Below, piece by piece: positions 1-64,000 of a DNA stretch of 64,000 nt (within the stretch, counting starts at the first letter, position 1; every line of letters starts with the position of its first letter). Source of the stretch: Aeromicrobium yanjiei (GTDB taxonomy: Bacteria > Actinomycetota > Actinomycetes > Propionibacteriales > Nocardioidaceae); assembly GCF_009649075.1 (NCBI RefSeq), contig NZ_CP045737.1, positions 2,728,001 to 2,792,000 of the forward strand, given 5' to 3'. A program made the translations under genes and the position numbers. The notes under the pieces are model-generated. The model did not search any database. It was not told the origin of the DNA and worked only from the letters and a program-made list of their open reading frames with translations.

Positions 1-340
1 GGAGTCCGTGCATCGGGGCGTCGGGGTCACCGACCGAGAACTCCGAGTGGGACACGCCGTCACCGGACGTCATGAGGTTGAGCTCGCCCGGACGCAGCAC
101 GAGCTCGCTGCCGAGGCTGTCGCGGTGGCGGATCTCGCCGGCCAACGGCCACGTGACGGTCTGCAGACCGATGTGCGGGTGCGGCAGGAGGGTCATCTGG
201 TCGGTCGTCGGCCCGAAGTGATCGACGAAGCACCAGGCCCCCACGGTCGGGAACCCGCGCTGGGGCAAGGTGCGGTGCACGGTGAGACCGCGCAGACCAC
301 CCAACGGCACCTCCCGCGCGCCGAGGGTCATGTCGCTCAT
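1..340 (-). CDS. Pirin family protein (C-terminus cut by window edge)
   Basis: Reading leftward from the ATG at 340, the frame stays open to the window edge and gives 113 residues of a pirin-type cupin. It carries GAWCFVDHFGP, then PHPHIGLQTVTW, RDSLGSELVLRPGELNLMTSG and GDGVSHSE, the usual order of N-terminal pirin motifs. The His-rich PHPHIGL stretch and the later H supply the metal ligands of the N-terminal cupin. Pirins bind Fe and some act as quercetin dioxygenases or redox-sensing cofactors; the substrate here cannot be told. The C-terminal cupin lies outside the window. It is divergent from the SGNH hydrolase at 457. Confidence 0.85.
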   Translation of the reverse strand, partial: MSDMTLGAREVPLGGLRGLTVHRTLPQRGFPTVGAWCFVDHFGPTTDQMTLLPHPHIGLQTVTWPLAGEIRHRDSLGSELVLRPGELNLMTSGDGVSHSEFSVGDPDAPMHGL

Positions 341-427
341 GACAGCAGCGTACGTCGCAGTCGGTCGGACTCGCTCGATCCAGGGGTATCCAACGTCACG
401 CCTCCGCGACAGTGGCCAGGCGCGTCA

Positions 428-442
428 GTGTCAGGGTGACAC
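428..442. promoter_or_regulatory. Perfect inverted repeat upstream of SGNH hydrolase
   Basis: GTGTCA-GGG-TGACAC, two perfect 6-bp arms, ends 2 bases before the -10 box of the gene at 457. This is a plausible repressor site; no cognate regulator is visible nearby. Confidence 0.35.
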
Positions 443-444
443 CG

Positions 445-450
445 TAAAAT
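445..450 (+). promoter_or_regulatory. Leaderless -10 box (TAAAAT) for SGNH hydrolase
   Basis: TAAAAT is followed by 6 bases and then GTG at 457, with no Shine-Dalgarno sequence. This spacing places the transcription start at or next to the GTG and supports that start codon. Confidence 0.55.
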
Positions 451-456
451 CGGTGC

Positions 457-1401
457 GTGCCCCGTACCAGCAGAATCGCCACGACCGCCCTCATCGGTGG
501 CGGGGCAACCGTCTCCGGGTTCTACGGCTTCCTGATCGGCGAGGCGATCCTGGCACGCAAGGCCATCGGGGTCACGGACGATCGTCCGCCGTCGCCCGAC
601 GGCCTCTACGGCGACGACCTGCCCGGCGCCCCGATCCGGGTGCTGGTGATCGGCGACTCCGCTGCCGTCGGATACGGCACGGACCGCGCCGACGCGACAC
701 CTCCCGCGATGCTGGGCATCGGCCTGGCCCACGTCATGGACGCGCCGGTCGAGATCCGCTCCCGTGCAGTCGTCGGGGCCAAGACCTCCGACCTCGCCGA
801 GCAGATCGACTCGGTCGACGGATGGGAGCCGCACGTCGCGGTCATCGTGGTGGGGACCAACGACGTGACCCACCGGGTCTCACCGCGGACGTCCGCCGAG
901 CAGCTCGGCGACGTCGTGCGGCGCCTCGTCGCCTCGGACTGCGCGGTCGTCGTCGGCACCACTCCTGACCTCGGCAGCATCCGCCCGATCATGCAGCCCC
1001 TGCGCATCGTCGCCCGTCAGATCAGCCGCGACCTCGCACGTCGCCAGACCATCGCCGTCGTCGAGGCCGGCGGCCGCGCCGTCTCGCTCGCCGATCTGCT
1101 CGGCGACCTGTTCACCGAGAACCGTGACGTCATGTTCGGCGCCGACCGGTTCCACCCGTCCGAGACCGGCTACGCCAACATGGTCTCGGTCCTGGTCCCT
1201 GCCGTCACGGCGTCGCTGCGCCAGCGGGCCTGGTCCTCGGCGTACGCCGACCTCGTCTCGCCGCAGCCCCCGCGCGACCTCATGTCGGTGCGCGACGCCG
1301 CAGCCGAGGCGTCCCAGCACGCCGGCACCCAGGTCGTCCAGGACGGCGGCCACGGCGGCGGACGGTGGGCCACCGTCCTGCGTCGCCGCCGCGCCGGCTG
1401 A
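457..1401 (+). CDS. SGNH/GDSL-family hydrolase with N-terminal membrane anchor
   Basis: This 314-residue protein has the four SGNH blocks. The nucleophile is in GDS (Ser68), followed by a Gly block at VGAKTSDL (106-113), GTND (133-136) and the Asp/His pair in DRFHPS (Asp230, His233). A hydrophobic stretch at residues 9-32 is probably an uncleaved signal anchor, so the catalytic domain would lie outside the membrane. Family members are esterases, lipases or cell-envelope deacetylases; the substrate cannot be read from sequence. The GTG start is set by a leaderless -10 box. The last ~60 residues are low-complexity and look dispensable. It ends just before a strong hairpin shared with the convergent gene. 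Confidence 0.85.
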   Translation: MPRTSRIATTALIGGGATVSGFYGFLIGEAILARKAIGVTDDRPPSPDGLYGDDLPGAPIRVLVIGDSAAVGYGTDRADATPPAMLGIGLAHVMDAPVEIRSRAVVGAKTSDLAEQIDSVDGWEPHVAVIVVGTNDVTHRVSPRTSAEQLGDVVRRLVASDCAVVVGTTPDLGSIRPIMQPLRIVARQISRDLARRQTIAVVEAGGRAVSLADLLGDLFTENRDVMFGADRFHPSETGYANMVSVLVPAVTASLRQRAWSSAYADLVSPQPPRDLMSVRDAAAEASQHAGTQVVQDGGHGGGRWATVLRRRRAG

Positions 1402-1427
1402 CATACCCTCACCTCCCCGAACAGACC

Positions 1428-1457
1428 GATGGCCGGCCCCCGAGGGGGCCGGCCATC
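1428..1457. terminator. Bidirectional hairpin terminator
   Basis: A perfect 14-bp stem, GATGGCCGGCCCCC against GGGGGCCGGCCATC with GA between, lies between two convergent genes (stops at 1401 and 1482). There is no U-tract, as is common in high-GC actinomycetes. Confidence 0.75.
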
Positions 1458-1481
1458 GTCAGCTCACGGCTGCTGCGTCGA

Positions 1482-2324
1482 TCAGTTGTCGCCGCGCAGG
1501 ATCGCGAGGATGCGCAGGATCTCGATGTAGAGCCAGACCAGCGTGACGGTCAGGCCGAACGCCGCGCGCCAGGCCTCACGCTCGGGGATGCCGGCTGCGA
1601 CACCCTTCTCGACGTAGTCGAAGTCCATGATCAGCATGAAGACCGCGAGCACGACCAGCGCGCACGAGACGAGCAGGCCGAGCGTGTTGAAGCCACGCAG
1701 GCCGCCGTTGTCGAGCACACCCGTCAGGCTGAGCACGAAGTTGACCAGCAGGACGCCCACGACGCTGAACATCGCGATCGTGACGATCTTGCGGAAACGG
1801 TCCGTGACCTGGATGTTGAAGAACTTGTACGCCGCGAGCGTGCCGGCGAAGGCGATGACCGTTCCGAGGACAGCCTGGAAGACGATCGACGGGGCGTTGA
1901 CGTAGCCGGCGATGACCTTGGAGAAGGCACCGATGAAGACACCCTCGAAGACTGCGTATCCCAGCACCAGCGCGGGGCTGACGACCTTCTTGAACGAGTT
2001 GACCATCGCCAGGACGAAGCCGATGATCGCACCCAGGGTCGCGAAGGTCGCGGCCTTGCCGTACGCGGCCTCGCCGGTGGTCGGGTTCACGATGTCACCG
2101 ATCGCGAACCAGGTGATGGCCGCGGCCACGGTCAGGACGCCGAGCGTGATGGCGGTCTTCTCGACGACCGAGTCCATCGTCATGCGACCGGTGCCGGTGC
2201 CGCGCTCGGTGTGGGTGGGCGAGCCGTTGAGGTCGACCTGCCACTGGGACGGGTCGTTGGCGATCGCGCCGCCGCGGCCGTTGAACTCGGCGCTGCGGGC
2301 GAAGACAGGATTGCTGCTCTTCAT
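1482..2324 (-). CDS. Bax inhibitor-1 / YccA family membrane protein
   Basis: This 280-residue protein has a soluble N-terminus of about 55 residues followed by seven hydrophobic segments, the layout of actinobacterial Bax-I-like (PF12811 type) proteins. Diagnostic stretches include GYAVFEGVFIGAFSK in the middle and the acidic MDFDYVEKGVAAGIPEREAW loop before the last segments. The family acts in Ca2+/H+ leak and stress tolerance; no bacterial role is firmly set. The ATG at 2324 has a strong GGAGGGAAAC ribosome site, and a possible -10 lies about 40 bases further up. It converges with the SGNH hydrolase and is divergent from trmB. Confidence 0.88.
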   Translation of the reverse strand: MKSSNPVFARSAEFNGRGGAIANDPSQWQVDLNGSPTHTERGTGTGRMTMDSVVEKTAITLGVLTVAAAITWFAIGDIVNPTTGEAAYGKAATFATLGAIIGFVLAMVNSFKKVVSPALVLGYAVFEGVFIGAFSKVIAGYVNAPSIVFQAVLGTVIAFAGTLAAYKFFNIQVTDRFRKIVTIAMFSVVGVLLVNFVLSLTGVLDNGGLRGFNTLGLLVSCALVVLAVFMLIMDFDYVEKGVAAGIPEREAWRAAFGLTVTLVWLYIEILRILAILRGDN

Positions 2325-2462
2325 GTTTCCCTCCGTGGGATGGCTCCGAAAGATGGAGTCGTTGTGACTACCCTATCCAACGCTCGCGACAGCCTTTTTG
2401 ATCCCTGATCGGTCGTTGCCCTTCGCAACCTCTCCCCGGTGCCGGTCCGAGGGCTCGACGTC

Positions 2463-2468
2463 TACGCT
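2463..2468 (+). promoter_or_regulatory. Leaderless -10 box (TACGCT) that sets the trmB start
   Basis: TACGCT is followed by 7 bases and then GTG at 2476. It argues for the short TrmB start over the in-frame ATG at 2398, which would add 26 residues unlike the family. Confidence 0.5.
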
Positions 2469-2475
2469 TGCCCGA

Positions 2476-3189
2476 GTGGAACCCACCCTCTATCGCTCAG
2501 AGCCCGTCTCGTTCACCCGCCGCGGAGGCCGCCTGACCGAGCGCCAGCAGGCCGCTTGGGACGCGCTCGCCGAGACGTACGTCGTGGACGTGCCGCGGCA
2601 CGGACCGAACACCTCGATCGACCCGTCGTACGTGCTCGACCAGCAGTCGCTCTTCGGGCGCCGAGCGCCGCTGGTCGTCGAGATCGGCAGCGGAAGGGGT
2701 GAGGCGATCGTGCACGCCGCGAAGCAGCATCCCGAGCTGGACTTCCTCGGCCTCGAGGTCTACATCCCCGGTGTCGCCCAGACGCTGGTCACGATGCGGC
2801 ACGAGGGCGTGACCAACGTGCGGCTTGCGATCGTCAACGCGGCAGAGGTGCTGGCGACCTCGCTCCCGGAGGGATCCGTGCACGAGCTGCGGATCTGGTT
2901 CCCCGATCCGTGGCACAAGAAGCGCCACCACAAGAGGCGACTCGTGACGCCGGAGTTCGCGGCGCTGGCGGCACGGGTGCTCGAGCCGGGCGGGGTGTGG
3001 CGGCTCGCGACCGACTGGCAGGACTACGCCGACCAGATGCGGGAGGTGCTCGACGGCTCCCCCGACTTCGACTTCTCCGGCGACTGGTCCGAGCGCTTCG
3101 AGGGCCGCCCGCAGACGCGCTTCGAGGGCAAGGGGCTGCGTGTGGAGCGGGACATCCGTGATCTCCACGCGGTCCGGCGTACGCCCTAG
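2476..3189 (+). CDS. trmB: tRNA (guanine-N7-)-methyltransferase
   Basis: This 237-residue enzyme makes m7G46 in tRNA from S-adenosylmethionine. The SAM-binding loop is VVEIGSGRGE (67-76) followed by FLGLEVYIPG. The catalytic/tRNA-binding motif is WFPDPWHKKRHHKRR (141-155), then RLATDW and, near the end, RPQTRFEGKGLR. All are hallmark TrmB motifs and the length is normal when the GTG at 2476 is taken as start, as its leaderless -10 box suggests. Its stop codon overlaps the -10 box of the next gene. Confidence 0.93.
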   Translation: MEPTLYRSEPVSFTRRGGRLTERQQAAWDALAETYVVDVPRHGPNTSIDPSYVLDQQSLFGRRAPLVVEIGSGRGEAIVHAAKQHPELDFLGLEVYIPGVAQTLVTMRHEGVTNVRLAIVNAAEVLATSLPEGSVHELRIWFPDPWHKKRHHKRRLVTPEFAALAARVLEPGGVWRLATDWQDYADQMREVLDGSPDFDFSGDWSERFEGRPQTRFEGKGLRVERDIRDLHAVRRTP

Positions 3190-3192
3190 GAT
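3187..3192 (+). promoter_or_regulatory. Leaderless -10 box (TAGGAT) for the DUF3052-type gene
   Basis: TAGGAT begins with the trmB stop codon and is followed by 6 bases and the ATG at 3199. No ribosome site is present, so the small gene has its own leaderless promoter although it sits 9 bases after trmB. Confidence 0.55.
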
Positions 3193-3198
3193 GACCGC

Positions 3199-3585
3199 AT
3201 GACCGATCTCAGCAATGCCGCGAAGCTGCGGATCTCGGACGGTTTCGTCGTGTGGGTCGTCGGGACCTCGGTCGAGGAGACCACGCTGCTCGACCCGATG
3301 CCCGAGGGCGCGGAGATGGTCGAGGTGCGCGACGAGGAGGACCCGGAGTCCGTCGACGCGGCGATCCTGGTGGCCGACGACCGGCTCGTCCTCGCCGACC
3401 GCTTCGACGAGATCCTTCCGCAGATCGGCTCGATCCCCCTCGTCTGGGTCTGCTATCCCCAGCACGACAGCGCCGACATCGACGAGGAGTCCATCCAGGA
3501 GCTCGCCGCGGACTACGGCTGGTACGCCGAGGAGTCCGTGGTCCTCGACGACACCTGGGCCGCGCTGCGGATCGACCAGTCCTAG
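3199..3585 (+). CDS. DUF3052-type small acidic protein
   Basis: This 128-residue soluble, strongly acidic protein has the pattern of the DUF3052 family: an N-terminal strand region (VVWVVGTSVE), a glycine/proline turn (LDPMPEGAEM), the strand-ending VWVCYPQH in the middle, and the C-terminal SVVLDDTWAALRI that ends most members. No catalytic residues are recognisable and the family has no established function. It sits between trmB and a convergent fatty-acid/aromatic degradation gene and has its own leaderless promoter. Confidence 0.6.
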   Translation: MTDLSNAAKLRISDGFVVWVVGTSVEETTLLDPMPEGAEMVEVRDEEDPESVDAAILVADDRLVLADRFDEILPQIGSIPLVWVCYPQHDSADIDEESIQELAADYGWYAEESVVLDDTWAALRIDQS

Positions 3586-3604
3586 CCCGCGGTGCGCGTC
3601 CGCC

Positions 3605-5962
3605 TCAGCGGTTCTTCCACTGAGGCGCGCGCTTCTCCCCGAACGCCATGATCCCCTCGAGGGTGTCCTCGCTGACCAGCAGCTGGTCCATCGCGTCCGT
3701 CTCGTGACGGGCCGCCTCGACCGGGTCGGCGATGCCGCGGGTCTGCTCCATCGCCTCCAGCGAGAGTCGCACCGACGTCGGCGAGACCGCGACGACCTCC
3801 TGCGCCAGCCGGCGGGCGGCCGCGAGCGCGTCGCCCTTGGGGACCGTGCGGGTCACCAGTCCCAGCTGGATCGCCTCCTCCGCCCCGATCGACCGGCCGG
3901 TCAGGATCATCTCGTTCGCGACCTTCTCCGGGACGGCCCGCGGGAGCCGGACGACGCCACCGGCAGCGGCGAACAGCCCCACCTTGACCTCGGGCAGCGC
4001 AAACGTCGCCGACTCGTCCGCGACCGCCAGCGTGCAGGCCAGGACGATCTCGAAGCCGCCGCCCATCGCGGCTCCGTTGACCGCGGCGATGACCGGCTTG
4101 CGCAGACGGCGCGACGTGAGGCCGCCGAATCCGCTGTCGGGGAACCACGGCAGGTCGCCCGTCGTCGCGGTCAGGTCGTTGCCGGCGCAGAACGCGTCCT
4201 TCCCGGCGCCGGTGATGATCGCGACCCAGAGCTCGGGATCGGCCTCGAACGCATCGAAGACCTGCTCGAGCTCGACGTGCGCGGCCGCGTGAAGGGCGTT
4301 GCGGACGTCCGGGCGGTTGATCGTGACCTCCAGGACGTGATGGTCACGGTGCACGACGACGTGCTCGTAGTCCTCGCGCAGGCCCACCCGGGGAACGGGG
4401 AACAGCTCGTCCGCCCGCCCGCGGGTCAGGGTGACCCGGTTGCCGTAGCCGAACGACCGGACGAAGACCCGCGAGCCGAGCGGCTCGGCGTCCCCCAGCA
4501 GCAGGTCGACGACGTCCTGGTCCCCCGAGACGGTCGAGGCCAGGAACCGCCTGCCGTCGGACTCGAGCCGGCCCACGACGATGCCCGTGGGTCCGCTGCG
4601 CTCGTGCTTGACCGTGTAGGTCTCGATCGTGGCCCAGCCGTTGGGCGTGGACGTCGTGTGGGCGCTCGGCTCCGCGTCCAGCTCCTCCTGCAGCACGTCG
4701 TTGTCCACGACGGGCCACGGCCGGGGCGTGGTCGCGTACACGCCGACCGAGTACTTCGACAGGATCCCGCCGTTGGCGGCGACCATCCCGTACGAGCCGG
4801 GCGTCGCTCGCACACGGTCCACGATCTCCGCGATCGCATGCATCGAGTAGTTGTTGCCCGCTCCCCCGAAGAACGGCAGGCCACCAGTGACCGTGAGCCC
4901 ACGCGGGTCCTCCGCGGCGAGGCCGACACCGTCGCACACGGCCGAGACCGCGATCGGGTAGCAGCTGTAGAGGTCCAGGTGGGCCAGGTCGTCGACCCCG
5001 ATCCCGGCCACGTCGAGCGCGTGCGACACCGCGAGCACCGCGGCGGGGCTTGCGCCGAGGTCCGGGCGGTCCATGATGGGGCGCTCCGCGGTGTCGGCGC
5101 GTCCATGCACGAAGACCCACCGGTCCTCCGGGACGCCCAGTCGGCGCGCCGCCTCGACCGACATCATCAGCACCGCGGCGGCCTGGTTGACCTGGTCACG
5201 GGCGACCAAGAACTTCGTGTAGGGATCGGCAACCATGCGGTTGCGCTCGGTCACGGTCACGAGCTCCTCGGCGGAGCGCTCCGTCGGCGCCGCCGACAGC
5301 GGGTTGGCTGCGGCGACGCGCGAGAACGGCGCGAACAGCTCGCCCATCGACTGCGCGTACGTCTCGCGGTCGGTCTTGAGCCTCGCTCGGCGTGCGTGCT
5401 CGAGCAGCGCGTACTGGCTGGGCGTGTCCGTCAGGCCGTGCCGCACCTGGGCGACCGTCACGACGCCCTTCAGCCCGTAGCCGCGGTCCTCGACCGATCC
5501 GCCCGGCTCGTCACTGAAGTCAGGCTTGTCCTCCGCCTGCGACAGGTGCCGGGCCGTCGAGATCGCCTCCGAGCCCACGAGCAGGACCACGTCCGCCTCG
5601 CCGCGGGTGATCGTCTCCCCCAGCTCGGACACGAGGTGCTGCGGGCCCTGGCCACCGGCGACCTCCAGGATCGCGCGGTCCGGATCCGCACCGATGTCCC
5701 GCGCGATCGAACGCGCGACGTTGGCCGAGCGCCCGAGCGGAGCGAAGCCGATCGGCGTCGAGATCTCGAACTGCCGGATCGCCGCGAGGGTGTCGATCGC
5801 GGCGGCCAGGTCCGGGGCCCCCGCGTCCGCCAAGGCGTTGCGGGCCGCCTCCGCGGCGAGCCCCACGGCGGAAAGACCGCGGTAGTCCGGGTCGTCGACC
5901 CGCTCTGCGAACTGGCCGACACCGACGAGGACGGGAGTTCGAGGATCCAAGGGAGCACTCAT
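3605..5962 (-). CDS. Thiolase-like / enoyl-CoA hydratase fusion protein
   Basis: This single 785-residue frame joins two beta-oxidation-type enzymes. Residues 1 to about 500 match the SCP2-like acetyl-CoA acetyltransferase family (LVGVGQFAER at the N-terminus, GGLPFFGGAGNNYSMH and ANGGILSKYSVG later, then the extra C-terminal domain). The classical nucleophile Cys is absent: GGQGPQ stands where NxxCxSG is usual. Residues 531-785 are a crotonase: oxyanion loop FCAGNDL, GGGFE (Glu638) and ALPEVKVG (Glu658), so both hydratase glutamates are kept. The ATG at 5962 is preferred; longer starts run through the divergent operator. It is divergent from a TetR gene and probably repressed by it. Substrate unknown; a steroid side-chain or branched acyl-CoA is a guess. 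Confidence 0.85.
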   Translation of the reverse strand: MSAPLDPRTPVLVGVGQFAERVDDPDYRGLSAVGLAAEAARNALADAGAPDLAAAIDTLAAIRQFEISTPIGFAPLGRSANVARSIARDIGADPDRAILEVAGGQGPQHLVSELGETITRGEADVVLLVGSEAISTARHLSQAEDKPDFSDEPGGSVEDRGYGLKGVVTVAQVRHGLTDTPSQYALLEHARRARLKTDRETYAQSMGELFAPFSRVAAANPLSAAPTERSAEELVTVTERNRMVADPYTKFLVARDQVNQAAAVLMMSVEAARRLGVPEDRWVFVHGRADTAERPIMDRPDLGASPAAVLAVSHALDVAGIGVDDLAHLDLYSCYPIAVSAVCDGVGLAAEDPRGLTVTGGLPFFGGAGNNYSMHAIAEIVDRVRATPGSYGMVAANGGILSKYSVGVYATTPRPWPVVDNDVLQEELDAEPSAHTTSTPNGWATIETYTVKHERSGPTGIVVGRLESDGRRFLASTVSGDQDVVDLLLGDAEPLGSRVFVRSFGYGNRVTLTRGRADELFPVPRVGLREDYEHVVVHRDHHVLEVTINRPDVRNALHAAAHVELEQVFDAFEADPELWVAIITGAGKDAFCAGNDLTATTGDLPWFPDSGFGGLTSRRLRKPVIAAVNGAAMGGGFEIVLACTLAVADESATFALPEVKVGLFAAAGGVVRLPRAVPEKVANEMILTGRSIGAEEAIQLGLVTRTVPKGDALAAARRLAQEVVAVSPTSVRLSLEAMEQTRGIADPVEAARHETDAMDQLLVSEDTLEGIMAFGEKRAPQWKNR

Positions 5963-5972
5963 GAGATGATGA

Positions 5973-5994
5973 TACTGACGATTGCCGTTCAGTA
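5973..5994. promoter_or_regulatory. TetR operator candidate in divergent promoter
   Basis: TACTGA-N10-TCAGTA lies between the two divergent starts (5962 on the minus strand and about 6003 on the plus strand). Perfect 6-bp arms and position are what is expected of an autoregulating TetR protein that also controls the fusion gene. Confidence 0.6.
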
Positions 5995-5998
5995 ATAA

Positions 5999-6006
5999 GG
6001 AGGTGA
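5999..6006 (+). promoter_or_regulatory. Strong ribosome binding site facing a non-standard start
   Basis: GGAGGTGA is close to the anti-SD complement. The codon at ideal distance (5 bases on) is ATC at 6012, not ATG/GTG/TTG. The in-frame GTG at 6003 lies inside the site, and the TTG at 5982 lies inside the operator. The true start is therefore uncertain. Confidence 0.5.
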
Positions 6007-6596
6007 CGACCATCACAAATCGCACCCTGGGTCGACCGCGTGATCCGGAGATGGAGCGACGGGTCCGCGATGCCACGTGCCGGGTCTACGGCCGCACCGG
6101 CTGGTCGGGCTTCAGCATCGAGGCGGTCGCCCGCGAGGCGGGAGTCGGCAAGGCGTCGATCTACCTGCGCTGGACCGACCGCAAGAACCTCCTCGTCGAC
6201 TCCCTCGTGACGACGCTCGCCACCGTCGCGGACGTCGACACCGGCTCGCTGCGGGAGGACCTGCGCCTGATCGTCACCCACCACCTGCGCTACTACTTCG
6301 GCGACCTCAAGGAGGCCGCGTTCCGCATGGCGACCGAGGCGTCGTTGACACCCGAGCTGCGCGAGACCTGGGACACCTGGCGCGAGTCCCAGGCACTCGC
6401 CGCCCGCGCGACCGTACGACGCGGGATCGAGCGCGGCGACGTCCCCGCGGACGTCTCGGTCACGCTCGTGCTCGACACCCTGCTGGGCGGCGCACTGATG
6501 CACGCGCTGGTGACACCGCAGGCCATGGACGGGGCCGACATCGAGGAGCTGGCCGCGTCAATGGTCGACTTCGTGCTGGCCGCCGCCCACGCCTGA
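6003..6596 (+). CDS. TetR/AcrR family transcriptional regulator
   Basis: This is a repressor of about 197 residues. The N-terminal helix-turn-helix (GFSIEAVAREAGVGKASIYL followed by RWTDRKNLL) is typical TetR, and a C-terminal ligand/dimer domain of about 140 residues follows. It is divergent from the thiolase-crotonase fusion with a palindromic operator between them, which points to local control by an acyl-CoA-type ligand (inference). The start is unclear: GTG 6003 is listed, but the ribosome site fits an ATC codon at 6012 best. The protein starts just before the conserved TLGRPRD in either case. Its stop lies 1 base from the stop of the convergent reductase gene. Confidence 0.85.
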   Translation: MTTITNRTLGRPRDPEMERRVRDATCRVYGRTGWSGFSIEAVAREAGVGKASIYLRWTDRKNLLVDSLVTTLATVADVDTGSLREDLRLIVTHHLRYYFGDLKEAAFRMATEASLTPELRETWDTWRESQALAARATVRRGIERGDVPADVSVTLVLDTLLGGALMHALVTPQAMDGADIEELAASMVDFVLAAAHA

Positions 6597-6597
6597 G

Positions 6598-7578
6598 CTA
6601 CCAGCGCGGGTGGATCTCGTCGCGCAGCAGGCGGTCGTAGATGTCGCGCACGCCGGCATCGAAGCCCTCCGGGAGGACGACCTGCGCGGCCGCCGCGTTG
6701 CCGCGTGCCTGCTTCACGTTGCGGGCTCCCGGGATCGCCGAGGTGACGCCGTCCTGCGCGAGGATCCACGCGATCGCGGCCTGCGCGGGCTCGACGCCCT
6801 CGGGCACGAGGTCCGCGAACTCCTGGGCGGCACGGACGCCGGTCTCGAAGTCGACGCCGGAGAACGTCTCGCCCACGTCGAAGGCGTCGCCGGAGCGGTT
6901 GAACGTCCGGTGGTCGTCTGCGGCGAACGTGGTGTCGGCGGTGTAACGCCCCGACAGCAGGCCCGAGGCCAGCGGCACGCGGGCGATGATGCCCACCCCG
7001 GCCGCGCGAGCCGCGGGCAGGACCTCGTCCAGCGGCTTGAGCCGGAAGGCGTTGAAGATGATCTGGACCGAGGCGACGTACGGACGACGGATCGCGATGA
7101 GCGCCTCCTCGACCGTCTCGACGCTCACGCCGTAGGCCGCCATGGCGCCCTCCTGCACCAAGGTGTCGAGGTCCTCGAAGACACGCTCGTCGGAGAACAC
7201 CGCGGAGGGCGGGCAGTGCAGCTGGACCAGGTCGAGGGTGTCGACGCCGAGATTCGCGCGTGATCGGTCGGTCCAGGCCCGGAAGGCGTCCATCGTGAAG
7301 TTCGTGGGGTCCTGCTCGACCCGGCGACCCATCTTGGTCGCGACGAAGATGTCCGCGTCCGGACGCGAGCGCAGGTACTCCCCGATCAGCTGCTCGCTGC
7401 GTCCGTCGCCGTAGACGTCGGCGGTGTCGAAGAACGTGACGCCTTCCTCGACCGCCGCGTCGAGCACCGCGAGCGCCTCGTCGTGGTCGACGTCGCCCCA
7501 GTCGGCGCCCAGCTGCCAGGTGCCGAGCCCGACGACCGAGACGTCCCGTCCCGTACGACCCAGTGTGCGTGTCTCCAT
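6598..7578 (-). CDS. Aldo/keto reductase
   Basis: This 326-residue NADPH-dependent oxidoreductase has the AKR catalytic tetrad: Asp51 and Tyr56 (FFDTADVYGDG), Lys82 (VATKMG) and His121 (LVQLHCPP). The C-terminal cofactor motif AIPGARNVKQARGN is also present. It most resembles the general-stress / YajO-type clade. ATG 7578 is preferred because AAGGAGC sits 7 bases upstream; a longer in-frame start adds 17 low-complexity residues. The physiological substrate is unknown. The convergent TetR gene ends 1 base away. Confidence 0.88.
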   Translation of the reverse strand: METRTLGRTGRDVSVVGLGTWQLGADWGDVDHDEALAVLDAAVEEGVTFFDTADVYGDGRSEQLIGEYLRSRPDADIFVATKMGRRVEQDPTNFTMDAFRAWTDRSRANLGVDTLDLVQLHCPPSAVFSDERVFEDLDTLVQEGAMAAYGVSVETVEEALIAIRRPYVASVQIIFNAFRLKPLDEVLPAARAAGVGIIARVPLASGLLSGRYTADTTFAADDHRTFNRSGDAFDVGETFSGVDFETGVRAAQEFADLVPEGVEPAQAAIAWILAQDGVTSAIPGARNVKQARGNAAAAQVVLPEGFDAGVRDIYDRLLRDEIHPRW

Positions 7579-7684
7579 GGCGTTGCTCCTTCGAGGTGGG
7601 GGCCGGCCCGGCGGACCTCTCACGGCCATCTACCCCCGCCTGCCGATCCGAACCATCCGCGTGGCGCAGATGCCCGCCACTTGC

Positions 7685-7690
7685 CAGAAT
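7685..7690 (+). promoter_or_regulatory. Leaderless-type -10 box (CAGAAT) for GAF-ANTAR gene
   Basis: CAGAAT is followed by 6 bases (CGAGGC) and ATG 7697. The D-2-hydroxyacid dehydrogenase at 31527 uses the same arrangement with the same CGAGGC spacer. Confidence 0.4.
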
Positions 7691-7696
7691 CGAGGC

Positions 7697-8392
7697 ATGT
7701 CCAACGACGCGTCCGGCGACAAGTTCTCCGACATCGCCCGCGCCCTCAGCAACGAGCCGGGCGTCACGGCCACCCTCGAGAACGCGACCGCGACCGCCGT
7801 GGCGATCATCGACGGCTGCGACTACGCAGGCATCTCACTGGTCACGAAGCGCGGCGGCATCCAGACCGTCGCCCCGACACACGACATCGCCGCCCGGGCC
7901 GACCAGCTGCAGCAGGAGGCCGGCGAGGGACCCGACCTGCAGAGCATCTCCGAGCAGGAGACCATCTACGCGGAGGACCTGCTCAGCGAGGACAGGTGGC
8001 CCCAGTGGGCCAAGCGAGCCGCGGACGAGCTCGGCGTGCGCAGCGTCCTCGCGCTCCAGCTCTTCGTCGGCTCCCAGTCGCTCGGGAGCCTGAACCTGTA
8101 CTCCCGCGCACCGGGAGCGTTCCCCGTGGACCAGCGGGCGACGGCGATGGCCCTCTCGGCGCACGTCGCTGTGGCCGTCGCCGCGTCGACGCAGCAGGAC
8201 GACCTGGAGTCCGCGCTTCTCAGCCGCACGGTCATCGGCCAGGCCGAGGGCATGCTCATGCAGCTCCTGGGCATCACGGGCGACCAAGCGTTCGCGGCCC
8301 TCGTCCGCGTCTCCCAGACACGCAACATCAAGCTGCACCTCATCGCGGCCGAGATCGTCGAGCACGGCGTACGACCCGATCTCTTCGCCTGA
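7697..8392 (+). CDS. GAF and ANTAR domain-containing protein
   Basis: This 231-residue cytoplasmic sensor has an N-terminal GAF domain (about residues 20-165) and a C-terminal ANTAR RNA-binding domain (about 168-222: TVIGQAEGMLMQLLGITGDQ followed by AFAALVRVSQTRNIKLHLIA). ANTAR proteins bind paired hairpins in nascent RNA and prevent termination; the GAF domain senses a small ligand or redox state. Many actinomycetes carry dozens of such proteins. No paired-hairpin target was found next to it, so its target is probably elsewhere. The start is supported by a leaderless -10 box. Confidence 0.88.
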   Translation: MSNDASGDKFSDIARALSNEPGVTATLENATATAVAIIDGCDYAGISLVTKRGGIQTVAPTHDIAARADQLQQEAGEGPDLQSISEQETIYAEDLLSEDRWPQWAKRAADELGVRSVLALQLFVGSQSLGSLNLYSRAPGAFPVDQRATAMALSAHVAVAVAASTQQDDLESALLSRTVIGQAEGMLMQLLGITGDQAFAALVRVSQTRNIKLHLIAAEIVEHGVRPDLFA

Positions 8393-8406
8393 GTCGCAGG
8401 CGGAGG

Positions 8407-9549
8407 TCAGGCGGCGACGTACTCCATCACGATGGGTGTGCCCGGTGGGCTGGTCGACCAGTGCAGCAGGCCGTGCCCCTTGAGGTTGTGGTGTCTTCGG
8501 CACGGCGGTCCCATGTTGTCGCCGGTCGTCGGACCAACCGGGTGGGGTATTCGGTGGTCGAGATCGCAGCGTTCGGACGGCACCCTGCAGCCGGGTGCCT
8601 GGCAGACACCGTGCAGGAACCGAAGCGCCAGAGCGAGGGTGTCAGGTGCGAAACGACCCACGTACTCGTGAGAAAGGACGTCGTCGGTGACAGGGTCGAC
8701 CACGATGCGGTGCCAGAACGCGCTTCCGGTCGCGATGACGTCGGTGAGCCAGGGGGCGGGAACCGCCCAGCAGCCGTCGGTCGACTCGGCGAAACCGGGC
8801 GCAGCACCGGCGAGCACGTCGGCTGAGACGGTGACGGCAATGTTCGCGTCAACGGCTGAGGTGACGGCGTCCGAGCTGGTGCACCAGGCCACCAACAGAT
8901 CGGCCTCGCGCTGAGCGACGGTGCGGTCGTCGTCCGGGTCGGCCGGTTTGCGTGCCTCTTTGCGAAGGCGGGCCTCGATCGCGGCAGCCTCGTGGGAGGG
9001 CAGGTAGGCGTTCAGCCAGGACATGGAGTCGTCACCATGCGTGACCGTCACGCGCCGATCGGCGCGCTCCGTGTCGGCTCGTTCGACGGCCAGATCAGCC
9101 TCGACCCGCTGGACGAACCGCCGCAGCCATTGCCGCAGCTCAGCCCCGGTGTGGGAGGTCGCGTAGCCGATGACCCGGCCCTCGAGTCGGGCGATGGACT
9201 CGTCACGGTGCAGCTTCTCGATGGTCGCGCTGATGTCACTCACCCGGGAGAAGTCGATCAGCCCGTCGACGAATGCCTCCCACACCTGCGGAGTCTTCTC
9301 GCGCACGCGGTCGGCGATCGACAGTCGCAGGTGGATCTGCGCCTCGGACATCCCAGTCGCCTCACCGATCGTCAACGCGATCGCCGACCGCTCGATCTTG
9401 CGCCGCAGAGAGGACTCGATCAGGGCAGTGCGAGCCATCTCGGCGTCGCGGAAATCGACCATCCGCCCGATCGCGTACGCCTCGGCCCTGGCCTGCCAGC
9501 GCACGACGTCCGACAGGTCTTCTGTCGTCGGTGCTGTGGTGGTGGCCAT
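8407..9549 (-). CDS. DUF222 / HNH endonuclease domain protein (13E12-type)
   Basis: This 380-residue protein has an N-terminal DUF222 helical region (about 20-270) and a C-terminal HNH nuclease domain: CQAPGCRVP, then CDLDHRIPHPVGPTTGDN and CRRHHNLKG. The two Cys pairs can hold the structural zinc and DHR gives the catalytic His. Members form expanded families in actinomycete genomes and are suspected of mobility or DNA-damage roles, with no proven function. A relative lies at 54254. The -10 box TAGGTT sits 6 bases before the ATG, with GGAGGT in between. Unlike the second copy, it has no LexA box. Confidence 0.85.
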   Translation of the reverse strand: MATTTAPTTEDLSDVVRWQARAEAYAIGRMVDFRDAEMARTALIESSLRRKIERSAIALTIGEATGMSEAQIHLRLSIADRVREKTPQVWEAFVDGLIDFSRVSDISATIEKLHRDESIARLEGRVIGYATSHTGAELRQWLRRFVQRVEADLAVERADTERADRRVTVTHGDDSMSWLNAYLPSHEAAAIEARLRKEARKPADPDDDRTVAQREADLLVAWCTSSDAVTSAVDANIAVTVSADVLAGAAPGFAESTDGCWAVPAPWLTDVIATGSAFWHRIVVDPVTDDVLSHEYVGRFAPDTLALALRFLHGVCQAPGCRVPSERCDLDHRIPHPVGPTTGDNMGPPCRRHHNLKGHGLLHWSTSPPGTPIVMEYVAA

Positions 9550-9555
9550 ACCTCC

Positions 9556-9561
9556 AACCTA
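9556..9561 (-). promoter_or_regulatory. -10 box (TAGGTT) for DUF222-HNH gene
   Basis: On the minus strand TAGGTT is followed by GGAGGT and ATG. The spacing fits a leaderless start, though the 6 bases between would also serve as a ribosome site. Confidence 0.5.
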
Positions 9562-9609
9562 GAGGTCACCACCGACACCCCATCTGCCGTGATCACAGGG
9601 GAATTTCGG

Positions 9610-9683
9610 TGCTCCCGGTGGGATTCGAACCCACACTGTGACGGGTTTAAGCCATCTGCCTCTGCCAGTTGGGCTACGGGAGC
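9610..9683 (-). tRNA. tRNA with anticodon UAA and short (class I) variable loop
   Basis: A 74-nt cloverleaf can be folded: acceptor stem GCTCCCG/CGGGAGC, a D-arm with GG in the loop, anticodon stem GATGG/CCGTC around loop CTTAAAC, a 5-nt variable loop ACAGT, T-stem GTGGG/CCCAC with loop TTCGAAT, and A73. The anticodon reads UAA, which decodes the Leu codon UUA. Bacterial leucine tRNAs normally have a long variable arm; this one has the short type. The D-stem has a C-A mismatch at its inner pair and CCA is not encoded (CCG follows). It is probably reported as tRNA-Leu, but charging identity is open. Confidence 0.8.
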
Positions 9684-9782
9684 GGGTGGCCAGCCTAGCG
9701 GCGGGGCGACCTTCGCCCGGTCGGCAACCCTTCCGCGATCCTTGCGTTGCCGATAGTCTGACCATCCGGTGCGTATCACGAA

Positions 9783-10652
9783 ATGAGTTGCCTCATGCGC
9801 AACAGATCGACAGCACGAGAACTGCGGAGGCTGCTCGAGAGCTCTCGCTACGAGGTCCTGCCCACCGCGTCGATCGAGGACAAGATCCTCGCGTCGGTCC
9901 CCCGGGGCCACACGATGACGATCACCGCGTCCCCGGGCAAGGGCCTCGGCGCGACGTTGGACCTGGCCGAGCGGCTCGCCGGTCACGGATACGTGGCAGT
10001 GCCGCACCTGGCAGCCCGGATGATCAGCGGACGCGACGAGCTCGCCGAGATCGTCGCGCGCCTCCAGGCGGCCGGCATCGACAGCGTCTTCGTGCCGGCG
10101 GGCGACGCGGATGCGGTCGGCGACTACTCCGGCTCGCTGGACCTGCTGCACGACCTGACCGCGATGGGCAGCCCGTTCCGCCACGTGGGCGTGACCGGAT
10201 ATCCCGAGTCCCACCCCACCATCGCCGACGACGTCACGGTGCAGGCCATGTGGGACAAGCGCCACCACGCGACGACCCTGGTCAGCAATCTATGCTTCGA
10301 CCCCCAGCTCGTCCGCACCTGGGTACAGCGGGTGCGCTCCCGCGGTGCCGTCATGCCGCTGCTGATCGGGATGCCGGGTCCGGTCGAGCGCACCAAGCTC
10401 CTCTCGATGGCCACCAAGATCGGCGTGAGCGAGTCGACCCGCTTCCTGGCCAAGAACAAGTCCGTCTTCGCGCGGATCGCGATGCCCGGCGGCTTCAGCC
10501 CGGAGAAGTTCCTCGAGCGCATCGCCCCGACCACCCAGGAGCCGGCGTCCCACGTCGAGGGCCTCCACCTGTTCACGTTCAACCAGGTCGCCGAGACCGA
10601 GGCCTGGCGCCAGGAGCTGCTCGGGCGACTCGCGACCGCCGCGATCGCCTAG
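9783..10652 (+). CDS. Methylenetetrahydrofolate reductase-like flavoprotein
   Basis: This 289-residue protein of the MTHFR/MetF fold belongs to the divergent, short actinobacterial type. It shows TMTITASPGKGLGATLDLAE, GYVAVPHLAARM, DSVFVPAGDADAVGDY and VGVTGYPESHP, the same order as MetF barrel strands 2-6. MTHFR interconverts methylene-THF and methyl-THF using FAD. It sits tail-to-tail with the corrinoid methyltransferase operon, whose product is expected to be methyl-THF. The natural role here may be oxidation of methyl-THF rather than methionine supply (inference). A -10-like TAGTCT at 9754-9759 precedes it. An ATG at 9795 is a possible later start. Its stop overlaps that of the DUF1638 gene. 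Confidence 0.78.
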   Translation: MSCLMRNRSTARELRRLLESSRYEVLPTASIEDKILASVPRGHTMTITASPGKGLGATLDLAERLAGHGYVAVPHLAARMISGRDELAEIVARLQAAGIDSVFVPAGDADAVGDYSGSLDLLHDLTAMGSPFRHVGVTGYPESHPTIADDVTVQAMWDKRHHATTLVSNLCFDPQLVRTWVQRVRSRGAVMPLLIGMPGPVERTKLLSMATKIGVSESTRFLAKNKSVFARIAMPGGFSPEKFLERIAPTTQEPASHVEGLHLFTFNQVAETEAWRQELLGRLATAAIA

Positions 10653-11311
10653 ACCTGCAGCAACGCCCGCATCGAGCGGTCCAGCCCGCCCAGGCCGACG
10701 TCGACCTCCGTCAGTGGGAGACCGATCAGGGACGCGGCATCCACCGCCAGGGCCCGCAGCTCCGTGTCGGGCTCCTGCGCGAGCCACACCACCCGGGTGT
10801 AGTGCCCGAAGTAGTCCTCACGCAGCTCGGGGTACCGGTCGAGCCCGAGCTCCTGCACCACGGTGCGCCGGAACGAGCGCACCAGGAAGTCGGTCAGGAC
10901 GTACGTGCCGGGCTGCTGCTCGAACATCGCGCGCATCCGGTCGGGGCCACCGAGGACGTCGTAGCAGTGCAGTCCGGCCAGACGACGCACGCCGTGCCGC
11001 TCGCACACCGCGTCCAGCTCTCCGTAGGTCCCGCAGTCGGCATAGGCGATCGCCACGGTGGCGTACGCCGGTCGGAGCGTGACGAGGAGCGCCTCGACCT
11101 CGGACGCGATCAGGTGCGGGGCGTTGTGGAGCAGCGGCGGCAGTGGGTGGACGTCGACCGGCCAGTCGTGCGACCGGACGATCTCGGCCACGGGCCGGGC
11201 GATCGCCCCGCACGCGATCACGGCGGTCCGGCGGGCGTCCGCGCCGTCACGGGAAGGCGAGGAGGTCGACGAACCGGTCGTTGAAGTCCGGTCGGTCCGA
11301 GAGCTCGACAT
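10649..11311 (-). CDS. DUF1638 domain protein, corrinoid methyltransferase-associated
   Basis: This protein of 220 residues or fewer ends the leftward corrinoid operon. After a Ser/Thr-rich N-terminal tail come TAVIACGAIARPV, YADCGTYGELDAVC and LHCYDVLGGPD, the cysteine-containing DUF1638 motifs. DUF1638 genes are found repeatedly beside MttB/MtgB-type methyltransferases in anaerobes and some aerobes; no activity is known. The ATG at 11311 has a strong AAGGAGG 6 bases upstream but overlaps the activase gene by 65 bases and gives a 30-residue tail unlike the family; a GTG at 11221 is the alternative. Possible metal or corrinoid handling is speculation. Confidence 0.75.
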   Translation of the reverse strand: MSSSRTDRTSTTGSSTSSPSRDGADARRTAVIACGAIARPVAEIVRSHDWPVDVHPLPPLLHNAPHLIASEVEALLVTLRPAYATVAIAYADCGTYGELDAVCERHGVRRLAGLHCYDVLGGPDRMRAMFEQQPGTYVLTDFLVRSFRRTVVQELGLDRYPELREDYFGHYTRVVWLAQEPDTELRALAVDAASLIGLPLTEVDVGLGGLDRSMRALLQV

Positions 11312-13157
11312 ATGACACCTCCTTCAGCAGCGCCTCGGCGCCGGCCCGCTCGGCCTTGCTGAGCAGGGTCATCTTGGCGCCCTCGCCCGCCACGTTGCCG
11401 GCGCTGACGATGCGCAGGACGGGAAGCCGCGGGACGAGCCCGATCCGGATCGCGCTGGCCGGGGAGAGATAGGAGCCGAAGGAGCCCGCGAGGAGGACCT
11501 GCTGCACGTCCTGCGCCTCGACGCCCATCTCCTCCAGCAGGAGCGTCCAGCCCGTAGAGATGGCCGCCTTCGCGAACTGCAGCTCGCGGACGTCGCGCTG
11601 CGAGATGTAGGTGGACTCCGCGACGTCACCCTCGGCGCCGGCCCAGTGCAGGACGAAGACGCGCTCCTCCCCGATCTGCACGAGCCGTCCGGCGAGCTTG
11701 GGCACGAGCTCCCGGGCGGCCTCCTCGCTGATCAGCCGGCCCGACCGGTCGAGCAGACCGATCCGCACGAGCTCGGACACCGCGTCGACGAGACCCGATC
11801 CGCACAGTCCCCGGGGCTCGACGTCGCCGATGACCTGCAGCTCGACGTCCTCGGGGGTCAGCGCGACGACCTCGATCGCCCCGTCGGCGGCGCGCATCCC
11901 GCAGCGGATCTGCCCGCCCTCGAACGCCGGACCGGCCGGCGCCGCGGTGGACAGCAGGCGCTCACCGTCGCCGAGGACGATCTCGCAGTTGGTGCCGACG
12001 TCGATGAACAGGCGCAGGCGCTTGTCGCGGTCCATCCCCGAGGCCAGGGTGCCGGCCACGATGTCGCCCCCGACGTACGCGCCGAGCGAGGGCAGGACGT
12101 ACGCCGGCGCGGCCGGGTGGATCGCGACCCCGAGGTCTGCGGCCGCGAGGGTCGGGGTGGTCCGCGAGCTGAGGATGAACGGAGCGACGCCGATCGGCTC
12201 GGGATCGATGCCGAGCAGCAGGGAGACCATCGTCGCGTTGCCCGCGAGCGCGATCTCGTAGACCTGGCCGGGATCGATGCCCGCCTCGGTGCAGACGTTG
12301 TCGGTGAGCTCGGCGAGCGTGTCCTTCGCCAGCTCGGTGAGCCGCGGCAGGACGTCCGGGTCCATCATGGTGGCGCTGATGCGGGTGATCACGTCGCCGC
12401 CGAACGGCTGCTGCTTGTTGAGCATCGAGGCGACTGCCACAGGCGTGCCGGTCGTGGTGTCGAGCAGCGTCGCGACGACGGTCGTGGTGCCGAGGTCGAA
12501 CGCCAGCGCGTGATGGGTCGCCGAGGTGTCGCCCGGCTCCACGTCGATCAGCTGGTCGTCCACGATGACCGCGGTGACCTTCCAGTCAGCCGCGCGGACC
12601 ACGGTGGGGATGCGCCGCAGCGCGTGCAGGCTGACCACCGGCTCCAGGTCGTCGATGGCCGCGAGCAGCCGGTCGACGTCGGGGACCTGGTCGGACAGCG
12701 TCGGCTCGGACAGCTCGACGTACCGCTTCTGGATCGCGGGGCGCAGGATGACCTGTCGCCCCACCCCGACCGTCGCGGCCTTGGGACGGGTCGTCAGCGG
12801 CGGGATCTCGATCGACAGATCGCTGTGGACCGCCGCGAGGCACGCGAGCCGCCAGCCCTCGGCCAGCTGGTCGGGCCCGAACGCGCGCTGGTCCATGGGC
12901 GACACGGGGATCGAGCCGTCGAGGATCCTGACCTTGCACTTCTTGCACGTGCCGTGGCCACCGCACGTGGAGTCGACCGCGATGCCGTTCCAGCTGGCGG
13001 CATCGAAGACCGACACCGCGGGCGGGACGCGCACCTCCCGGTCGGCCGGGGTGAAGTGCAGCCGGAGGCGCCCCGTCCCGTCCCACTCGGGGTGGGCCGC
13101 CTGCTCGGCGTCCTCGTCGACGTGGATCGCCCGGGAGCGACGCGGCGGCTCGCTCAT
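11247..13157 (-). CDS. RamA/RACo-type reductive activase of corrinoid proteins
   Basis: This 636-residue protein couples ATP hydrolysis to electron transfer, returning an oxidised Co(II) corrinoid to Co(I). The N-terminal [2Fe-2S] ferredoxin domain has Cys65, Cys71, Cys74 and Cys106 (C-x5-C-x2-C-x31-C). The rest is the DUF4445 ASKHA ATPase with FDLGTTTVVATLLD as phosphate loop. This is the bacterial RACo layout; the C-terminal 4Fe-4S pair of archaeal RamA is absent. The ATG at 13157 shares one base with the stop of the upstream methyltransferase gene (TGATG), so the two are translationally coupled. Its presence means the corrinoid protein is used catalytically and needs repair. Confidence 0.88.
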   Translation of the reverse strand: MSEPPRRSRAIHVDEDAEQAAHPEWDGTGRLRLHFTPADREVRVPPAVSVFDAASWNGIAVDSTCGGHGTCKKCKVRILDGSIPVSPMDQRAFGPDQLAEGWRLACLAAVHSDLSIEIPPLTTRPKAATVGVGRQVILRPAIQKRYVELSEPTLSDQVPDVDRLLAAIDDLEPVVSLHALRRIPTVVRAADWKVTAVIVDDQLIDVEPGDTSATHHALAFDLGTTTVVATLLDTTTGTPVAVASMLNKQQPFGGDVITRISATMMDPDVLPRLTELAKDTLAELTDNVCTEAGIDPGQVYEIALAGNATMVSLLLGIDPEPIGVAPFILSSRTTPTLAAADLGVAIHPAAPAYVLPSLGAYVGGDIVAGTLASGMDRDKRLRLFIDVGTNCEIVLGDGERLLSTAAPAGPAFEGGQIRCGMRAADGAIEVVALTPEDVELQVIGDVEPRGLCGSGLVDAVSELVRIGLLDRSGRLISEEAARELVPKLAGRLVQIGEERVFVLHWAGAEGDVAESTYISQRDVRELQFAKAAISTGWTLLLEEMGVEAQDVQQVLLAGSFGSYLSPASAIRIGLVPRLPVLRIVSAGNVAGEGAKMTLLSKAERAGAEALLKEVSYVELSDRPDFNDRFVDLLAFP

Positions 13158-14041
13158 CAGGCGCTCGCGGCCTCCTGGGCCGCCTTCTCCGCAGCCTGGG
13201 CCGCCCGGTGCTCGGAGATCCAGGCCATGCCCCACTCGTCGTTGCCCATCACCACGTCGGCGGCGCGGACCGCACGGACCATGCGGGGGCTGCGGGCGTC
13301 CATGATCGCGGAGGTCAGGCCCGACGCGATGGCCATGGGCAGGAACGAGGCCCCGAGGTCGTCGCGACCCGGCATGCCGAACGAGTTGTTGCCCGCGCCG
13401 CATGTCGTGTTGAGCCCCCACCGCTCGCGGATCATCGAGACCGTGGTGAAGAACGAGCGGCCCACCTGGGGGTCGGCGCCGATCGGCATCGCCAGCGGGT
13501 CGATCACGATGTCCTCGATCGCGATGCCGTACTCGGTGGTCGCGACCCGCACGATCTTCTCGACCAGCGCGATGCGCTTCTCGGGCTCCATCGGGATCTC
13601 GTCGTGATCGTTGGGCAGCGCGATCACGGCCGCGTCGTACTTCTTGACCAGCGGGAGGATCGCGGCCATCCGGTCGTCCTCGGCGGTGATGGAGTTGACC
13701 AGTGCACGTCCCTCGTACGCCTTCAGGCCCGCCTCGAGCGCCTCGACGACCGAGGAGTCGATGCAGATCGGCAGATCACAGGTGCTCTGCACCAGCGTGA
13801 TCGCCCGGCCCAGCAGATCGGCTTCGTCGGTCAGGGGGACGCCCATGTTGACGTCGAGCACCATCGCTCCCCCGGCCACCTGCGCTGCGACGTCCCGCTC
13901 GATCGCGGACAGGTCGCCCGCTCGCAGCTGCTCCTGGAAGATGCGCCGCCCCGTCGGATTGATGCGCTCGCCGATGATGCAGAACTTCTGGTCGTGACCG
14001 AGCACGACCTCCTTGCTGGCCGATCGGATGACGGTGTGCAC
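13157..14041 (-). CDS. Methyltetrahydrofolate:corrinoid methyltransferase (MtgA-like)
   Basis: This 294-residue TIM-barrel protein of the dihydropteroate synthase family moves a methyl group between a corrinoid protein and tetrahydrofolate. Folate-binding motifs are IIGERINPTGR near the N-terminus, VLDVNMGVP, CIDSS, LVNSIT and CGAGNNSFGMP near the end. The last of these carries the Asn that hydrogen-bonds folate N5. The best functional match is MtgA of glycine betaine demethylation, or AcsE/MetH domain II. The start is GTG with AGGAG 8 bases up. It is the third gene of the IclR-corrinoid-methyltransferase-activase operon. Confidence 0.88.
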   Translation of the reverse strand: MHTVIRSASKEVVLGHDQKFCIIGERINPTGRRIFQEQLRAGDLSAIERDVAAQVAGGAMVLDVNMGVPLTDEADLLGRAITLVQSTCDLPICIDSSVVEALEAGLKAYEGRALVNSITAEDDRMAAILPLVKKYDAAVIALPNDHDEIPMEPEKRIALVEKIVRVATTEYGIAIEDIVIDPLAMPIGADPQVGRSFFTTVSMIRERWGLNTTCGAGNNSFGMPGRDDLGASFLPMAIASGLTSAIMDARSPRMVRAVRAADVVMGNDEWGMAWISEHRAAQAAEKAAQEAASA

Positions 14042-14069
14042 GGGGCGGCTCCTGGCTGTGGGTCGGTGG

Positions 14070-14735
14070 TCAGACCGCGACGGACGCGCGGCGCTTGGCG
14101 ATCAGGTCCTTGGCCTTCTTGACCGTGGCGGAGGCGTCCGGCGCATAGGCATCGGCGCCGACTGCGTCCGCGTACTCCTGCGTGACCGGGGCGCCGCCGA
14201 CCATGACGATCACCTGGTCGCGCATGCCCGCCTTCTCGAGGGCGTTGATGTTGGCCTTGAACATCGGCATCGTCGTGGTGAGGAACGCCGACATGCCGAC
14301 GATGTCGGGCTGGTGCTCGGTGATCGCCTCGATGAACTTCTCGGGCGCGACCTGCACGCCGAGGTCGATGACGTGGAAACCGGCGCCCTCCAGCATGATG
14401 TTGACCAGGTTCTTGCCGATGTCGTGCACGTCGCCCTTGACCGTCCCCATGAGGAACGTGCCGACCGTCTCGGCGCCGGTCTCGGCCAGCAGCGGGCGCA
14501 GCACGTCGAGCGCCCCGCTCATCGCGCGGCCGGCGATGAGCATCTCCGGGACGAAGAAGTCACCCCGCTCGAACCGGGCGCCGACTTCCTCCAGGGAGGG
14601 GATCAGCGCGTCGAACAGGAGGGTCTCAGGCCCCATCCCCATGTCGATGCCCATGGTGGTGAGCTCGAGCACCCGCGGGGCGTTGCCGACCAGCGTCTCG
14701 TCGTACAGCCCTTGCAGCACTTCGTCAGGAGTCAT
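14070..14735 (-). CDS. Corrinoid (B12-binding) protein, MtgC/MttC type
   Basis: This 221-residue methyl carrier has a helical cap domain (about 1-88) and a Rossmann B12 domain (about 90-221). GTVKGDVHDIGKNL carries His104, the lower cobalt ligand, and SAFLTTTMP and VGGAPVTQEYADAVGAD are the usual later loops. It accepts a methyl group from the MttB-family enzyme encoded divergently and passes it to the MtgA-like protein. The start overlaps the stop of the IclR gene (ATGA), so regulator and corrinoid protein are coupled. Confidence 0.92.
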   Translation of the reverse strand: MTPDEVLQGLYDETLVGNAPRVLELTTMGIDMGMGPETLLFDALIPSLEEVGARFERGDFFVPEMLIAGRAMSGALDVLRPLLAETGAETVGTFLMGTVKGDVHDIGKNLVNIMLEGAGFHVIDLGVQVAPEKFIEAITEHQPDIVGMSAFLTTTMPMFKANINALEKAGMRDQVIVMVGGAPVTQEYADAVGADAYAPDASATVKKAKDLIAKRRASVAV

Positions 14736-15490
14736 GCCGGGGATACCTTTCGTGCGTGCCGGGCGAGCAGCCCGGTCAGCCGTTGGGACTCGGCCACCAG
14801 GAGGTCACCGATGCTCTTGTGGGAGTCCTCGAGGCGGAACGCCGGACCGGACACCCCGATCGCTGCGACGACCCGCTGGTCGTCTCCGCGCACGGGAGCC
14901 GCGACCCCGTCGAGGCCCTGCTCCAGCTCGCCGCGCGTGATCGCGAACCCTCGGCCGCGCACCAGCTCCAGCTCCTCGCGGTACGCGTGGGGATCGGTGA
15001 TCGTGGCCGGCGACCTGCGCTCCATCTCCCCCCTGGGCATGGGCAGCGCCCCGAAGGCGTGCATGACCTTGCCCAGCGAGGAGCAGTGCGGGGGCACGTC
15101 GATCCCCACCCAGTTCATCGCGCCGAGCATGTAGCTGGAGTCCACCTGGGCGACCTGGACGACCGTGCCCGCCCGCGCCACCGCGAGGTTGACCGTCTCC
15201 CCCGTCGCGTCGGCGATCCGGTCGAGCGTGGGCTGGGCCGTCGCGACCAGCGCCTCGACGCGGTCGAACCGGCGCGCGTAGTGCTCGAACAACGTCCCGC
15301 CGCGGAACGCCCCGTCGGGATCGCGCTCGAGCAGGCCGTTGCGCTCCAGGCTCTGCAGCAGGCGCGACGCGGTCGACCTGGCCAGTCCGGTCTGCTCGAC
15401 GATCGAGGTGTAGGTGACCGGCTCCTCGGCGCGCACGACGAGCGACAACAGCTCGGCGGCTCGATCGAGGGACTGGGTGCCGTTGCTCAT
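14732..15490 (-). CDS. IclR family regulator (first gene of corrinoid operon)
   Basis: This 252-residue regulator has an N-terminal winged helix (EEPVTYTSIVEQTGLARSTA then SRLLQSLERNGLL) and a C-terminal IclR effector domain (DSSYMLGAMNWVG, GVAAPVRGDDQRVVAAIGVS). It is transcribed with the corrinoid methyltransferase genes, its stop overlapping the next start. It probably binds the TGGAA/TTCCA palindromes just upstream (15516-15542) and so controls both its own operon and the divergent MttB-family gene. The ligand is probably betaine or a related methylamine (inference). ATG 15490 is preferred; an upstream in-frame start lies within the operator. Confidence 0.87.
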   Translation of the reverse strand: MSNGTQSLDRAAELLSLVVRAEEPVTYTSIVEQTGLARSTASRLLQSLERNGLLERDPDGAFRGGTLFEHYARRFDRVEALVATAQPTLDRIADATGETVNLAVARAGTVVQVAQVDSSYMLGAMNWVGIDVPPHCSSLGKVMHAFGALPMPRGEMERRSPATITDPHAYREELELVRGRGFAITRGELEQGLDGVAAPVRGDDQRVVAAIGVSGPAFRLEDSHKSIGDLLVAESQRLTGLLARHARKVSPA

Positions 15491-15515
15491 CGCGGTGCGA
15501 CCTTTCGCCACATTT

Positions 15516-15542
15516 GTTCCATATTGTGGAACCACAATTCCA
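15516..15542. promoter_or_regulatory. IclR-type operator cluster between divergent methyltransferase operons
   Basis: Two overlapping palindromes are visible: GTTCCA-TATTG-TGGAAC (15516-15532) and TGGAA-CCACAA-TTCCA (15527-15542). TGGAA/TTCCA half-sites match the known IclR-family core. Position and symmetry suggest control of both the leftward regulator-corrinoid operon and the rightward MttB-family gene. Confidence 0.65.
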
Positions 15543-15629
15543 CAACTTGAGGGTAGGATCCCGAATCGCAGGGGTCAAGCACAACGGTGCAGCGATTTCT
15601 CCCGGCCCCGCTCCGTCGTTGGAGGTCCG

Positions 15630-17069
15630 ATGTTCAAGAACACGATGCCGCGCTACGAGATCCTGTCCGAGGACGCGATGGCGTCCCTCGAGACGGCCTG
15701 GCGCCGGCTGATGACCGAGGTCGGCGTCGAGTTCATGCACGACGACGCGCTCGAGCTGTTCCGCCAGGCCGGCCAGAAGGTCGTCGACAACACCGTCTTC
15801 CTGGACCCCGAGTTCGTGCTCGCCCAGGTCGCCAAGGCGCCACGCGAGTTCGACGTCCAGGCCCGCAACCCCGCCAACAACGTGCACATCGGCGGCGACT
15901 TCATGTCGTTCAGCGGTGTCTACGGCCCGCCGTTCGTCCGCGAGGGCGCGGTCCGGCGGGACGCCATGATGGACGACTTCCGCAACTTCACGAAGCTCGC
16001 GCAGGGCTACGACGAGCTGGACTCCGCCGGCGGCATCATCTGCGAGCCGTACGACACCCCACTCGACTCGCGGCACCTCGACATGCTGCTCGCCCTGCAG
16101 ACCCTGACCGACAAGGTCTACATGGGCAACGTGGTGTCGGGGGTCAATGCGCGCGACACCATCGCGATGGGCGAGATCCTGTTCGGCGGCCGCGAGGCCA
16201 TCGAGGAGACGCCGGTCTCGATCTCCCTGATCAACTGCAACTCGCCACTGCGCTGGGACGACCGCATGCTGGAGTCCCTGCTGGAGTACGCCCGCGCGGG
16301 CCAGCCGGTCGTCCTCACCCCGTTCATCCTCATGGGCGCGATGTCCCCCGTCACGATCCCGGCGGCCCTCGTGCAGCAGATCGTCGAGGCGCTCTCGGGC
16401 ATCGCTCTGGCCCAGCTGGTGCGGCCGGGCACGCCGGTGATCTTCGGCTCGTTCCTGTCCAACATCGACATGCAGTCGGGATCGCCGTGCTTCGGCACGC
16501 CGGAGTCGGGAATCGGCCTGCTCTGCACGGGTCAGATCGCCCGCCGGTTCGGCCTGCCGTTCCGCTCCGGCGGTGGCCTCACCTCGGCGCACCAGGCCGA
16601 TGCGCAGGCCGGCTACGAGTCGCTCATGACGTTGATGCCCACGTTCCTGGCGGGTGCGAACTGGGTCATGCACTCCGCCGGATGGCTCGAGGGTGGGCTC
16701 GTCGCGGGCTACGAGAAGTTCGTGATGGACGTCGAGCTGCTGCAGATGCTGCGGGCCGAGTTCACGCCGCTGGAGATCGACGAGTCGTCGCTCGCCTTCG
16801 ACGCCCACGTCGAGGTCGGCCACGGCGGGCACTTCCTCGGCGCGATGCACACGATGGAGCGCTTCCGCACCTGCTTCCACCGTCCGTTCCTGTCCAGCTC
16901 GGACAACTTCGACAAGTGGACCCGCAACGGATCCCTCGACACCAACGACCGGGCCTCGGTCGTCTATCGCAAGCGCCTCGAGGAGTACGAGCAGCCGCCG
17001 CTGGACGAGGGCATCCGCGAGGAGCTCGAGCGGTACGTGATCCGTCGCCGCGCCGAGCTCGGCGACTGA
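15630..17069 (+). CDS. MttB-family methyltransferase without pyrrolysine (MtgB-like)
   Basis: This 479-residue protein of the trimethylamine methyltransferase (COG5598) family is expected to demethylate a quaternary amine, most likely glycine betaine, and methylate the corrinoid protein. The frame has no amber codon, so it belongs to the non-pyrrolysine branch that includes MtgB. Family stretches include VGVEFMHDDALELFRQAGQK, GGIICEPYDTPLDSRHLDML, GSFLSNIDMQSGSPCFGTPE and GLPFRSGGGLTSAHQADAQ. The ATG at 15630 has GGAGG 4 bases upstream. It is followed 2 bases later by purU and divergent from the regulator-corrinoid operon. Carnitine or proline betaine are other possible substrates. Confidence 0.85.
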   Translation: MFKNTMPRYEILSEDAMASLETAWRRLMTEVGVEFMHDDALELFRQAGQKVVDNTVFLDPEFVLAQVAKAPREFDVQARNPANNVHIGGDFMSFSGVYGPPFVREGAVRRDAMMDDFRNFTKLAQGYDELDSAGGIICEPYDTPLDSRHLDMLLALQTLTDKVYMGNVVSGVNARDTIAMGEILFGGREAIEETPVSISLINCNSPLRWDDRMLESLLEYARAGQPVVLTPFILMGAMSPVTIPAALVQQIVEALSGIALAQLVRPGTPVIFGSFLSNIDMQSGSPCFGTPESGIGLLCTGQIARRFGLPFRSGGGLTSAHQADAQAGYESLMTLMPTFLAGANWVMHSAGWLEGGLVAGYEKFVMDVELLQMLRAEFTPLEIDESSLAFDAHVEVGHGGHFLGAMHTMERFRTCFHRPFLSSSDNFDKWTRNGSLDTNDRASVVYRKRLEEYEQPPLDEGIREELERYVIRRRAELGD

Positions 17070-17071
17070 GG

Positions 17072-17941
17072 ATGGCGGTCGAGGAGGGGCGCGCACCGGC
17101 GTACCTGCTGACCTTGTCCTGCGGGGACCGGCCGGGACTGGTCTTCGCGGTGTCGTCCTGGCTCATGCAGGTCGGGGGCAACATCGTGGACTCGCAGCAG
17201 TTCGACGACCCGCTGGGCAACCAGTTCTTCATGCGGGTGCACTTCGAGGCCGCGGACGTCCCGCTGGAGCAGCTGCGCAGCTCGTTCGCGGGCGTCGGCG
17301 ACGAGCACGGCATGACGTGGCACCTGTTCTCGGCCGACGCCCCCTACCGCACGCTCGTGCTGGTCTCCCGGTTCGGCCACTGCCTCAACGACCTGCTGTT
17401 CCGCCAGAGCACCGGCGCGCTCAACATCGTGGTGCCGGCGGTCGTGTCCAACCACCGCGACTTCGAGCGCCTCGCGGCGTCGTACGACGTCCCGTTCCAC
17501 CACGTGCCGGTCACCCCTGACACCCGGGACGAAGCCGAGGCGCGCCTGCTCGAGCTGGTCGACGAGCTGCGGATCGACCTGGTCGTCCTGGCCCGCTACA
17601 TGCAGGTGCTGTCCGACACCACGTGCCAGCGGCTGCGGGGCCAGGTGATCAACATCCACCACTCCTTCCTGCCCAGCTTCAAGGGCGCCAAGCCCTATCA
17701 CCAGGCGCACGACCGCGGGGTCAAGCTGATCGGCGCGACCGCGCACTACGTGACTCCCGATCTCGACGAGGGGCCGATCATCGAGCAGGGGGTGACCCGG
17801 GTGAACCACCGGATGACGCCCGACGACCTGGTCAGAGCCGGCCGGGACGTGGAGGCGCAGGTGCTGGCGACGGCCGTCCAGTGGCACACCGAGCAGCGCC
17901 TGCTGCTCGACGGCTCGCGGGTCGTGGTCTTCCCGCGCTGA
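17072..17941 (+). CDS. purU: Formyltetrahydrofolate deformylase
   Basis: This 289-residue enzyme hydrolyses 10-formyl-THF to THF and formate. The N-terminal ACT domain (about 8-90: LTLSCGDRPGLVFAVSSWL) precedes a formyl-transferase fold with the catalytic Asn/His region NIHHSFLPSFKGA and the Asp of TPDLDEGP. It begins 2 bases after the MttB-family stop, so the two are cotranscribed. In this setting it would drain one-carbon units from the demethylation reactions and return free THF (inference), rather than feed purine synthesis. Confidence 0.92.
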   Translation: MAVEEGRAPAYLLTLSCGDRPGLVFAVSSWLMQVGGNIVDSQQFDDPLGNQFFMRVHFEAADVPLEQLRSSFAGVGDEHGMTWHLFSADAPYRTLVLVSRFGHCLNDLLFRQSTGALNIVVPAVVSNHRDFERLAASYDVPFHHVPVTPDTRDEAEARLLELVDELRIDLVVLARYMQVLSDTTCQRLRGQVINIHHSFLPSFKGAKPYHQAHDRGVKLIGATAHYVTPDLDEGPIIEQGVTRVNHRMTPDDLVRAGRDVEAQVLATAVQWHTEQRLLLDGSRVVVFPR

Positions 17942-17964
17942 CCCGGCCGACCCGCTCGTCACTG

Positions 17965-17979
17965 TTGCTGATCGTGCAA
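17965..17979. promoter_or_regulatory. TTGC-N7-GCAA operator upstream of second IclR gene
   Basis: TTGC-TGATCGT-GCAA lies directly before the -10 box of the IclR gene at 17992. The same motif occurs before the aldehyde dehydrogenase gene (18863-18877) and before the dimethylglycine oxidase gene (26319-26333), which indicates autoregulation plus control of both. Confidence 0.6.
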
Positions 17980-17985
17980 TATGGT
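17980..17985 (+). promoter_or_regulatory. Leaderless -10 box (TATGGT) for second IclR gene
   Basis: TATGGT is followed by 6 bases and ATG 17992. The operator ends on the base before it, so a bound repressor would cover the promoter. Confidence 0.5.
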
Positions 17986-17991
17986 CACGGC

Positions 17992-18816
17992 ATGAGCAAC
18001 GAGGCGACGCGCCCTGCCGGGGCGAAGGCTGTCACCAGCGCCGTCCAGTCCGTCGACCGGGCGCTGGCGATCCTGGAGATCCTGGCCCACGACGGCGAGT
18101 CCGGAGTCACCGACATCGCCGCTCAGCTCGAGGTGCACAAGTCCACCGCGTTCCGGCTCATCGCCACCCTCGAGCGCCGCGGCCTGGTCGAGCAGAACGA
18201 CGACCGCGGCAAGTACCGCCTCGGCGTCGGCATCCTGCGACTGGCCGGCGCCACCACGGCCCGTCTCGACGTGGTCCAGGAGGCCCGGCCGCTCGCGCGG
18301 GCGCTGGCCGCCGCGACCCGTGAGACGGTCAACATCGCGGTGCTGTCGGAGGGAGCCGCGCTCTACCTCGACCAGATCGCCGGGGGATCGTCCCTGCAGT
18401 CGCACAACTGGGTCGGCCAGCGCATCCCGTTGCACGCGACCGCGAACGGCAAGGCGCTGCTGTCCGGGCTCGACCCGGCCGAGATCGGCGCTGCGGTCAG
18501 CACCCCGCTGAGGGCCTACACCGACACGACGGTCACCACGGTCAAGGCCTTGCTCACCGATGTCGCCGCCGTGCGCGAAGCCGGCTACGCGATCGCGATG
18601 GACGAGCTGGAGCACGGCCTCACCGCCGTCGCCGCCCCCGTCCGCAATGCACACGGCGACGTGATCGCGTCGCTGTCGGTCTCCGGTCCGACGTTCCGGT
18701 TCGACGAGGAGCGACTGTCCGAGACCGTGCGGTCGGTCGTCGAGACCGCCCAGGAGGTCTCGGAAAGACTGGGGTGGCGCGCGCGCGACCGCGGCGGGGT
18801 TGCCGAAAACGCTTGA
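17992..18816 (+). CDS. IclR family regulator of the choline/dimethylglycine genes
   Basis: This 274-residue protein has an N-terminal winged helix (ESGVTDIAAQLEVHKSTAFR then LIATLERRGLV) and a C-terminal effector domain (SLQSHNWVGQRIPLHATANG then KALLSG, GLTAVAAPVRNAHGDVIASL). It lies between purU and the betaine aldehyde dehydrogenase gene. TTGC-N7-GCAA palindromes at its own promoter and two downstream promoters suggest it is the local regulator of betB-betA-transporter and of the dimethylglycine oxidase-ETF operon. It differs from the other IclR in operator type, so the two may respond to different intermediates. The ligand is unknown. Confidence 0.87.
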   Translation: MSNEATRPAGAKAVTSAVQSVDRALAILEILAHDGESGVTDIAAQLEVHKSTAFRLIATLERRGLVEQNDDRGKYRLGVGILRLAGATTARLDVVQEARPLARALAAATRETVNIAVLSEGAALYLDQIAGGSSLQSHNWVGQRIPLHATANGKALLSGLDPAEIGAAVSTPLRAYTDTTVTTVKALLTDVAAVREAGYAIAMDELEHGLTAVAAPVRNAHGDVIASLSVSGPTFRFDEERLSETVRSVVETAQEVSERLGWRARDRGGVAENA

Positions 18817-18860
18817 CGTGGCGGCCCGCTGCCGCCAAAGTTGTTGCGTAGCCCGGCATA

Positions 18861-18879
18861 TGTTGCACGATAAGCAACA
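18861..18879. promoter_or_regulatory. TTGC-N7-GCAA operator before aldehyde dehydrogenase operon
   Basis: TGTTGC-ACGATAA-GCAACA, two perfect 6-bp arms, is the best copy of the motif. It sits 56 bases before the GTG start, in the presumed promoter of the betB-betA-ABC operon. Confidence 0.65.
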
Positions 18880-18934
18880 CGTAGACCCCCTCGTGCACCC
18901 CATACCGTTGGGCGCGCGATAGCGAGGAGCCGCG

Positions 18935-20416
18935 GTGACCGGACTGTTCGTCGATGGGGCGTGGCACGAGGCAGCGTCCCAAAGGACCCGGGAGATCCGC
19001 TGCCCCGCGGACGGCAGCCTGGTCGCGACGGTCCCTGAAGGTGGGCCCGAGGACTCCGAGCTGGCGATCGCCGCCGCGCGGCGCGCGTTCGACGGCGGCC
19101 CCTGGCCCGCCACCTCGTCATTGGAGCGCGGAGCGCTGCTGCACCGTGTCGCGGACCTGCTCGAGCGGGACAAGGAGACCGTCGCCCGGCTGGAGTCGCT
19201 CGACACCGGCAAGCGGGTCGTCGAGTCCCGCTACGACGTCGACGACGTCGTGGGGGTCTTCCGCCACTTCGCGGGGCTCGCCGGCGCCGAGAGCGGTCGG
19301 GTGGTCGACGCCGGACGCGCCGACGTGGTCAGCCGCATCGTCCACGAGCCCGTCGGCGTCTGCTCACTCATCTCCCCGTGGAACTACCCGCTGCTGCAGA
19401 CGGCGTGGAAGGTCGCGCCGGCGCTCGCGGCCGGCAACACGTTCGTGCTCAAGCCGAGCGAGCTGACCCCCTCGACCGCGATCTGGCTGATGCAGGCACT
19501 CACGGAGGCCGGGCTGCCCGCGGGAGTCGCGAACCTCGTCCTCGGTGCGGGCCCCGATGTCGGTCCGACGCTGACGTCGCACCCTGACGTCGACCTCGTG
19601 TCGTTCACCGGCGGCCTGACGACCGGACGCGGGATCATGGCCTCGGCGGCTCCGACGGTCAAGCGGATCGCTCTGGAGCTCGGCGGCAAGAATCCCAACA
19701 TCGTCTTCGCCGACGCCGACCGGGAGACTGCGCTCGACCTCGCGCTGACCGCGGTGTTCCTGCACTCGGGCCAGGTCTGCTCCGCGGGCGCCCGACTGCT
19801 GGTGCAGGACTCGATCCACGACGAGTTCGTGGCCGAGCTGGTCCGACGGGCCGAACGCATCCGCATCGGCGGGCCGTTCGACGACGACGCCGAGACCGGT
19901 CCGCTCATCAGCGCGGCGCATCGCGACAAGATCGAGGCGTACGTCGCGGCAGGACTGGCCGAGGGTGCAGAACTGCTGACCGGCGGCGCGCGCCCCGAGG
20001 GTCCGCAGTACGACGACGGCTTCTACTACCTGCCCACGATCCTCGGCTCGTGCCGCGCGGACATGCAGGTCGTGCGCGAGGAGTCCTTCGGCCCCGTGCT
20101 GACCGTCGAGACGTTCGTCGACGAGGACGGTGCGGTGGCCACCGCCAACGACAGCATCTACGGCCTGGCAGGCGCGGTGTGGACCAGCAACGCAGGTCGC
20201 GCCGAGCGGGTCGCGGGGCGCCTTCGCATGGGCACGGTGTGGATCAACGACTACCACCCGTACGTCCCCCAGGCCGAGTGGGGCGGCTACAAGCAGTCGG
20301 GCTTCGGACGCGAGCTCGGCCTGGCCGGACTCGAGGAGTACCGCGAGACCAAGCACATCTGGCACAACATCGACCCCGCCCCCCAGGCCTGGTTCGACGG
20401 CAAGGGGCCCTCATGA
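18935..20416 (+). CDS. betB: Betaine aldehyde dehydrogenase-type ALDH
   Basis: This 493-residue NAD(P)-dependent aldehyde dehydrogenase has all key residues: Asn150 in SPWNYP, Lys173 in LKPSE, Glu248 in LELGGKNPN and nucleophile Cys282 in SGQVCSAG. The C-terminal segment [18 protein letters not shown] is typical of the betaine aldehyde branch. It is the first gene of an operon with choline dehydrogenase and a quaternary-amine transporter, which supports betaine aldehyde to glycine betaine as the reaction. The start is GTG with GAGGAG upstream; its stop overlaps the next start (ATGA). Confidence 0.85.
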
Positions 20417-22128
20417 AGCGCGAGCGCTACGACATCGTCATCGTGGGCGGCGGCTCCGCGGGCTCCGCACTGGGCAACCGCCTGAGCGCGGACCCGTCGA
20501 CCACCGTGCTGGTGCTGGAGGCCGGCCGCAGCGACAGCCGGCTCGACCCGTTCATCCACATGCCGGCCGCCCTGCCCTATCCGATCGGCAACCGTCTGTA
20601 CGACTGGAAGTACGAGTCCGAGCCAGAGCCGTTCATGGCCGGCCGCCGGGTCTTCCACGCTCGCGGCAAGGTCCTCGGCGGCTCGAGCAGCATCAACGGG
20701 ATGATCTTCCAGCGCGGCAACCCCCTGGACTACGAGCGGTGGGCCGCCGATCCGGGCATGGAGTCATGGAGCTATGCGAGCTGCCTGCCGTACTTCAAGC
20801 GCATGGAGACCTGCCTGGCCGGGGCCGACGACTGGCGCGGCGGCTCCGGTCCCTTGATCCTCGAGCGCGGGCCCGGCACCAACCCGCTCTTCGGGGCCTT
20901 CCTCCGGGCGACCGAGGAAGCCGGGTACCCGCCGACCGACGACGTCAACGGCTACCGGCAGGAGGGGTTCGCCCGGTTCGACCGCAACGTGCACCGGGGA
21001 CGCCGGCTGAGCGCGGCCCGCGCGTACCTGCATCCGGTCAAGCACCGGCCCAACCTGCGGATCGAGACCCTCGCCCACGTCACCGGCCTGCGGATGGAGG
21101 GCACCCGGGTCGTAGGGGTCGACTACCTGCGCGGCGGACGGCTTCGGCGGAGCATCACTGCGGGAGAGGTCATCTTGTGCGGGGGCGCGATCAACTCCCC
21201 CCAGGTCCTGCAGCTGGCCGGTATCGGCAACGCCGACGAGCTCAGTGCCCTCGGCATCGATCCGGTCGTGGACCTGCCGGGCGTCGGGGAGAACCTGCAG
21301 GACCACCTCGAGGTCTACATCCAGTACGCCAGCACGCAGCCGGTCTCGATCGGTCCGTGGCTCAAGCACCGGCACAAGCCGCGCATCGGCGCCGAGTGGC
21401 TGTTCCTGCGCCGGGGGGTCGGCGCGACCAACCACTTCGAGGCCGGCGGCTTCGTGCGCAGCAACGATCTCGTGGACTACCCCAACCTGATGTTCCACTT
21501 CCTGCCGATCGCGATCCGCTACGACGGATCGCAGCCGGCCGCCGAGCACGGCTACCAGGTGCACATCGGCCCGATGTACAGCGACGTGCGCGGATCGGTC
21601 AAGATCACCTCCACCGATCCGCTGAGGCATCCGGCACTCCGCTTCAACTACCTGTCGACCGAGACCGACCGGCGCGAGTGGATCGAGATGGTCCGCATCG
21701 CGCGGCGCATCCTCAACCAGCCGGCGTTCGACCCGTTCAACGGCGGGGAGATCTCGCCGGGGCCCGAGGTGGAGACCGATCAGGAGATCCTCGACTGGGT
21801 CGCCAAGGACGCCGAGACCGCCCTGCACCCGTCGTGCACCGCGCGCATGGGCACCGACGAGATGAGCGTGATCGACCCCCTCACCATGCGGGTGCACGGG
21901 GTCGAGGGCCTGCGCGTCGTCGACGCCTCCTCGATGCCATACGTCACCAACGGCAACATCTACGCGCCGGTCATGATGCTCGCCGAGAAGGCCGCCGACC
22001 TGATCCTCGGCAACACGCCCCTGCCGCCCGAGACCGATGTGCCGTTCTATCGGTTCCGCGACGGCTCGCCCCTCCACCCGCCGGGCGATCCGCGCAACGC
22101 GGTCCCCTCGAAGCAGGAGAAATCATGA
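20413..22128 (+). CDS. betA: GMC-family oxidoreductase, probable choline dehydrogenase
   Basis: This 571-residue FAD enzyme has dinucleotide fold [18 protein letters not shown] at the N-terminus, [18 protein letters not shown] with DYERWA (GMC signature 1), and the C-terminal catalytic pair His472 in [10 protein letters not shown] and Asn515 in TNGNIYAP. It belongs to the choline dehydrogenase/BetA branch and would oxidise choline to betaine aldehyde at the membrane or with a soluble acceptor. It overlaps by 4 bases both the upstream ALDH and the downstream ABC ATPase genes. Another primary alcohol (for example L-carnitine- or ectoine-related) cannot be excluded. Confidence 0.8.
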
Positions 22129-23159
22129 CCGATCCCGCAGTCAAGGTGGAGAACCTCTGGAAGGTCTTCGGACCCCGGGCCGCACGGATCCCCGGCAGCC
22201 CCGAAGGTGACCTGTCCCGCGAGGAGCTGCGCAGCAGGACCGGCTGCGTAGCGGCGGTCAAGGACGTCAGCTTCGAGGTGCAGCAGGGCGAGGTGTTCGT
22301 CGTCATGGGGCTCTCGGGCTCGGGCAAGTCAACCCTCGTGCGCTGTCTGACCCGGCTGATCGAGCCCACCGACGGGGAGGTCATGATCAACGGCACCGAT
22401 GTGCTGACGATGTCGGAGTCGGCGCTGCGCGAGCTGCGGCGCAAGCACGTCGCGATGGTGTTCCAGCACTTCGGCCTGCTCCCCCACCGCCGTGTCCTCG
22501 ACAACGTCGCGTACGGCCTGGAGGTCCGCGGCGTCGGCCGCAAGGAGCGTCACGCGAAGGCCCGGGAGGTGCTCGACCTCGTCGGCCTGTCGGGCAACGC
22601 CTCGTCGTACCCCGACCAGCTCTCCGGCGGGATGCAGCAGCGCGTGGGCCTCGGCCGGGCGCTCGCGGTCGACCCGTCGCTGCTGCTGTTCGACGAGCCG
22701 TTCTCGGCCCTCGACCCGCTGATCCGCCGCGACATGCAGAACGAGGTCATCCGGCTGCACCACGAGGTCAAGAAGACGATGGTCTTCATCACCCACGACC
22801 TCTCCGAGGCGCTCAAGCTCGGTGACCGCATCCTCATCATGCGCGACGGCGAGGTCGTGCAGGTCGGCACTCCCGACGAGGTCGTCGGTGCGCCTGCGGA
22901 CGACTACGTGCGCGACTTCGTCAGCGAGGTCCCCAAGTCGCACGTCCTGACGCTCAAGTGGGTGATGCGGCCGCCCCTCGACGGGGAGGCCCTCGACGGA
23001 CCCGAGCTGGCCCCGGACGTCGTCGTCCAGACCGCCGCCCGCCAGGTGCTCGCCTCCGACAAGCCCATCAAGGTCGTCGAGAACGACCGGCTCCTGGGCG
23101 TCGTGACCGACGAGGACATCTTGCGGGTCATCGTCGCGGAAGAAAAAGGCGCGGCGTGA
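22125..23159 (+). CDS. Quaternary-amine ABC transporter ATPase (ProV/OpuAA type)
   Basis: This 344-residue ATPase has Walker [10 protein letters not shown] (62-70), signature LSGGMQQR (166-173), Walker B LLLFDEP (186-192) and switch His in [11 protein letters not shown]. The N-terminal segment before the P-loop (KVFGPRA and the charged linker to [10 protein letters not shown]) is the ProV/OpuAA type. A C-terminal part (about 255-344) resembles a degenerate CBS region, used in relatives to sense ionic strength. It overlaps its neighbours by 4 bases on both sides. With the fused permease and lipoprotein it forms a choline/betaine importer. Confidence 0.9.
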
Positions 23160-25153
23160 GCACCGCGACGCTGGCACCCGAGGAACCGGAGGTCCGGACG
23201 CCGCCGCCGGCGCCCGAGGGCCGGCGGCCCAACCGGGCCGTGATCGTCGCGGGCATCCTCATCGTCTTCGCCGTCGTCGCGACGCTCCTCAACGGCAAGG
23301 ACACCCGGCCGCTCGCGCGCTCGGACCTCACGGGCTTCCAGGACTGGCTCGGCGAGCTCAGCGACAAGCTCGAGTCCGCCCGCGACTCCAGCGCGATCCT
23401 GCAGGGACTGGGCCACATCAGCGACGCCCTCGACTCAGTGGCACAGTTCCTGGCCGAGCTGGTCAGCGAGCCGGCGTTCCCGCGCCCCGTGCCCGAGATC
23501 GGCTGGCTCGGGGTCATCGCGGTCGCGGTCTGGATCGCCCTGGCCGTCGCCGGCTGGCGGATGGCCGTCCTGACCGGTGTCAGCTTCGCTGCGTTCGGCC
23601 TGTTCGGCTTCTGGACCGAGAGCATGGAGACCCTGATCGTCACGTTCATGTCGGTCGCGATCTGCCTCGTCATCGGCATCCCGGTCGGCATCTGGATGGG
23701 CCGCAGCAGACGGGCCACGAGCGTCCTGACGCCCATCCTCGACGGCCTCCAGACGCTCCCCTCGTTCGTCTACCTGCTGCCGATCACCCTCTTCTTCAGC
23801 ATCGGCGTCGCCGCGGCCGTGATCGTGACCCTCATCTACGCCCTGCCGCCGGTCATCCGCATCAGCGCCCACGGGATCCGCAGCGTCTCGCAGGAGACGA
23901 TCGAGGCGATGCAGTCGCTCGGCACCAGCAGATCGCAGATGCTGCGCAAGGTGCAGCTGCCGATGGCGAAGCGCACGATCATCGTCGGCGTCAACCAGAC
24001 GATCATGGCGGCCCTGTCGATGGCGACCATCGCCGCGTTCATCGACGGACCCGGCCTCGGCAAGCCCGTCATCAAGGCCCTGGAGTCGCTCGACGTCGGC
24101 CGTGCCGCGACGGCGGGGCTCTGCATCGTGATCATGGCGATCATGCTCGACCGCGTCACGACCGCGGCGAGCATCCGCAGCGAGGCGATCCCGACCCCTC
24201 ACGGGCGCCGCAACCGCTGGATCGGCCTCGCCGCGAGCGGCGTCGCGGCGATCGTGTGCGTCGTGCTCTCGCGCCAGTACCTCGACCTCGCCGAGTTCCC
24301 CGACAAGCCTGATCTCGGCCGCCCGTTCGCGGAGGGTGCCGACTCGGTCTCGGTCTGGCTCTCCGACAACGCCGCGGCCGTCACGGGGGCGATCAAGGAC
24401 GCCATCACCTACGGGCTGCTCAACCCGCTGCAGGAGCTCATCGCCCAGTCACCGTGGTGGCTCGTCGCGATCGTGCTGATCGGGCTGTCCTACGTGATCG
24501 GCGGGCTGCGCTCGCTCATCACCACGATCGTGTGCATCGGCGTGATCCTCGGCGTCGGCCTCTGGCAGGACAGCATGGTCACGCTGACGATGACCCTGGT
24601 GGCCACGATCCTCACGATGATCCTCGCCCTGGTCCTCGGCGTGTGGATGGCGCAGAGCCGACGCGTCGACCTGGTGCTGCGGCCGGTCCTGGACGCCGCC
24701 CAGGTGGTGCCGCCGTTCGTCTACCTCGTGCCGGCCCTCGCCCTGTTCGACCCCACGCGCTTCACCGCGATCGTGGCCGGCATCGTCTACGCGTCCCCGG
24801 TCGCGATCAAGCTGGTCTGCGACGCGATCCGCGACGTCTCACCGACCGTCATCGAGGCCGCCGAGTCGGCCGGCTCGAGCCGCTGGCAGATCATCACGAA
24901 GGTCCAGCTGCCCATGGCGCGCAAGGGCATCCAGCTCGCCGCCAACCAGGGAATGCTCTACGTCTTCGCGATGGTCGTGATCGGCGGCCTCGTCGGCGCC
25001 GGGGCGCTCGGCTATCTCGTGTACGCCGGGTTCACCCAGGCCGAGCTGTTCGGCAAGGGGCTCGCCGCGGGCATCGCCATCGTCGCCCTCGCGATCATGC
25101 TCGACCGGATGGCACAAGGAACGTCGGCCCGCCGGGCGCGGACGGGCACATGA
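23156..25153 (+). CDS. Quaternary-amine ABC transporter permease, two fused ProW-type domains
   Basis: This 665-residue membrane protein holds two tandem BPD_transp_1 domains. The first has [40 protein letters not shown] and the ATPase-coupling loop [20 protein letters not shown]. The second repeats these as [40 protein letters not shown] and [20 protein letters not shown]. Most ProW/OpuAB permeases act as dimers of one such domain; here one chain provides both halves. Start GTG 23156 overlaps the ATPase stop (GTGA). Confidence 0.9.
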
Positions 25154-25210
25154 AGTTTCCTCCGATCCTCGGCCCCGGGGACCTGAGCGACACCAGATGA
25201 AGGAGCACAG

Positions 25211-26182
25211 ATGAGAACAACGACACGACGGGTGCGTCTGGCCGGAGTCATCGCCGCCAGCGCCCTGCTGACCCTGTCTGCGTGTGGCGGCGGAGACATC
25301 GAGGAGGACGACACCGGGTCCTCGGGCGGCAAGAAGTGCGACCAGACCGTCAACATGGCCGTCAACCCGTGGGTGGGCTACGAGGCCTCCGCGCACGTGG
25401 TCGGCAAGGTCATCGAGAACGAGCTGGGGTGCAAGGTGGAGTACAAGGACCTCAAGGAGGAGGTCGCCTGGCAGGGCTTCGGCAAGGGCACGGTCGACGT
25501 CGTGATCGAGGACTGGGGGCACCCGGCCCTGGAGAAGAAGTACATCGAGGGCGACAAGTCCGCGATCGACGCCGGCCCGAACGGCAACGTGGGCCAGATC
25601 GGCTGGTACGTCCCGCCGTGGATGGTCGAGAAGTATCCCGACATCACGGACTGGAAGAACCTCAACAAGTACGCGAGCGAGTTCAAGACCTCCGAGTCCG
25701 GCGACAAGGGTCAGATGCTCGACGGCGACCCGTCGTTCGTCACGAACGACGAGGCGCTCGTCAAGAACCTGAAGCTGGACTTCAAGGTCGTGTACGCCGG
25801 CAGCGAGGCCGCGTTGATCACGGCCTTCCGTCAGGCCGAGAAGCAGAAGAAGCCGCTCCTGGGCTACTTCTACGCTCCGCAGTGGTTCCTGTCGGAGGTC
25901 GACCTGCAGAAGGTCAACCTGCCGGAGTGGACCGAGGGCTGCGATGCGGACGCCGCGAAGGTCGCGTGCGACTACCCCGAGACGGACCTGAAGAAGATCG
26001 TGGCGACGAAGTTCTCCGAGTCCGGCAGCCCGGCGTACGACGTGGTCAAGAACTTCACCTGGACCAATGACGACCAGAACCTGGTCGCCAAGTACATCGC
26101 CGAGGACAAGATGGACCCCGACGACGCGGCGCAGAAGTGGATCGACGCCAACCCCGACACGGTCAAGACCTGGCTCGGCTGA
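25211..26182 (+). CDS. Glycine betaine/choline-binding lipoprotein (OpuAC/ProX type)
   Basis: This 323-residue lipoprotein has signal peptide and lipobox LSAC with Cys25. The mature domain shows NPWVGYEASAHVVG, VEYKDLKEEVAWQGFGKG, VIEDWGHPALEK and GWYVPPWMVEKYP. The scattered Trp residues supply the aromatic cage that binds a trimethylammonium group. AAGGAG precedes the ATG by 6 bases. It lies 57 bases after the permease in the same operon and is followed by a strong hairpin, so it ends the transcript. Confidence 0.9.
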   Translation: MRTTTRRVRLAGVIAASALLTLSACGGGDIEEDDTGSSGGKKCDQTVNMAVNPWVGYEASAHVVGKVIENELGCKVEYKDLKEEVAWQGFGKGTVDVVIEDWGHPALEKKYIEGDKSAIDAGPNGNVGQIGWYVPPWMVEKYPDITDWKNLNKYASEFKTSESGDKGQMLDGDPSFVTNDEALVKNLKLDFKVVYAGSEAALITAFRQAEKQKKPLLGYFYAPQWFLSEVDLQKVNLPEWTEGCDADAAKVACDYPETDLKKIVATKFSESGSPAYDVVKNFTWTNDDQNLVAKYIAEDKMDPDDAAQKWIDANPDTVKTWLG

Positions 26183-26203
26183 GGCCACCCCGCACGACGA
26201 TCG

Positions 26204-26236
26204 CCGCACCCCGGGAGCCGCACTCCCGGGGTGCGG
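26204..26236 (+). terminator. Hairpin terminator after the transporter operon
   Basis: A perfect 14-bp stem, CCGCACCCCGGGAG against CTCCCGGGGTGCGG with loop CCGCA, lies 21 bases after the lipoprotein stop. It has no U-tract. Confidence 0.75.
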
Positions 26237-26317
26237 TGCGTCCGGAGCCCCGCGACCCTTGACACCCCGGAGCGGCGGGCACACGATGGACCCACCTTGT
26301 CTCGCATAGCGAACCAT

Positions 26318-26334
26318 GTTGCGTCTTTCGCAAC
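26318..26334. promoter_or_regulatory. TTGC-N7-GCAA operator before dimethylglycine oxidase gene
   Basis: GTTGC-GTCTTTC-GCAAC is a third copy of the motif found before the second IclR gene and betB. It ends 18 bases before the ATG at 26353. A smaller palindrome TCGC-ATA-GCGA lies just upstream at 26302-26312. Confidence 0.6.
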
Positions 26335-26352
26335 GATCGAAGGGGTCATCCC

Positions 26353-28869
26353 ATGGCAGAGCTGCCCTCCAGCGCACGCGTGGTCGTCATCGGCGCCGGC
26401 ATCGTCGGCAACAGCCTCGTCTACCACCTCGCCCGGCTCGGATGGCGCGACATCGTGCAGATCGACAAGGGGCCGCTGCCCAATCCGGGCGGGTCCACGG
26501 GGCACGCGTCGAACTTCATCTTCCCGGTGGACCACTCCCGCGAGATCACGGACCTGACGCTCGACAGCATGAGGCAGTACCAGGAGATGGGCGTCTTCAC
26601 CGAGTCCGGCGGCTACGAGGTGGCCCGCACCGAGGAGCGGATGGAGGAGCTCCGGCGGCGGATGTCGTCGGCCAAGGCCTGGGGCATCCCCTCCGAGATC
26701 GTGACGCCGGAGCAGGTGGCCGAGAAGGTCCCGTTCCTGGATCCATCGGTCATCGTCGGCGCGTTCTACACCCCGAGCGTCGGCGTGGTCGACTCCCTGC
26801 GGGCGGGCACGATCATGCGTGAGCGCGCGCTGGAGCTCGGTGCCCTGCAGGTCGTGCCGACCGTCGAGGTCGAGGGACTGGACGTCGAGGGCGGCCGCAT
26901 CCGCCGCGTGCGCACGTCCGGCGGCGACATCGAGACCGAGACGGTCGTGATCGCGTGCGGCGTGTGGAGCCCGCGCATCGCCCGGATGGCCGGGGCGCAC
27001 ATCCCGCTGACGCCTGCGGTGCACCAGATGATCAGCGTCGGGCCGGTCCCCCAGCTCGCCGGCACGGTCGGCGAGATCTCGTTCCCGATCGTCCGTGACA
27101 TGGACACGTTCTGCTACGAGCGACAGCACGGCGGCGACATGGAGGTCGGCTCGTACGCCCACCGCGCGATCCTGCACGACCCCGACGACATCCCCTCGAT
27201 CGAGCAGTCCAAGCTGTCGCCGACCGAGATGCCGTTCACGGCCGACGACTTCGATCAGCAGCTCGAGGAGGCCCTCGAGCTGATGCCCGAGGTGCTCGGC
27301 AACCCCGACGTCGAGATCCGCTACGCGATCAACGGTCTGCTGTCGCTGACCCCCGACGGCAGCCCGATCCTCGGCGAGACGCCCGAGGTCAAGGGCCTCT
27401 GGTCGGCCGCCGCGGTGTGGATCAAGGAGGGTCCCGGCGTCGGCCGCGCGGTCGCCGAGTGGATGACCGACGGCAATCCCGAGATCGACATCCACCAGTC
27501 CGACATCGCGCGGTTCTACCCGCACCAGCAGACCAAGCAGCACGTCGCGGCGCGCACCAGCGAGGGCTTCAACAAGACGTACGGCATCGTGCACCCCTCC
27601 GAGCAGTGGCAGAGCGATCGGCAGGCCCGCCTCGCGCCGATGCACGCCCGGCAGCAAGAGCTCGGGGCGACGTTCTTCGAGACGGCCGGATGGGAGCGTC
27701 CGCACTGGTACGCCTCGAACGAGGCCCTGCTCGGCGACTACGGCGATGCGGTCATGCCGCGGGCCCACGAGTGGGACGCCCGCTGGTGGTCGCCGATCAT
27801 CAACGCCGAGCACCTCGCGATGCGCGAGCGCGCGGGGCTGGTCGACCTGTCGGCGTTCTCGCTCTTCGACGTCACGGGCCCCGGCGCACTCGACGCCGTG
27901 CAACGCATCGCGGTCGCCCAGATGGACGTCGCACCGGGTCGCGTCGTCTACACCCCCGTCATCGACGAGCGCGGCGGCTACCGCGCGGACCTGACGATCA
28001 TGCGGCTCGGCGAGTCACACTTCCGCGTCGTCACCGGTGGCGCGCACGGCAACCTCGACCGCAAGTGGTTCCGCGACCACATGCCCGCCGACGGCTCGGC
28101 ACAGGTGAGCGACCAGACCTCGGCGTTCACGACCATCGGCGTGTGGGGCCCCCGGGCCCGCGACGTCCTCGGCGCGCTGACCGACAGCGACATCGGGCAC
28201 GACGCGTTCGGGTTCGGGACGTGCCGCCACATCGAGCTGGGCTCGACCCAGGTCCTGGCGTCCCGCATCTCGTACGTCGGCGAGCTCGGCTGGGAGCTGT
28301 ACGTCCCCATGGAGGGCGGCGCCCGCCTCTGGGACCAGGTCAGCGAGGCCGGGCGCCCGCACGGCCTCGTCCCGGTGGGCATCGGCGTCTACGGGACGAC
28401 GGGGCGCATCGAGAAGGGCTACCGGGCGTACGGGGCCGAGCTGGACAGTGAGCGGACCATCGTCGAGGCCGGGATGCAGCGGCCCAAGGTCAAGGACGCC
28501 GACTTCATCGGCCGCGAGGCGTACGTCAAGCAGCGCGGCGAGGACCCGCTGGCGGTGATGTGCACCCTCGCGGTCGACGACCACACCTCGGCCAGCGGCG
28601 TCGAGCGCTACATGCTGGGCGGCGAGCCCGTCGTGACCCCCGACGGCGAGCCTCTCATCGACGGCCGCGGCCGCCGGTCCTACGTGACCTCGGCCGGCTC
28701 GGCGCCGTCGCTCGGCAAGCACCTCCTCATGGCCTACCTCCCGCCCGAGCAGGCTGTCGTCGGCACCCGGCTGGCAGTCGACTACATGGAGGAGCGCTAT
28801 CCCGTGACGGTCGGCTCGGCGGACGCGACCGGACTGTTCGACCCCAGCAACGACCGGGTCCGGGCCTGA
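26353..28869 (+). CDS. Dimethylglycine oxidase/dehydrogenase (FAD plus folate domains)
   Basis: This 838-residue protein has an N-terminal DAO flavin domain (VVVIGAGIVGNSLVYHLARL at 10-29; His51 in GSTGHASNFIFP aligns with the His that holds FAD covalently in dimethylglycine oxidase). Its C-terminal half is a GcvT-like folate domain (LVDLSAFSLFDVTGPGALDA, VGELGWELYVP, EKGYRAYGAELD). It would convert dimethylglycine to sarcosine and pass the methyl carbon to THF as methylene-THF. The ETF genes directly downstream suggest electrons go to ETF, that is a dehydrogenase, not to oxygen. Sarcosine as substrate is the main alternative. Start ATG 26353 has GAAGGGG upstream; the IclR motif lies in its promoter. 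Confidence 0.87.
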   Translation: MAELPSSARVVVIGAGIVGNSLVYHLARLGWRDIVQIDKGPLPNPGGSTGHASNFIFPVDHSREITDLTLDSMRQYQEMGVFTESGGYEVARTEERMEELRRRMSSAKAWGIPSEIVTPEQVAEKVPFLDPSVIVGAFYTPSVGVVDSLRAGTIMRERALELGALQVVPTVEVEGLDVEGGRIRRVRTSGGDIETETVVIACGVWSPRIARMAGAHIPLTPAVHQMISVGPVPQLAGTVGEISFPIVRDMDTFCYERQHGGDMEVGSYAHRAILHDPDDIPSIEQSKLSPTEMPFTADDFDQQLEEALELMPEVLGNPDVEIRYAINGLLSLTPDGSPILGETPEVKGLWSAAAVWIKEGPGVGRAVAEWMTDGNPEIDIHQSDIARFYPHQQTKQHVAARTSEGFNKTYGIVHPSEQWQSDRQARLAPMHARQQELGATFFETAGWERPHWYASNEALLGDYGDAVMPRAHEWDARWWSPIINAEHLAMRERAGLVDLSAFSLFDVTGPGALDAVQRIAVAQMDVAPGRVVYTPVIDERGGYRADLTIMRLGESHFRVVTGGAHGNLDRKWFRDHMPADGSAQVSDQTSAFTTIGVWGPRARDVLGALTDSDIGHDAFGFGTCRHIELGSTQVLASRISYVGELGWELYVPMEGGARLWDQVSEAGRPHGLVPVGIGVYGTTGRIEKGYRAYGAELDSERTIVEAGMQRPKVKDADFIGREAYVKQRGEDPLAVMCTLAVDDHTSASGVERYMLGGEPVVTPDGEPLIDGRGRRSYVTSAGSAPSLGKHLLMAYLPPEQAVVGTRLAVDYMEERYPVTVGSADATGLFDPSNDRVRA

Positions 28870-28870
28870 C

Positions 28871-29626
28871 ATGACCGACGTCCTGGTCTGCATCAAGCGC
28901 GTGCCCGAGACCTCCACCCAGGTGCTGCTGTCCGATGACCGGATGTCGGTCGACGCCCGGCACGTCGGGCACACGATCAGCCCCCATGAGGAGGCGGCCA
29001 TCGAGATCGCGGTCCAGGTCGCCGAGGCGAGCGGCGGGACCGCGACCGTGCTGACCCTGGGCCCGGCCGACGCGGTCGAGCAGCTCCGGGACGCGATCGC
29101 GCTCGGGTGCACCCGCGCGGTGCACATCGAGGCCGACTCCGAGGCGTTCGGACCCGCCGACGTCGCCGCGGCGGTCGCCGAGCTCGTCCGCGGCGAGGAC
29201 TTCGGGCTCGTGCTGGTCGGCAACGACGCGGCGGACAGCGGCGACTTCCAGGTCGGGGTCCGGCTGGCGTACGCCCTCGGACGCCCGGTCGTCACCGGCA
29301 TCTCGACCCTCACGATCGACGGCGAGAGGCTCACCGCGCGGGGCTCGGGCCCCGACGGCGACGAGATCTACGAGCTGCCGTGCCCGGCCGTGATCGCGAT
29401 CCAGGAGGGCGGCGTCGCACCGCGCTACCCCTCGATCGTGGGCCGCATGAAGGCCAAGAAGCTGCCGATCGAGACGATCTCGACGAGCGTGTCGCCCACG
29501 AGCCAGCGGCTCGGGCTGACCTCCCCTCCGGAGAAGCCGAGCACGGTCGAGGTGCTCGGCGAGGGGCCCGAGGCCGCCAAGGCCGTCGTGGACATGCTGG
29601 TCGGCATCGGGGTGGTGTCGTCATGA
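28871..29626 (+). CDS. etfB: Electron transfer flavoprotein beta subunit
   Basis: This 251-residue subunit has the ETF-beta pattern: VLVCIKRVPET at the N-terminus, ISPHEEAAIEIAVQ, LVLVGNDAADSGDFQVG and the C-terminal LPCPAVIAIQEG followed by RYPSIVGRMKAKKLPIE. It starts 1 base after the dimethylglycine enzyme stop and overlaps the alpha subunit start by 4 bases. It is probably a dedicated carrier for electrons from the demethylating flavoenzyme; a general beta-oxidation ETF would usually sit elsewhere. Confidence 0.9.
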   Translation: MTDVLVCIKRVPETSTQVLLSDDRMSVDARHVGHTISPHEEAAIEIAVQVAEASGGTATVLTLGPADAVEQLRDAIALGCTRAVHIEADSEAFGPADVAAAVAELVRGEDFGLVLVGNDAADSGDFQVGVRLAYALGRPVVTGISTLTIDGERLTARGSGPDGDEIYELPCPAVIAIQEGGVAPRYPSIVGRMKAKKLPIETISTSVSPTSQRLGLTSPPEKPSTVEVLGEGPEAAKAVVDMLVGIGVVSS

Positions 29627-30606
29627 TCCTCGTCCTCGTCGAGACCGACGCGCAAGGTGTGACCCTGACCTCCCGCGAGGCGCTGACCTTCGCCCGGACG
29701 ACGGCCGAGCGGATGGGCGACCAGCAGGTCGAGGCCGTCGCCCTCGGCCCCCTGCCCGACGCACCCGCAACCCTCGCCCAGCTCGGTGAGCAGGGCGTCG
29801 CGGTCCTGCACCACGCCGACGACGAACGCCTCGCGCCCTACGGCGCTGCCGCCTGGGCCGCTGCCGTGGTGGACGCCGCCACGTCCGCGGCGGCCCGGCT
29901 CGTCGTCGCCTCCGGCACCCCGCGCGGCATGGAGGTGCTGGCGCACGTGGCCACCCGCATGGACTGCCTGATGGCCGCGAACGTCGTCGCGGTCGAGGAC
30001 ACCGACCCGCTCGTCGTGTCCCGCCAGGTCATGGGCGGCGGGGTCTTCGAGCGCATGCGGCTGGACGGCGACGTCGCTGTCGTCGCGGTCGCCGGGCACG
30101 CGGTCGAGCCCGCACCCGCGGCGCACCCCGGCGCACCCGACGTCCGCACGTACGTGCCCACGCTCACCGACGCCGACCTGTCGACCCGGGTGGTGCGCAC
30201 CGAGAAGGCCGAGGGCGACGACACCTCCGCACTCACTGGTGCGAGGGTCGTCGTCGGGGCCGGACGGGGTGCAGGCAGTGCCGAGGGATTCACCGACCTG
30301 CTGGAGCTGAGGGACCTGCTGGGTGGCGCGCTCGGCGTCTCCCGCGTCGTGACGAGCCTGGGCTGGCGCCCGCACCACGAGCAGGTCGGCCAGACCGGCA
30401 GCCGCATCTCGCCGGATCTCTACGTCGCGTGCGGCATCAGCGGGGCGATCCAGCACTGGGCTGGCTGCCAGAGCGCCAAGACGATCCTGGCGATCAACAC
30501 CGACCCGGACGCCCCGATGGTCACCCAGGCGCACTACGCCGTGATCGGCGATCTGCACGAGGTCGTGCCGGCGATCAACGAGGAGCTCCGCCGGCGGCGG
30601 GGCTGA
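29623..30606 (+). CDS. etfA: Electron transfer flavoprotein alpha subunit
   Basis: This 327-residue subunit has an N-terminal domain with VLVETDAQGV, then the FAD-binding C-terminal domain: ARVVVGAGRG, SLGWRPHHEQVGQTG, YVACGISGAIQHWAGCQSAK and AINTDPDAPM. It overlaps etfB (ATGA). With etfB it forms the heterodimer that hands electrons to ETF:quinone oxidoreductase; that oxidoreductase gene is not in the window. It ends the betaine-related operon, convergent with the dehydrogenase at 30616. Confidence 0.9.
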   Translation: MILVLVETDAQGVTLTSREALTFARTTAERMGDQQVEAVALGPLPDAPATLAQLGEQGVAVLHHADDERLAPYGAAAWAAAVVDAATSAAARLVVASGTPRGMEVLAHVATRMDCLMAANVVAVEDTDPLVVSRQVMGGGVFERMRLDGDVAVVAVAGHAVEPAPAAHPGAPDVRTYVPTLTDADLSTRVVRTEKAEGDDTSALTGARVVVGAGRGAGSAEGFTDLLELRDLLGGALGVSRVVTSLGWRPHHEQVGQTGSRISPDLYVACGISGAIQHWAGCQSAKTILAINTDPDAPMVTQAHYAVIGDLHEVVPAINEELRRRRG

Positions 30607-30615
30607 GCTGCCGGC

Positions 30616-31527
30616 TCAGCCGCTGACCACCACGAGCTCGGGCTCGCGCCCCTCGAGGAGGCGCTTCACCTGGGCGCGGACGATCGCGTCGATGCGCGGC
30701 TGCATCGCCGACGACATGCCCCCGACGTGCGGGGAGATGAGGACGCCGGGGACGCTCCACAACGGATGGTCCGCGGGCAGCGGCTCGGGATCGGTGACGT
30801 CTGCCGCGAACCGGATGCGGCCGCCCTGACGGACGATCGCGTCGGTGTCGGCGACCTTGCCGCGCGAGACGTTGACGACGATCGCCCCGTCGGGGAGCGC
30901 CGAGAGGAAGGCGTCGTCGACCATGCCCTCGGTCCGGTCGGTCAGGGGCACGGCCAGCACGACCGCGTCGACCGTGGGCAGCAGGGACGCGAGCTCGTCG
31001 TTGCCGTGGACCACGCCACGATCGTCCTCTCGCCGGTGGGTCGCCACCCGGACGATCTCGGCGTCGAAGCCGTCGAGGCGCTTCTCCAGCTCTGCGCCGA
31101 TCCCGCCGGTCCCGACGAGCAGGATCCGCCGGTCGATCAGGCTGGCGGTGAAGCGGCGGTTCCACTGACCGGCCTCGCGGGCGTACCGGTCGACCTCGCG
31201 CTGCGAGGCCAGCAGCAGCGCGACGGCCAGCTCGGCGGTCGAGGCCTCGTGCACGCCGACCGCGTTGCAGTAGGTGATGCCCGCGGGGAGGGTCTCGGCG
31301 ACCCCGTCGTAGCCCAGCGCCTGTGACTGGATGACGGACAGGCGTGAGGGGTCGAGGGTCTCGAGCCCGGCCGCCGCGACGGTGTACGGGCGCACCGCGA
31401 GGTCGATGTGGCGCTCGGGCTGCGGGTCCGAGAAGTCCCAGACCGTCAGGTCGACGTCCTGGAGATCCGAGAGCCGGTCGATCCAGCCGATGTCGGGCAC
31501 GGTGACATGGAGCGTACGAGGGGCCAT
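30616..31527 (-). CDS. D-isomer 2-hydroxyacid dehydrogenase family protein
   Basis: This 303-residue NAD(P)-dependent enzyme has nucleotide-binding LLVGTGGIGAELEKRL and the catalytic trio Arg in VVNVSRGKVAD, Glu in DVTDPEPLP and His in ISPHVGG. It resembles the phosphoglycerate dehydrogenase/glyoxylate reductase branch; the substrate is unknown. ATG 31527 follows a CATGAT-CGAGGC arrangement (leaderless type); a longer start would run through the GntR operator. It is divergent from the GntR-lldD pair. Confidence 0.85.
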   Translation of the reverse strand: MAPRTLHVTVPDIGWIDRLSDLQDVDLTVWDFSDPQPERHIDLAVRPYTVAAAGLETLDPSRLSVIQSQALGYDGVAETLPAGITYCNAVGVHEASTAELAVALLLASQREVDRYAREAGQWNRRFTASLIDRRILLVGTGGIGAELEKRLDGFDAEIVRVATHRREDDRGVVHGNDELASLLPTVDAVVLAVPLTDRTEGMVDDAFLSALPDGAIVVNVSRGKVADTDAIVRQGGRIRFAADVTDPEPLPADHPLWSVPGVLISPHVGGMSSAMQPRIDAIVRAQVKRLLEGREPELVVVSG

Positions 31528-31533
31528 GCCTCG

Positions 31534-31539
31534 ATCATG
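31534..31539 (-). promoter_or_regulatory. Leaderless-type -10 box (CATGAT)
   Basis: On the minus strand CATGAT is followed by 6 bases (CGAGGC) and ATG 31527, the same spacer as at the GAF-ANTAR gene. Confidence 0.4.
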
Positions 31540-31585
31540 CAGGCACCGGGAGCTCGCTGCGACAGCACCCTCATGCGCCACCCAG

Positions 31586-31600
31586 GATTGTCTGACAATC
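31586..31600. promoter_or_regulatory. GntR (FadR-type) operator
   Basis: GATTGTC-T-GACAATC is a perfect palindrome whose core TTGTCTGACAA fits the FadR-subfamily pattern TNGTNNNACNA. It lies 3 bases before the -10 box (TAGCGT, 31604-31609) of the GntR gene, so it is very probably autoregulatory. Confidence 0.75.
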
Positions 31601-31618
31601 TGGTAGCGTCGACCCATC

Positions 31619-32275
31619 ATGCCTGCTGACCCGACCGATGCCGCGGTCCGCCCCGACGCCGTCGTCGCGGCTCTGCGCGACGCGATCCTGCGCCGCGAGC
31701 TCGCACCGGCCGGCGCCGTCACCGAGGCCTACGTCGCCACGACGTACGCCGTCGCTCGTCCCACGGCCCGCATCGCGATCGATCGCCTGGTCGCCGACGG
31801 CCTCCTGACGCGCGAGCCGCACCACGCGGCGCGCGTACGCCGCCTCGGCCGCGACGACATCGACGACCTGTTCACGACCCGGGCCGCGATCGAGGCGGCC
31901 GCCGTCGAGCTCCTCGCCGCGACCTCCACCTCCCCGTCGGAGGCCCGCGACGCCAACCGGGCGCTCGCCGACCTCCCGGCCGACGAGTCGTACGCCGCTC
32001 GCGACATCGCCTTCCACCGGGCGCTGGTGCGGGGCACCACGTCGACCCGGCTCCCCCGGCTCCACGACCTGCTGATGGGCGAGATCGAGCTCGGCATCGC
32101 GCAGGTCGAGGCGCATGGGCTGCGCTCGGTCGGCGAGGTCACCGCGGATCACCAGCTGATCCTCGACGCGATCGCCGCCGGCGACGTCGAGTCCGCCGGC
32201 CGGCTCGCCCGCGCCCACGTCCTTGCCTCCCGCGACCGCCTGGTCGCCCACTACGACGCCACCCACGAAAGGTGA
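31619..32275 (+). CDS. GntR/FadR-family regulator (FCD domain)
   Basis: This 218-residue protein has an N-terminal winged helix ([20 protein letters not shown] followed by [10 protein letters not shown]) and a C-terminal all-helical FCD domain ([38 protein letters not shown]). Its stop overlaps the region of the lldD start. The perfect GntR palindrome in front indicates autoregulation; lldD is the likely target. L-lactate is the common ligand for such LldR-type regulators (inference). Confidence 0.88.
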
Positions 32276-32280
32276 TCCAG

Positions 32281-33519
32281 ATGGTGCAGCGCCAGTTCCC
32301 CCGTCCCCGCGAGGTCTTCGACCTGCTGCAGTTCAAGAAGCCGGTGCTCAGCCCCAAGCGCCGCCGCCTCGAGGCAGCGCTCACGATCCACGACCTGCGC
32401 CGCATCGCCCAACGTCGTACGCCGCGGGCTGCCTTCGACTACACCGACGGCGCGGCGGAGGGCGAGCTGTCGCTCGCCCGTGCGCGTCAGGCGTTCGAGG
32501 ACGTCGAGTTCAGCCCGCGCGTGCTGCGCCCGGCGCTGGACGTCGACACGACGACGACCATCCTCGGCGGGCCGTCACGCCTGCCGTTCGCGATCGCGCC
32601 GACCGGCTTCACCCGCCTCATGCAGACCGAGGGCGAGGTCGCCGGAGCCGGAGCCGCGGGCGCGGCCGGGATCCCGTTCACCCTGTCGACGCTCGGCACG
32701 ACCTCGATCGAGGGGGTCAAGGCAGCCAACCCGCACGGGCGCAACTGGTTCCAGCTCTACGTGATGCGTGACCGCGAGGTCTCCTACGAGCTCACCCGCC
32801 GGGCCGCTGCGGCCGGCTTCGACACGCTGCAGTTCACGGTCGACACCCCGGTCGCGGGCGCTCGCCTGCGCGACAAGCGCAACGGCTTCTCGATCCCGCC
32901 GCAGATCTCGCTGCGCACGGTCCTCAACGCGGCAGTCCGACCGTGGTGGTGGTACGACTTCCTGACCACGCCCAAGCTCGAGTTCGCCTCGCTGAGCTCG
33001 ACCGGCGGCACGGTCGGCGAGCTGCTCGACTCCGCGATGGATCCGACGATCTCGTACGCGGACCTCGAGGTGATCCGCGGGATCTGGCCCGGCAAGATCG
33101 TCATCAAGGGCGTGCAGAACGTCCAGGACGCCAAGCAGCTCGCGACCCAGGGCGTCGACGGCATCATCTTGTCCAACCACGGCGGACGCCAGCTCGACCG
33201 CGCGCCGGTCCCGTTCCACCTGCTGCCCGAGGTCAAGCGCGAGGTGGGCGCCCACCTCGAGATCGGCGTCGACACCGGCATCATGTCCGGCGCCGACATC
33301 GTGGCCGCCTCGGCGCTCGGCGCCGACTTCTCGCTGATCGGTCGCGCGTACCTCTACGGCCTCATGGCCGGCGGGCGCGCCGGGGTCGACCGCACGATCG
33401 CGATCCTCGAGGACGAGATCGTCCGCACGATGAAGCTGCTGGGCGCCTCGTCGATCGCCGAGCTCGAGCCCGCCCACGTCACCCAGCTCGAGCGCCTGGT
33501 CCCCCGCGCCCGTCCCTGA
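32281..33519 (+). CDS. lldD: FMN-dependent alpha-hydroxyacid (L-lactate) dehydrogenase
   Basis: This 412-residue protein of the glycolate oxidase/LldD family would oxidise L-lactate to pyruvate at the membrane face. FMN- and substrate-binding motifs are [60 protein letters not shown], the catalytic His in SNHGGRQLD, and [23 protein letters not shown] 32281 is preferred (AAAGG upstream); a GTG at 32272 inside the GntR stop is possible. It is cotranscribed with GntR and convergent with the rhamnose operon, whose pathway yields L-lactaldehyde and then lactate. Confidence 0.87.
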
Positions 33520-33524
33520 CCACC

Positions 33525-33632
33525 GACTGGCGCAACCAGGACCGCGAGTGGCGCGTAGTGAAGTTTGTGAGACGGCGTGTCGTCCACTTCTGCGCCACTC
33601 GCGGGACGGGTTGCGCCACTCGCGGGACGGGT
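33525..33632. repeat. Long imperfect inverted repeat with tandem 21-bp units
   Basis: The gap between convergent lldD and rhaB folds into one large hairpin. Arms 33525-33554 and 33592-33621 pair over 13 bp (one mismatch), a 4-base bulge and a perfect 13 bp (CCGCGAGTGGCGC / GCGCCACTCGCGG). An inner GACG/CGTC pair (33571-33574, 33581-33584) caps it. The right side is also a perfect tandem repeat of 21 bases (33591-33611 and 33612-33632). It may act as a two-way terminator or be a dispersed palindromic element. Confidence 0.75.
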
Positions 33633-33634
33633 GG

Positions 33635-35047
33635 CTAGCTGCGAGGGGTGAAGCGGACGAGGTCGTGGGTCGCGGCGATGAGGGCGCGCATGTCCTCGAG
33701 GGTGCCGCCGACGGCGCCGAGGGCGCGGGCCTGCACCAGCACGTTGCCGAGCGCGGTCGCCTCGACCGGGCCGGCCAGCACCGTACGACCGCTGCGGTCG
33801 GCCGTGGCCTGGCACAGCAGGTGGTTGAGCGAGCCGCCGCCGACCACGTGGACGGTCCGGATCGTACGACCTGAGAGCTTCGCGGCCTGGTCCAGCGCGT
33901 CGGCGAACGCCTGCGCGAGGCTCTCCACGATCGAGCGGACGAGGGCCGCCTTGCCGGCCGGCGCCCGTACGCCGCGCTCGGCGCACCACTCGGCGATCCG
34001 GGTCGGCATGTCACCGGGCGGCATGAACCGCGGGTCCTGGACGTCGAAGACCGGGACCTCGTCGGTGACGGCCGCCGCAGCGCGCAGGACGTCGGGCAGC
34101 TCGACGGCGTCGCCCTCTGACCGCCACTGGCGCAGGGTCTCGCTGAGCAGCCATGTGCCCATGACGTTGGTGAGGAAGCGGGTACGACCGTCGACGCCGC
34201 CCTCGTTCGTGAAGTTGGCGGCGCGCGCGTCCTCGGTCATGACCGGCGCGTCGAGCTCGACCCCGACCAGGCCCCAGGTGCCGCACGAGATGTACGCCGC
34301 GTCGTCGCCCTGCATCGGCACGCCGACCACGGCCGAGGCGGTGTCGTGCGAGCCGACGACGGTGACGTCCAGTCCGGGGGCCCCGATGCGGGCACCCACC
34401 TCGGGCGTCACCGGACCGAGGGTGTCCCCCGGCGCGACGAGCTCGGTGAGGATGGCCGGCGACAGGCCGGAGCGCTCGACGAGGTCGAGGTCCCAGGCGC
34501 CGGTACGCGGGTCGAGCAGGCCCGTCGTCGAGGCATTCGTCAGCTCGGTCACCGAGCGCCCCGTGAGCCAGTAGCCGACCAGGTCGGGGATGAGCAGCAT
34601 CCTGTCGGCCTCGTCCACGAGGGGGTCGACCGCGAGCTGGTAGATCGTGTTGAACGGCAGGAACTGCAGCCCGTTGCGGGCGTAGAGCTCGGCCGGCGAC
34701 ACCCGGGCGTGGATGCGCTCCACACCCGCGGTCGTCCGCTCGTCCCGGTAGTGGAACGGCACGCCCAGCATGCGGTCGTCCCGCATGAGGGCGTAGTCGA
34801 CCGCCCACGAGTCCACCGCCACGCTCCCGAGCCCGTCGGGTGACTGGCTCACGGCTGTCCACAGTCCGTCGAGAGCGTGGCGGTAGAGCTCGAGGGGGTC
34901 CCAATGGAGGCCGTCCTGGAGGGTGACGACCTCATTGGCGAAGCGCGCGACAGCGCGCAGCTCGAGGCGCCCCGGCCCCACGTCGCCGACCATCACGCGG
35001 CCGCTGGAGGCGCCGAGATCGATGGCGGCGACGGAGACGGGGTGCAT
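33635..35047 (-). CDS. rhaB: Rhamnulokinase
   Basis: This 470-residue FGGY-family kinase phosphorylates L-rhamnulose. It shows the RhaB features AAIDLGASSGRVMVGD at the N-terminus, VAVDSWAVDYALM, VPFHYRDERTTAG, NTIYQLAVDPLVDEADRMLL with IPDLVGYWLTG, VVGSHDTASAV, SCGTWGLVGVEL and VHVVGGGSLNHLLCQATAD. It is the third gene of rhaI-rhaEW-rhaB and ends against the large inverted repeat. Confidence 0.93.
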   Translation of the reverse strand: MHPVSVAAIDLGASSGRVMVGDVGPGRLELRAVARFANEVVTLQDGLHWDPLELYRHALDGLWTAVSQSPDGLGSVAVDSWAVDYALMRDDRMLGVPFHYRDERTTAGVERIHARVSPAELYARNGLQFLPFNTIYQLAVDPLVDEADRMLLIPDLVGYWLTGRSVTELTNASTTGLLDPRTGAWDLDLVERSGLSPAILTELVAPGDTLGPVTPEVGARIGAPGLDVTVVGSHDTASAVVGVPMQGDDAAYISCGTWGLVGVELDAPVMTEDARAANFTNEGGVDGRTRFLTNVMGTWLLSETLRQWRSEGDAVELPDVLRAAAAVTDEVPVFDVQDPRFMPPGDMPTRIAEWCAERGVRAPAGKAALVRSIVESLAQAFADALDQAAKLSGRTIRTVHVVGGGSLNHLLCQATADRSGRTVLAGPVEATALGNVLVQARALGAVGGTLEDMRALIAATHDLVRFTPRS

Positions 35048-35056
35048 ACGGGTCCT

Positions 35057-37108
35057 CTAGCGAAGGAACGCGGCGGCGACGCCGGCGTCCACGGGGATGT
35101 GCAGACCGGTGGTCTGGGTCAGGTCGGGTCCGACCAGCGCGTACACCGCGTTCGCGACGTGGTCCGGCAGGACCTCGCGCTTGAGCAGCGTGCGCTGCGC
35201 GTAGAACGCACCCAGGTCCTTCTCGTCGACTCCGTAGACCGCGGCGCGGTTCGCGCCCCAGCCGCTGGAGAAGATGCCCGAGCCCTGCACGACGCCGTCG
35301 GGATTGATGCCGTTGACCCGCACGCCGTGGCCACCGAGCTCGGCGGCCAGCAGGCGCACCTGGTGGGCCTGGTCGGCCTTGGTCGCCGAGTACGCGATGT
35401 TGTTGGGTCCGGCGAACACCGAGTTCTTGCTGGAGATGTAGACGATGTCGCCACCCAGCCCCTGCTCGATCAGTGCCTTCGCGGCGGTCCGCGAGACCAG
35501 GAACGAGCCCTTGGCCATCACGTTGTGCTGCAGGTCCCAGTCCGCGACGGTCGTGTCCAGCAGCGACTTCGACAGCGACAGACCCGCGTTGTTGACCACG
35601 AGATCAAGACCGCCGAACGCCAGCAGCGTCGCGTCGACAGCGGCCTGGACGGCGTCCTCGTCGGACACGTCGGCCTGGACGCCGATCGCGACGTCGGTGC
35701 CGCCGATCTCGGCGGCCGCGGCCTGAGCCTTGGCCAGGTCGAGGTCGGCGATCGCGACGACCGCACCCTGCGAGGCGAGCTTCTTGGCGATGGCCTTGCC
35801 GATGCCGGACGCGGCACCGGTCACGAGCGCGATGCGGGTCGCGAGGGGCTTCGGCGCGGGCATGCGCTGCAGCTTGGCCTCCTCGAGCGCCCAGTACTCG
35901 ATGCGGAACTTCTCCGCCTCGTCGATCGGGGCGTACGTCGACAGGCCCTCGGCGCCGCGCATCACGTTGATCGCGTTGACGTAGAACTCACCGGCGACGC
36001 GAGCGGTCTGCTTGTCCTTGCCGAAGCTGAACATGCCGACGCCCGGCACCAGGACGATGAGCGGATCGGCGCCGCGGATCGCCGGGCTGTCCGCAACCGC
36101 GTTGCGGTCGTAGTACGCCTGGTAGTCCTCGCGGTACGCGACGTGCAGCTCGCGCAGACGGGAGATCGAGTCCTCGACCGAGGCGTCCGACGGCAGGTCC
36201 AGCACGAGCGGCTTGACCTTGGTGCGCAGGAAGTGGTCAGGGCAGCTCGTGCCGAGCGCGGCAAGACGCGGGTGCTCGGACGAGGCGAGGAAGTCCAGGA
36301 CGACGTCGCTGTCGGTGAAGTGACCGACCATCGGCTTGTCCTGCGAGGCGATCGAGCGGATCGTCGGCACGAGGGCGGCAGCCTTGGCGCGACGCTCGGT
36401 CTCGGGCAGCGGCGCGTAGCCGTCCAGCGCGGGCCCGAAGGGCTCAGGACGCGAGTGCTCGTCGATGTACGCCGCAGCGGTCTCGATGATCCACAGCGAG
36501 TTCTTCTCGGCCTCGTCGGACGTGTCGCCCCACGCGGTGATGCCGTGACCGCCCAGGATGCAGCCGATCGCGTCGGGGTTCTTCGCCTTGATCTCCGCGA
36601 TGTCCAGGCCCAGCTGGAAGCCGGGACGGCGCCACGGCACCCACACGACCTTCCCGCCGAAGATCGTCTGCGTCAGCTGCTCGCCGTCCGCAGCGGTCGC
36701 GATCGCGATGCCGGAGTCCGGGTGCAGGTGGTCCACGTGCGCCGCGTCGACGAGACCGTGCATCGCGGTGTCGATCGACGGCGCGGCGCCGCCCTTGCCG
36801 TGCAGGCAGTAGTCGAACGCGGCGACCATCTCGTCCTCGCGCTCGAGGCCCGGGTAGACGTCGACGAGCGCCCGCATGCGGTCGAGCCGGAGCACGGCCA
36901 GGCCCTGCTCCTTCAACGTGCCGAGGTCTCCTCCGGAGCCCTTCACCCAGAGCAGCTCGACGTCCTCGCCCGTGACGGGGTCGGTCTCGATGCCCTTGGC
37001 GGAGGTGTTGCCGCCCGCGTAGTTGGTGTTCTTGGGGTCGCTGCCGAGGCGGTTGGACCGCGCGATCAGCTCGGCTGCGGTGCCCGATGTCGTGGAGTTC
37101 AGTGTCAT
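35057..37108 (-). CDS. rhaEW: Bifunctional rhamnulose-1-phosphate aldolase / lactaldehyde dehydrogenase
   Basis: This 683-residue fusion has an N-terminal class II aldolase domain with Zn ligands in HVDHLHPDSG (124-133) and GGHGITAWGD; it cleaves L-rhamnulose-1-phosphate to dihydroxyacetone phosphate and L-lactaldehyde. A short-chain dehydrogenase domain starts near 422, with TGAASGIG (430-437) and Tyr573-xxx-Lys577, and would oxidise lactaldehyde to L-lactate. This is the RhaEW type used by many actinobacteria in place of separate RhaD and AldA. It lies between rhaI and rhaB. Joining the two activities channels the reactive aldehyde. Confidence 0.9.
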   Translation of the reverse strand: MTLNSTTSGTAAELIARSNRLGSDPKNTNYAGGNTSAKGIETDPVTGEDVELLWVKGSGGDLGTLKEQGLAVLRLDRMRALVDVYPGLEREDEMVAAFDYCLHGKGGAAPSIDTAMHGLVDAAHVDHLHPDSGIAIATAADGEQLTQTIFGGKVVWVPWRRPGFQLGLDIAEIKAKNPDAIGCILGGHGITAWGDTSDEAEKNSLWIIETAAAYIDEHSRPEPFGPALDGYAPLPETERRAKAAALVPTIRSIASQDKPMVGHFTDSDVVLDFLASSEHPRLAALGTSCPDHFLRTKVKPLVLDLPSDASVEDSISRLRELHVAYREDYQAYYDRNAVADSPAIRGADPLIVLVPGVGMFSFGKDKQTARVAGEFYVNAINVMRGAEGLSTYAPIDEAEKFRIEYWALEEAKLQRMPAPKPLATRIALVTGAASGIGKAIAKKLASQGAVVAIADLDLAKAQAAAAEIGGTDVAIGVQADVSDEDAVQAAVDATLLAFGGLDLVVNNAGLSLSKSLLDTTVADWDLQHNVMAKGSFLVSRTAAKALIEQGLGGDIVYISSKNSVFAGPNNIAYSATKADQAHQVRLLAAELGGHGVRVNGINPDGVVQGSGIFSSGWGANRAAVYGVDEKDLGAFYAQRTLLKREVLPDHVANAVYALVGPDLTQTTGLHIPVDAGVAAAFLR

Positions 37109-37125
37109 GTGAGGTGTCCTGTGTC

Positions 37126-38289
37126 CTAGTTCCAGCTGGCCTGGGTGCCGCCGACTCGCTCGGCCTCGATCTGCTCCTGGTAACCGCTCTCGGCGTACGC
37201 CCGCATGGGGTTGGCCGGCAGTCCCTGCTCCTCGCGCCACGCGGCGAGATCGGCGCGGACGTCGGTGTAGAACGCGTCCATGAAGATCTCGTTGGCGCCC
37301 AGCACGTCGCCCTCGTCCTGAGCCTGCTGGAGCGCTGCGGTGTCGAGCATCAGCGCTCGCGCCGTCATCTCCTGCACGTTGAGGACCGAGCGGATCTGCC
37401 CCGGGATCTTCTTCTCGATGTTGTGGCACTGGTCGAGCATGAACGCGACGTCACTGTCGGGGCCGTAGCCGCCGCCACGGACGACCTCGACCATGATGCG
37501 GAACAGCTGGAACGGGTCCGCCGAGCCCACGATCAGGTCGTCGTCGGCGTAGAACCGGCTGTTGAAGTCGAAGGAGCCGAGCTTCCCGAGGCGCAGGAGC
37601 TGCGCGACGATGAACTCGATGTTGGTGCCCGGCGCGTGGTGGCCGGTGTCGAGGCACACGAACGCCTTCTCGCCCAGCGCGGCGACCTGCACGTACGACG
37701 TGCCCCAGTCCGGGACGTCCGTGTGGTAGAACGCCGGCTCGAAGAACTTGTACTCCAGCACGAGGCGCTGGTCGTCGCCGATGCGGTCGTAGATCGTCGA
37801 CAGCGACTCGGCGAGCCGGTCCTGCCGGCCACGCATGTCGCCCTGGCCGGGGTAGTTCGTGCCCTCGGCGAGCCAGATCTTCAGGTCGCGCGAGCCCGTC
37901 TGGTCCATGACGTCGACACATGCCAGGTGGTGGTCGATGGCCTTCTGCCGGATGCGCTTGTCGGTGTGCGTCAGCGCGCCGAGCTTGTAGTCGTCGTCCT
38001 GGAAGGTGTTGGAGTTGATCGTGCCGAGCCCGATGCCGAGATCCTCGGCGTAGCGCCGCAGGGCGGCGAAGTCGTCGACCAGGTCCCACGGGATGTGCAG
38101 GGAGACGAGCGGCGCGAGGCCCGTGAAGCGGTTGACGGTCGCGGCATCGGCGATCTTCTCCTCGACCGTACGTGGGGTGCCGGCCGAGCCGAACACCTTG
38201 AACCGGGTACCGGAGTTGCCGTAGGCCCAGGACGGGACCTCGATGGCCTGTCCTGCGAGCTGCGCGCTGATCGCGCTGAAAGTCGTCAT
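37126..38289 (-). CDS. rhaI: L-rhamnose isomerase (RhaI type)
   Basis: This 387-residue TIM-barrel isomerase converts L-rhamnose to L-rhamnulose. It belongs to the RhaI branch (xylose-isomerase-like superfamily), not E. coli RhaA. Stretches include EVPSWAYGNSGTRFKVF, SLHIPWDLVDDF, KIWLAEGTNYPGQ, LVLEYKFFEPAFYHTDVPDW, CLDTGHHAPGTNIEF and FMLDQCHNIEKK, with the acidic and His residues that bind two Mn2+. It is first in its operon, with a LacI-type operator about 45 bases upstream. Confidence 0.93.
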   Translation of the reverse strand: MTTFSAISAQLAGQAIEVPSWAYGNSGTRFKVFGSAGTPRTVEEKIADAATVNRFTGLAPLVSLHIPWDLVDDFAALRRYAEDLGIGLGTINSNTFQDDDYKLGALTHTDKRIRQKAIDHHLACVDVMDQTGSRDLKIWLAEGTNYPGQGDMRGRQDRLAESLSTIYDRIGDDQRLVLEYKFFEPAFYHTDVPDWGTSYVQVAALGEKAFVCLDTGHHAPGTNIEFIVAQLLRLGKLGSFDFNSRFYADDDLIVGSADPFQLFRIMVEVVRGGGYGPDSDVAFMLDQCHNIEKKIPGQIRSVLNVQEMTARALMLDTAALQQAQDEGDVLGANEIFMDAFYTDVRADLAAWREEQGLPANPMRAYAESGYQEQIEAERVGGTQASWN

Positions 38290-38333
38290 CGTCTGCTTCT
38301 CTCGTTCCGCGGCGCCCGCTCGGCGCCTGCGCG

Positions 38334-38347
38334 TTAAATCGATTCAA
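38334..38347. promoter_or_regulatory. LacI-family operator before rhaI
   Basis: TTAAATCGATTCAA is nearly palindromic around TCGA. Closely related sites lie before the importer operon (43496-43509) and before the LacI gene (43563-43576), so one regulator probably governs all three transcripts. Confidence 0.75.
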
Positions 38348-38380
38348 TCACACGGTCATGCGTCCCGCCACCGACGTACG

Positions 38381-38725
38381 TCAGGCGGTGGGACGGTCCA
38401 GCTGGTCCTCCAGGTGGAAGACCTCCTCGAGCTCCAGGAAGCCCGTGTCGGGAGCGGCGTCGCCGAGGTCGACGAAGAACTCGGCCATCTCGGCCTGCCA
38501 GCGTCCGTTCACCTCGGTGCGCGCCATGCCCTCCTGCGCGTCCCGCAGGGACGGGGTCTCGAAGTAGCCGATCAACAGGCCGTCGGGACGCAGGAAGAGC
38601 GAGTAGTTGTGCCAGCCGGTGTCGGCCAGCGCTCGGAGCATGTCCGGCCAGACCGCTGCGTGGCGCCGCTTGTACTCCTCGATGCGCTCGGGCTTGACCT
38701 GGAGCTGGAAGCAGACGCGACGCAT
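38381..38725 (-). CDS. rhaM: L-rhamnose mutarotase
   Basis: This 114-residue protein interconverts alpha and beta anomers of L-rhamnose. Family features are RRVCFQLQVKPERIEEYKRR, HAAVWPDML with the conserved His/Trp/Pro, GWHNYSLFL, GYFETPS and an acidic C-terminus after MAEFF. ATG 38725 gives normal length; an upstream in-frame start lies in GC-rich spacer. It follows the sugar-binding protein gene after a strong hairpin, so its expression may be lower than the importer's. Confidence 0.9.
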   Translation of the reverse strand: MRRVCFQLQVKPERIEEYKRRHAAVWPDMLRALADTGWHNYSLFLRPDGLLIGYFETPSLRDAQEGMARTEVNGRWQAEMAEFFVDLGDAAPDTGFLELEEVFHLEDQLDRPTA

Positions 38726-38763
38726 CGCACGGGGCCTTTCTCGCCGGGGAAGTGTGAGGGGGT

Positions 38764-38796
38764 GCCCGGCCGGCGGCACGAGGCCGCCGGCCGGGC
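38764..38796 (-). terminator. Intercistronic hairpin between rhaS and rhaM
   Basis: A perfect 14-bp stem (GCCCGGCCGGCGGC / GCCGCCGGCCGGGC) with a 5-base loop lies 14 bases after the binding-protein stop and 38 bases before rhaM. It may partly terminate transcription, or protect the 3' end of the highly expressed binding-protein mRNA. Confidence 0.65.
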
Positions 38797-38809
38797 GCGG
38801 TTCATCGAC

Positions 38810-39844
38810 TCAGAAGTCGAAGTCGCCGATGTTGTCCTTGTTGAACTCGAACGGGTCGCCCAGCACGACGACGCCGTCCTTGCCGACGGTGTAGTCACCG
38901 AGCTTGCCGGCGGTGAACTTGTCACCCTCCTTGCCCGAGATGTCGCCGTCGACGAGCGCCTTGGCCGCGAATGCCGCCAGGTAGCCGAGGTCCTCGGGGT
39001 TCCACAGCGCGAACGCATCGACGGTGCCGTTCTCGACGTACTCACGCATCTGGTTCGGCGTGCCGAGGCCCGTGACCTTGACCTTGCCCTTGTAGTCCGA
39101 GTCGGACACGTAGCGCGCGGCCGCGGCGATGCCGACGGTCGTGGGCGAGACGATGCCCTTGAGCTTCGGGTACTTCTGCAGCAGCGCCGACGTCTTGTCG
39201 AACGACGTCTGGTCGTCATCGTTGCCGTAGACCGTGTCGACGAGCTCGATGTCGGGGTGGTTGGCCTCGAGGTCCTTCTTCATGAGGTCGATCCACGTGT
39301 TCTGGTTGGTGGCGTTGGCCGCGGCCGACAGGATCGCGATCTGGCCCTTGCCACCGATCTGCTCGGCGATCATCTTGACCTGCACCTTGGCGATGCCCTC
39401 GGCGCTGGCCTGGTTGATGAACAGGTCGCGGTACTCCGGCTCGACGTCGGAGTCGAACGTGACGACCTTGGTGCCCGCGTCGCGAGCCTCCTCCAGTGCG
39501 TCACCGATGGCCTTGGGGTCGTTGGCCGAGACGACGAGCGCGTTGACGCCCTGCTGCGCCGCGGTGTTGATGAACGGGACCTGCGCGTCGGGGCTGGCCT
39601 CCTGCGGGCCGACCTCGGAGAACTTGCCGCCGAACTCCTTGACGGCGGTCTTGCCGCCCTTGTCGCTCGTGTCGAAGTACGGGTTGCCCAGGTTCTTGGG
39701 CAAGAAGGTGACCGAGACGGACTTGCCGTCCGTGCCGCTTCCACTGCCCTCGCTGCTGTCGCTGCCGCCGCACGCGGAGAGCGTGAGCGCAGCGCTGGCA
39801 ACCAGTGCCGTCAGGGCGCTGGCCCGCTTCTTGTTGAACTTCAT
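38810..39844 (-). CDS. rhaS: Rhamnose ABC transporter substrate-binding lipoprotein
   Basis: This 344-residue lipoprotein has lipobox LSAC with Cys25 and a periplasmic-binding type I (sugar) fold: TFLPKNLGNPYFDTSDKGGK, ALVVSANDP, KVVTFDSDVE, GIVSPTTVG and VTGLGTPNQMREYV. It matches the RhaS family of L-rhamnose importers. It overlaps the permease stop by 4 bases and is the last of the four importer genes before the hairpin. Confidence 0.9.
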   Translation of the reverse strand: MKFNKKRASALTALVASAALTLSACGGSDSSEGSGSGTDGKSVSVTFLPKNLGNPYFDTSDKGGKTAVKEFGGKFSEVGPQEASPDAQVPFINTAAQQGVNALVVSANDPKAIGDALEEARDAGTKVVTFDSDVEPEYRDLFINQASAEGIAKVQVKMIAEQIGGKGQIAILSAAANATNQNTWIDLMKKDLEANHPDIELVDTVYGNDDDQTSFDKTSALLQKYPKLKGIVSPTTVGIAAAARYVSDSDYKGKVKVTGLGTPNQMREYVENGTVDAFALWNPEDLGYLAAFAAKALVDGDISGKEGDKFTAGKLGDYTVGKDGVVVLGDPFEFNKDNIGDFDF

Positions 39845-40935
39845 TCGTTCTTCCCTTCGGTGTGAGCTGACGCCAGCTGCTGGCGCTCATCGGGGCGAGA
39901 GCCGCCCCGCTTCTTGATCCCTGTCGTCGCCCGAGAGACCGCGGACAGGAAGCTGGTGGACATCACGGAGATCACGAGGAGCAAGCCGATGATGATGTTG
40001 ATGATGTTGTCGGTGACGTCCTCCAGGCGCAGTGCGCTGGAGATGACACCGATCAGCAGGACGCCGGGGATGACGCCGTGCAGCGCCCCCCGTCCGCCGA
40101 AGATGGACACGCCGCCGAGCAGGACCGCCGCGATGACGCGCATCTCCATGCCGGTCGCGTTGTCGCCACGCGCACTGCCGAACCGCAACGTGAAGTAGAC
40201 ACCTGCGAACGCGGCGACCGCTCCGGCCATCACGAACAGCAAGAACTTGGTGCGGGCCACGTTGACGCCGGTGAAGTGGGCGGCCTCGTCGTTCAGGCCG
40301 ATGTCGAAGATCCCCCGGCCGAACGAGGTGAAGTGCAGGAGCACGATGAAGAAGATCGCCAGCACCAGGAACGGGATCATGATGACCGGATAGCTGCTGT
40401 CGCCGATCCGGTCCTTGGCCAGATCGGTCCACTTCTCGGGGAAGTCGGTCACAGCCGTGGTGCCGAGCAGACCGACCGCGAGACCGCGGTAGAGCGCGAG
40501 CGTGCCGATCGTCACGGCCAGGGAGGGCAGCCCGACGTACGCGATGAGGAAGCCGTTGAACGCCCCGCACACGATGCCGACCGCGATCGCCACGAGCGCA
40601 GCCGACGGGATCGACCAGCCGCTCTGGTGCAGGTCGCCGACCAGGACGCTGCTGAGCCCGACCACGCTGGCGACCGACAGGTCGATCTCCCCCGTGATGA
40701 TGATGAGCGTCATGGGCAGGGCGATCAGCAGGATCGGTGCGAGGTCGAGCAGCAGGTAGTAGACCGTCAGCGGGCCGTCGAAGGCCGGGACCTCGCTGCG
40801 CGAGTAGAAGAACACGACGAGCAGCAGCGCGATGACGGCGAACTCGCGGGTCAGGATGACGCGCTGCCACAACGGCTTGGCATAGGACGCGTACGTGCGC
40901 CTGGTCGTGGTCGCGGGGTCTGTGGTGGTGGTCAT
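39841..40935 (-). CDS. rhaQ: Rhamnose ABC transporter permease
   Basis: This 364-residue BPD_transp_2 permease has about nine hydrophobic segments. Motifs include ITGEIDLSVASVVGLSSVLV, VGLPSLAVTIGTLALYRGLA, the cytoplasmic coupling stretch GLNDEAAHFTGVNVARTKFL, and VIAAVLLGGVSIFGGRGALH. It is the second permease of the heterodimer with the upstream gene. It overlaps both neighbours by 4 bases (ATGA), a fully coupled cassette. The P/Q assignment between the two permeases is by order only. Confidence 0.85.
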   Translation of the reverse strand: MTTTTDPATTTRRTYASYAKPLWQRVILTREFAVIALLLVVFFYSRSEVPAFDGPLTVYYLLLDLAPILLIALPMTLIIITGEIDLSVASVVGLSSVLVGDLHQSGWSIPSAALVAIAVGIVCGAFNGFLIAYVGLPSLAVTIGTLALYRGLAVGLLGTTAVTDFPEKWTDLAKDRIGDSSYPVIMIPFLVLAIFFIVLLHFTSFGRGIFDIGLNDEAAHFTGVNVARTKFLLFVMAGAVAAFAGVYFTLRFGSARGDNATGMEMRVIAAVLLGGVSIFGGRGALHGVIPGVLLIGVISSALRLEDVTDNIINIIIGLLLVISVMSTSFLSAVSRATTGIKKRGGSRPDERQQLASAHTEGKNE

Positions 40936-41959
40936 GATGCGTCCCTCGCCTCGATGAGCTTGCGCGATCTACGGACGGCGAGGAGCCGGTCCAGGACGAT
41001 CGCGCCGATGATGAGCACGCCGACGACGGCCTGCTGCCAGAAGTCCTGCACGCCGATGATGGGCAGAGCACGGTTGATCGTGATGAGCAGCCAGGCTCCG
41101 ATCGCGGCGCCCCAGACCGATCCGCTGCCGCCGAAGATCGCGACGCCGCCGATCACGGCCGCGCCGATCGCCTGCAGCTCGATGCCGCTGCCGGCGTTGG
41201 AGGCGACCGTGCCGTAGCGGGCCGCGAACAGCACGCCGGCGAGACCGGCCAGGGCGCCGCACAGGACGAACGCACCGGCGACGCGACGGCGCACCTTCAG
41301 GCCGTAGAGGTGGGCGGCATCAGGATCGGACCCGATCGCGTAGAGCTCACGCCCGCCGCGAGTGGTCCGCAGGTAGTAGCCCACCGCGACCAGCACCACG
41401 ACGGCGATGATCGTGAGCACCGGGATGGACAGGATCGACTTGGTGCCGAGGGACAGGAATCCCGACGGCATGTCGGAGGCGTTGATGCGGTTGCTGCCGG
41501 CCCACTCGAGGACCACGCCGCGGTAGATGTAGAGCGTCCCGAGGGTGATGACCAGCGCGGGGACCCTGCCGAACGCCACGAGCAGACCGTTGATCAGTCC
41601 GAGCCCGGCGCCGACGGCGATGCCGATGACGAACACCAGCACGATCGGGATGCCCGGGTTGTCGACGAAGAGCCGGCCCGTCAGGTACGCGGTGAGTGCC
41701 AGCGTCGAGCCGACCGAGAGGTCGATGTTGCGGGTGATGATGACCACCGACTGGCCGACCGCCAGCAGGAGCAGGATCGCCGGGGCCAGCAGCAGGTCAC
41801 GCCAGCTGTCGCTGCTGAACAGGAACGACTGGCGCTGCGACGTCGCGGCGAGCACGACCAGCACGAGCACCAGCGCGATGGCTGACTCACGAGAGGTGAG
41901 GAGCGTCGAGACGAACCGCTGGGCGGACGACTTCCTGCTCGGGGCGACGAGGGTGTCGG

Positions 41960-41963
<4 letters not shown>
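40932..41963 (-). CDS. rhaP: Rhamnose ABC transporter permease
   Basis: This 343-residue BPD_transp_2 permease shows ITRNIDLSVGSTLALTAYLT, GRVPALVITLGTLYIYRGVV, the coupling stretch GSDPDAAHLYGLKVRRRV and IGAAVIGGVAIFGGSGSVWG. It pairs with the next permease. ATG 41963 overlaps the ATPase stop; a longer in-frame start would extend it back into the ATPase gene and has no homologous sequence. It is predicted to lie in the cytoplasmic membrane. Confidence 0.87.
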
Positions 41964-43468
<1,505 letters not shown>

Positions 43469-43495
43469 GTGATCTCCGTGATCTGTACGGCGTCT

Positions 43496-43509
43496 TTGAA
43501 TCGTTTTAA
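43496..43509. promoter_or_regulatory. LacI-family operator before importer operon
   Basis: TTGAATCGTTTTAA shares TTRAATCG with the sites at 38334 and 43563. It lies 28 bases before the ATPase start, in the divergent region with the LacI gene. Confidence 0.7.
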
Positions 43510-43562
43510 TGTACAACTCCGAGACTGTAGGTCGGCAATCGCGGGTTCGTCAACCCGTTTGG

Positions 43563-43576
43563 TTAAATCGTGTTAA
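43563..43576. promoter_or_regulatory. LacI-family operator overlapping the lacI-type promoter
   Basis: TTAAATCGTGTTAA, extended to GG...CC on both sides (43561-43578), overlaps the -10 box TAACCT (43574-43579). That box is followed by 7 bases and ATG 43587 (leaderless). This suggests tight autorepression. Confidence 0.7.
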
Positions 43577-43586
43577 CCTCCTCGAC

Positions 43587-44597
43587 ATGCCCGTGGCCCA
43601 GGTGCGTGACGTCGCCGCTCTGGCCGGCGTGTCCCCCGCGACGGTGTCCAATGCGCTGAACCACCCGTCGAAGGTCTCCCCCGACACGTTCGCGCGCATC
43701 CAGGCGGCCATCGACGAGCTGGGCTACATCCGCAACGATGCAGCGCGGCAGCTCCGGGCCGGCACCAACCGCGCGATCGGCATGATCGTGCTCGACATCG
43801 GCAACCCGTTCTTCACCGACGTCGCGCGTGGCGTGGAGGACGTCCTGCTCGACCAGCAGCGCCCGCTCATCCTCGGCAACAGCGCCCAGCAGCCCGCGCG
43901 CGAGACCAACTACCTCGACCTGTTCGAGCAGCAGCGCATGGACGGCGTGCTCATCACGCCGGTCGGTGACGTCCTGGACCGGCTGCGGCGACTGCGCGAC
44001 CGTGGGACGAGCGTCGTGCTGGTCGACCGCATGACCCGCGCGAAGGAGTTCTCCTCGGTCGCCCTCGACGACAAGATGGGCGGTCGCATCGCGACCGAGC
44101 ACCTGCTGGCGACGGGCCGCGAGCGCATCGTGTTCATCGGCGGGCCGGCCAAGATCACCCAGGTCAAGACCCGTCTCGCTGCCGCCCGGCTCGCCGTCGA
44201 GCAGCACGGTGGTGCCGCCGAGCTCACGTTCGTGGAGACCGATGCCATGAACGCCGAGGCGGGTCGCGCCGGCGTCGAGCAGCTCCTCGCGCTGCCCGCC
44301 AAGCAGCGTCCCGATGCGGTCTTCGCAGCCAACGACCTCATCGCCCTCGGCGTGCTGCAGGCGCTGACGCTCGCCGGGCTACGCGTGCCGGACGACATCG
44401 CGATCATCGGCTACGACGACATCGACTTCGCCGCGTCGGCGGCCATCCCGCTGTCGTCGGTGCGTCAGCCGGCACACGACATGGGCTCGGTCGCCGCGAG
44501 GACGCTGATCGGCGTCATCGCCGACCCCGCGGGCTCGAAGGTCCAGCACGTCACGCTCAAGCCGCAGCTCGTCGTCCGCCGCTCGACCGGGGGCTAG
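43587..44597 (+). CDS. LacI-family regulator of rhamnose genes (RhaR-like)
   Basis: This 336-residue repressor has helix-turn-helix and hinge VRDVAALAGVSPATVSNALN then VRIQAAID-like helices (residues 5-50), and a periplasmic-binding-like effector domain (GMIVLDIGNPFFTDVARG, DGVLITPVGD, DAVFAANDLIALGVLQALT, IIGYDDIDFA). It is divergent from the rhamnose importer. Three sites of one type, at its own, the importer's and the rhaI promoters, define the local regulon. L-rhamnose or rhamnulose is the probable inducer (inference). Confidence 0.9.
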   Translation: MPVAQVRDVAALAGVSPATVSNALNHPSKVSPDTFARIQAAIDELGYIRNDAARQLRAGTNRAIGMIVLDIGNPFFTDVARGVEDVLLDQQRPLILGNSAQQPARETNYLDLFEQQRMDGVLITPVGDVLDRLRRLRDRGTSVVLVDRMTRAKEFSSVALDDKMGGRIATEHLLATGRERIVFIGGPAKITQVKTRLAAARLAVEQHGGAAELTFVETDAMNAEAGRAGVEQLLALPAKQRPDAVFAANDLIALGVLQALTLAGLRVPDDIAIIGYDDIDFAASAAIPLSSVRQPAHDMGSVAARTLIGVIADPAGSKVQHVTLKPQLVVRRSTGG

Positions 44598-44624
44598 TCC
44601 AGCGCCGCGCCCGACGCCGGACCA

Positions 44625-46109
44625 TCAGCGTCCGTGCGACAGCAGGGGGTCCCCGAGCTCCCTGACCGAGGCCCGGGCTCCGTGGTCGCGCAGCCCTTGC
44701 ATCGCCGTCACGTACGCGGTCACGAACCGCTCGTCGTCCCGGACACCTTCGAACATCGAGAGCGACAGCATCGCGGCGGGATCGCCGTCCTGTCTCGTGG
44801 CCGCCGTGGTGATCTCGTCGTGCCGGACGTCGACGAGCTCGAGCGGCCGACCTTCGTCGTCGACGCCCTCGGCGTAGCGCGCCCACCCCGCGAGGGCCAG
44901 CACCGCGCGGTCGATCTCGCCGCCCGCCGCGAGCTGGGCACGCAGGACGGGAAGCAGGAACTTTGGCAGCCGCTCCGATCCGTCGACGCACTGACGGGCC
45001 AGCGTGTCGGCGATGTGGGCGTTGCCGAACCGCTGCATGAGCGTGGCCCGGTAGGCGGCGAAGTCGACGTCGGGCACGGGCTCGAGGGTCGGCTGTCCCT
45101 CGTGCTCCATGTAGCCCTCGACCAGCGCCGCGAAGTCCTCGTCGTGGGCGGCGTCGTGGACGTGGGTCAGCCCGGCGAGCGATCCGAGGTAGCCCATGAC
45201 CTGGTGGCTCGCGTTCAGCAGACGCAGCTTCATGAGCTCGTGGGGGCGGACGTCGTCGACCACGGTCACCCCGACGCCCTCGAGGTCGGGCCGGCCAGCG
45301 CTGAACTCGTCACTGATGACCCACTGGAGGTAGGGCTCGCAGGTCACCGGACGCGCGTCGTCGATGCCGAACCGCTCCGCCAGGAACTCGCGGTCCGCAT
45401 CGGTCGTCACCGGGGTGATGCGGTCGACCATGCTGTGGGGAAAGGCGACGCGCTGCTCGATCCACGCGGCCAGCTCGTCATCGCGCAGAGCCGCGAAACC
45501 CTGGATCGCCCGACGGGCCACGGCGCCGTTGGCCTCGATGTTGTCGCACGAGACGACCGTGAACGGCTCCAGACCGCGCCGGCGACGGCGGTCGAGCGCC
45601 TCGGCGACGATGCCGAACACCGTCGCGGGCGTCGCACCCGGCTCGAGATCCGCCGTGACCGCCGGGGCGTCGGCGTCGAACTCCCCGTCCCCGCCGATCA
45701 GGTTGTAGCCGCCCTCGGTGATCGTCAGCGACACGATGCGGGTCGCCTCTGCCGCCATCTTCTCGATGGCGGCCTCGGTGTCGTCGGGCGCGTACAGGAA
45801 GTCCACGATCGAGCCGATGACGCGCGCCTGCACGTCGCCGTCAGGGTGTCGCTCCACCACGGTGTAGAGGTGGTCCTGCGCCGCGAGCGCCGCCTGCATC
45901 TCCCGGTCCGGCGGGAGCAGACCCACGCCACAGATGCCCCATTCCGTCGCGCCGGCCTCGAGGAGCCGGTCGACGAAGACCGCCTGGTGCGAGCGGTGGA
46001 ACCCGCCGACCCCCACGTGCACGATGCCCGGCGACACCGCCGAACGCTCGTAGGTCGGCCTCGCGACCTCAGGTGGCAGGTCTGCCAACGACGCGTCGCT
46101 CAGCCTCAT
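44625..46109 (-). CDS. Mannitol dehydrogenase family protein (PSLDR)
   Basis: This 494-residue NAD(P)-dependent polyol or hexuronate dehydrogenase is of the long-chain mannitol dehydrogenase family. N-terminal VHVGVGGFHRSHQAVFVDRL binds the cofactor; SLTITEGGYNL and VVSCDNIEANG follow; the catalytic Lys is in ELMKLRLLNASHQVMGYLG (K-x5-N-x2-H pattern). It fits mannitol 2-dehydrogenase or fructuronate reductase equally well. It is convergent with the LacI gene and has no polyol transporter next to it, so its place in the rhamnose region may be incidental. Confidence 0.85.
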   Translation of the reverse strand: MRLSDASLADLPPEVARPTYERSAVSPGIVHVGVGGFHRSHQAVFVDRLLEAGATEWGICGVGLLPPDREMQAALAAQDHLYTVVERHPDGDVQARVIGSIVDFLYAPDDTEAAIEKMAAEATRIVSLTITEGGYNLIGGDGEFDADAPAVTADLEPGATPATVFGIVAEALDRRRRRGLEPFTVVSCDNIEANGAVARRAIQGFAALRDDELAAWIEQRVAFPHSMVDRITPVTTDADREFLAERFGIDDARPVTCEPYLQWVISDEFSAGRPDLEGVGVTVVDDVRPHELMKLRLLNASHQVMGYLGSLAGLTHVHDAAHDEDFAALVEGYMEHEGQPTLEPVPDVDFAAYRATLMQRFGNAHIADTLARQCVDGSERLPKFLLPVLRAQLAAGGEIDRAVLALAGWARYAEGVDDEGRPLELVDVRHDEITTAATRQDGDPAAMLSLSMFEGVRDDERFVTAYVTAMQGLRDHGARASVRELGDPLLSHGR

Positions 46110-46155
46110 GGAGTCATCATGGCTCAGCGCCGCCGCATCCGCAGCCGAGCGCCCG

Positions 46156-47082
46156 TCAGGAGACCATGTCCCACGCGATGCCGTCGAGGATGTCGTGCTC
46201 GCTGACCACCAGCGTGTCGGTCTCCAGGGGCAGCAGCTCGATCAGCCGGTCCAGGATCAGTGCGCCGCCGCCGATGACGTCGGCTCGGCCCGGGTGCATG
46301 AACGGCAGGGCGCGCCGGTCCGCGACGGACATGCCGACGAGCGACAGGCACGCGGCCTGCACGTCCTCCAGGGCCAGCTTCGCGCCGTGAATGATCGCCG
46401 AGTCGTACGACGGCAGGCCGAGCGAGTGCGCGGCGACGGTCGTGATCGTGCCGGCCACCCCCACGAACGAGCTGATCGGGGCGAGGCCCGCGAGCACGGG
46501 ACGGAAGACGTCGTCGAGGTGGGTCATGCAGTCGGCGACCTCGTTGACGCGTGCGGGGTCACCTGCGAGGAACCGCTCGGTCAGCCGCACGGATCCCACG
46601 TCGAGCGACACCGACCACTCGATCTCGTCGGCCGTGCCGACCACGAGCTCGGTCGATCCACCGCCGATGTCCACCACGAGGGTCCGCACCTGCTCCAGGT
46701 CGCGGGTCGCCCCGAGGAAGGACGCGCGGGCCTCGTCGACACCCGCGAGCACCACCGGTCGTACGCCGAGGATGCCCTCGACCGCGTCCTCGAGCTCGGC
46801 ACCGTTGTCGGCGTCGCGCATCGCGGACGTCGCACAGAACCTGATGTCCGAGACGCCGAACATCGCGATGAGCTCGGCGTACTCGCGCGTGGCCTGCAGC
46901 GTACGCGCGACGGCCTCGTCCGCGAGGTGCCCCGTGCGGTCCACTCCCTCCCCCAGCCTGACGACGCGCATCTCGCGCAGCAGGTCCGTCTTGGTCTCCC
47001 CGTCGATGTCGCTGACCAGGAGGCGGATGGAGTTGGTGCCACAGTCGATCGCCGCAACGCGGCGACGGGGGTCGGCAGGCAT
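46156..47082 (-). CDS. ppx: Ppx/GppA family exopolyphosphatase
   Basis: This 308-residue ASKHA phosphatase is short like actinobacterial Ppx1. Phosphate loop 1 is AAIDCGTNSIRLLV, followed by FCATSAMRDADN, phosphate loop 2 VVDIGGGSTELVVG, and VGVAGTITTVAAHSL. It degrades polyphosphate or pppGpp. A -10 box TACGAT 7 bases before the ATG gives it its own leaderless promoter. In most actinomycetes it follows DUF501 directly; here the dicarboxylate symporter gene lies between. Confidence 0.9.
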   Translation of the reverse strand: MPADPRRRVAAIDCGTNSIRLLVSDIDGETKTDLLREMRVVRLGEGVDRTGHLADEAVARTLQATREYAELIAMFGVSDIRFCATSAMRDADNGAELEDAVEGILGVRPVVLAGVDEARASFLGATRDLEQVRTLVVDIGGGSTELVVGTADEIEWSVSLDVGSVRLTERFLAGDPARVNEVADCMTHLDDVFRPVLAGLAPISSFVGVAGTITTVAAHSLGLPSYDSAIIHGAKLALEDVQAACLSLVGMSVADRRALPFMHPGRADVIGGGALILDRLIELLPLETDTLVVSEHDILDGIAWDMVS

Positions 47083-47089
47083 GGCGATG

Positions 47090-47095
47090 ATCGTA
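47090..47095 (-). promoter_or_regulatory. Leaderless -10 box (TACGAT) for ppx
   Basis: On the minus strand TACGAT is followed by 7 bases and ATG 47082. The amino-acid permease at 54056 has the same box and spacing. Confidence 0.5.
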
Positions 47096-47114
47096 TCGGC
47101 TGCCGCGGGAGGCG

Positions 47115-48449
47115 TCAGGCGGGCGTCACCTGGCGCTGCTCCTCCTCGTCCGGTGAGTCCAGCATCGTCGCCTCGTCGAAGGGCCGCTCCCCCGCCAGCA
47201 CGGCATCGAGCTGGGCCCGGTCGAGCGAGCCGGTCCAGTGACCCACGAGCACGGTCGCGATGCTGTTGCCCGCGAAGTTCGTCAGAGCCCGCGCCTCGGA
47301 CATGAACCGGTCGATCCCGACGATCAGGCCGACGCCCTCGACCAGGTCGGGTCGGTGGGAGTTGAGGCCGCCGGCCAGGGTGGCCAGGCCCGCGCCCGAG
47401 ACGCCGGCGGCTCCCTTCGAGGCGATGATCATGAAGACCAGCAGCGAGATCTGCTCGCCGATCGACAGCGGGTCACCCATCGCCTCCGCCACGAACAGCG
47501 AGGCCATCGTGAGGTAGATCGCGGTGCCGTCGAGGTTGAACGAGTAGCCGGTCGGCACCACGACCCCGACCGTCGTGCGGTCGACGCCGGCATGCTCCAT
47601 CTTGGCGATCAGCCGCGGGAGCGCAGACTCCGAGGACGACGTCGAGACGATCAGCAGGAACTCGCGGCCGAGATACCTCAGCAGGGAGAACACGCTGACG
47701 CCGGAGGCGACCCGCAGCAGCGTCCCGAGGATGCCGAAGACGAACAGGACGCAGGTGATGTAGAACGCGATCATCACCATGGCGAGGCTCTTGAGCGCGT
47801 CCACGCCCGTGGCCCCGACGACCGCCGCCATCGCACCGAAGGCGCCGATCGGCGCGAGCCACATGATCATCGCGAGGATCCGGAACACGACCCTCTGGAT
47901 GTGCTCGATGCCCGTGAGGACGGGTTGGCCGGCCGAGCCCATGGCCTGCAGCGCGAAGCCGAACAGCAGCGCGACGAAGAGGGTCTGCAGGACCTCGCCG
48001 GACGTCAGGGCCGAGACCAGGGTGTCGGGGACGATGCCGAGGACGAAGTCCCAGCCGCTCTCCTTCTCCCCCACCTGCTCGGCGCCTGCGGACCGCAGCT
48101 CGTCAGTGAGGTTCAGGCCCTCGCCGGGCTTGATCAGGTTGCCGACGACCAGGCCGATCGCCAGGGCGAACGTGGACATCGTGATGAAGTAGCCGAGCGC
48201 GAGACCGCCGACCTTGCCGACCTGCGCCGCGCTCGCGACCGAACCGACCCCGAGGACGATCGTGCAGAAGATGACCGGCGAGATCATCATCTTGACCAGG
48301 TTGACGAACAGGTCACCCAGGGGCTGCAGCTTGACTGCGAAGTCCGGGACGACGATGCCGAGGGTGATGCCGGCGACGACCGCCACGATCACGCCGATGT
48401 AGAGGTAGTGGCTGCGATCCTTGCGGACCTTGGGCGTGCTGCTGCTCAT
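47115..48449 (-). CDS. Dicarboxylate/amino acid:cation symporter (DAACS family)
   Basis: This 444-residue membrane protein is of the GltP/DctA type with eight helices and two re-entrant hairpins. Signatures include KMMISPVIFCTIVLGVGSVA, the Ser-rich hairpin VSTSSSESALPRLI, GVVVPTGYSFNLDGTAIYLT (the NLDGT metal/substrate site) and KGAAGVSGAGLATLA. It imports C4-dicarboxylates or acidic amino acids with H+ or Na+. ATG 48449 has GGAG 6 bases upstream. It sits inserted between DUF501 and ppx. Confidence 0.9.
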   Translation of the reverse strand: MSSSTPKVRKDRSHYLYIGVIVAVVAGITLGIVVPDFAVKLQPLGDLFVNLVKMMISPVIFCTIVLGVGSVASAAQVGKVGGLALGYFITMSTFALAIGLVVGNLIKPGEGLNLTDELRSAGAEQVGEKESGWDFVLGIVPDTLVSALTSGEVLQTLFVALLFGFALQAMGSAGQPVLTGIEHIQRVVFRILAMIMWLAPIGAFGAMAAVVGATGVDALKSLAMVMIAFYITCVLFVFGILGTLLRVASGVSVFSLLRYLGREFLLIVSTSSSESALPRLIAKMEHAGVDRTTVGVVVPTGYSFNLDGTAIYLTMASLFVAEAMGDPLSIGEQISLLVFMIIASKGAAGVSGAGLATLAGGLNSHRPDLVEGVGLIVGIDRFMSEARALTNFAGNSIATVLVGHWTGSLDRAQLDAVLAGERPFDEATMLDSPDEEEQRQVTPA

Positions 48450-48489
48450 GGACGCTCCCGGGGACGTGACGGGGGTCACAGCCCCCCGA

Positions 48490-48518
48490 CTGCCCCCATC
48501 CTCACCCGGATGGGGCAG
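48490..48518 (-). terminator. Hairpin after the eno-ftsB-DUF501 operon
   Basis: CTGCCCCCATCC pairs with GGATGGGGCAG (one bulged C) around a 6-base loop, 15 bases past the DUF501 stop. It probably separates the eno operon from the symporter gene. Confidence 0.6.
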
Positions 48519-48533
48519 GGGCGCACGTGCAGA

Positions 48534-49055
48534 TCAGTCGGCGGCGGGATCGGGGTCGGGCTCGACCCAGTCCGCGGCACACGGGGTGCCTTCCCACCAC
48601 GCGCCGAGCAGCTCGATCGTCTCGTCGCCCAGCGGGTTGACCCCGGGACCCTTCGCGAGCGAGTGGGCCACCAGGACGTGCAGGCACTTGACGCGGGTCG
48701 GCATGCCGCCGGCCGAGATGCCCGCGATCTCCGGGACGTGGCCGAGGGCCTCGCGCTCGGCGAGGTACGACTCGTGGGCGCGCGCGTAGTGGGCCGCGAG
48801 CTCTGGGTCGTCGGCGATGCGCTGGGTCATCTCGCGCATGAGACCCGACGCCTCGAGCGTGCCGATCTCGCCCGCGAGGCGCGGGCACGTGAGGTAGAAC
48901 ATCGTCGGGAACGGGGTGCCGTCGTCGAGGCGCGGCTCGGTCTTGACGACGTTGGGGTGCCCCGAGGGGCAGCGCGACATGATCTCGAGAATGCCCCGCG
49001 GGGGGCGGCCGAGCTGCTCGGCGACGGCATCGAGGTCGGTCTGGGCGACGTTCAC
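48534..49055 (-). CDS. DUF501 domain-containing protein
   Basis: This 173-residue protein has the DUF501 motifs: QLGRPPRGILEIMSRCPSGH, VVKTEPRLDDGTPFPTMFYL then TCPRL, and RVKCLHVLVAHSLAKGPGVN-P near the end, with conserved Cys and His residues that could hold a metal. The family is nearly always found with ftsB/divIC and ppx in actinobacteria; its function is unknown. Start GTG 49055 overlaps the ftsB stop (GTGA). Confidence 0.9.
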   Translation of the reverse strand: MNVAQTDLDAVAEQLGRPPRGILEIMSRCPSGHPNVVKTEPRLDDGTPFPTMFYLTCPRLAGEIGTLEASGLMREMTQRIADDPELAAHYARAHESYLAEREALGHVPEIAGISAGGMPTRVKCLHVLVAHSLAKGPGVNPLGDETIELLGAWWEGTPCAADWVEPDPDPAAD

Positions 49056-49624
49056 TGGTCCTTCAGCACCTTGTCCGGGTCGGGGGTCGTGGTGGGGCGC
49101 GGCTTCGGGTCCTTGCCGGACTCCTTGACGCTTCCCCAGAGCTTGTCGTACCACTGCGGCTGCTCGGCCTCCGGCGGGGCGTCGAGGGTCGGGACGTCCG
49201 CACCCTGCACCTTGCCGTCGCTGCCGATCACGCGGTAGCCCACCTCACCGGGCGAGACCCAGCCGAAGCGTTCCTTGGCCTGCTGCTTGACGTACGCGGG
49301 ATCGTTCCAGCGTTGCTTCTGGTCCTCGAGCTCGGCGATGTCGTCGCGGGTCGAGGCGATCTGCGCGCGCGTCTGCTGGATCTCGCCTCGCTGCTGCCAC
49401 CACGCGTGCAGCGTCGAGGTGTAGGACGCGAGCAGCAGCAGCACGACTGCGAGCAGCACGATCGCGCGCGTGGTCAGCCGCGGCACGGACGCCGCAGAGA
49501 TGCCCGGCCGCGACGGCGAGTCGGGCCGGTCGGCCGGACGCGCACCCCGCTGCCCGGTCGGCTTCCCCGTGGGTGCTCCCCCACGAGGCGGCCGACCGGG
49601 ACCGCGAGGTGAACGTGCGGCCAT
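49052..49624 (-). CDS. ftsB: Septum formation initiator, FtsB/DivIC family
   Basis: This 190-residue single-pass division protein has a basic, Pro/Arg-rich cytoplasmic N-terminus (about 1-50), one membrane helix (about 53-70), and a coiled coil outside (about 75-105: GEIQQTRAQIASTRDDIAEL) followed by ERFGWVSPGEVGYRVI, the usual family end. The C-terminal tail is Pro/Asp-rich. It joins the FtsQ-FtsL complex at the septum. It lies 3 bases after eno and overlaps DUF501. Confidence 0.9.
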   Translation of the reverse strand: MAARSPRGPGRPPRGGAPTGKPTGQRGARPADRPDSPSRPGISAASVPRLTTRAIVLLAVVLLLLASYTSTLHAWWQQRGEIQQTRAQIASTRDDIAELEDQKQRWNDPAYVKQQAKERFGWVSPGEVGYRVIGSDGKVQGADVPTLDAPPEAEQPQWYDKLWGSVKESGKDPKPRPTTTPDPDKVLKDQ

Positions 49625-49627
49625 GGG

Positions 49628-50944
<1,317 letters not shown>

Positions 50945-51868
50945 CTAGTCCCGCGGCGCCTGCACTCCGACCCGCCTCGCCCGGGGGTCCTGGACGAGCC
51001 GGCGCACGGCCTGGCGCAGCGTCTCCTCGGCGTCCAGGCCCTGCGCTCGCGCCTCGGCCACGAGCGCGAGCAGGCGCGACCCGAGATCGTCGCCCGACAC
51101 GTCGACGTCACCCAGGCGACCGATGATCTTGTCGGCGTACGCCAGGGCGGGCAGCGTGGCGGGGACGCCCTCGAGGGGCGAGGACCGCTGCTTCTCGCTG
51201 GCCTTGAGCCGCTGCCAGGCGGCATCGACCTCCTCCGGCGTGCTCGCCGCTCCGTCCGCGAAGACGTGGGGGCTGCGACGGATCAGCTTGGCCGTGATGC
51301 CCGCCGCGACGTCGTCGATGTCCCAGCCGCCGCCCTCCTCGGCCGATTCCTCGGCCGCGATCCGCGCGTGGAACACGATCTGCATCAGGAGATCGCCGAG
51401 CTCCTCGCGCAGGTGCTCGCCGTCGCCGCTGTCGAGGGCCTCGAGCGTCTCGTGCGCCTCCTCCAGCAGGTAGCGGCTGAGGCTCGCGTGCGTCTGCCGG
51501 CTCGTCCACGGGCACTCCCGCCGCAGCCGGTCCATGACCTCGACGACGTCCAGCAGGGCCGAGCCCGGCAGGTCGTACGAGCCGAACACCACCTCGACCG
51601 ACTCCTCGTCCGATGCGGAGCCGCCCATCAGGTCGTCCGCAACCGCGCGGGCCCAGGCGGCATCACCCACGGGGGCGATCCACACCGTGCCCGGGTCGAG
51701 CGACGGCGTCCCCGGCGTGACCTCGACGGCCACCCCGGAGGCGATGACGGCCCGCACGTGCGGTCCGTCCTCGGCTGCGCGCACGACGGTCGCCGCTCGC
51801 AGCGCGTCCCACGCCGCGAGCGTGAGGATGCCCGGCGCGACGCGCGGGCTGAGGACCAGGATCTGCAT
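50945..51868 (-). CDS. mazG: MazG family nucleoside triphosphate pyrophosphohydrolase
   Basis: This 307-residue protein has a C-terminal MazG domain with the metal-binding ExxE...ExxD helices (YLLEEAHETLEALDSGDG, LREELGDLLMQIVFHARIA). The N-terminal half (about 1-100) resembles the short extra region of actinobacterial MazG. It cleans nucleotide pools of dNTPs and oxidised or non-canonical NTPs. ATG 51868 shares one base with the lipoprotein stop (TGATG), so the two are coupled. It lies upstream of eno in the same direction. Confidence 0.9.
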   Translation of the reverse strand: MQILVLSPRVAPGILTLAAWDALRAATVVRAAEDGPHVRAVIASGVAVEVTPGTPSLDPGTVWIAPVGDAAWARAVADDLMGGSASDEESVEVVFGSYDLPGSALLDVVEVMDRLRRECPWTSRQTHASLSRYLLEEAHETLEALDSGDGEHLREELGDLLMQIVFHARIAAEESAEEGGGWDIDDVAAGITAKLIRRSPHVFADGAASTPEEVDAAWQRLKASEKQRSSPLEGVPATLPALAYADKIIGRLGDVDVSGDDLGSRLLALVAEARAQGLDAEETLRQAVRRLVQDPRARRVGVQAPRD

Positions 51869-52521
51869 CAGGAGCAGCGCTGCGTGTCCGGGAGCTCCTC
51901 GGCCGGCGTGGCCTCGAGATCCACCGGCGCCACCGAGATCGAGCCGGTGTCCGCACGGACCTGTCCGGACGAACTCAGGCCGAAGCGCGGTGCGAACTTC
52001 ACGTCCTCGTCCGCGAACGCCTTGGTGATCTCGTCGCGGCCGATCTGGAGCAGCTGCTGCTGATTGGCCTCCGACGGGGCCTGACCGGTCCGCTTGGCAG
52101 CCAGGGCGATCGCGATCACCGAGACCTTGTTGTCCTCCTCGATGGCCCTCGCGAGCTCGTCGACGTTCGCGTTCGGGAACGCCTTGGCGAGCTGGTCGCG
52201 CATGCTGGGCGTGACCTCCCAGGCACTGGGCCTGACGTCGAGGTCCTCCCGCTTGGCAAGGTCCTCCGCCACGACCGAGGTCGCGAGAGCCACGACCGCC
52301 TGGCGACGGATGTCGGCGTTGCTGATCGCCTGGACCGCACCTCCCTGCTGCTGCGCCGCATTGAGGGTGAGCGTGCAGTACGCCTGCGCGGTCTCGTCGA
52401 GCGTCTTCATCGAGATCGTCTTCCCGTCCACGACCGCGGCCGAACCGGGGTGGACGTTGCCGCACGCGGCGAGCGACAGGCCGGCCACGGCGAGGACGAC
52501 AGCACGTACGCGAGTGAGCAT
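51868..52521 (-). CDS. SurA-like N-terminal domain lipoprotein
   Basis: This 217-residue protein has a signal peptide and lipobox LAAC (Cys near residue 20). The rest resembles the helical SurA N-terminal (SurA_N) chaperone domain and has no PPIase domain. It usually lies next to mazG in actinobacteria. ATG 52521 is chosen because TAGTCT sits exactly 6 bases upstream; a GTG two codons earlier would fall between box and start. It probably assists folding of secreted proteins outside the membrane (inference). Confidence 0.75.
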   Translation of the reverse strand: MLTRVRAVVLAVAGLSLAACGNVHPGSAAVVDGKTISMKTLDETAQAYCTLTLNAAQQQGGAVQAISNADIRRQAVVALATSVVAEDLAKREDLDVRPSAWEVTPSMRDQLAKAFPNANVDELARAIEEDNKVSVIAIALAAKRTGQAPSEANQQQLLQIGRDEITKAFADEDVKFAPRFGLSSSGQVRADTGSISVAPVDLEATPAEELPDTQRCS

Positions 52522-52527
52522 GGTCAC

Positions 52528-52533
52528 AGACTA
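52528..52533 (-). promoter_or_regulatory. Leaderless -10 box (TAGTCT) for the lipoprotein-mazG operon
   Basis: On the minus strand TAGTCT is followed by GTGACC and ATG 52521. It sits in the 23-base gap after the permease gene and gives the downstream genes their own promoter. Confidence 0.5.
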
Positions 52534-52544
52534 TCCGCGCGGGG

Positions 52545-54056
52545 TCACCGGTCGGCGCCGTCCCTCTCGAGAGGGATCTTCGTGTGCAGCTTGGAGTGGT
52601 GCCGGCCGTACGCCAGGTAGACGATCAGGCCGAGCGCGAGCCACACCAGGAACCGCAGCCAGGTCTCCACGGCCAGGTTGGTCATCAGCGCGATGCACAG
52701 CACCCCCGACACGACCGGGAGCAGCGGCACCTGCGGGGTGCGGAAGGGCCGCTTCATCCGCGGCTTGGTGCGACGGAGCACGACGACGGCCACCGACACG
52801 ACGAGGAAGGCGAACAGGGTGCCGATCGACACCATCTCGGCGAGCACCGCGAGCGGCACGAATGCGGCCAGGACCGCGACCGCGACGGTCGTCCCGACCG
52901 TGATGACGACGGGGGTCTGGTACTTCGGGTGGATCCGGCCGATCGCCGGCGGGAGCAGCCCGTCGCGGCACAGCGCGAAACCGATGCGGCCCATCGCGAC
53001 GATGTCGACCAGGATCACCGACGTCAGGCCCGCGACCGCAGCCGTCCCGATGATGATGCTGGCCCAGCCGAGACCCGCCTGGTCGAAGGCGTCGGCGAGC
53101 GGCTCGCCCGTGCTCAGCCGGGTGTACTTGACCATGCCGGTCAGCACGAAGCAGACGGCCACGTAGAGCACGGTGCAGACGATCAGGGTGCCGATGAGCC
53201 CGCGTGGCATGTCCTTGCCGGGGTTCTTCGTCTCCTCGCCGAGGTTGGCGACGGCCTCGAAGCCCGAGTAGGCGAAGAAGACGATCGCCGCCGCCACCAG
53301 CACGCCGGTCACGCCGTAGGCGGTCTGGTCGACGCCGGTGACCCACTGCCACAGGGGCTGCTTGAGCCCGCTGGCTCCCTCGACCTTCTCACTCGGGGGG
53401 ATGTACGGCTTCTGGTTGTCCATGTTCACGTAGAACAGCCCGACCGCGATGATGAACAGGCAGATCGAGACCTTGATGACCACCAGCGAGTTGGTCACCA
53501 GCTTTGACTCACGGATGCCCATCGCGGCGACGACGCCCAGGACGAGCACGATGAACACCGCACCGAGGTTGACCACGCTGTCGTCCTCGCCGAAGAACGC
53601 CCTCGGCAGGTCGAACACACCTTGCAGGTAGCCCGACCAGCCACGTGCCACGACGGCGGCGCCGAGCGCGAACTCCAGGATCAGGTCCCAGGCGATGATC
53701 CAGGCGAAGATCTCGCCGATCGTCGTGTACGCATAGGTGTACGAGCTGCCGGCGGTGGGGACGGCGGCCGCCAGCTCGGCGTAGCAGAGCGCCGCGAGCA
53801 TCGCCACGATGCCGGCGATGAGGAACGAGATCATGACCGCCGGTCCGGCATTGTCCTTCGCGGCGGTGCCGGTCAGGGTGAAGATGCCCGTACCGATGAC
53901 GATGCCGATGCCGAATCCCATGAGGTCCCACACCGTCAGTCGGCGGCTCAGCCGGGTGTGGTGGTCATCCCCGGAGGGATCGTCGTCGTTCTGGTGAATG
54001 ACGTCGTCGACGTCCTTGGTGCGCACCAGGTGCTTGAGCGATCCGCGGATGGGCAT
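52545..54056 (-). CDS. APC-family amino acid permease
   Basis: This 503-residue transporter has 12 predicted membrane segments. The substrate-binding unwound helix 1 reads GIGIVIGTGIFTLTG, helix 6 reads FFAYSGFEAVANLGEETKNP with GKDMPRG, the signature of the cationic/neutral amino acid transporter branch (YfnA/CAT-like). A soluble N-terminal tail of about 40 residues contains an acidic stretch. ATG 54056 is fixed by a TACGAT box 7 bases upstream. It lies between the lipoprotein-mazG genes and the HNH gene, an unusual place within this core block. Confidence 0.9.
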   Translation of the reverse strand: MPIRGSLKHLVRTKDVDDVIHQNDDDPSGDDHHTRLSRRLTVWDLMGFGIGIVIGTGIFTLTGTAAKDNAGPAVMISFLIAGIVAMLAALCYAELAAAVPTAGSSYTYAYTTIGEIFAWIIAWDLILEFALGAAVVARGWSGYLQGVFDLPRAFFGEDDSVVNLGAVFIVLVLGVVAAMGIRESKLVTNSLVVIKVSICLFIIAVGLFYVNMDNQKPYIPPSEKVEGASGLKQPLWQWVTGVDQTAYGVTGVLVAAAIVFFAYSGFEAVANLGEETKNPGKDMPRGLIGTLIVCTVLYVAVCFVLTGMVKYTRLSTGEPLADAFDQAGLGWASIIIGTAAVAGLTSVILVDIVAMGRIGFALCRDGLLPPAIGRIHPKYQTPVVITVGTTVAVAVLAAFVPLAVLAEMVSIGTLFAFLVVSVAVVVLRRTKPRMKRPFRTPQVPLLPVVSGVLCIALMTNLAVETWLRFLVWLALGLIVYLAYGRHHSKLHTKIPLERDGADR

Positions 54057-54063
54057 GGGGTCG

Positions 54064-54069
54064 ATCGTA
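54064..54069 (-). promoter_or_regulatory. Leaderless -10 box (TACGAT) for the amino acid permease
   Basis: On the minus strand TACGAT is followed by 7 bases and ATG 54056. It excludes a much longer in-frame start that would add 57 unrelated residues. Confidence 0.55.
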
Positions 54070-54191
54070 GACCGGCAGTTGTCGCCCGCAACTGTAGGCG
54101 ACGTGGTCCCGGTCACCCCGGCCAGCGATCGTCGGCGAATTGTGCGACGCGATTTTCTCTGGAATATCAGTAGAAATCTGGCCCAACACCC

Positions 54192-54220
54192 TTGCGGAAG
54201 ACGCGAAGGAGCACTAGAAT
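54192..54220 (+). promoter_or_regulatory. Sigma-70 promoter of the SOS-type HNH gene
   Basis: TTGCGG (54192-54197), a 17-base spacer and TAGAAT (54215-54220) form a good housekeeping promoter. The LexA box starts 1 base after the -10. Confidence 0.6.
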
Positions 54221-54221
54221 C

Positions 54222-54233
54222 GAACATATGTTC
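54222..54233. promoter_or_regulatory. LexA (SOS) box
   Basis: GAACATATGTTC is a perfect palindrome within CGAAC-N4-GTTCT, matching the actinobacterial/Gram-positive LexA consensus. It overlaps the expected transcription start of the DUF222-HNH gene, an ideal place for repression. Confidence 0.75.
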
Positions 54234-54253
54234 TAGCGGCTCTGGAGGCCCCG

Positions 54254-55549
54254 ATGATCGTCGACCAGCTGTTGTTACTGGGTGATGATCTAGCTGCGCT
54301 CGAGCCGTGGACGTTGACCGGTTCGGAGGTCAAGCAGGTGTCCCTGGCGCTCGTGAGGGCGCGGACCTCGATGGATGCCGCCCTGTCGAGACTGGCTGGT
54401 TGCGCCGAGGGCATGGGACTGCCCAAGGAGGAGGGCGCGACCTCGACGACCACCTGGTTGGCGAACAGCACCGGGATCAGCAAGGGCGAGGCGGCCAAGT
54501 TGGTCGCGATGGCGCGGGTCAGCACGTCTGACACCGAGACCACGCGCAAGGCATGGGCGTCAGGCGACCTGTCGACCGACCAGGCCGGCGTGATCATGAA
54601 GGCGATCGACGCGCTGCCTGACTGGTGCGGCGACCAGGAGCGGGCCGATGCCGAGGCGCACCTGATCGCGCTTGCTGGCCAGTACTCGCTGGACGACCTC
54701 CGGCGGCTGGCCAACCGGGTCCTGGAGGTCATCGACCCCGACGGCGCCGACGAGCATCTCGGGGAGCAGTTGCGCAAGCAGGAGCAGAAGGCCTGGGATG
54801 CGACGCGGCTGTCGGTGCGTCGCCGCGGCGACGGGACGACGCACGGAGCGTTCACGATCCCCGACGCGGACGCCGACACGTTGCGTGCCGCGATCGAAGG
54901 GATCATCGCGCCACGCCGGACCGCGGAGAACGCCGACCGGCACGGCCTGGGAGCCGATGACTGGCTGGCGCTGCCGCGGGATCAGAAGATGGGCCACGCT
55001 TTCGTGGAGCTGATCGATCACCTGCCCACCGGCGCGCTCCCCGTCGCAGGTGGTCTCGCTGCCACGGTTGCGGTCACGGTCGACGTCGACGATCTCCGGA
55101 CGGGGCAGGGCGTCGCGACCAACACCTCGGACACGACGATGTCAGCGACCAAGGCGCAGCGGATGGCCTGCAACGCGCACCTCGTGGCGATGTACCTGGA
55201 GAACGGCACCCGCGTCATCGACCACGGCATGACCAAGCGGTTGTACGACCGGCACCAGCGCCTCGCGCTGGCCGTGCGTGACAAGGGCTGCGTGTTCCCG
55301 GGTTGCGATCGGCCACCGGCCTGGTGCGAGGCCCACCACCTGAGCTTCTGGTCCGAGGGCGGACCGACCGATCTCGAGAACGCAGCCTTGCTGTGCCACT
55401 TCCACCACTTCCTGGTGCACGAAGGGGAATGGGAGGCGCGGATGGGCGCCGGCGGCATCCCCGAGATCATCCCGCCACCACGCATCGACCCCGACAGACG
55501 TCCCAGGCGCCACGCCAGATTCACCCGACAACAGCCCCGTGCCGCATAG
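54254..55549 (+). CDS. DUF222 / HNH endonuclease domain protein with SOS promoter
   Basis: This 431-residue protein has an N-terminal DUF222 region (about 10-320) and a C-terminal HNH domain: CVFPGCDRPPAWCEAHHLSF, then GGPTDLENAALLCHFHHFLV with two CxxC-like pairs and the catalytic HH. It belongs to the 13E12-type family, as does the gene at 8407, but the two are far from identical. GGAGG lies 5 bases before the ATG. Codon 8 is TTA (54275-54277), the only in-frame TTA I found in the window. The LexA box points to induction by DNA damage. Confidence 0.87.
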   Translation: MIVDQLLLLGDDLAALEPWTLTGSEVKQVSLALVRARTSMDAALSRLAGCAEGMGLPKEEGATSTTTWLANSTGISKGEAAKLVAMARVSTSDTETTRKAWASGDLSTDQAGVIMKAIDALPDWCGDQERADAEAHLIALAGQYSLDDLRRLANRVLEVIDPDGADEHLGEQLRKQEQKAWDATRLSVRRRGDGTTHGAFTIPDADADTLRAAIEGIIAPRRTAENADRHGLGADDWLALPRDQKMGHAFVELIDHLPTGALPVAGGLAATVAVTVDVDDLRTGQGVATNTSDTTMSATKAQRMACNAHLVAMYLENGTRVIDHGMTKRLYDRHQRLALAVRDKGCVFPGCDRPPAWCEAHHLSFWSEGGPTDLENAALLCHFHHFLVHEGEWEARMGAGGIPEIIPPPRIDPDRRPRRHARFTRQQPRAA

Positions 55550-55552
55550 CCA

Positions 55553-55558
55553 TAGGGT
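55553..55558 (+). promoter_or_regulatory. Leaderless -10 box (TAGGGT) for the acyltransferase
   Basis: TAGGGT begins 3 bases after the HNH gene stop and is followed by 6 bases and ATG 55565, so the acyltransferase need not share the SOS promoter. Confidence 0.5.
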
Positions 55559-55564
55559 TGGTGC

Positions 55565-56125
55565 ATGATTCGTCAGCGACTGGCCCGCACGATCGTCCGG
55601 CTGATGCGTTACCGCATGGTGGGCGAGGTGCCGCAGACCGGAATCCTGGTCGGCGCGCCCCACACGTCCAACTGGGACTTCGTCACGATGCTGCTCGTGA
55701 TGTGGCACGGCGGCGCGCACCCGCGGGTGCTGGTCAAGAAGCAGCTGTTCAAGGGACCGCTCGGCTGGCTCATCACGGCGCTCGGCGGCGTGCCGCTCGA
55801 TCGCGACAACGCCGGGACGGTCGTGCGCGAGCTGGTCGACGAGGCCGGATCGGGCGAGCCGTTCCGGCTGATCCTCGCCGCGGAGGGCACCCGGTCCAAG
55901 GGCGAGTACTGGAAGTCCGGCTTCCTGCGCCTGTCGAGGGAGACTGGGCTGCCGATCACGCTCGCCTTCTTCGACCCGCCGACCCGGACGATGGGCTTCG
56001 GCCCGACCTTCCTGGCCAGCGACGACGTCAGCTCCGACATGGACATCGTCCGCGAGTTCTACGCCGACAAGCTCGGCATCAAGCCCAAGAACGCCACTCC
56101 CCCGCGCCTGCGCGAAGAGGGTTGA
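55565..56125 (+). CDS. PlsC-like 1-acylglycerol-3-phosphate acyltransferase
   Basis: This 186-residue acyltransferase has the HX4D motif HTSNWD (His33, Asp38) and the phosphate-binding EGTR (107-110) followed by KGEYWKSGF. It is short, lacks a clear N-terminal membrane helix, and most resembles the small phospholipid/glycerol acyltransferase family with a PHTSNWDF signature. It would acylate a glycerophosphate or similar acceptor at the membrane. It is followed 2 bases later by an unknown gene. Confidence 0.85.
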   Translation: MIRQRLARTIVRLMRYRMVGEVPQTGILVGAPHTSNWDFVTMLLVMWHGGAHPRVLVKKQLFKGPLGWLITALGGVPLDRDNAGTVVRELVDEAGSGEPFRLILAAEGTRSKGEYWKSGFLRLSRETGLPITLAFFDPPTRTMGFGPTFLASDDVSSDMDIVREFYADKLGIKPKNATPPRLREEG

Positions 56126-56127
56126 CT

Positions 56128-56865
56128 GTGACGGACGTCGGTCGCAACGAGACGGTCCAGCTGGACGAGGACGACTCCCAGGTCTCGATCTTCCAGAATC
56201 ACTGCGCCTTCGACCGGATCTCCACGCACTGGATCGAGGCCGACGCCCGCGCGGGTCACGATCCGAAGCATGATCAGTCGGTAAAGACGATGCCGACCCC
56301 GTTTGACCGAACGAGCCAGGACGACATCGATCGCACCCAGGACGATCTCGTAATCCAGCTGTCGGCAGAGGTCGATGCACACTGTCTGGACGTCCTGTTG
56401 AGCACCGCGCTGCCAGTGGACGACGTCGATCCGACTCAGATCAATCAGTGGGTTCGCCAGAGCATCCTGGAGACGCGTCTTGGCACTCGGAGCCAGTGCG
56501 GAGTCGACATCGTCGTCGACGGCGAGCTCGAACCGTTGCTGACGACGATCAACACGGTCGGCCCCCGCGCTGTCGACGTCGGATGGGAGCGAGCCAACGT
56601 CTACGCCATGAACCGCTACCGCCCGATCGACGCTGGGCTGTACGTCGTGGTGAACCTCCAGCACGTCATCGGCATGTCGACTCGCGCCACGCTCTTCTAC
56701 ACGTCGCACTCCCTCGATGAGGGCACCGAGTACCTCAGCGCCCGCTGTGACCTGACGTACCGGCCCCGGCTCGATTTCCACCCGGGCGCGGTGCGGGTCG
56801 CGCGCGTCGCCTTCGCCGACGAGGCGGCCTGGAGGACTGCCGCGCGCGCGGCTGCGCTCGACTGA
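56128..56865 (+). CDS. Hypothetical protein, lower GC than its neighbours
   Basis: This 245-residue soluble protein is not recognised. The N-terminal ~60 residues are acidic and poorly conserved-looking (QLDEDDSQVSIFQNH). The rest could be alpha/beta, with repeated hydrophobic strands (LYVVVNLQHVIGMSTRATLF) and a C-terminal FHPGAVRVARVAFADEAAW. No signal peptide or membrane helix is seen. Codon use includes GTAA- and AT-rich codons that are rare elsewhere in the window, hinting at recent acquisition. The GTG start lies 2 bases after the acyltransferase stop. A later ATG near 56290 is possible. Confidence 0.6.
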   Translation: MTDVGRNETVQLDEDDSQVSIFQNHCAFDRISTHWIEADARAGHDPKHDQSVKTMPTPFDRTSQDDIDRTQDDLVIQLSAEVDAHCLDVLLSTALPVDDVDPTQINQWVRQSILETRLGTRSQCGVDIVVDGELEPLLTTINTVGPRAVDVGWERANVYAMNRYRPIDAGLYVVVNLQHVIGMSTRATLFYTSHSLDEGTEYLSARCDLTYRPRLDFHPGAVRVARVAFADEAAWRTAARAAALD

Positions 56866-56895
56866 TCACCAGCCCTCCCCGCCCGCCGGGCGTGC

Positions 56896-60420
<3,525 letters not shown>

Positions 60421-60467
60421 GACCAGCCCAATCTACCGTTCAGCGGCAACCGGGCGACCTGGCGTGC

Positions 60468-60473
60468 CACGAT
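60468..60473 (+). promoter_or_regulatory. Leaderless-type -10 box (CACGAT) for the glycosyltransferase
   Basis: CACGAT is followed by 6 bases and GTG 60480, without a clear ribosome site. Confidence 0.4.
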
Positions 60474-60479
60474 GAAAGC

Positions 60480-61349
60480 GTGAGCAGCGCGCCGGCCACC
60501 GACGAGGGTCCGCACTTCGTCGCGAGCATCGTGATCCCGGCCCACGACGAGGAGCGCGTGATCGGCAGGACGCTCGGCGCACTGCTCGACGGCTGCGGCC
60601 GCTTCGACGTCGTCGTGGTCTGCAACGGGTGCACCGACCGCACCGCCGACCTCGCCCGCTCGATGGGTCCTGCGGTGCGGGTCCTGGAGATCGCCGAGGC
60701 CTCCAAGAGCGCTGCGGTCCGTGCCGGCAACGCAGCGACCGACGTCTTCCCGCGGGTGCACCTCGACGCCGACGTCGAGGTGTCCGGGGCCGACGTGGTG
60801 CGGCTCGTCGAGGCGCTCGACGACGAGGGCGTCCTGGCCACTGCGCCCCGTCGCCTGGTCCCCCGTGAGGGGTGCCACCCCCTCGTGCGGTGGTACCTGG
60901 ACGTGTGGGAGCAGCTCCCCCAGGTCGCGGACGGGCTCTTCGCCCGAGGAGTGATCGCGCTGAGCCACCCCGGTCAGGACCGGGTCGATGCGCTGCCCCG
61001 AGTCATGAGCGACGATCTCGCCATCTCGGACGCGTTCGCCGCGCACGAGCGCCGTGTCGTCGACACCGCCACCGTGATCGTCCGCCCACCGCGCACCGTG
61101 GGCGACCTCCTGCGCCGACGCGTCCGGGTGGCCACCGGCAACGCCCAGGCCACAGCTGACGGCGTACGCCGGGCGGGCTCGGCCACCGGGCTCTCGACCC
61201 TCGGGCAGATCGTCCGCGACCGTCCGGCACTGGCGCCGCGCGTCATCGTCTTCCTGGCCGTCACCGTGGTCGCCCGGGCGCGGGCCCGCCGGCTCGTCCG
61301 GTCCGGCGACTTCACGACCTGGCATCGCGACGAGTCGTCCCGCAGCTGA
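60480..61349 (+). CDS. Family 2 glycosyltransferase
   Basis: This 289-residue GT-A fold enzyme has SIVIPAHDEERVIGRTLGAL at the N-terminus, VVVCNGCTDRTADLA, the metal-binding DAD (96-98) in VHLDADVEV, and the later ED-like acidic MSDDLAISDAF. One hydrophobic segment near the C-terminus (RVIVFLAVTVVARA) may touch the membrane. It is divergent from mfd and convergent with the LCP gene. It probably acts in surface polysaccharide synthesis; sugar unknown. Confidence 0.85.
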   Translation: MSSAPATDEGPHFVASIVIPAHDEERVIGRTLGALLDGCGRFDVVVVCNGCTDRTADLARSMGPAVRVLEIAEASKSAAVRAGNAATDVFPRVHLDADVEVSGADVVRLVEALDDEGVLATAPRRLVPREGCHPLVRWYLDVWEQLPQVADGLFARGVIALSHPGQDRVDALPRVMSDDLAISDAFAAHERRVVDTATVIVRPPRTVGDLLRRRVRVATGNAQATADGVRRAGSATGLSTLGQIVRDRPALAPRVIVFLAVTVVARARARRLVRSGDFTTWHRDESSRS

Positions 61350-61352
61350 GCC

Positions 61353-62378
61353 TCAGTCGACGATCGCAGGGGTCCGGCTGTCCGGGTTCGCGGCCAGCCA
61401 CTCCGCGACAGCGTCGTCCCGCACGGCCGACCACAGCTCCTCGCCGCCGGACCGGTCCAGGTGGACGACGCTCTGCGATCCCTCCATCCCGGTGCCCTTG
61501 ACAGGGACGGTCAGGTAGCCGATGCCCGCCGAGCGTAGGTGCCGCAGCGAGAGCAGCAGGCTGCGCATCTGACCCACCGACCAGTCGCTGTCCACGGACA
61601 GGTTCGTCGTCAGGATGTCGAGGATCCGGTACGCGTGGCGGGGTTCCCTGACCAGCTCCTGCGTCAGGGTCTCGTCCAGCAGGGTGCTCAGGAAGTGCTG
61701 CTGCCGGTGGATCCGGTCGAAGTCGCCCCCGGGCAGCCCCGCACGCTGGCCGACGTAGTCGAGCGCCTCGTCGCCGTTCATCGTGTGACGCCCGGCGGTC
61801 CAGGTGATGTCGCGGTAGCTGTCGTGCACGGTCTCGGGGACGTCGAGCGTCACCCCGCCGAGCGCGTCGGTGAGCTCGCGGAACCCGCTCCAGTCGACGA
61901 CGGCCAGGTGGTCGATCCGCAGATCCGTCACGTTCTCGATCGTCCGCACCGCGAGTGCAGGCCCCCCGTAGGAGAAGGCCGCGTTGATCTTCGCAGGCCC
62001 GTGCCCCGGGATCGTGACCCAGGAGTCCCGCGGGATCGAGACGACCGAGGCGCCGCGCCGGTCCGCGTCGATGTGCAGGATCATGATGGCGTCGGAGCGC
62101 TGCGCGCCGCGCTTCCACTGCGCCGAGGGCCCGTCGGTGCCGAGCAGCAGGATGTTGACCGCGTCCGCCGCCGCTCCGGACGCGCGCTCCGGACGCTCCC
62201 CGGGGCCCGCCGCGAACACTCCGTCGATGCGATCGATCTGGCTGGTCAGGCGGTGCTGCAGGTACAGCGCGAAGCCCAGCGACAACAGGACGGGCACCAT
62301 CAGGCAGACCGTCACGACCACGAGGACGCGGCGCAGGCGAGGACACCGGCGTCGCCGCCGGGGAGCGGGCATCAGCAT
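61353..62378 (-). CDS. LytR-CpsA-Psr (LCP) family protein
   Basis: This 341-residue membrane-anchored enzyme has a basic N-terminus, one membrane helix (about 17-40) and the LCP domain outside: NILLLGTDGPSAQWKRGAQR with SDAIMILH, SIPRDSWVTIPG with KINAAFSYGG, and later LDYVGQRAGLPGGDFDRIHR plus QQHFL. These hold the conserved Arg/Asp residues of the pyrophosphate site. LCP proteins attach teichoic acids, arabinogalactan or capsule to peptidoglycan. It is transcribed after the N-acetyltransferase gene, starting 9 bases past it; an ATG two codons later is equally likely. Confidence 0.9.
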   Translation of the reverse strand: MLMPAPRRRRRCPRLRRVLVVVTVCLMVPVLLSLGFALYLQHRLTSQIDRIDGVFAAGPGERPERASGAAADAVNILLLGTDGPSAQWKRGAQRSDAIMILHIDADRRGASVVSIPRDSWVTIPGHGPAKINAAFSYGGPALAVRTIENVTDLRIDHLAVVDWSGFRELTDALGGVTLDVPETVHDSYRDITWTAGRHTMNGDEALDYVGQRAGLPGGDFDRIHRQQHFLSTLLDETLTQELVREPRHAYRILDILTTNLSVDSDWSVGQMRSLLLSLRHLRSAGIGYLTVPVKGTGMEGSQSVVHLDRSGGEELWSAVRDDAVAEWLAANPDSRTPAIVD

Positions 62379-62387
62379 GTGCGGGTC

Positions 62388-62996
62388 TCACTCCGCCCGT
62401 GGCTCGAGGAGGTCCCCCTGTTGGACGTACGCCTCACCGGTCCGCGGGCAGGTGAGCTCCCCTGCACCCGCGTCCTCCAGCGGCACCCCCGCGCGGCCGA
62501 CCCAACCGATCCGACGGGCCGGCACGCCGGCGACGAGGGCGAAGTCGGGCACGTCCCTCGTGACGACGGAGCCGGCCGCGACCATCGCCCAGCGACCGAT
62601 CCGGACCGGGGCGATGCACACGGCACGGGCCCCGATCGACGCACCCGTCATCGCGACGACTCCCACGGCGTCCCAGTCCTCGGCCCGCTTCAGCTCGCCG
62701 GCCGGCGTCACGGCCCGCGGGAACAGGTCGTTGGTCAGCACCGCCGCGGGGCCGACGAAGACGCCGTCCCCCAGCACCGCCGGCTCGTAGACGAGTGCAT
62801 GGTTCTGGACCTTGCACCTGTCCCCCAGCACCACGCCGGGGCCGAGGTACGCGCCCCGGCCGATGACGCACTGCTCGCCCAGCCGAGCCTCCTCGCGCAC
62901 CTGTGCGAGGTCCCAGACAACGGTCCCCGTGCCGATCGAGGCACGGGGATCGATGTCAGCAGTCGCCGCGATGTGCGCGGCACGCAGGTCTTTCAT
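62388..62996 (-). CDS. Left-handed beta-helix N-acetyltransferase (WbpD/WlbB-like)
   Basis: This 202-residue hexapeptide-repeat acetyltransferase has the run ADIDPRASIGTGTVVWDL, ARLGEQCVIGRGAYLGPGV with VLGDRCKVQNHALVYEPAVL then FVGPAAVLTNDLFPRAV, and later APVRIGRWAMVAAGSVVTRD and VPARRIGWVGR. The pattern QNHALVYE and TNDLFPRA is that of WbpD/WlbB, which N-acetylates a UDP-3-amino sugar for O-antigen or capsule. A small C-terminal segment TCPRTGEAYV carries a Cys. ATG 62996 is chosen by alignment of the beta-helix start; no strong ribosome site. Confidence 0.8.
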   Translation of the reverse strand: MKDLRAAHIAATADIDPRASIGTGTVVWDLAQVREEARLGEQCVIGRGAYLGPGVVLGDRCKVQNHALVYEPAVLGDGVFVGPAAVLTNDLFPRAVTPAGELKRAEDWDAVGVVAMTGASIGARAVCIAPVRIGRWAMVAAGSVVTRDVPDFALVAGVPARRIGWVGRAGVPLEDAGAGELTCPRTGEAYVQQGDLLEPRAE

Positions 62997-63185
62997 GATC
63001 GCCCCATGGGACGAGTGTCCGCACGATCGTGAAAGGAGCGTCAAAAACGCCGGCCGCGCTCGAAGTCGTCCGCCAAACACCCGCCACTGGCTCCCGGCGG
63101 AGGCGATTCTGGCAGGAGTCACAGCAGGAACGGCGCTCTCGGCGGTCCTCGGAGGGTGACTGTGGGTCACGAAGCAGAGGTAGAG

Positions 63186-64000
63186 ATGTCGAACTCCCGC
63201 AGGGGCCACCTGGCGCCCCGCCGTGCCGTGGTGGCGTTGGCCGGCGGACTCCTGCTCGCAGGCCTGCTCACCGCTGTCAGCAGCGCGCCGTCCTCCGCCG
63301 CCGTCGATCCCTGCGGACCGGCCGGCAACAAGATCTCGTGCGAGAACAGCAAGCCCGGCTCGCCGCCGACCGAGTGGGACATCGAGGGCGCCGGTGACGA
63401 CGACATCCAGGGCTTCGCGACCGACATCAGCGTCAACGTCGGCAGCCGGGTCGACTTCAAGATCGACACCACGGCCCGCGCGTACTCCGTCACGATCTAC
63501 CGCACCGGCTACTACGGCGGTGACGGAGCGCGCAAGATCGCGACACTCACTCCGTCCGCCGCCCTGCCGCAGCAGCAGCCCGCGTGCCTCACCGACATCG
63601 CGACCGAGCTGTACGACTGCGGCACCTGGGGCGTCTCGGCGTCGTGGGACGTCCCCAGCACGGCGGTCTCCGGCGTCTACATCGCCAAGCTGCGCCGGGC
63701 GGACACCGGCGGCGTCAGCCACATCACCTTCATCGTCCGGGACGACTCCAGCACCTCGGCGATCGTCGCCCAGACCTCGGACCCGACGTGGCACGCCTAC
63801 AACATGTACGGCGGCGCGAACTTCTATCGCGGCGGCGGCAACGGGCGCGCGTACAAGCTGAGCTACAACCGACCGTTCGCGACCCGGCAGGGCGTCGAGG
63901 CGCGTGACTTCTACTTCGGCGCCGAGTACCCGCTCGTGCGGTTCATGGAGAAGAACGGCTACGACGTCAGCTACATCGCCGGCGTCGACTCGGACCGCAA
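63186..64000 (+). CDS. Secreted N,N-dimethylformamidase large-subunit-like protein (C-terminus outside window)
   Basis: This frame is open from ATG 63186 to the window edge, giving the first 271 residues. A Tat/Sec-like signal peptide (RRGHLAPRRAVV, hydrophobic core, SSAPSSAA cleavage region) is followed by an exported domain. ITFIVRDDSS, SDPTWHAYNMYGGANFYRG and ARDFYFGAEYPLVRFMEKNG then YDVSYIAG are typical of the N,N-dimethylformamidase beta-subunit-like domain of large actinobacterial exoproteins. AGAGG precedes the ATG. The 189-base gap before it (62997-63185) holds the divergent start region and no other gene that I can see. Confidence 0.75.
   Translation, partial: MSNSRRGHLAPRRAVVALAGGLLLAGLLTAVSSAPSSAAVDPCGPAGNKISCENSKPGSPPTEWDIEGAGDDDIQGFATDISVNVGSRVDFKIDTTARAYSVTIYRTGYYGGDGARKIATLTPSAALPQQQPACLTDIATELYDCGTWGVSASWDVPSTAVSGVYIAKLRRADTGGVSHITFIVRDDSSTSAIVAQTSDPTWHAYNMYGGANFYRGGGNGRAYKLSYNRPFATRQGVEARDFYFGAEYPLVRFMEKNGYDVSYIAGVDSDR

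Follow-up and report, generated by a model that had tools for sequence, protein, structure and literature searches.

A probable tRNA-Leu(UAA) of class I form in Aeromicrobium yanjiei and its spread among the Actinomycetes

The whole stretch of 64,000 nucleotides from Aeromicrobium yanjiei considered here (the window) carries a tRNA gene with the leucine anticodon UAA and without the long variable arm of leucine tRNAs, which raises the question of what kind of tRNA it encodes and which amino acid it delivers. In passages of two reviews, tRNA-Leu is treated as a class II tRNA (PMC7609411, PMC9976931), a class that is defined by a variable arm at least 10 nucleotides long (in a section of PMC7609411). 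In part of a further paper, the long loop of tRNA-Leu-2, 3 and 5 of Mycobacterium tuberculosis is likened to that of tRNA-Ser, with no word there on how the UAA tRNA is built (PMC11541572). An earlier note on this locus had left the choice between a misfit leucine tRNA, a tRNA which is charged with another amino acid and recodes UUA, a regulatory tRNA-like RNA, and a conserved but overlooked actinobacterial tRNA. As set out in the following, we regard it as very probable that the gene encodes a genuine class I tRNA-Leu(UAA) which would be charged by LeuRS and would read the rare codon UUA. The gene, its parts and its surroundings are located in the window as follows.

9610..9683, minus strand: class I tRNA-Leu(UAA) gene, 74 nt up to the discriminator A73
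9658..9674, minus strand: leucine-type D-arm, 3-bp stem GCC/GGC, 11-nt loop CAACUGGCAGA
9640..9656, minus strand: anticodon arm, anticodon UAA at 9649-9647
9635..9639, minus strand: variable loop, 5 nt, ACAGU, the last U being U48, the partner of A15
9692..9697, minus strand: likely -10 box TAGGCT, 9-14 bases 5' of the tRNA
8407-9549: DUF222 gene, the next one downstream
9783-17069: corrinoid one-carbon cluster, upstream of the tRNA

The presence of a tRNA with anticodon UAA at this position, which had been proposed from the letters alone, was borne out, on the minus strand, by ARAGORN, which returned tRNA-Leu (taa), and by a match to Rfam RF00005 with 54.8 bits (gathering score 29, E 4.7e-9). 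The minus-strand letters are GCTCCCG TA GCC CAACTGGCAGA GGC A GATGG CTTAAAC CCGTC ACAGT GTGGG TTCGAAT CCCAC CGGGAGC A; the CCA end is incompletely encoded, as CCG follows the A. The variable loop is indeed of five nucleotides (ACAGU, 9639-9635) with no long arm, against the at least 10 nt required for class II and thus for a tRNA of the bldA kind. The mismatch that had been noticed in the inner D-stem is likewise real, with C13 facing an A, yet both bases are invariant in all 48 relatives that were aligned. Since the same genome's long-arm tRNA-Leu(UAG) has a D-arm of the same build, GUG GAACUGGUAGA CAC, also with a 3-bp stem and an 11-nt loop, this mismatch belongs to the leucine-type D-arm pattern and is no defect. 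ARAGORN also called a second tRNA in the window, Gly(gcc) at 30579-30656 on the plus strand; this call lies below the Rfam cut-off, is absent from the tRNA matches of the genome and may be spurious or mark a degenerate gene.

For a test of the cloverleaf, an alignment of 48 diverse class I leucine tRNAs was drawn from 78 distinct ones, three of which show a terminal C that merely reflects trimming one base too far. Pairing is kept in 99.5% of the 960 cells, two-sided changes occur in 17 of the 20 stem pairs, and compensatory changes were found in all four arms; the D-stem, as an example, appears as GCC/GGC, CUC/GAG, CGC/GCG, AUC/GAU and other variants. None of 500 shuffles scored as high, and no slid version of the fold came near. 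In parts of PMC9976931, A73, A14, A15-U48, G18G19 and A20a are reported as leucine identity elements, and the long arm as dispensable for leucine identity in E. coli. All of these elements are present in the tRNA-Leu(UAA) of Aeromicrobium yanjiei, and A14, A15, G18, G19 and A20a all reside in the D-loop CAACUGGCAGA. Among the 48 relatives, A14, A15, G18, G19, U48 and A73 are invariant (48/48), and A20a is found in at least 90%. Conservation and the full set of reported identity elements argue against the suggestion of a misfit leucine tRNA. Because all reported identity elements are present, the LeuRS of the cell, of which a single one was found above the family cut-off in the genome, probably charges the tRNA with leucine; it would recognise it by the D-arm, A14, the A15-U48 pair and A73, without the long arm. 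A leucine tRNA without a long variable arm is also known from human mitochondria: a part of PMC9976931 describes the mitochondrial tRNA-Leu(UUR) as leucylated, with A73 and A14 specifying leucine. That tRNA, however, is an organelle tRNA served by the mitochondrial LeuRS, and the likeness need not reflect common descent. Some UAA tRNAs (L082, L085, L088, L089, L241, L242) have variable loops of 6-8 nt and lie between class I and class II in length.

A normal long-arm tRNA-Leu(UAA) elsewhere in the genome, for which the earlier note had suggested a search, was not found. The genome (3,682,026 bases in two contigs, 99.99% complete) yielded 46 tRNA matches with Rfam RF00005, and ARAGORN, run on the loci of all 46, identified a single UAA tRNA, that at 9610-9683. 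The four further leucine tRNAs, with the anticodons CAA, CAG, GAG and UAG, are all of the long-arm kind, and a pattern for a long-arm UAA tRNA had no match in the genome. A long-arm tRNA-Leu(UAA) hidden by a group I intron was considered as well and rejected, as no such intron was found in this genome by a search that gave a signal in 4 of 14 control genomes. The class I tRNA-Leu(UAA) would accordingly be the tRNA that decodes the rare UUA, other readers of this codon having not been found among the tRNA matches of the genome.

The tRNA is not a peculiarity of this strain. In a search of 58 genomes, including our own, 34 of the 37 Aeromicrobium genomes gave a match to the tRNA-Leu(UAA); the three without a match are 58, 82 and 88% complete. 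The long-arm UAA pattern was matched in none of the 37, but in all eight genomes of another family of the same order (f3); a ninth long-arm match, in a genome of family f2 (G040), did not look tRNA-like by eye. Class I UAA tRNAs were found in all five genomes of family f2, and in family f4 UAA tRNAs with a variable loop of 7-8 nt were read in three of eight genomes. The remaining matches read in f3 and f4 are class I tRNAs with the anticodons CAA or UAG.

The survey was extended to 295 genomes of Actinomycetes, each at least 95% complete. The class I UAA pattern was matched in 150 of them, in 52 of 102 genera, a count that still includes at least four genomes (G168, G204, G284, G298) with only a non-tRNA match; the pattern read backward as a control was matched in one genome. 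The long-arm UAA pattern was matched in 48 genomes (backward control: six), of which 44 appeared tRNA-like by eye and four (G040, G073, G247, G293) were discounted as not tRNA-like. These 44 include all 32 sampled members of a single genus (g26), whose long-arm UAA sequence we take to be Streptomyces bldA. There was no overlap between the 44 long-arm genomes and the 150 class I genomes. Neither pattern was matched in 100 of the 295 genomes, and 25 of these were re-examined by a looser search, which gave matches in 21 and none in four. Class I leucine tRNAs with the anticodon UAA, CAA or UAG make up 28 of the 30 loci obtained, the other two being cross-hits (Asn, Arg). In six of the 25 genomes the looser search brought up a class I UAA tRNA overlooked before, in four owing to another D-stem and in two to another base in the anticodon loop, and 15 others have a class I CAA or UAG tRNA. 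Among named genomes, a narrow class I UAA pattern returned 90 stretches, and each of the 80 loci listed is a class I tRNA-Leu(UAA), with no long-arm tRNA-Leu(UAA) among them; they include Aeromicrobium, Cutibacterium, Micropruina, Tessaracoccus, Demequina, Cellulomonas and Actinotalea. One of the 80 (L264), from a metagenome bin, is titled 'Proteobacteria bacterium'. Class I UAA tRNAs were also seen in records of Nocardia farcinica and Arthrobacter in the plasmid set, where the Nonomuraea match is a class I CAA tRNA. The occurrence in 34 of 37 Aeromicrobium genomes and the pattern matches in 150 of 295 Actinomycetes genomes support the proposal of a conserved but overlooked actinobacterial tRNA, and broad conservation as a tRNA-Leu in related genomes, which the earlier note had named as the observation that would go against an anomalous tRNA, was found. 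The class I form would stand in place of the long-arm (bldA-type) tRNA in Aeromicrobium and many other Actinomycetes, and it was probably the class I tRNA that replaced the long-arm one and not the reverse.

TAGGCT or TAGTCT was found within 15 bases 5' of the tRNA in 25 of the 29 Aeromicrobium loci listed, as read by eye, the other four being without it. Of 92 loci, a set in which some genomes appear twice, 50 have the more general TANNNT starting at -12 to -15, and TANNNTGG lies within the last 30 bases 5' of the tRNA in 25 of the 92, compared to a background rate of 0.24%. Expression of the tRNA-Leu(UAA) is likely because a -10-like box occurs close to its 5' end in 25 of the 29 loci listed. 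These findings bear on the reading as a regulatory or vestigial tRNA-like RNA outside translation, which would fit the low demand for a reader of so rare a codon and the incompletely encoded CCA. The covariation in all four stems, the retention by 34 of the 37 Aeromicrobium genomes together with the -10-like box, and the position as the only UUA reader found in the genome all speak against an RNA of this kind, and we hold a role of this sort to be very improbable.

The genes surrounding the tRNA are not conserved along with it. Within flanks of up to 1.5 kb, some of them shorter, a DUF222 gene is located near the tRNA in one of 30 Aeromicrobium loci, which is the locus in the window, and an MTHFR-like gene adjoins the tRNA in two of the 30 (again with flanks of up to 1.5 kb, some shorter). 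Thus, the neighbouring genes do not travel with the tRNA-Leu(UAA). The cluster at 9783-17069 comprises genes for MTHFR-like, DUF1638, RACo-type corrinoid activator, pterin-binding and B12-binding proteins, an IclR regulator and an MTTB-family protein, the gene for the last being open with no in-frame stop. A functional link between the tRNA and an MttB corrinoid methyltransferase cluster was rejected, as the MTTB gene has no in-frame stop and the MTHFR-like neighbour is found in only two of 30 loci. An identity as tRNA-Pyl, considered as an MTTB gene lies nearby, does not fit either: tRNA-Pyl has the anticodon CUA and a variable loop of 3 nt, the present tRNA UAA and 5 nt.

Similar tRNAs are widespread on mobile elements. 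A similar stretch (E up to 0.01) was found in 400 of 50,697 phage records and in 20 of 72,556 plasmid records, and in many of the phage records the tRNA is annotated as tRNA-Leu. Ten phage and plasmid loci were read, and in eight a leucine tRNA lay under the match (UAG 4, UAA 2, CAA 1, CAG 1). At a crAss-like phage locus the tRNA under the match is an isoleucine tRNA (UAU), and on a Bifidobacterium plasmid none of the listed leucine and isoleucine tRNAs is the one under the match; similarity alone is therefore no proof of isotype, and viral contigs were for this reason scanned with a pattern for the leucine-type body that left the anticodon open. Here, 80 loci were read among at least 120 stretches. 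Both stems are formed in 85 of the 86 viral matches listed, and 83 of these 85 have leucine anticodons (UAG 38, UAA 22, CAA 15, CAG 4, GAG 3, AAG 1), the other two a histidine anticodon. Class I leucine tRNAs of phages and plasmids, such as those of Gordonia phage GodonK, Streptomyces phage CeilingFan and Mycobacterium phage ET08, share the short arm and a similar body with the tRNA in the window, but differ in having the anticodons UAG, UAA, CAA, CAG or GAG, often in arrays, and are probably accessory to the tRNAs of the host. Two plasmids from other phyla, whose tables carry no RNA genes, have short-arm leucine tRNAs near one another, with the anticodons CAA, UAG and UAA on a Calothrix plasmid (L101) and with CAA and UAA on pRUMAL01 of Ruminococcus albus (L102).

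The similar tRNAs in phage arrays and the DUF222 gene just downstream might indicate that the tRNA came recently from a mobile element, as a gene of a phage or tRNA array placed beside a DUF222/HNH gene and redundant with the tRNA set of the host. A recent arrival appears very improbable, as 34 of 37 Aeromicrobium genomes have the tRNA, the DUF222 gene accompanies it in its own locus only among the 30 loci with flanks of up to 1.5 kb (some shorter), and a second UAA tRNA to which it would be redundant was not found in the genome. An ancient transfer from or to phages may have occurred.

If the tRNA-Leu(UAA) is charged with leucine, UUA should stand at leucine positions, and this was examined in 400 kb of the own genome compared to two relatives (G029 and G034). 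That UUA codons are extremely rare, as stated in the earlier note, was confirmed: five were counted among 50,530 aligned codons against G029 and four among 65,448 against G034, about 1 in 10,000, and part of these lie in reading frames of spurious appearance. Several frames being doubtful, the residue opposite UUA is leucine in five of five cases in G029 and in three of four in G034, the fourth being a serine; in the reverse direction, again with several doubtful frames, leucine of the own genome faces two of three UUA codons of G029 (the third faces an isoleucine, in a doubtful frame) and three of three of G034. The serine stands opposite codon 7 of a gene that is DUF222-like by eye and whose frame looks real. 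Two more UUA codons lie in frames that look real: opposite the one in G000:C2:2720520-2721875, by eye a gene for a membrane protein, the relatives have CUC (G029) and CUG (G034), and opposite the other, close to the beginning of a regulator-like gene, G029 has UUG. One UUA of G034 faces CUC in the own genome. The own-genome codons are in keeping with leucine, although the sample is too small to be decisive. In a further frame that looks real, of 471 amino acids at G000:C2:2871211-2872623 (L134), each of the three genomes has TTA as the penultimate sense codon in spite of the rarity of UUA.

Because UUA is so rare and some frames are doubtful in the own genome, we turned to a small genome of the same class with a lower GC content (G090; 0.479 in the 400 kb read) and 40 tRNAs. 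Its tRNA-Leu for UAA and for CAA are both class I, with no long-arm kind found for these codons, and its other two leucine tRNAs (GAG, UAG) have the long arm. The comparison kept 90 genes whose products match the proteins of the own genome, G029 and G034, taken together, at 35% identity or more; UUA is used in them at 17 per 1000 codons. Leucine stands opposite 63% of the 463 aligned UUA codons, as compared to 64% for UUG and 63-67% for CUN, and opposite 16% of AUU, 14% of AUC and 26% of AUG among the non-leucine codons. With conserved neighbours, UUA faces leucine in 69% (isoleucine and valine in 8% each) and the other leucine codons in 74-79%, which puts UUA slightly below these but nowhere near the codons of another amino acid. 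UUA is thus read at leucine positions in G090, and these alignments indicate that the codon is leucine where a class I tRNA-Leu(UAA) is its reader.

Together, these data bear on the alternative of a recoding tRNA, by which a non-leucine charging would have given UUA a new meaning in the genus. Such a view could draw on a leucine anticodon set within a class I frame, on the near-absence of UUA, which would ease a reassignment, and on the UUA opposite serine in G034 and the one of G029 opposite an isoleucine codon in a doubtful frame. We nevertheless consider recoding to be extremely improbable, in view of the leucine identity elements, the six leucine anticodons which the same tRNA body carries in viral contigs, the leucine meaning of UUA in G090, and the CUC, CUG and UUG codons opposite the own-genome UUA codons and CUC opposite one of G034. 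Thus, the tRNA is most likely a LeuRS-charged tRNA-Leu, and not one charged with another amino acid, because of the leucine anticodons of its viral relatives (83 of 85 matches listed) and the meaning of UUA in G090.

Compared to known systems, the class I tRNA-Leu(UAA) shares with class II leucine tRNAs such as bldA of Streptomyces the leucine anticodon, A73, the 3-bp D-stem and the AA..GGnAGA loop, as seen in the long-arm tRNA-Leu(UAG) of its own genome. It differs from them in having no long variable arm, and no surveyed Actinomycetes genome shows both kinds of UAA tRNA. A leucine tRNA with a short variable loop is already in print from Mycobacterium mucogenicum and from 'Mpho', presumably M. 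phocaicum. According to a part of PMC6582537, this tRNA-Leu(UAG), likewise an actinobacterial leucine tRNA, resides in a tRNA gene cluster and is an extra copy beside a normal long-arm isoacceptor, whereas the tRNA described here is the sole UAA tRNA found. Among the papers listed by a search of the literature, in which most subscription journals lie outside the coverage, none deals with an actinobacterial class I tRNA-Leu(UAA). In function the tRNA is ordinary, in form unusual, and its spread is wide.

We consider it about an even call whether class I tRNA-Leu represents a separate, partly mobile bacterial lineage, with all six leucine anticodons among its members in viral contigs, which took over UUA, and in some genomes UUG, on many actinobacterial chromosomes, where UUA would then have no reader of the bldA type. 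If this is true, such tRNAs might evade enzymes which bind the long arm, and they would be a natural proof that a bacterial LeuRS can do without it. Already as found, the class I tRNA is the only reader of UUA detected across a whole genus, and by the patterns used here it is commoner than the long-arm kind in the Actinomycetes sample. It offers a natural test of the claim, derived from E. coli, that the long arm is unnecessary for LeuRS, and class I leucine tRNAs may be assigned to the wrong isotype where the long arm is used as a guide. A review of 100 actinobacterial genomes, in the part of PMC4255298 that deals with bldA, suggests that its developmental significance may stop at the Streptomycineae, and makes no mention there of a different UUA tRNA. 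In Streptomyces, the bldA switch works through a long-arm tRNA, and in genomes with a class I UAA tRNA an ortholog of bldA is not to be assumed.
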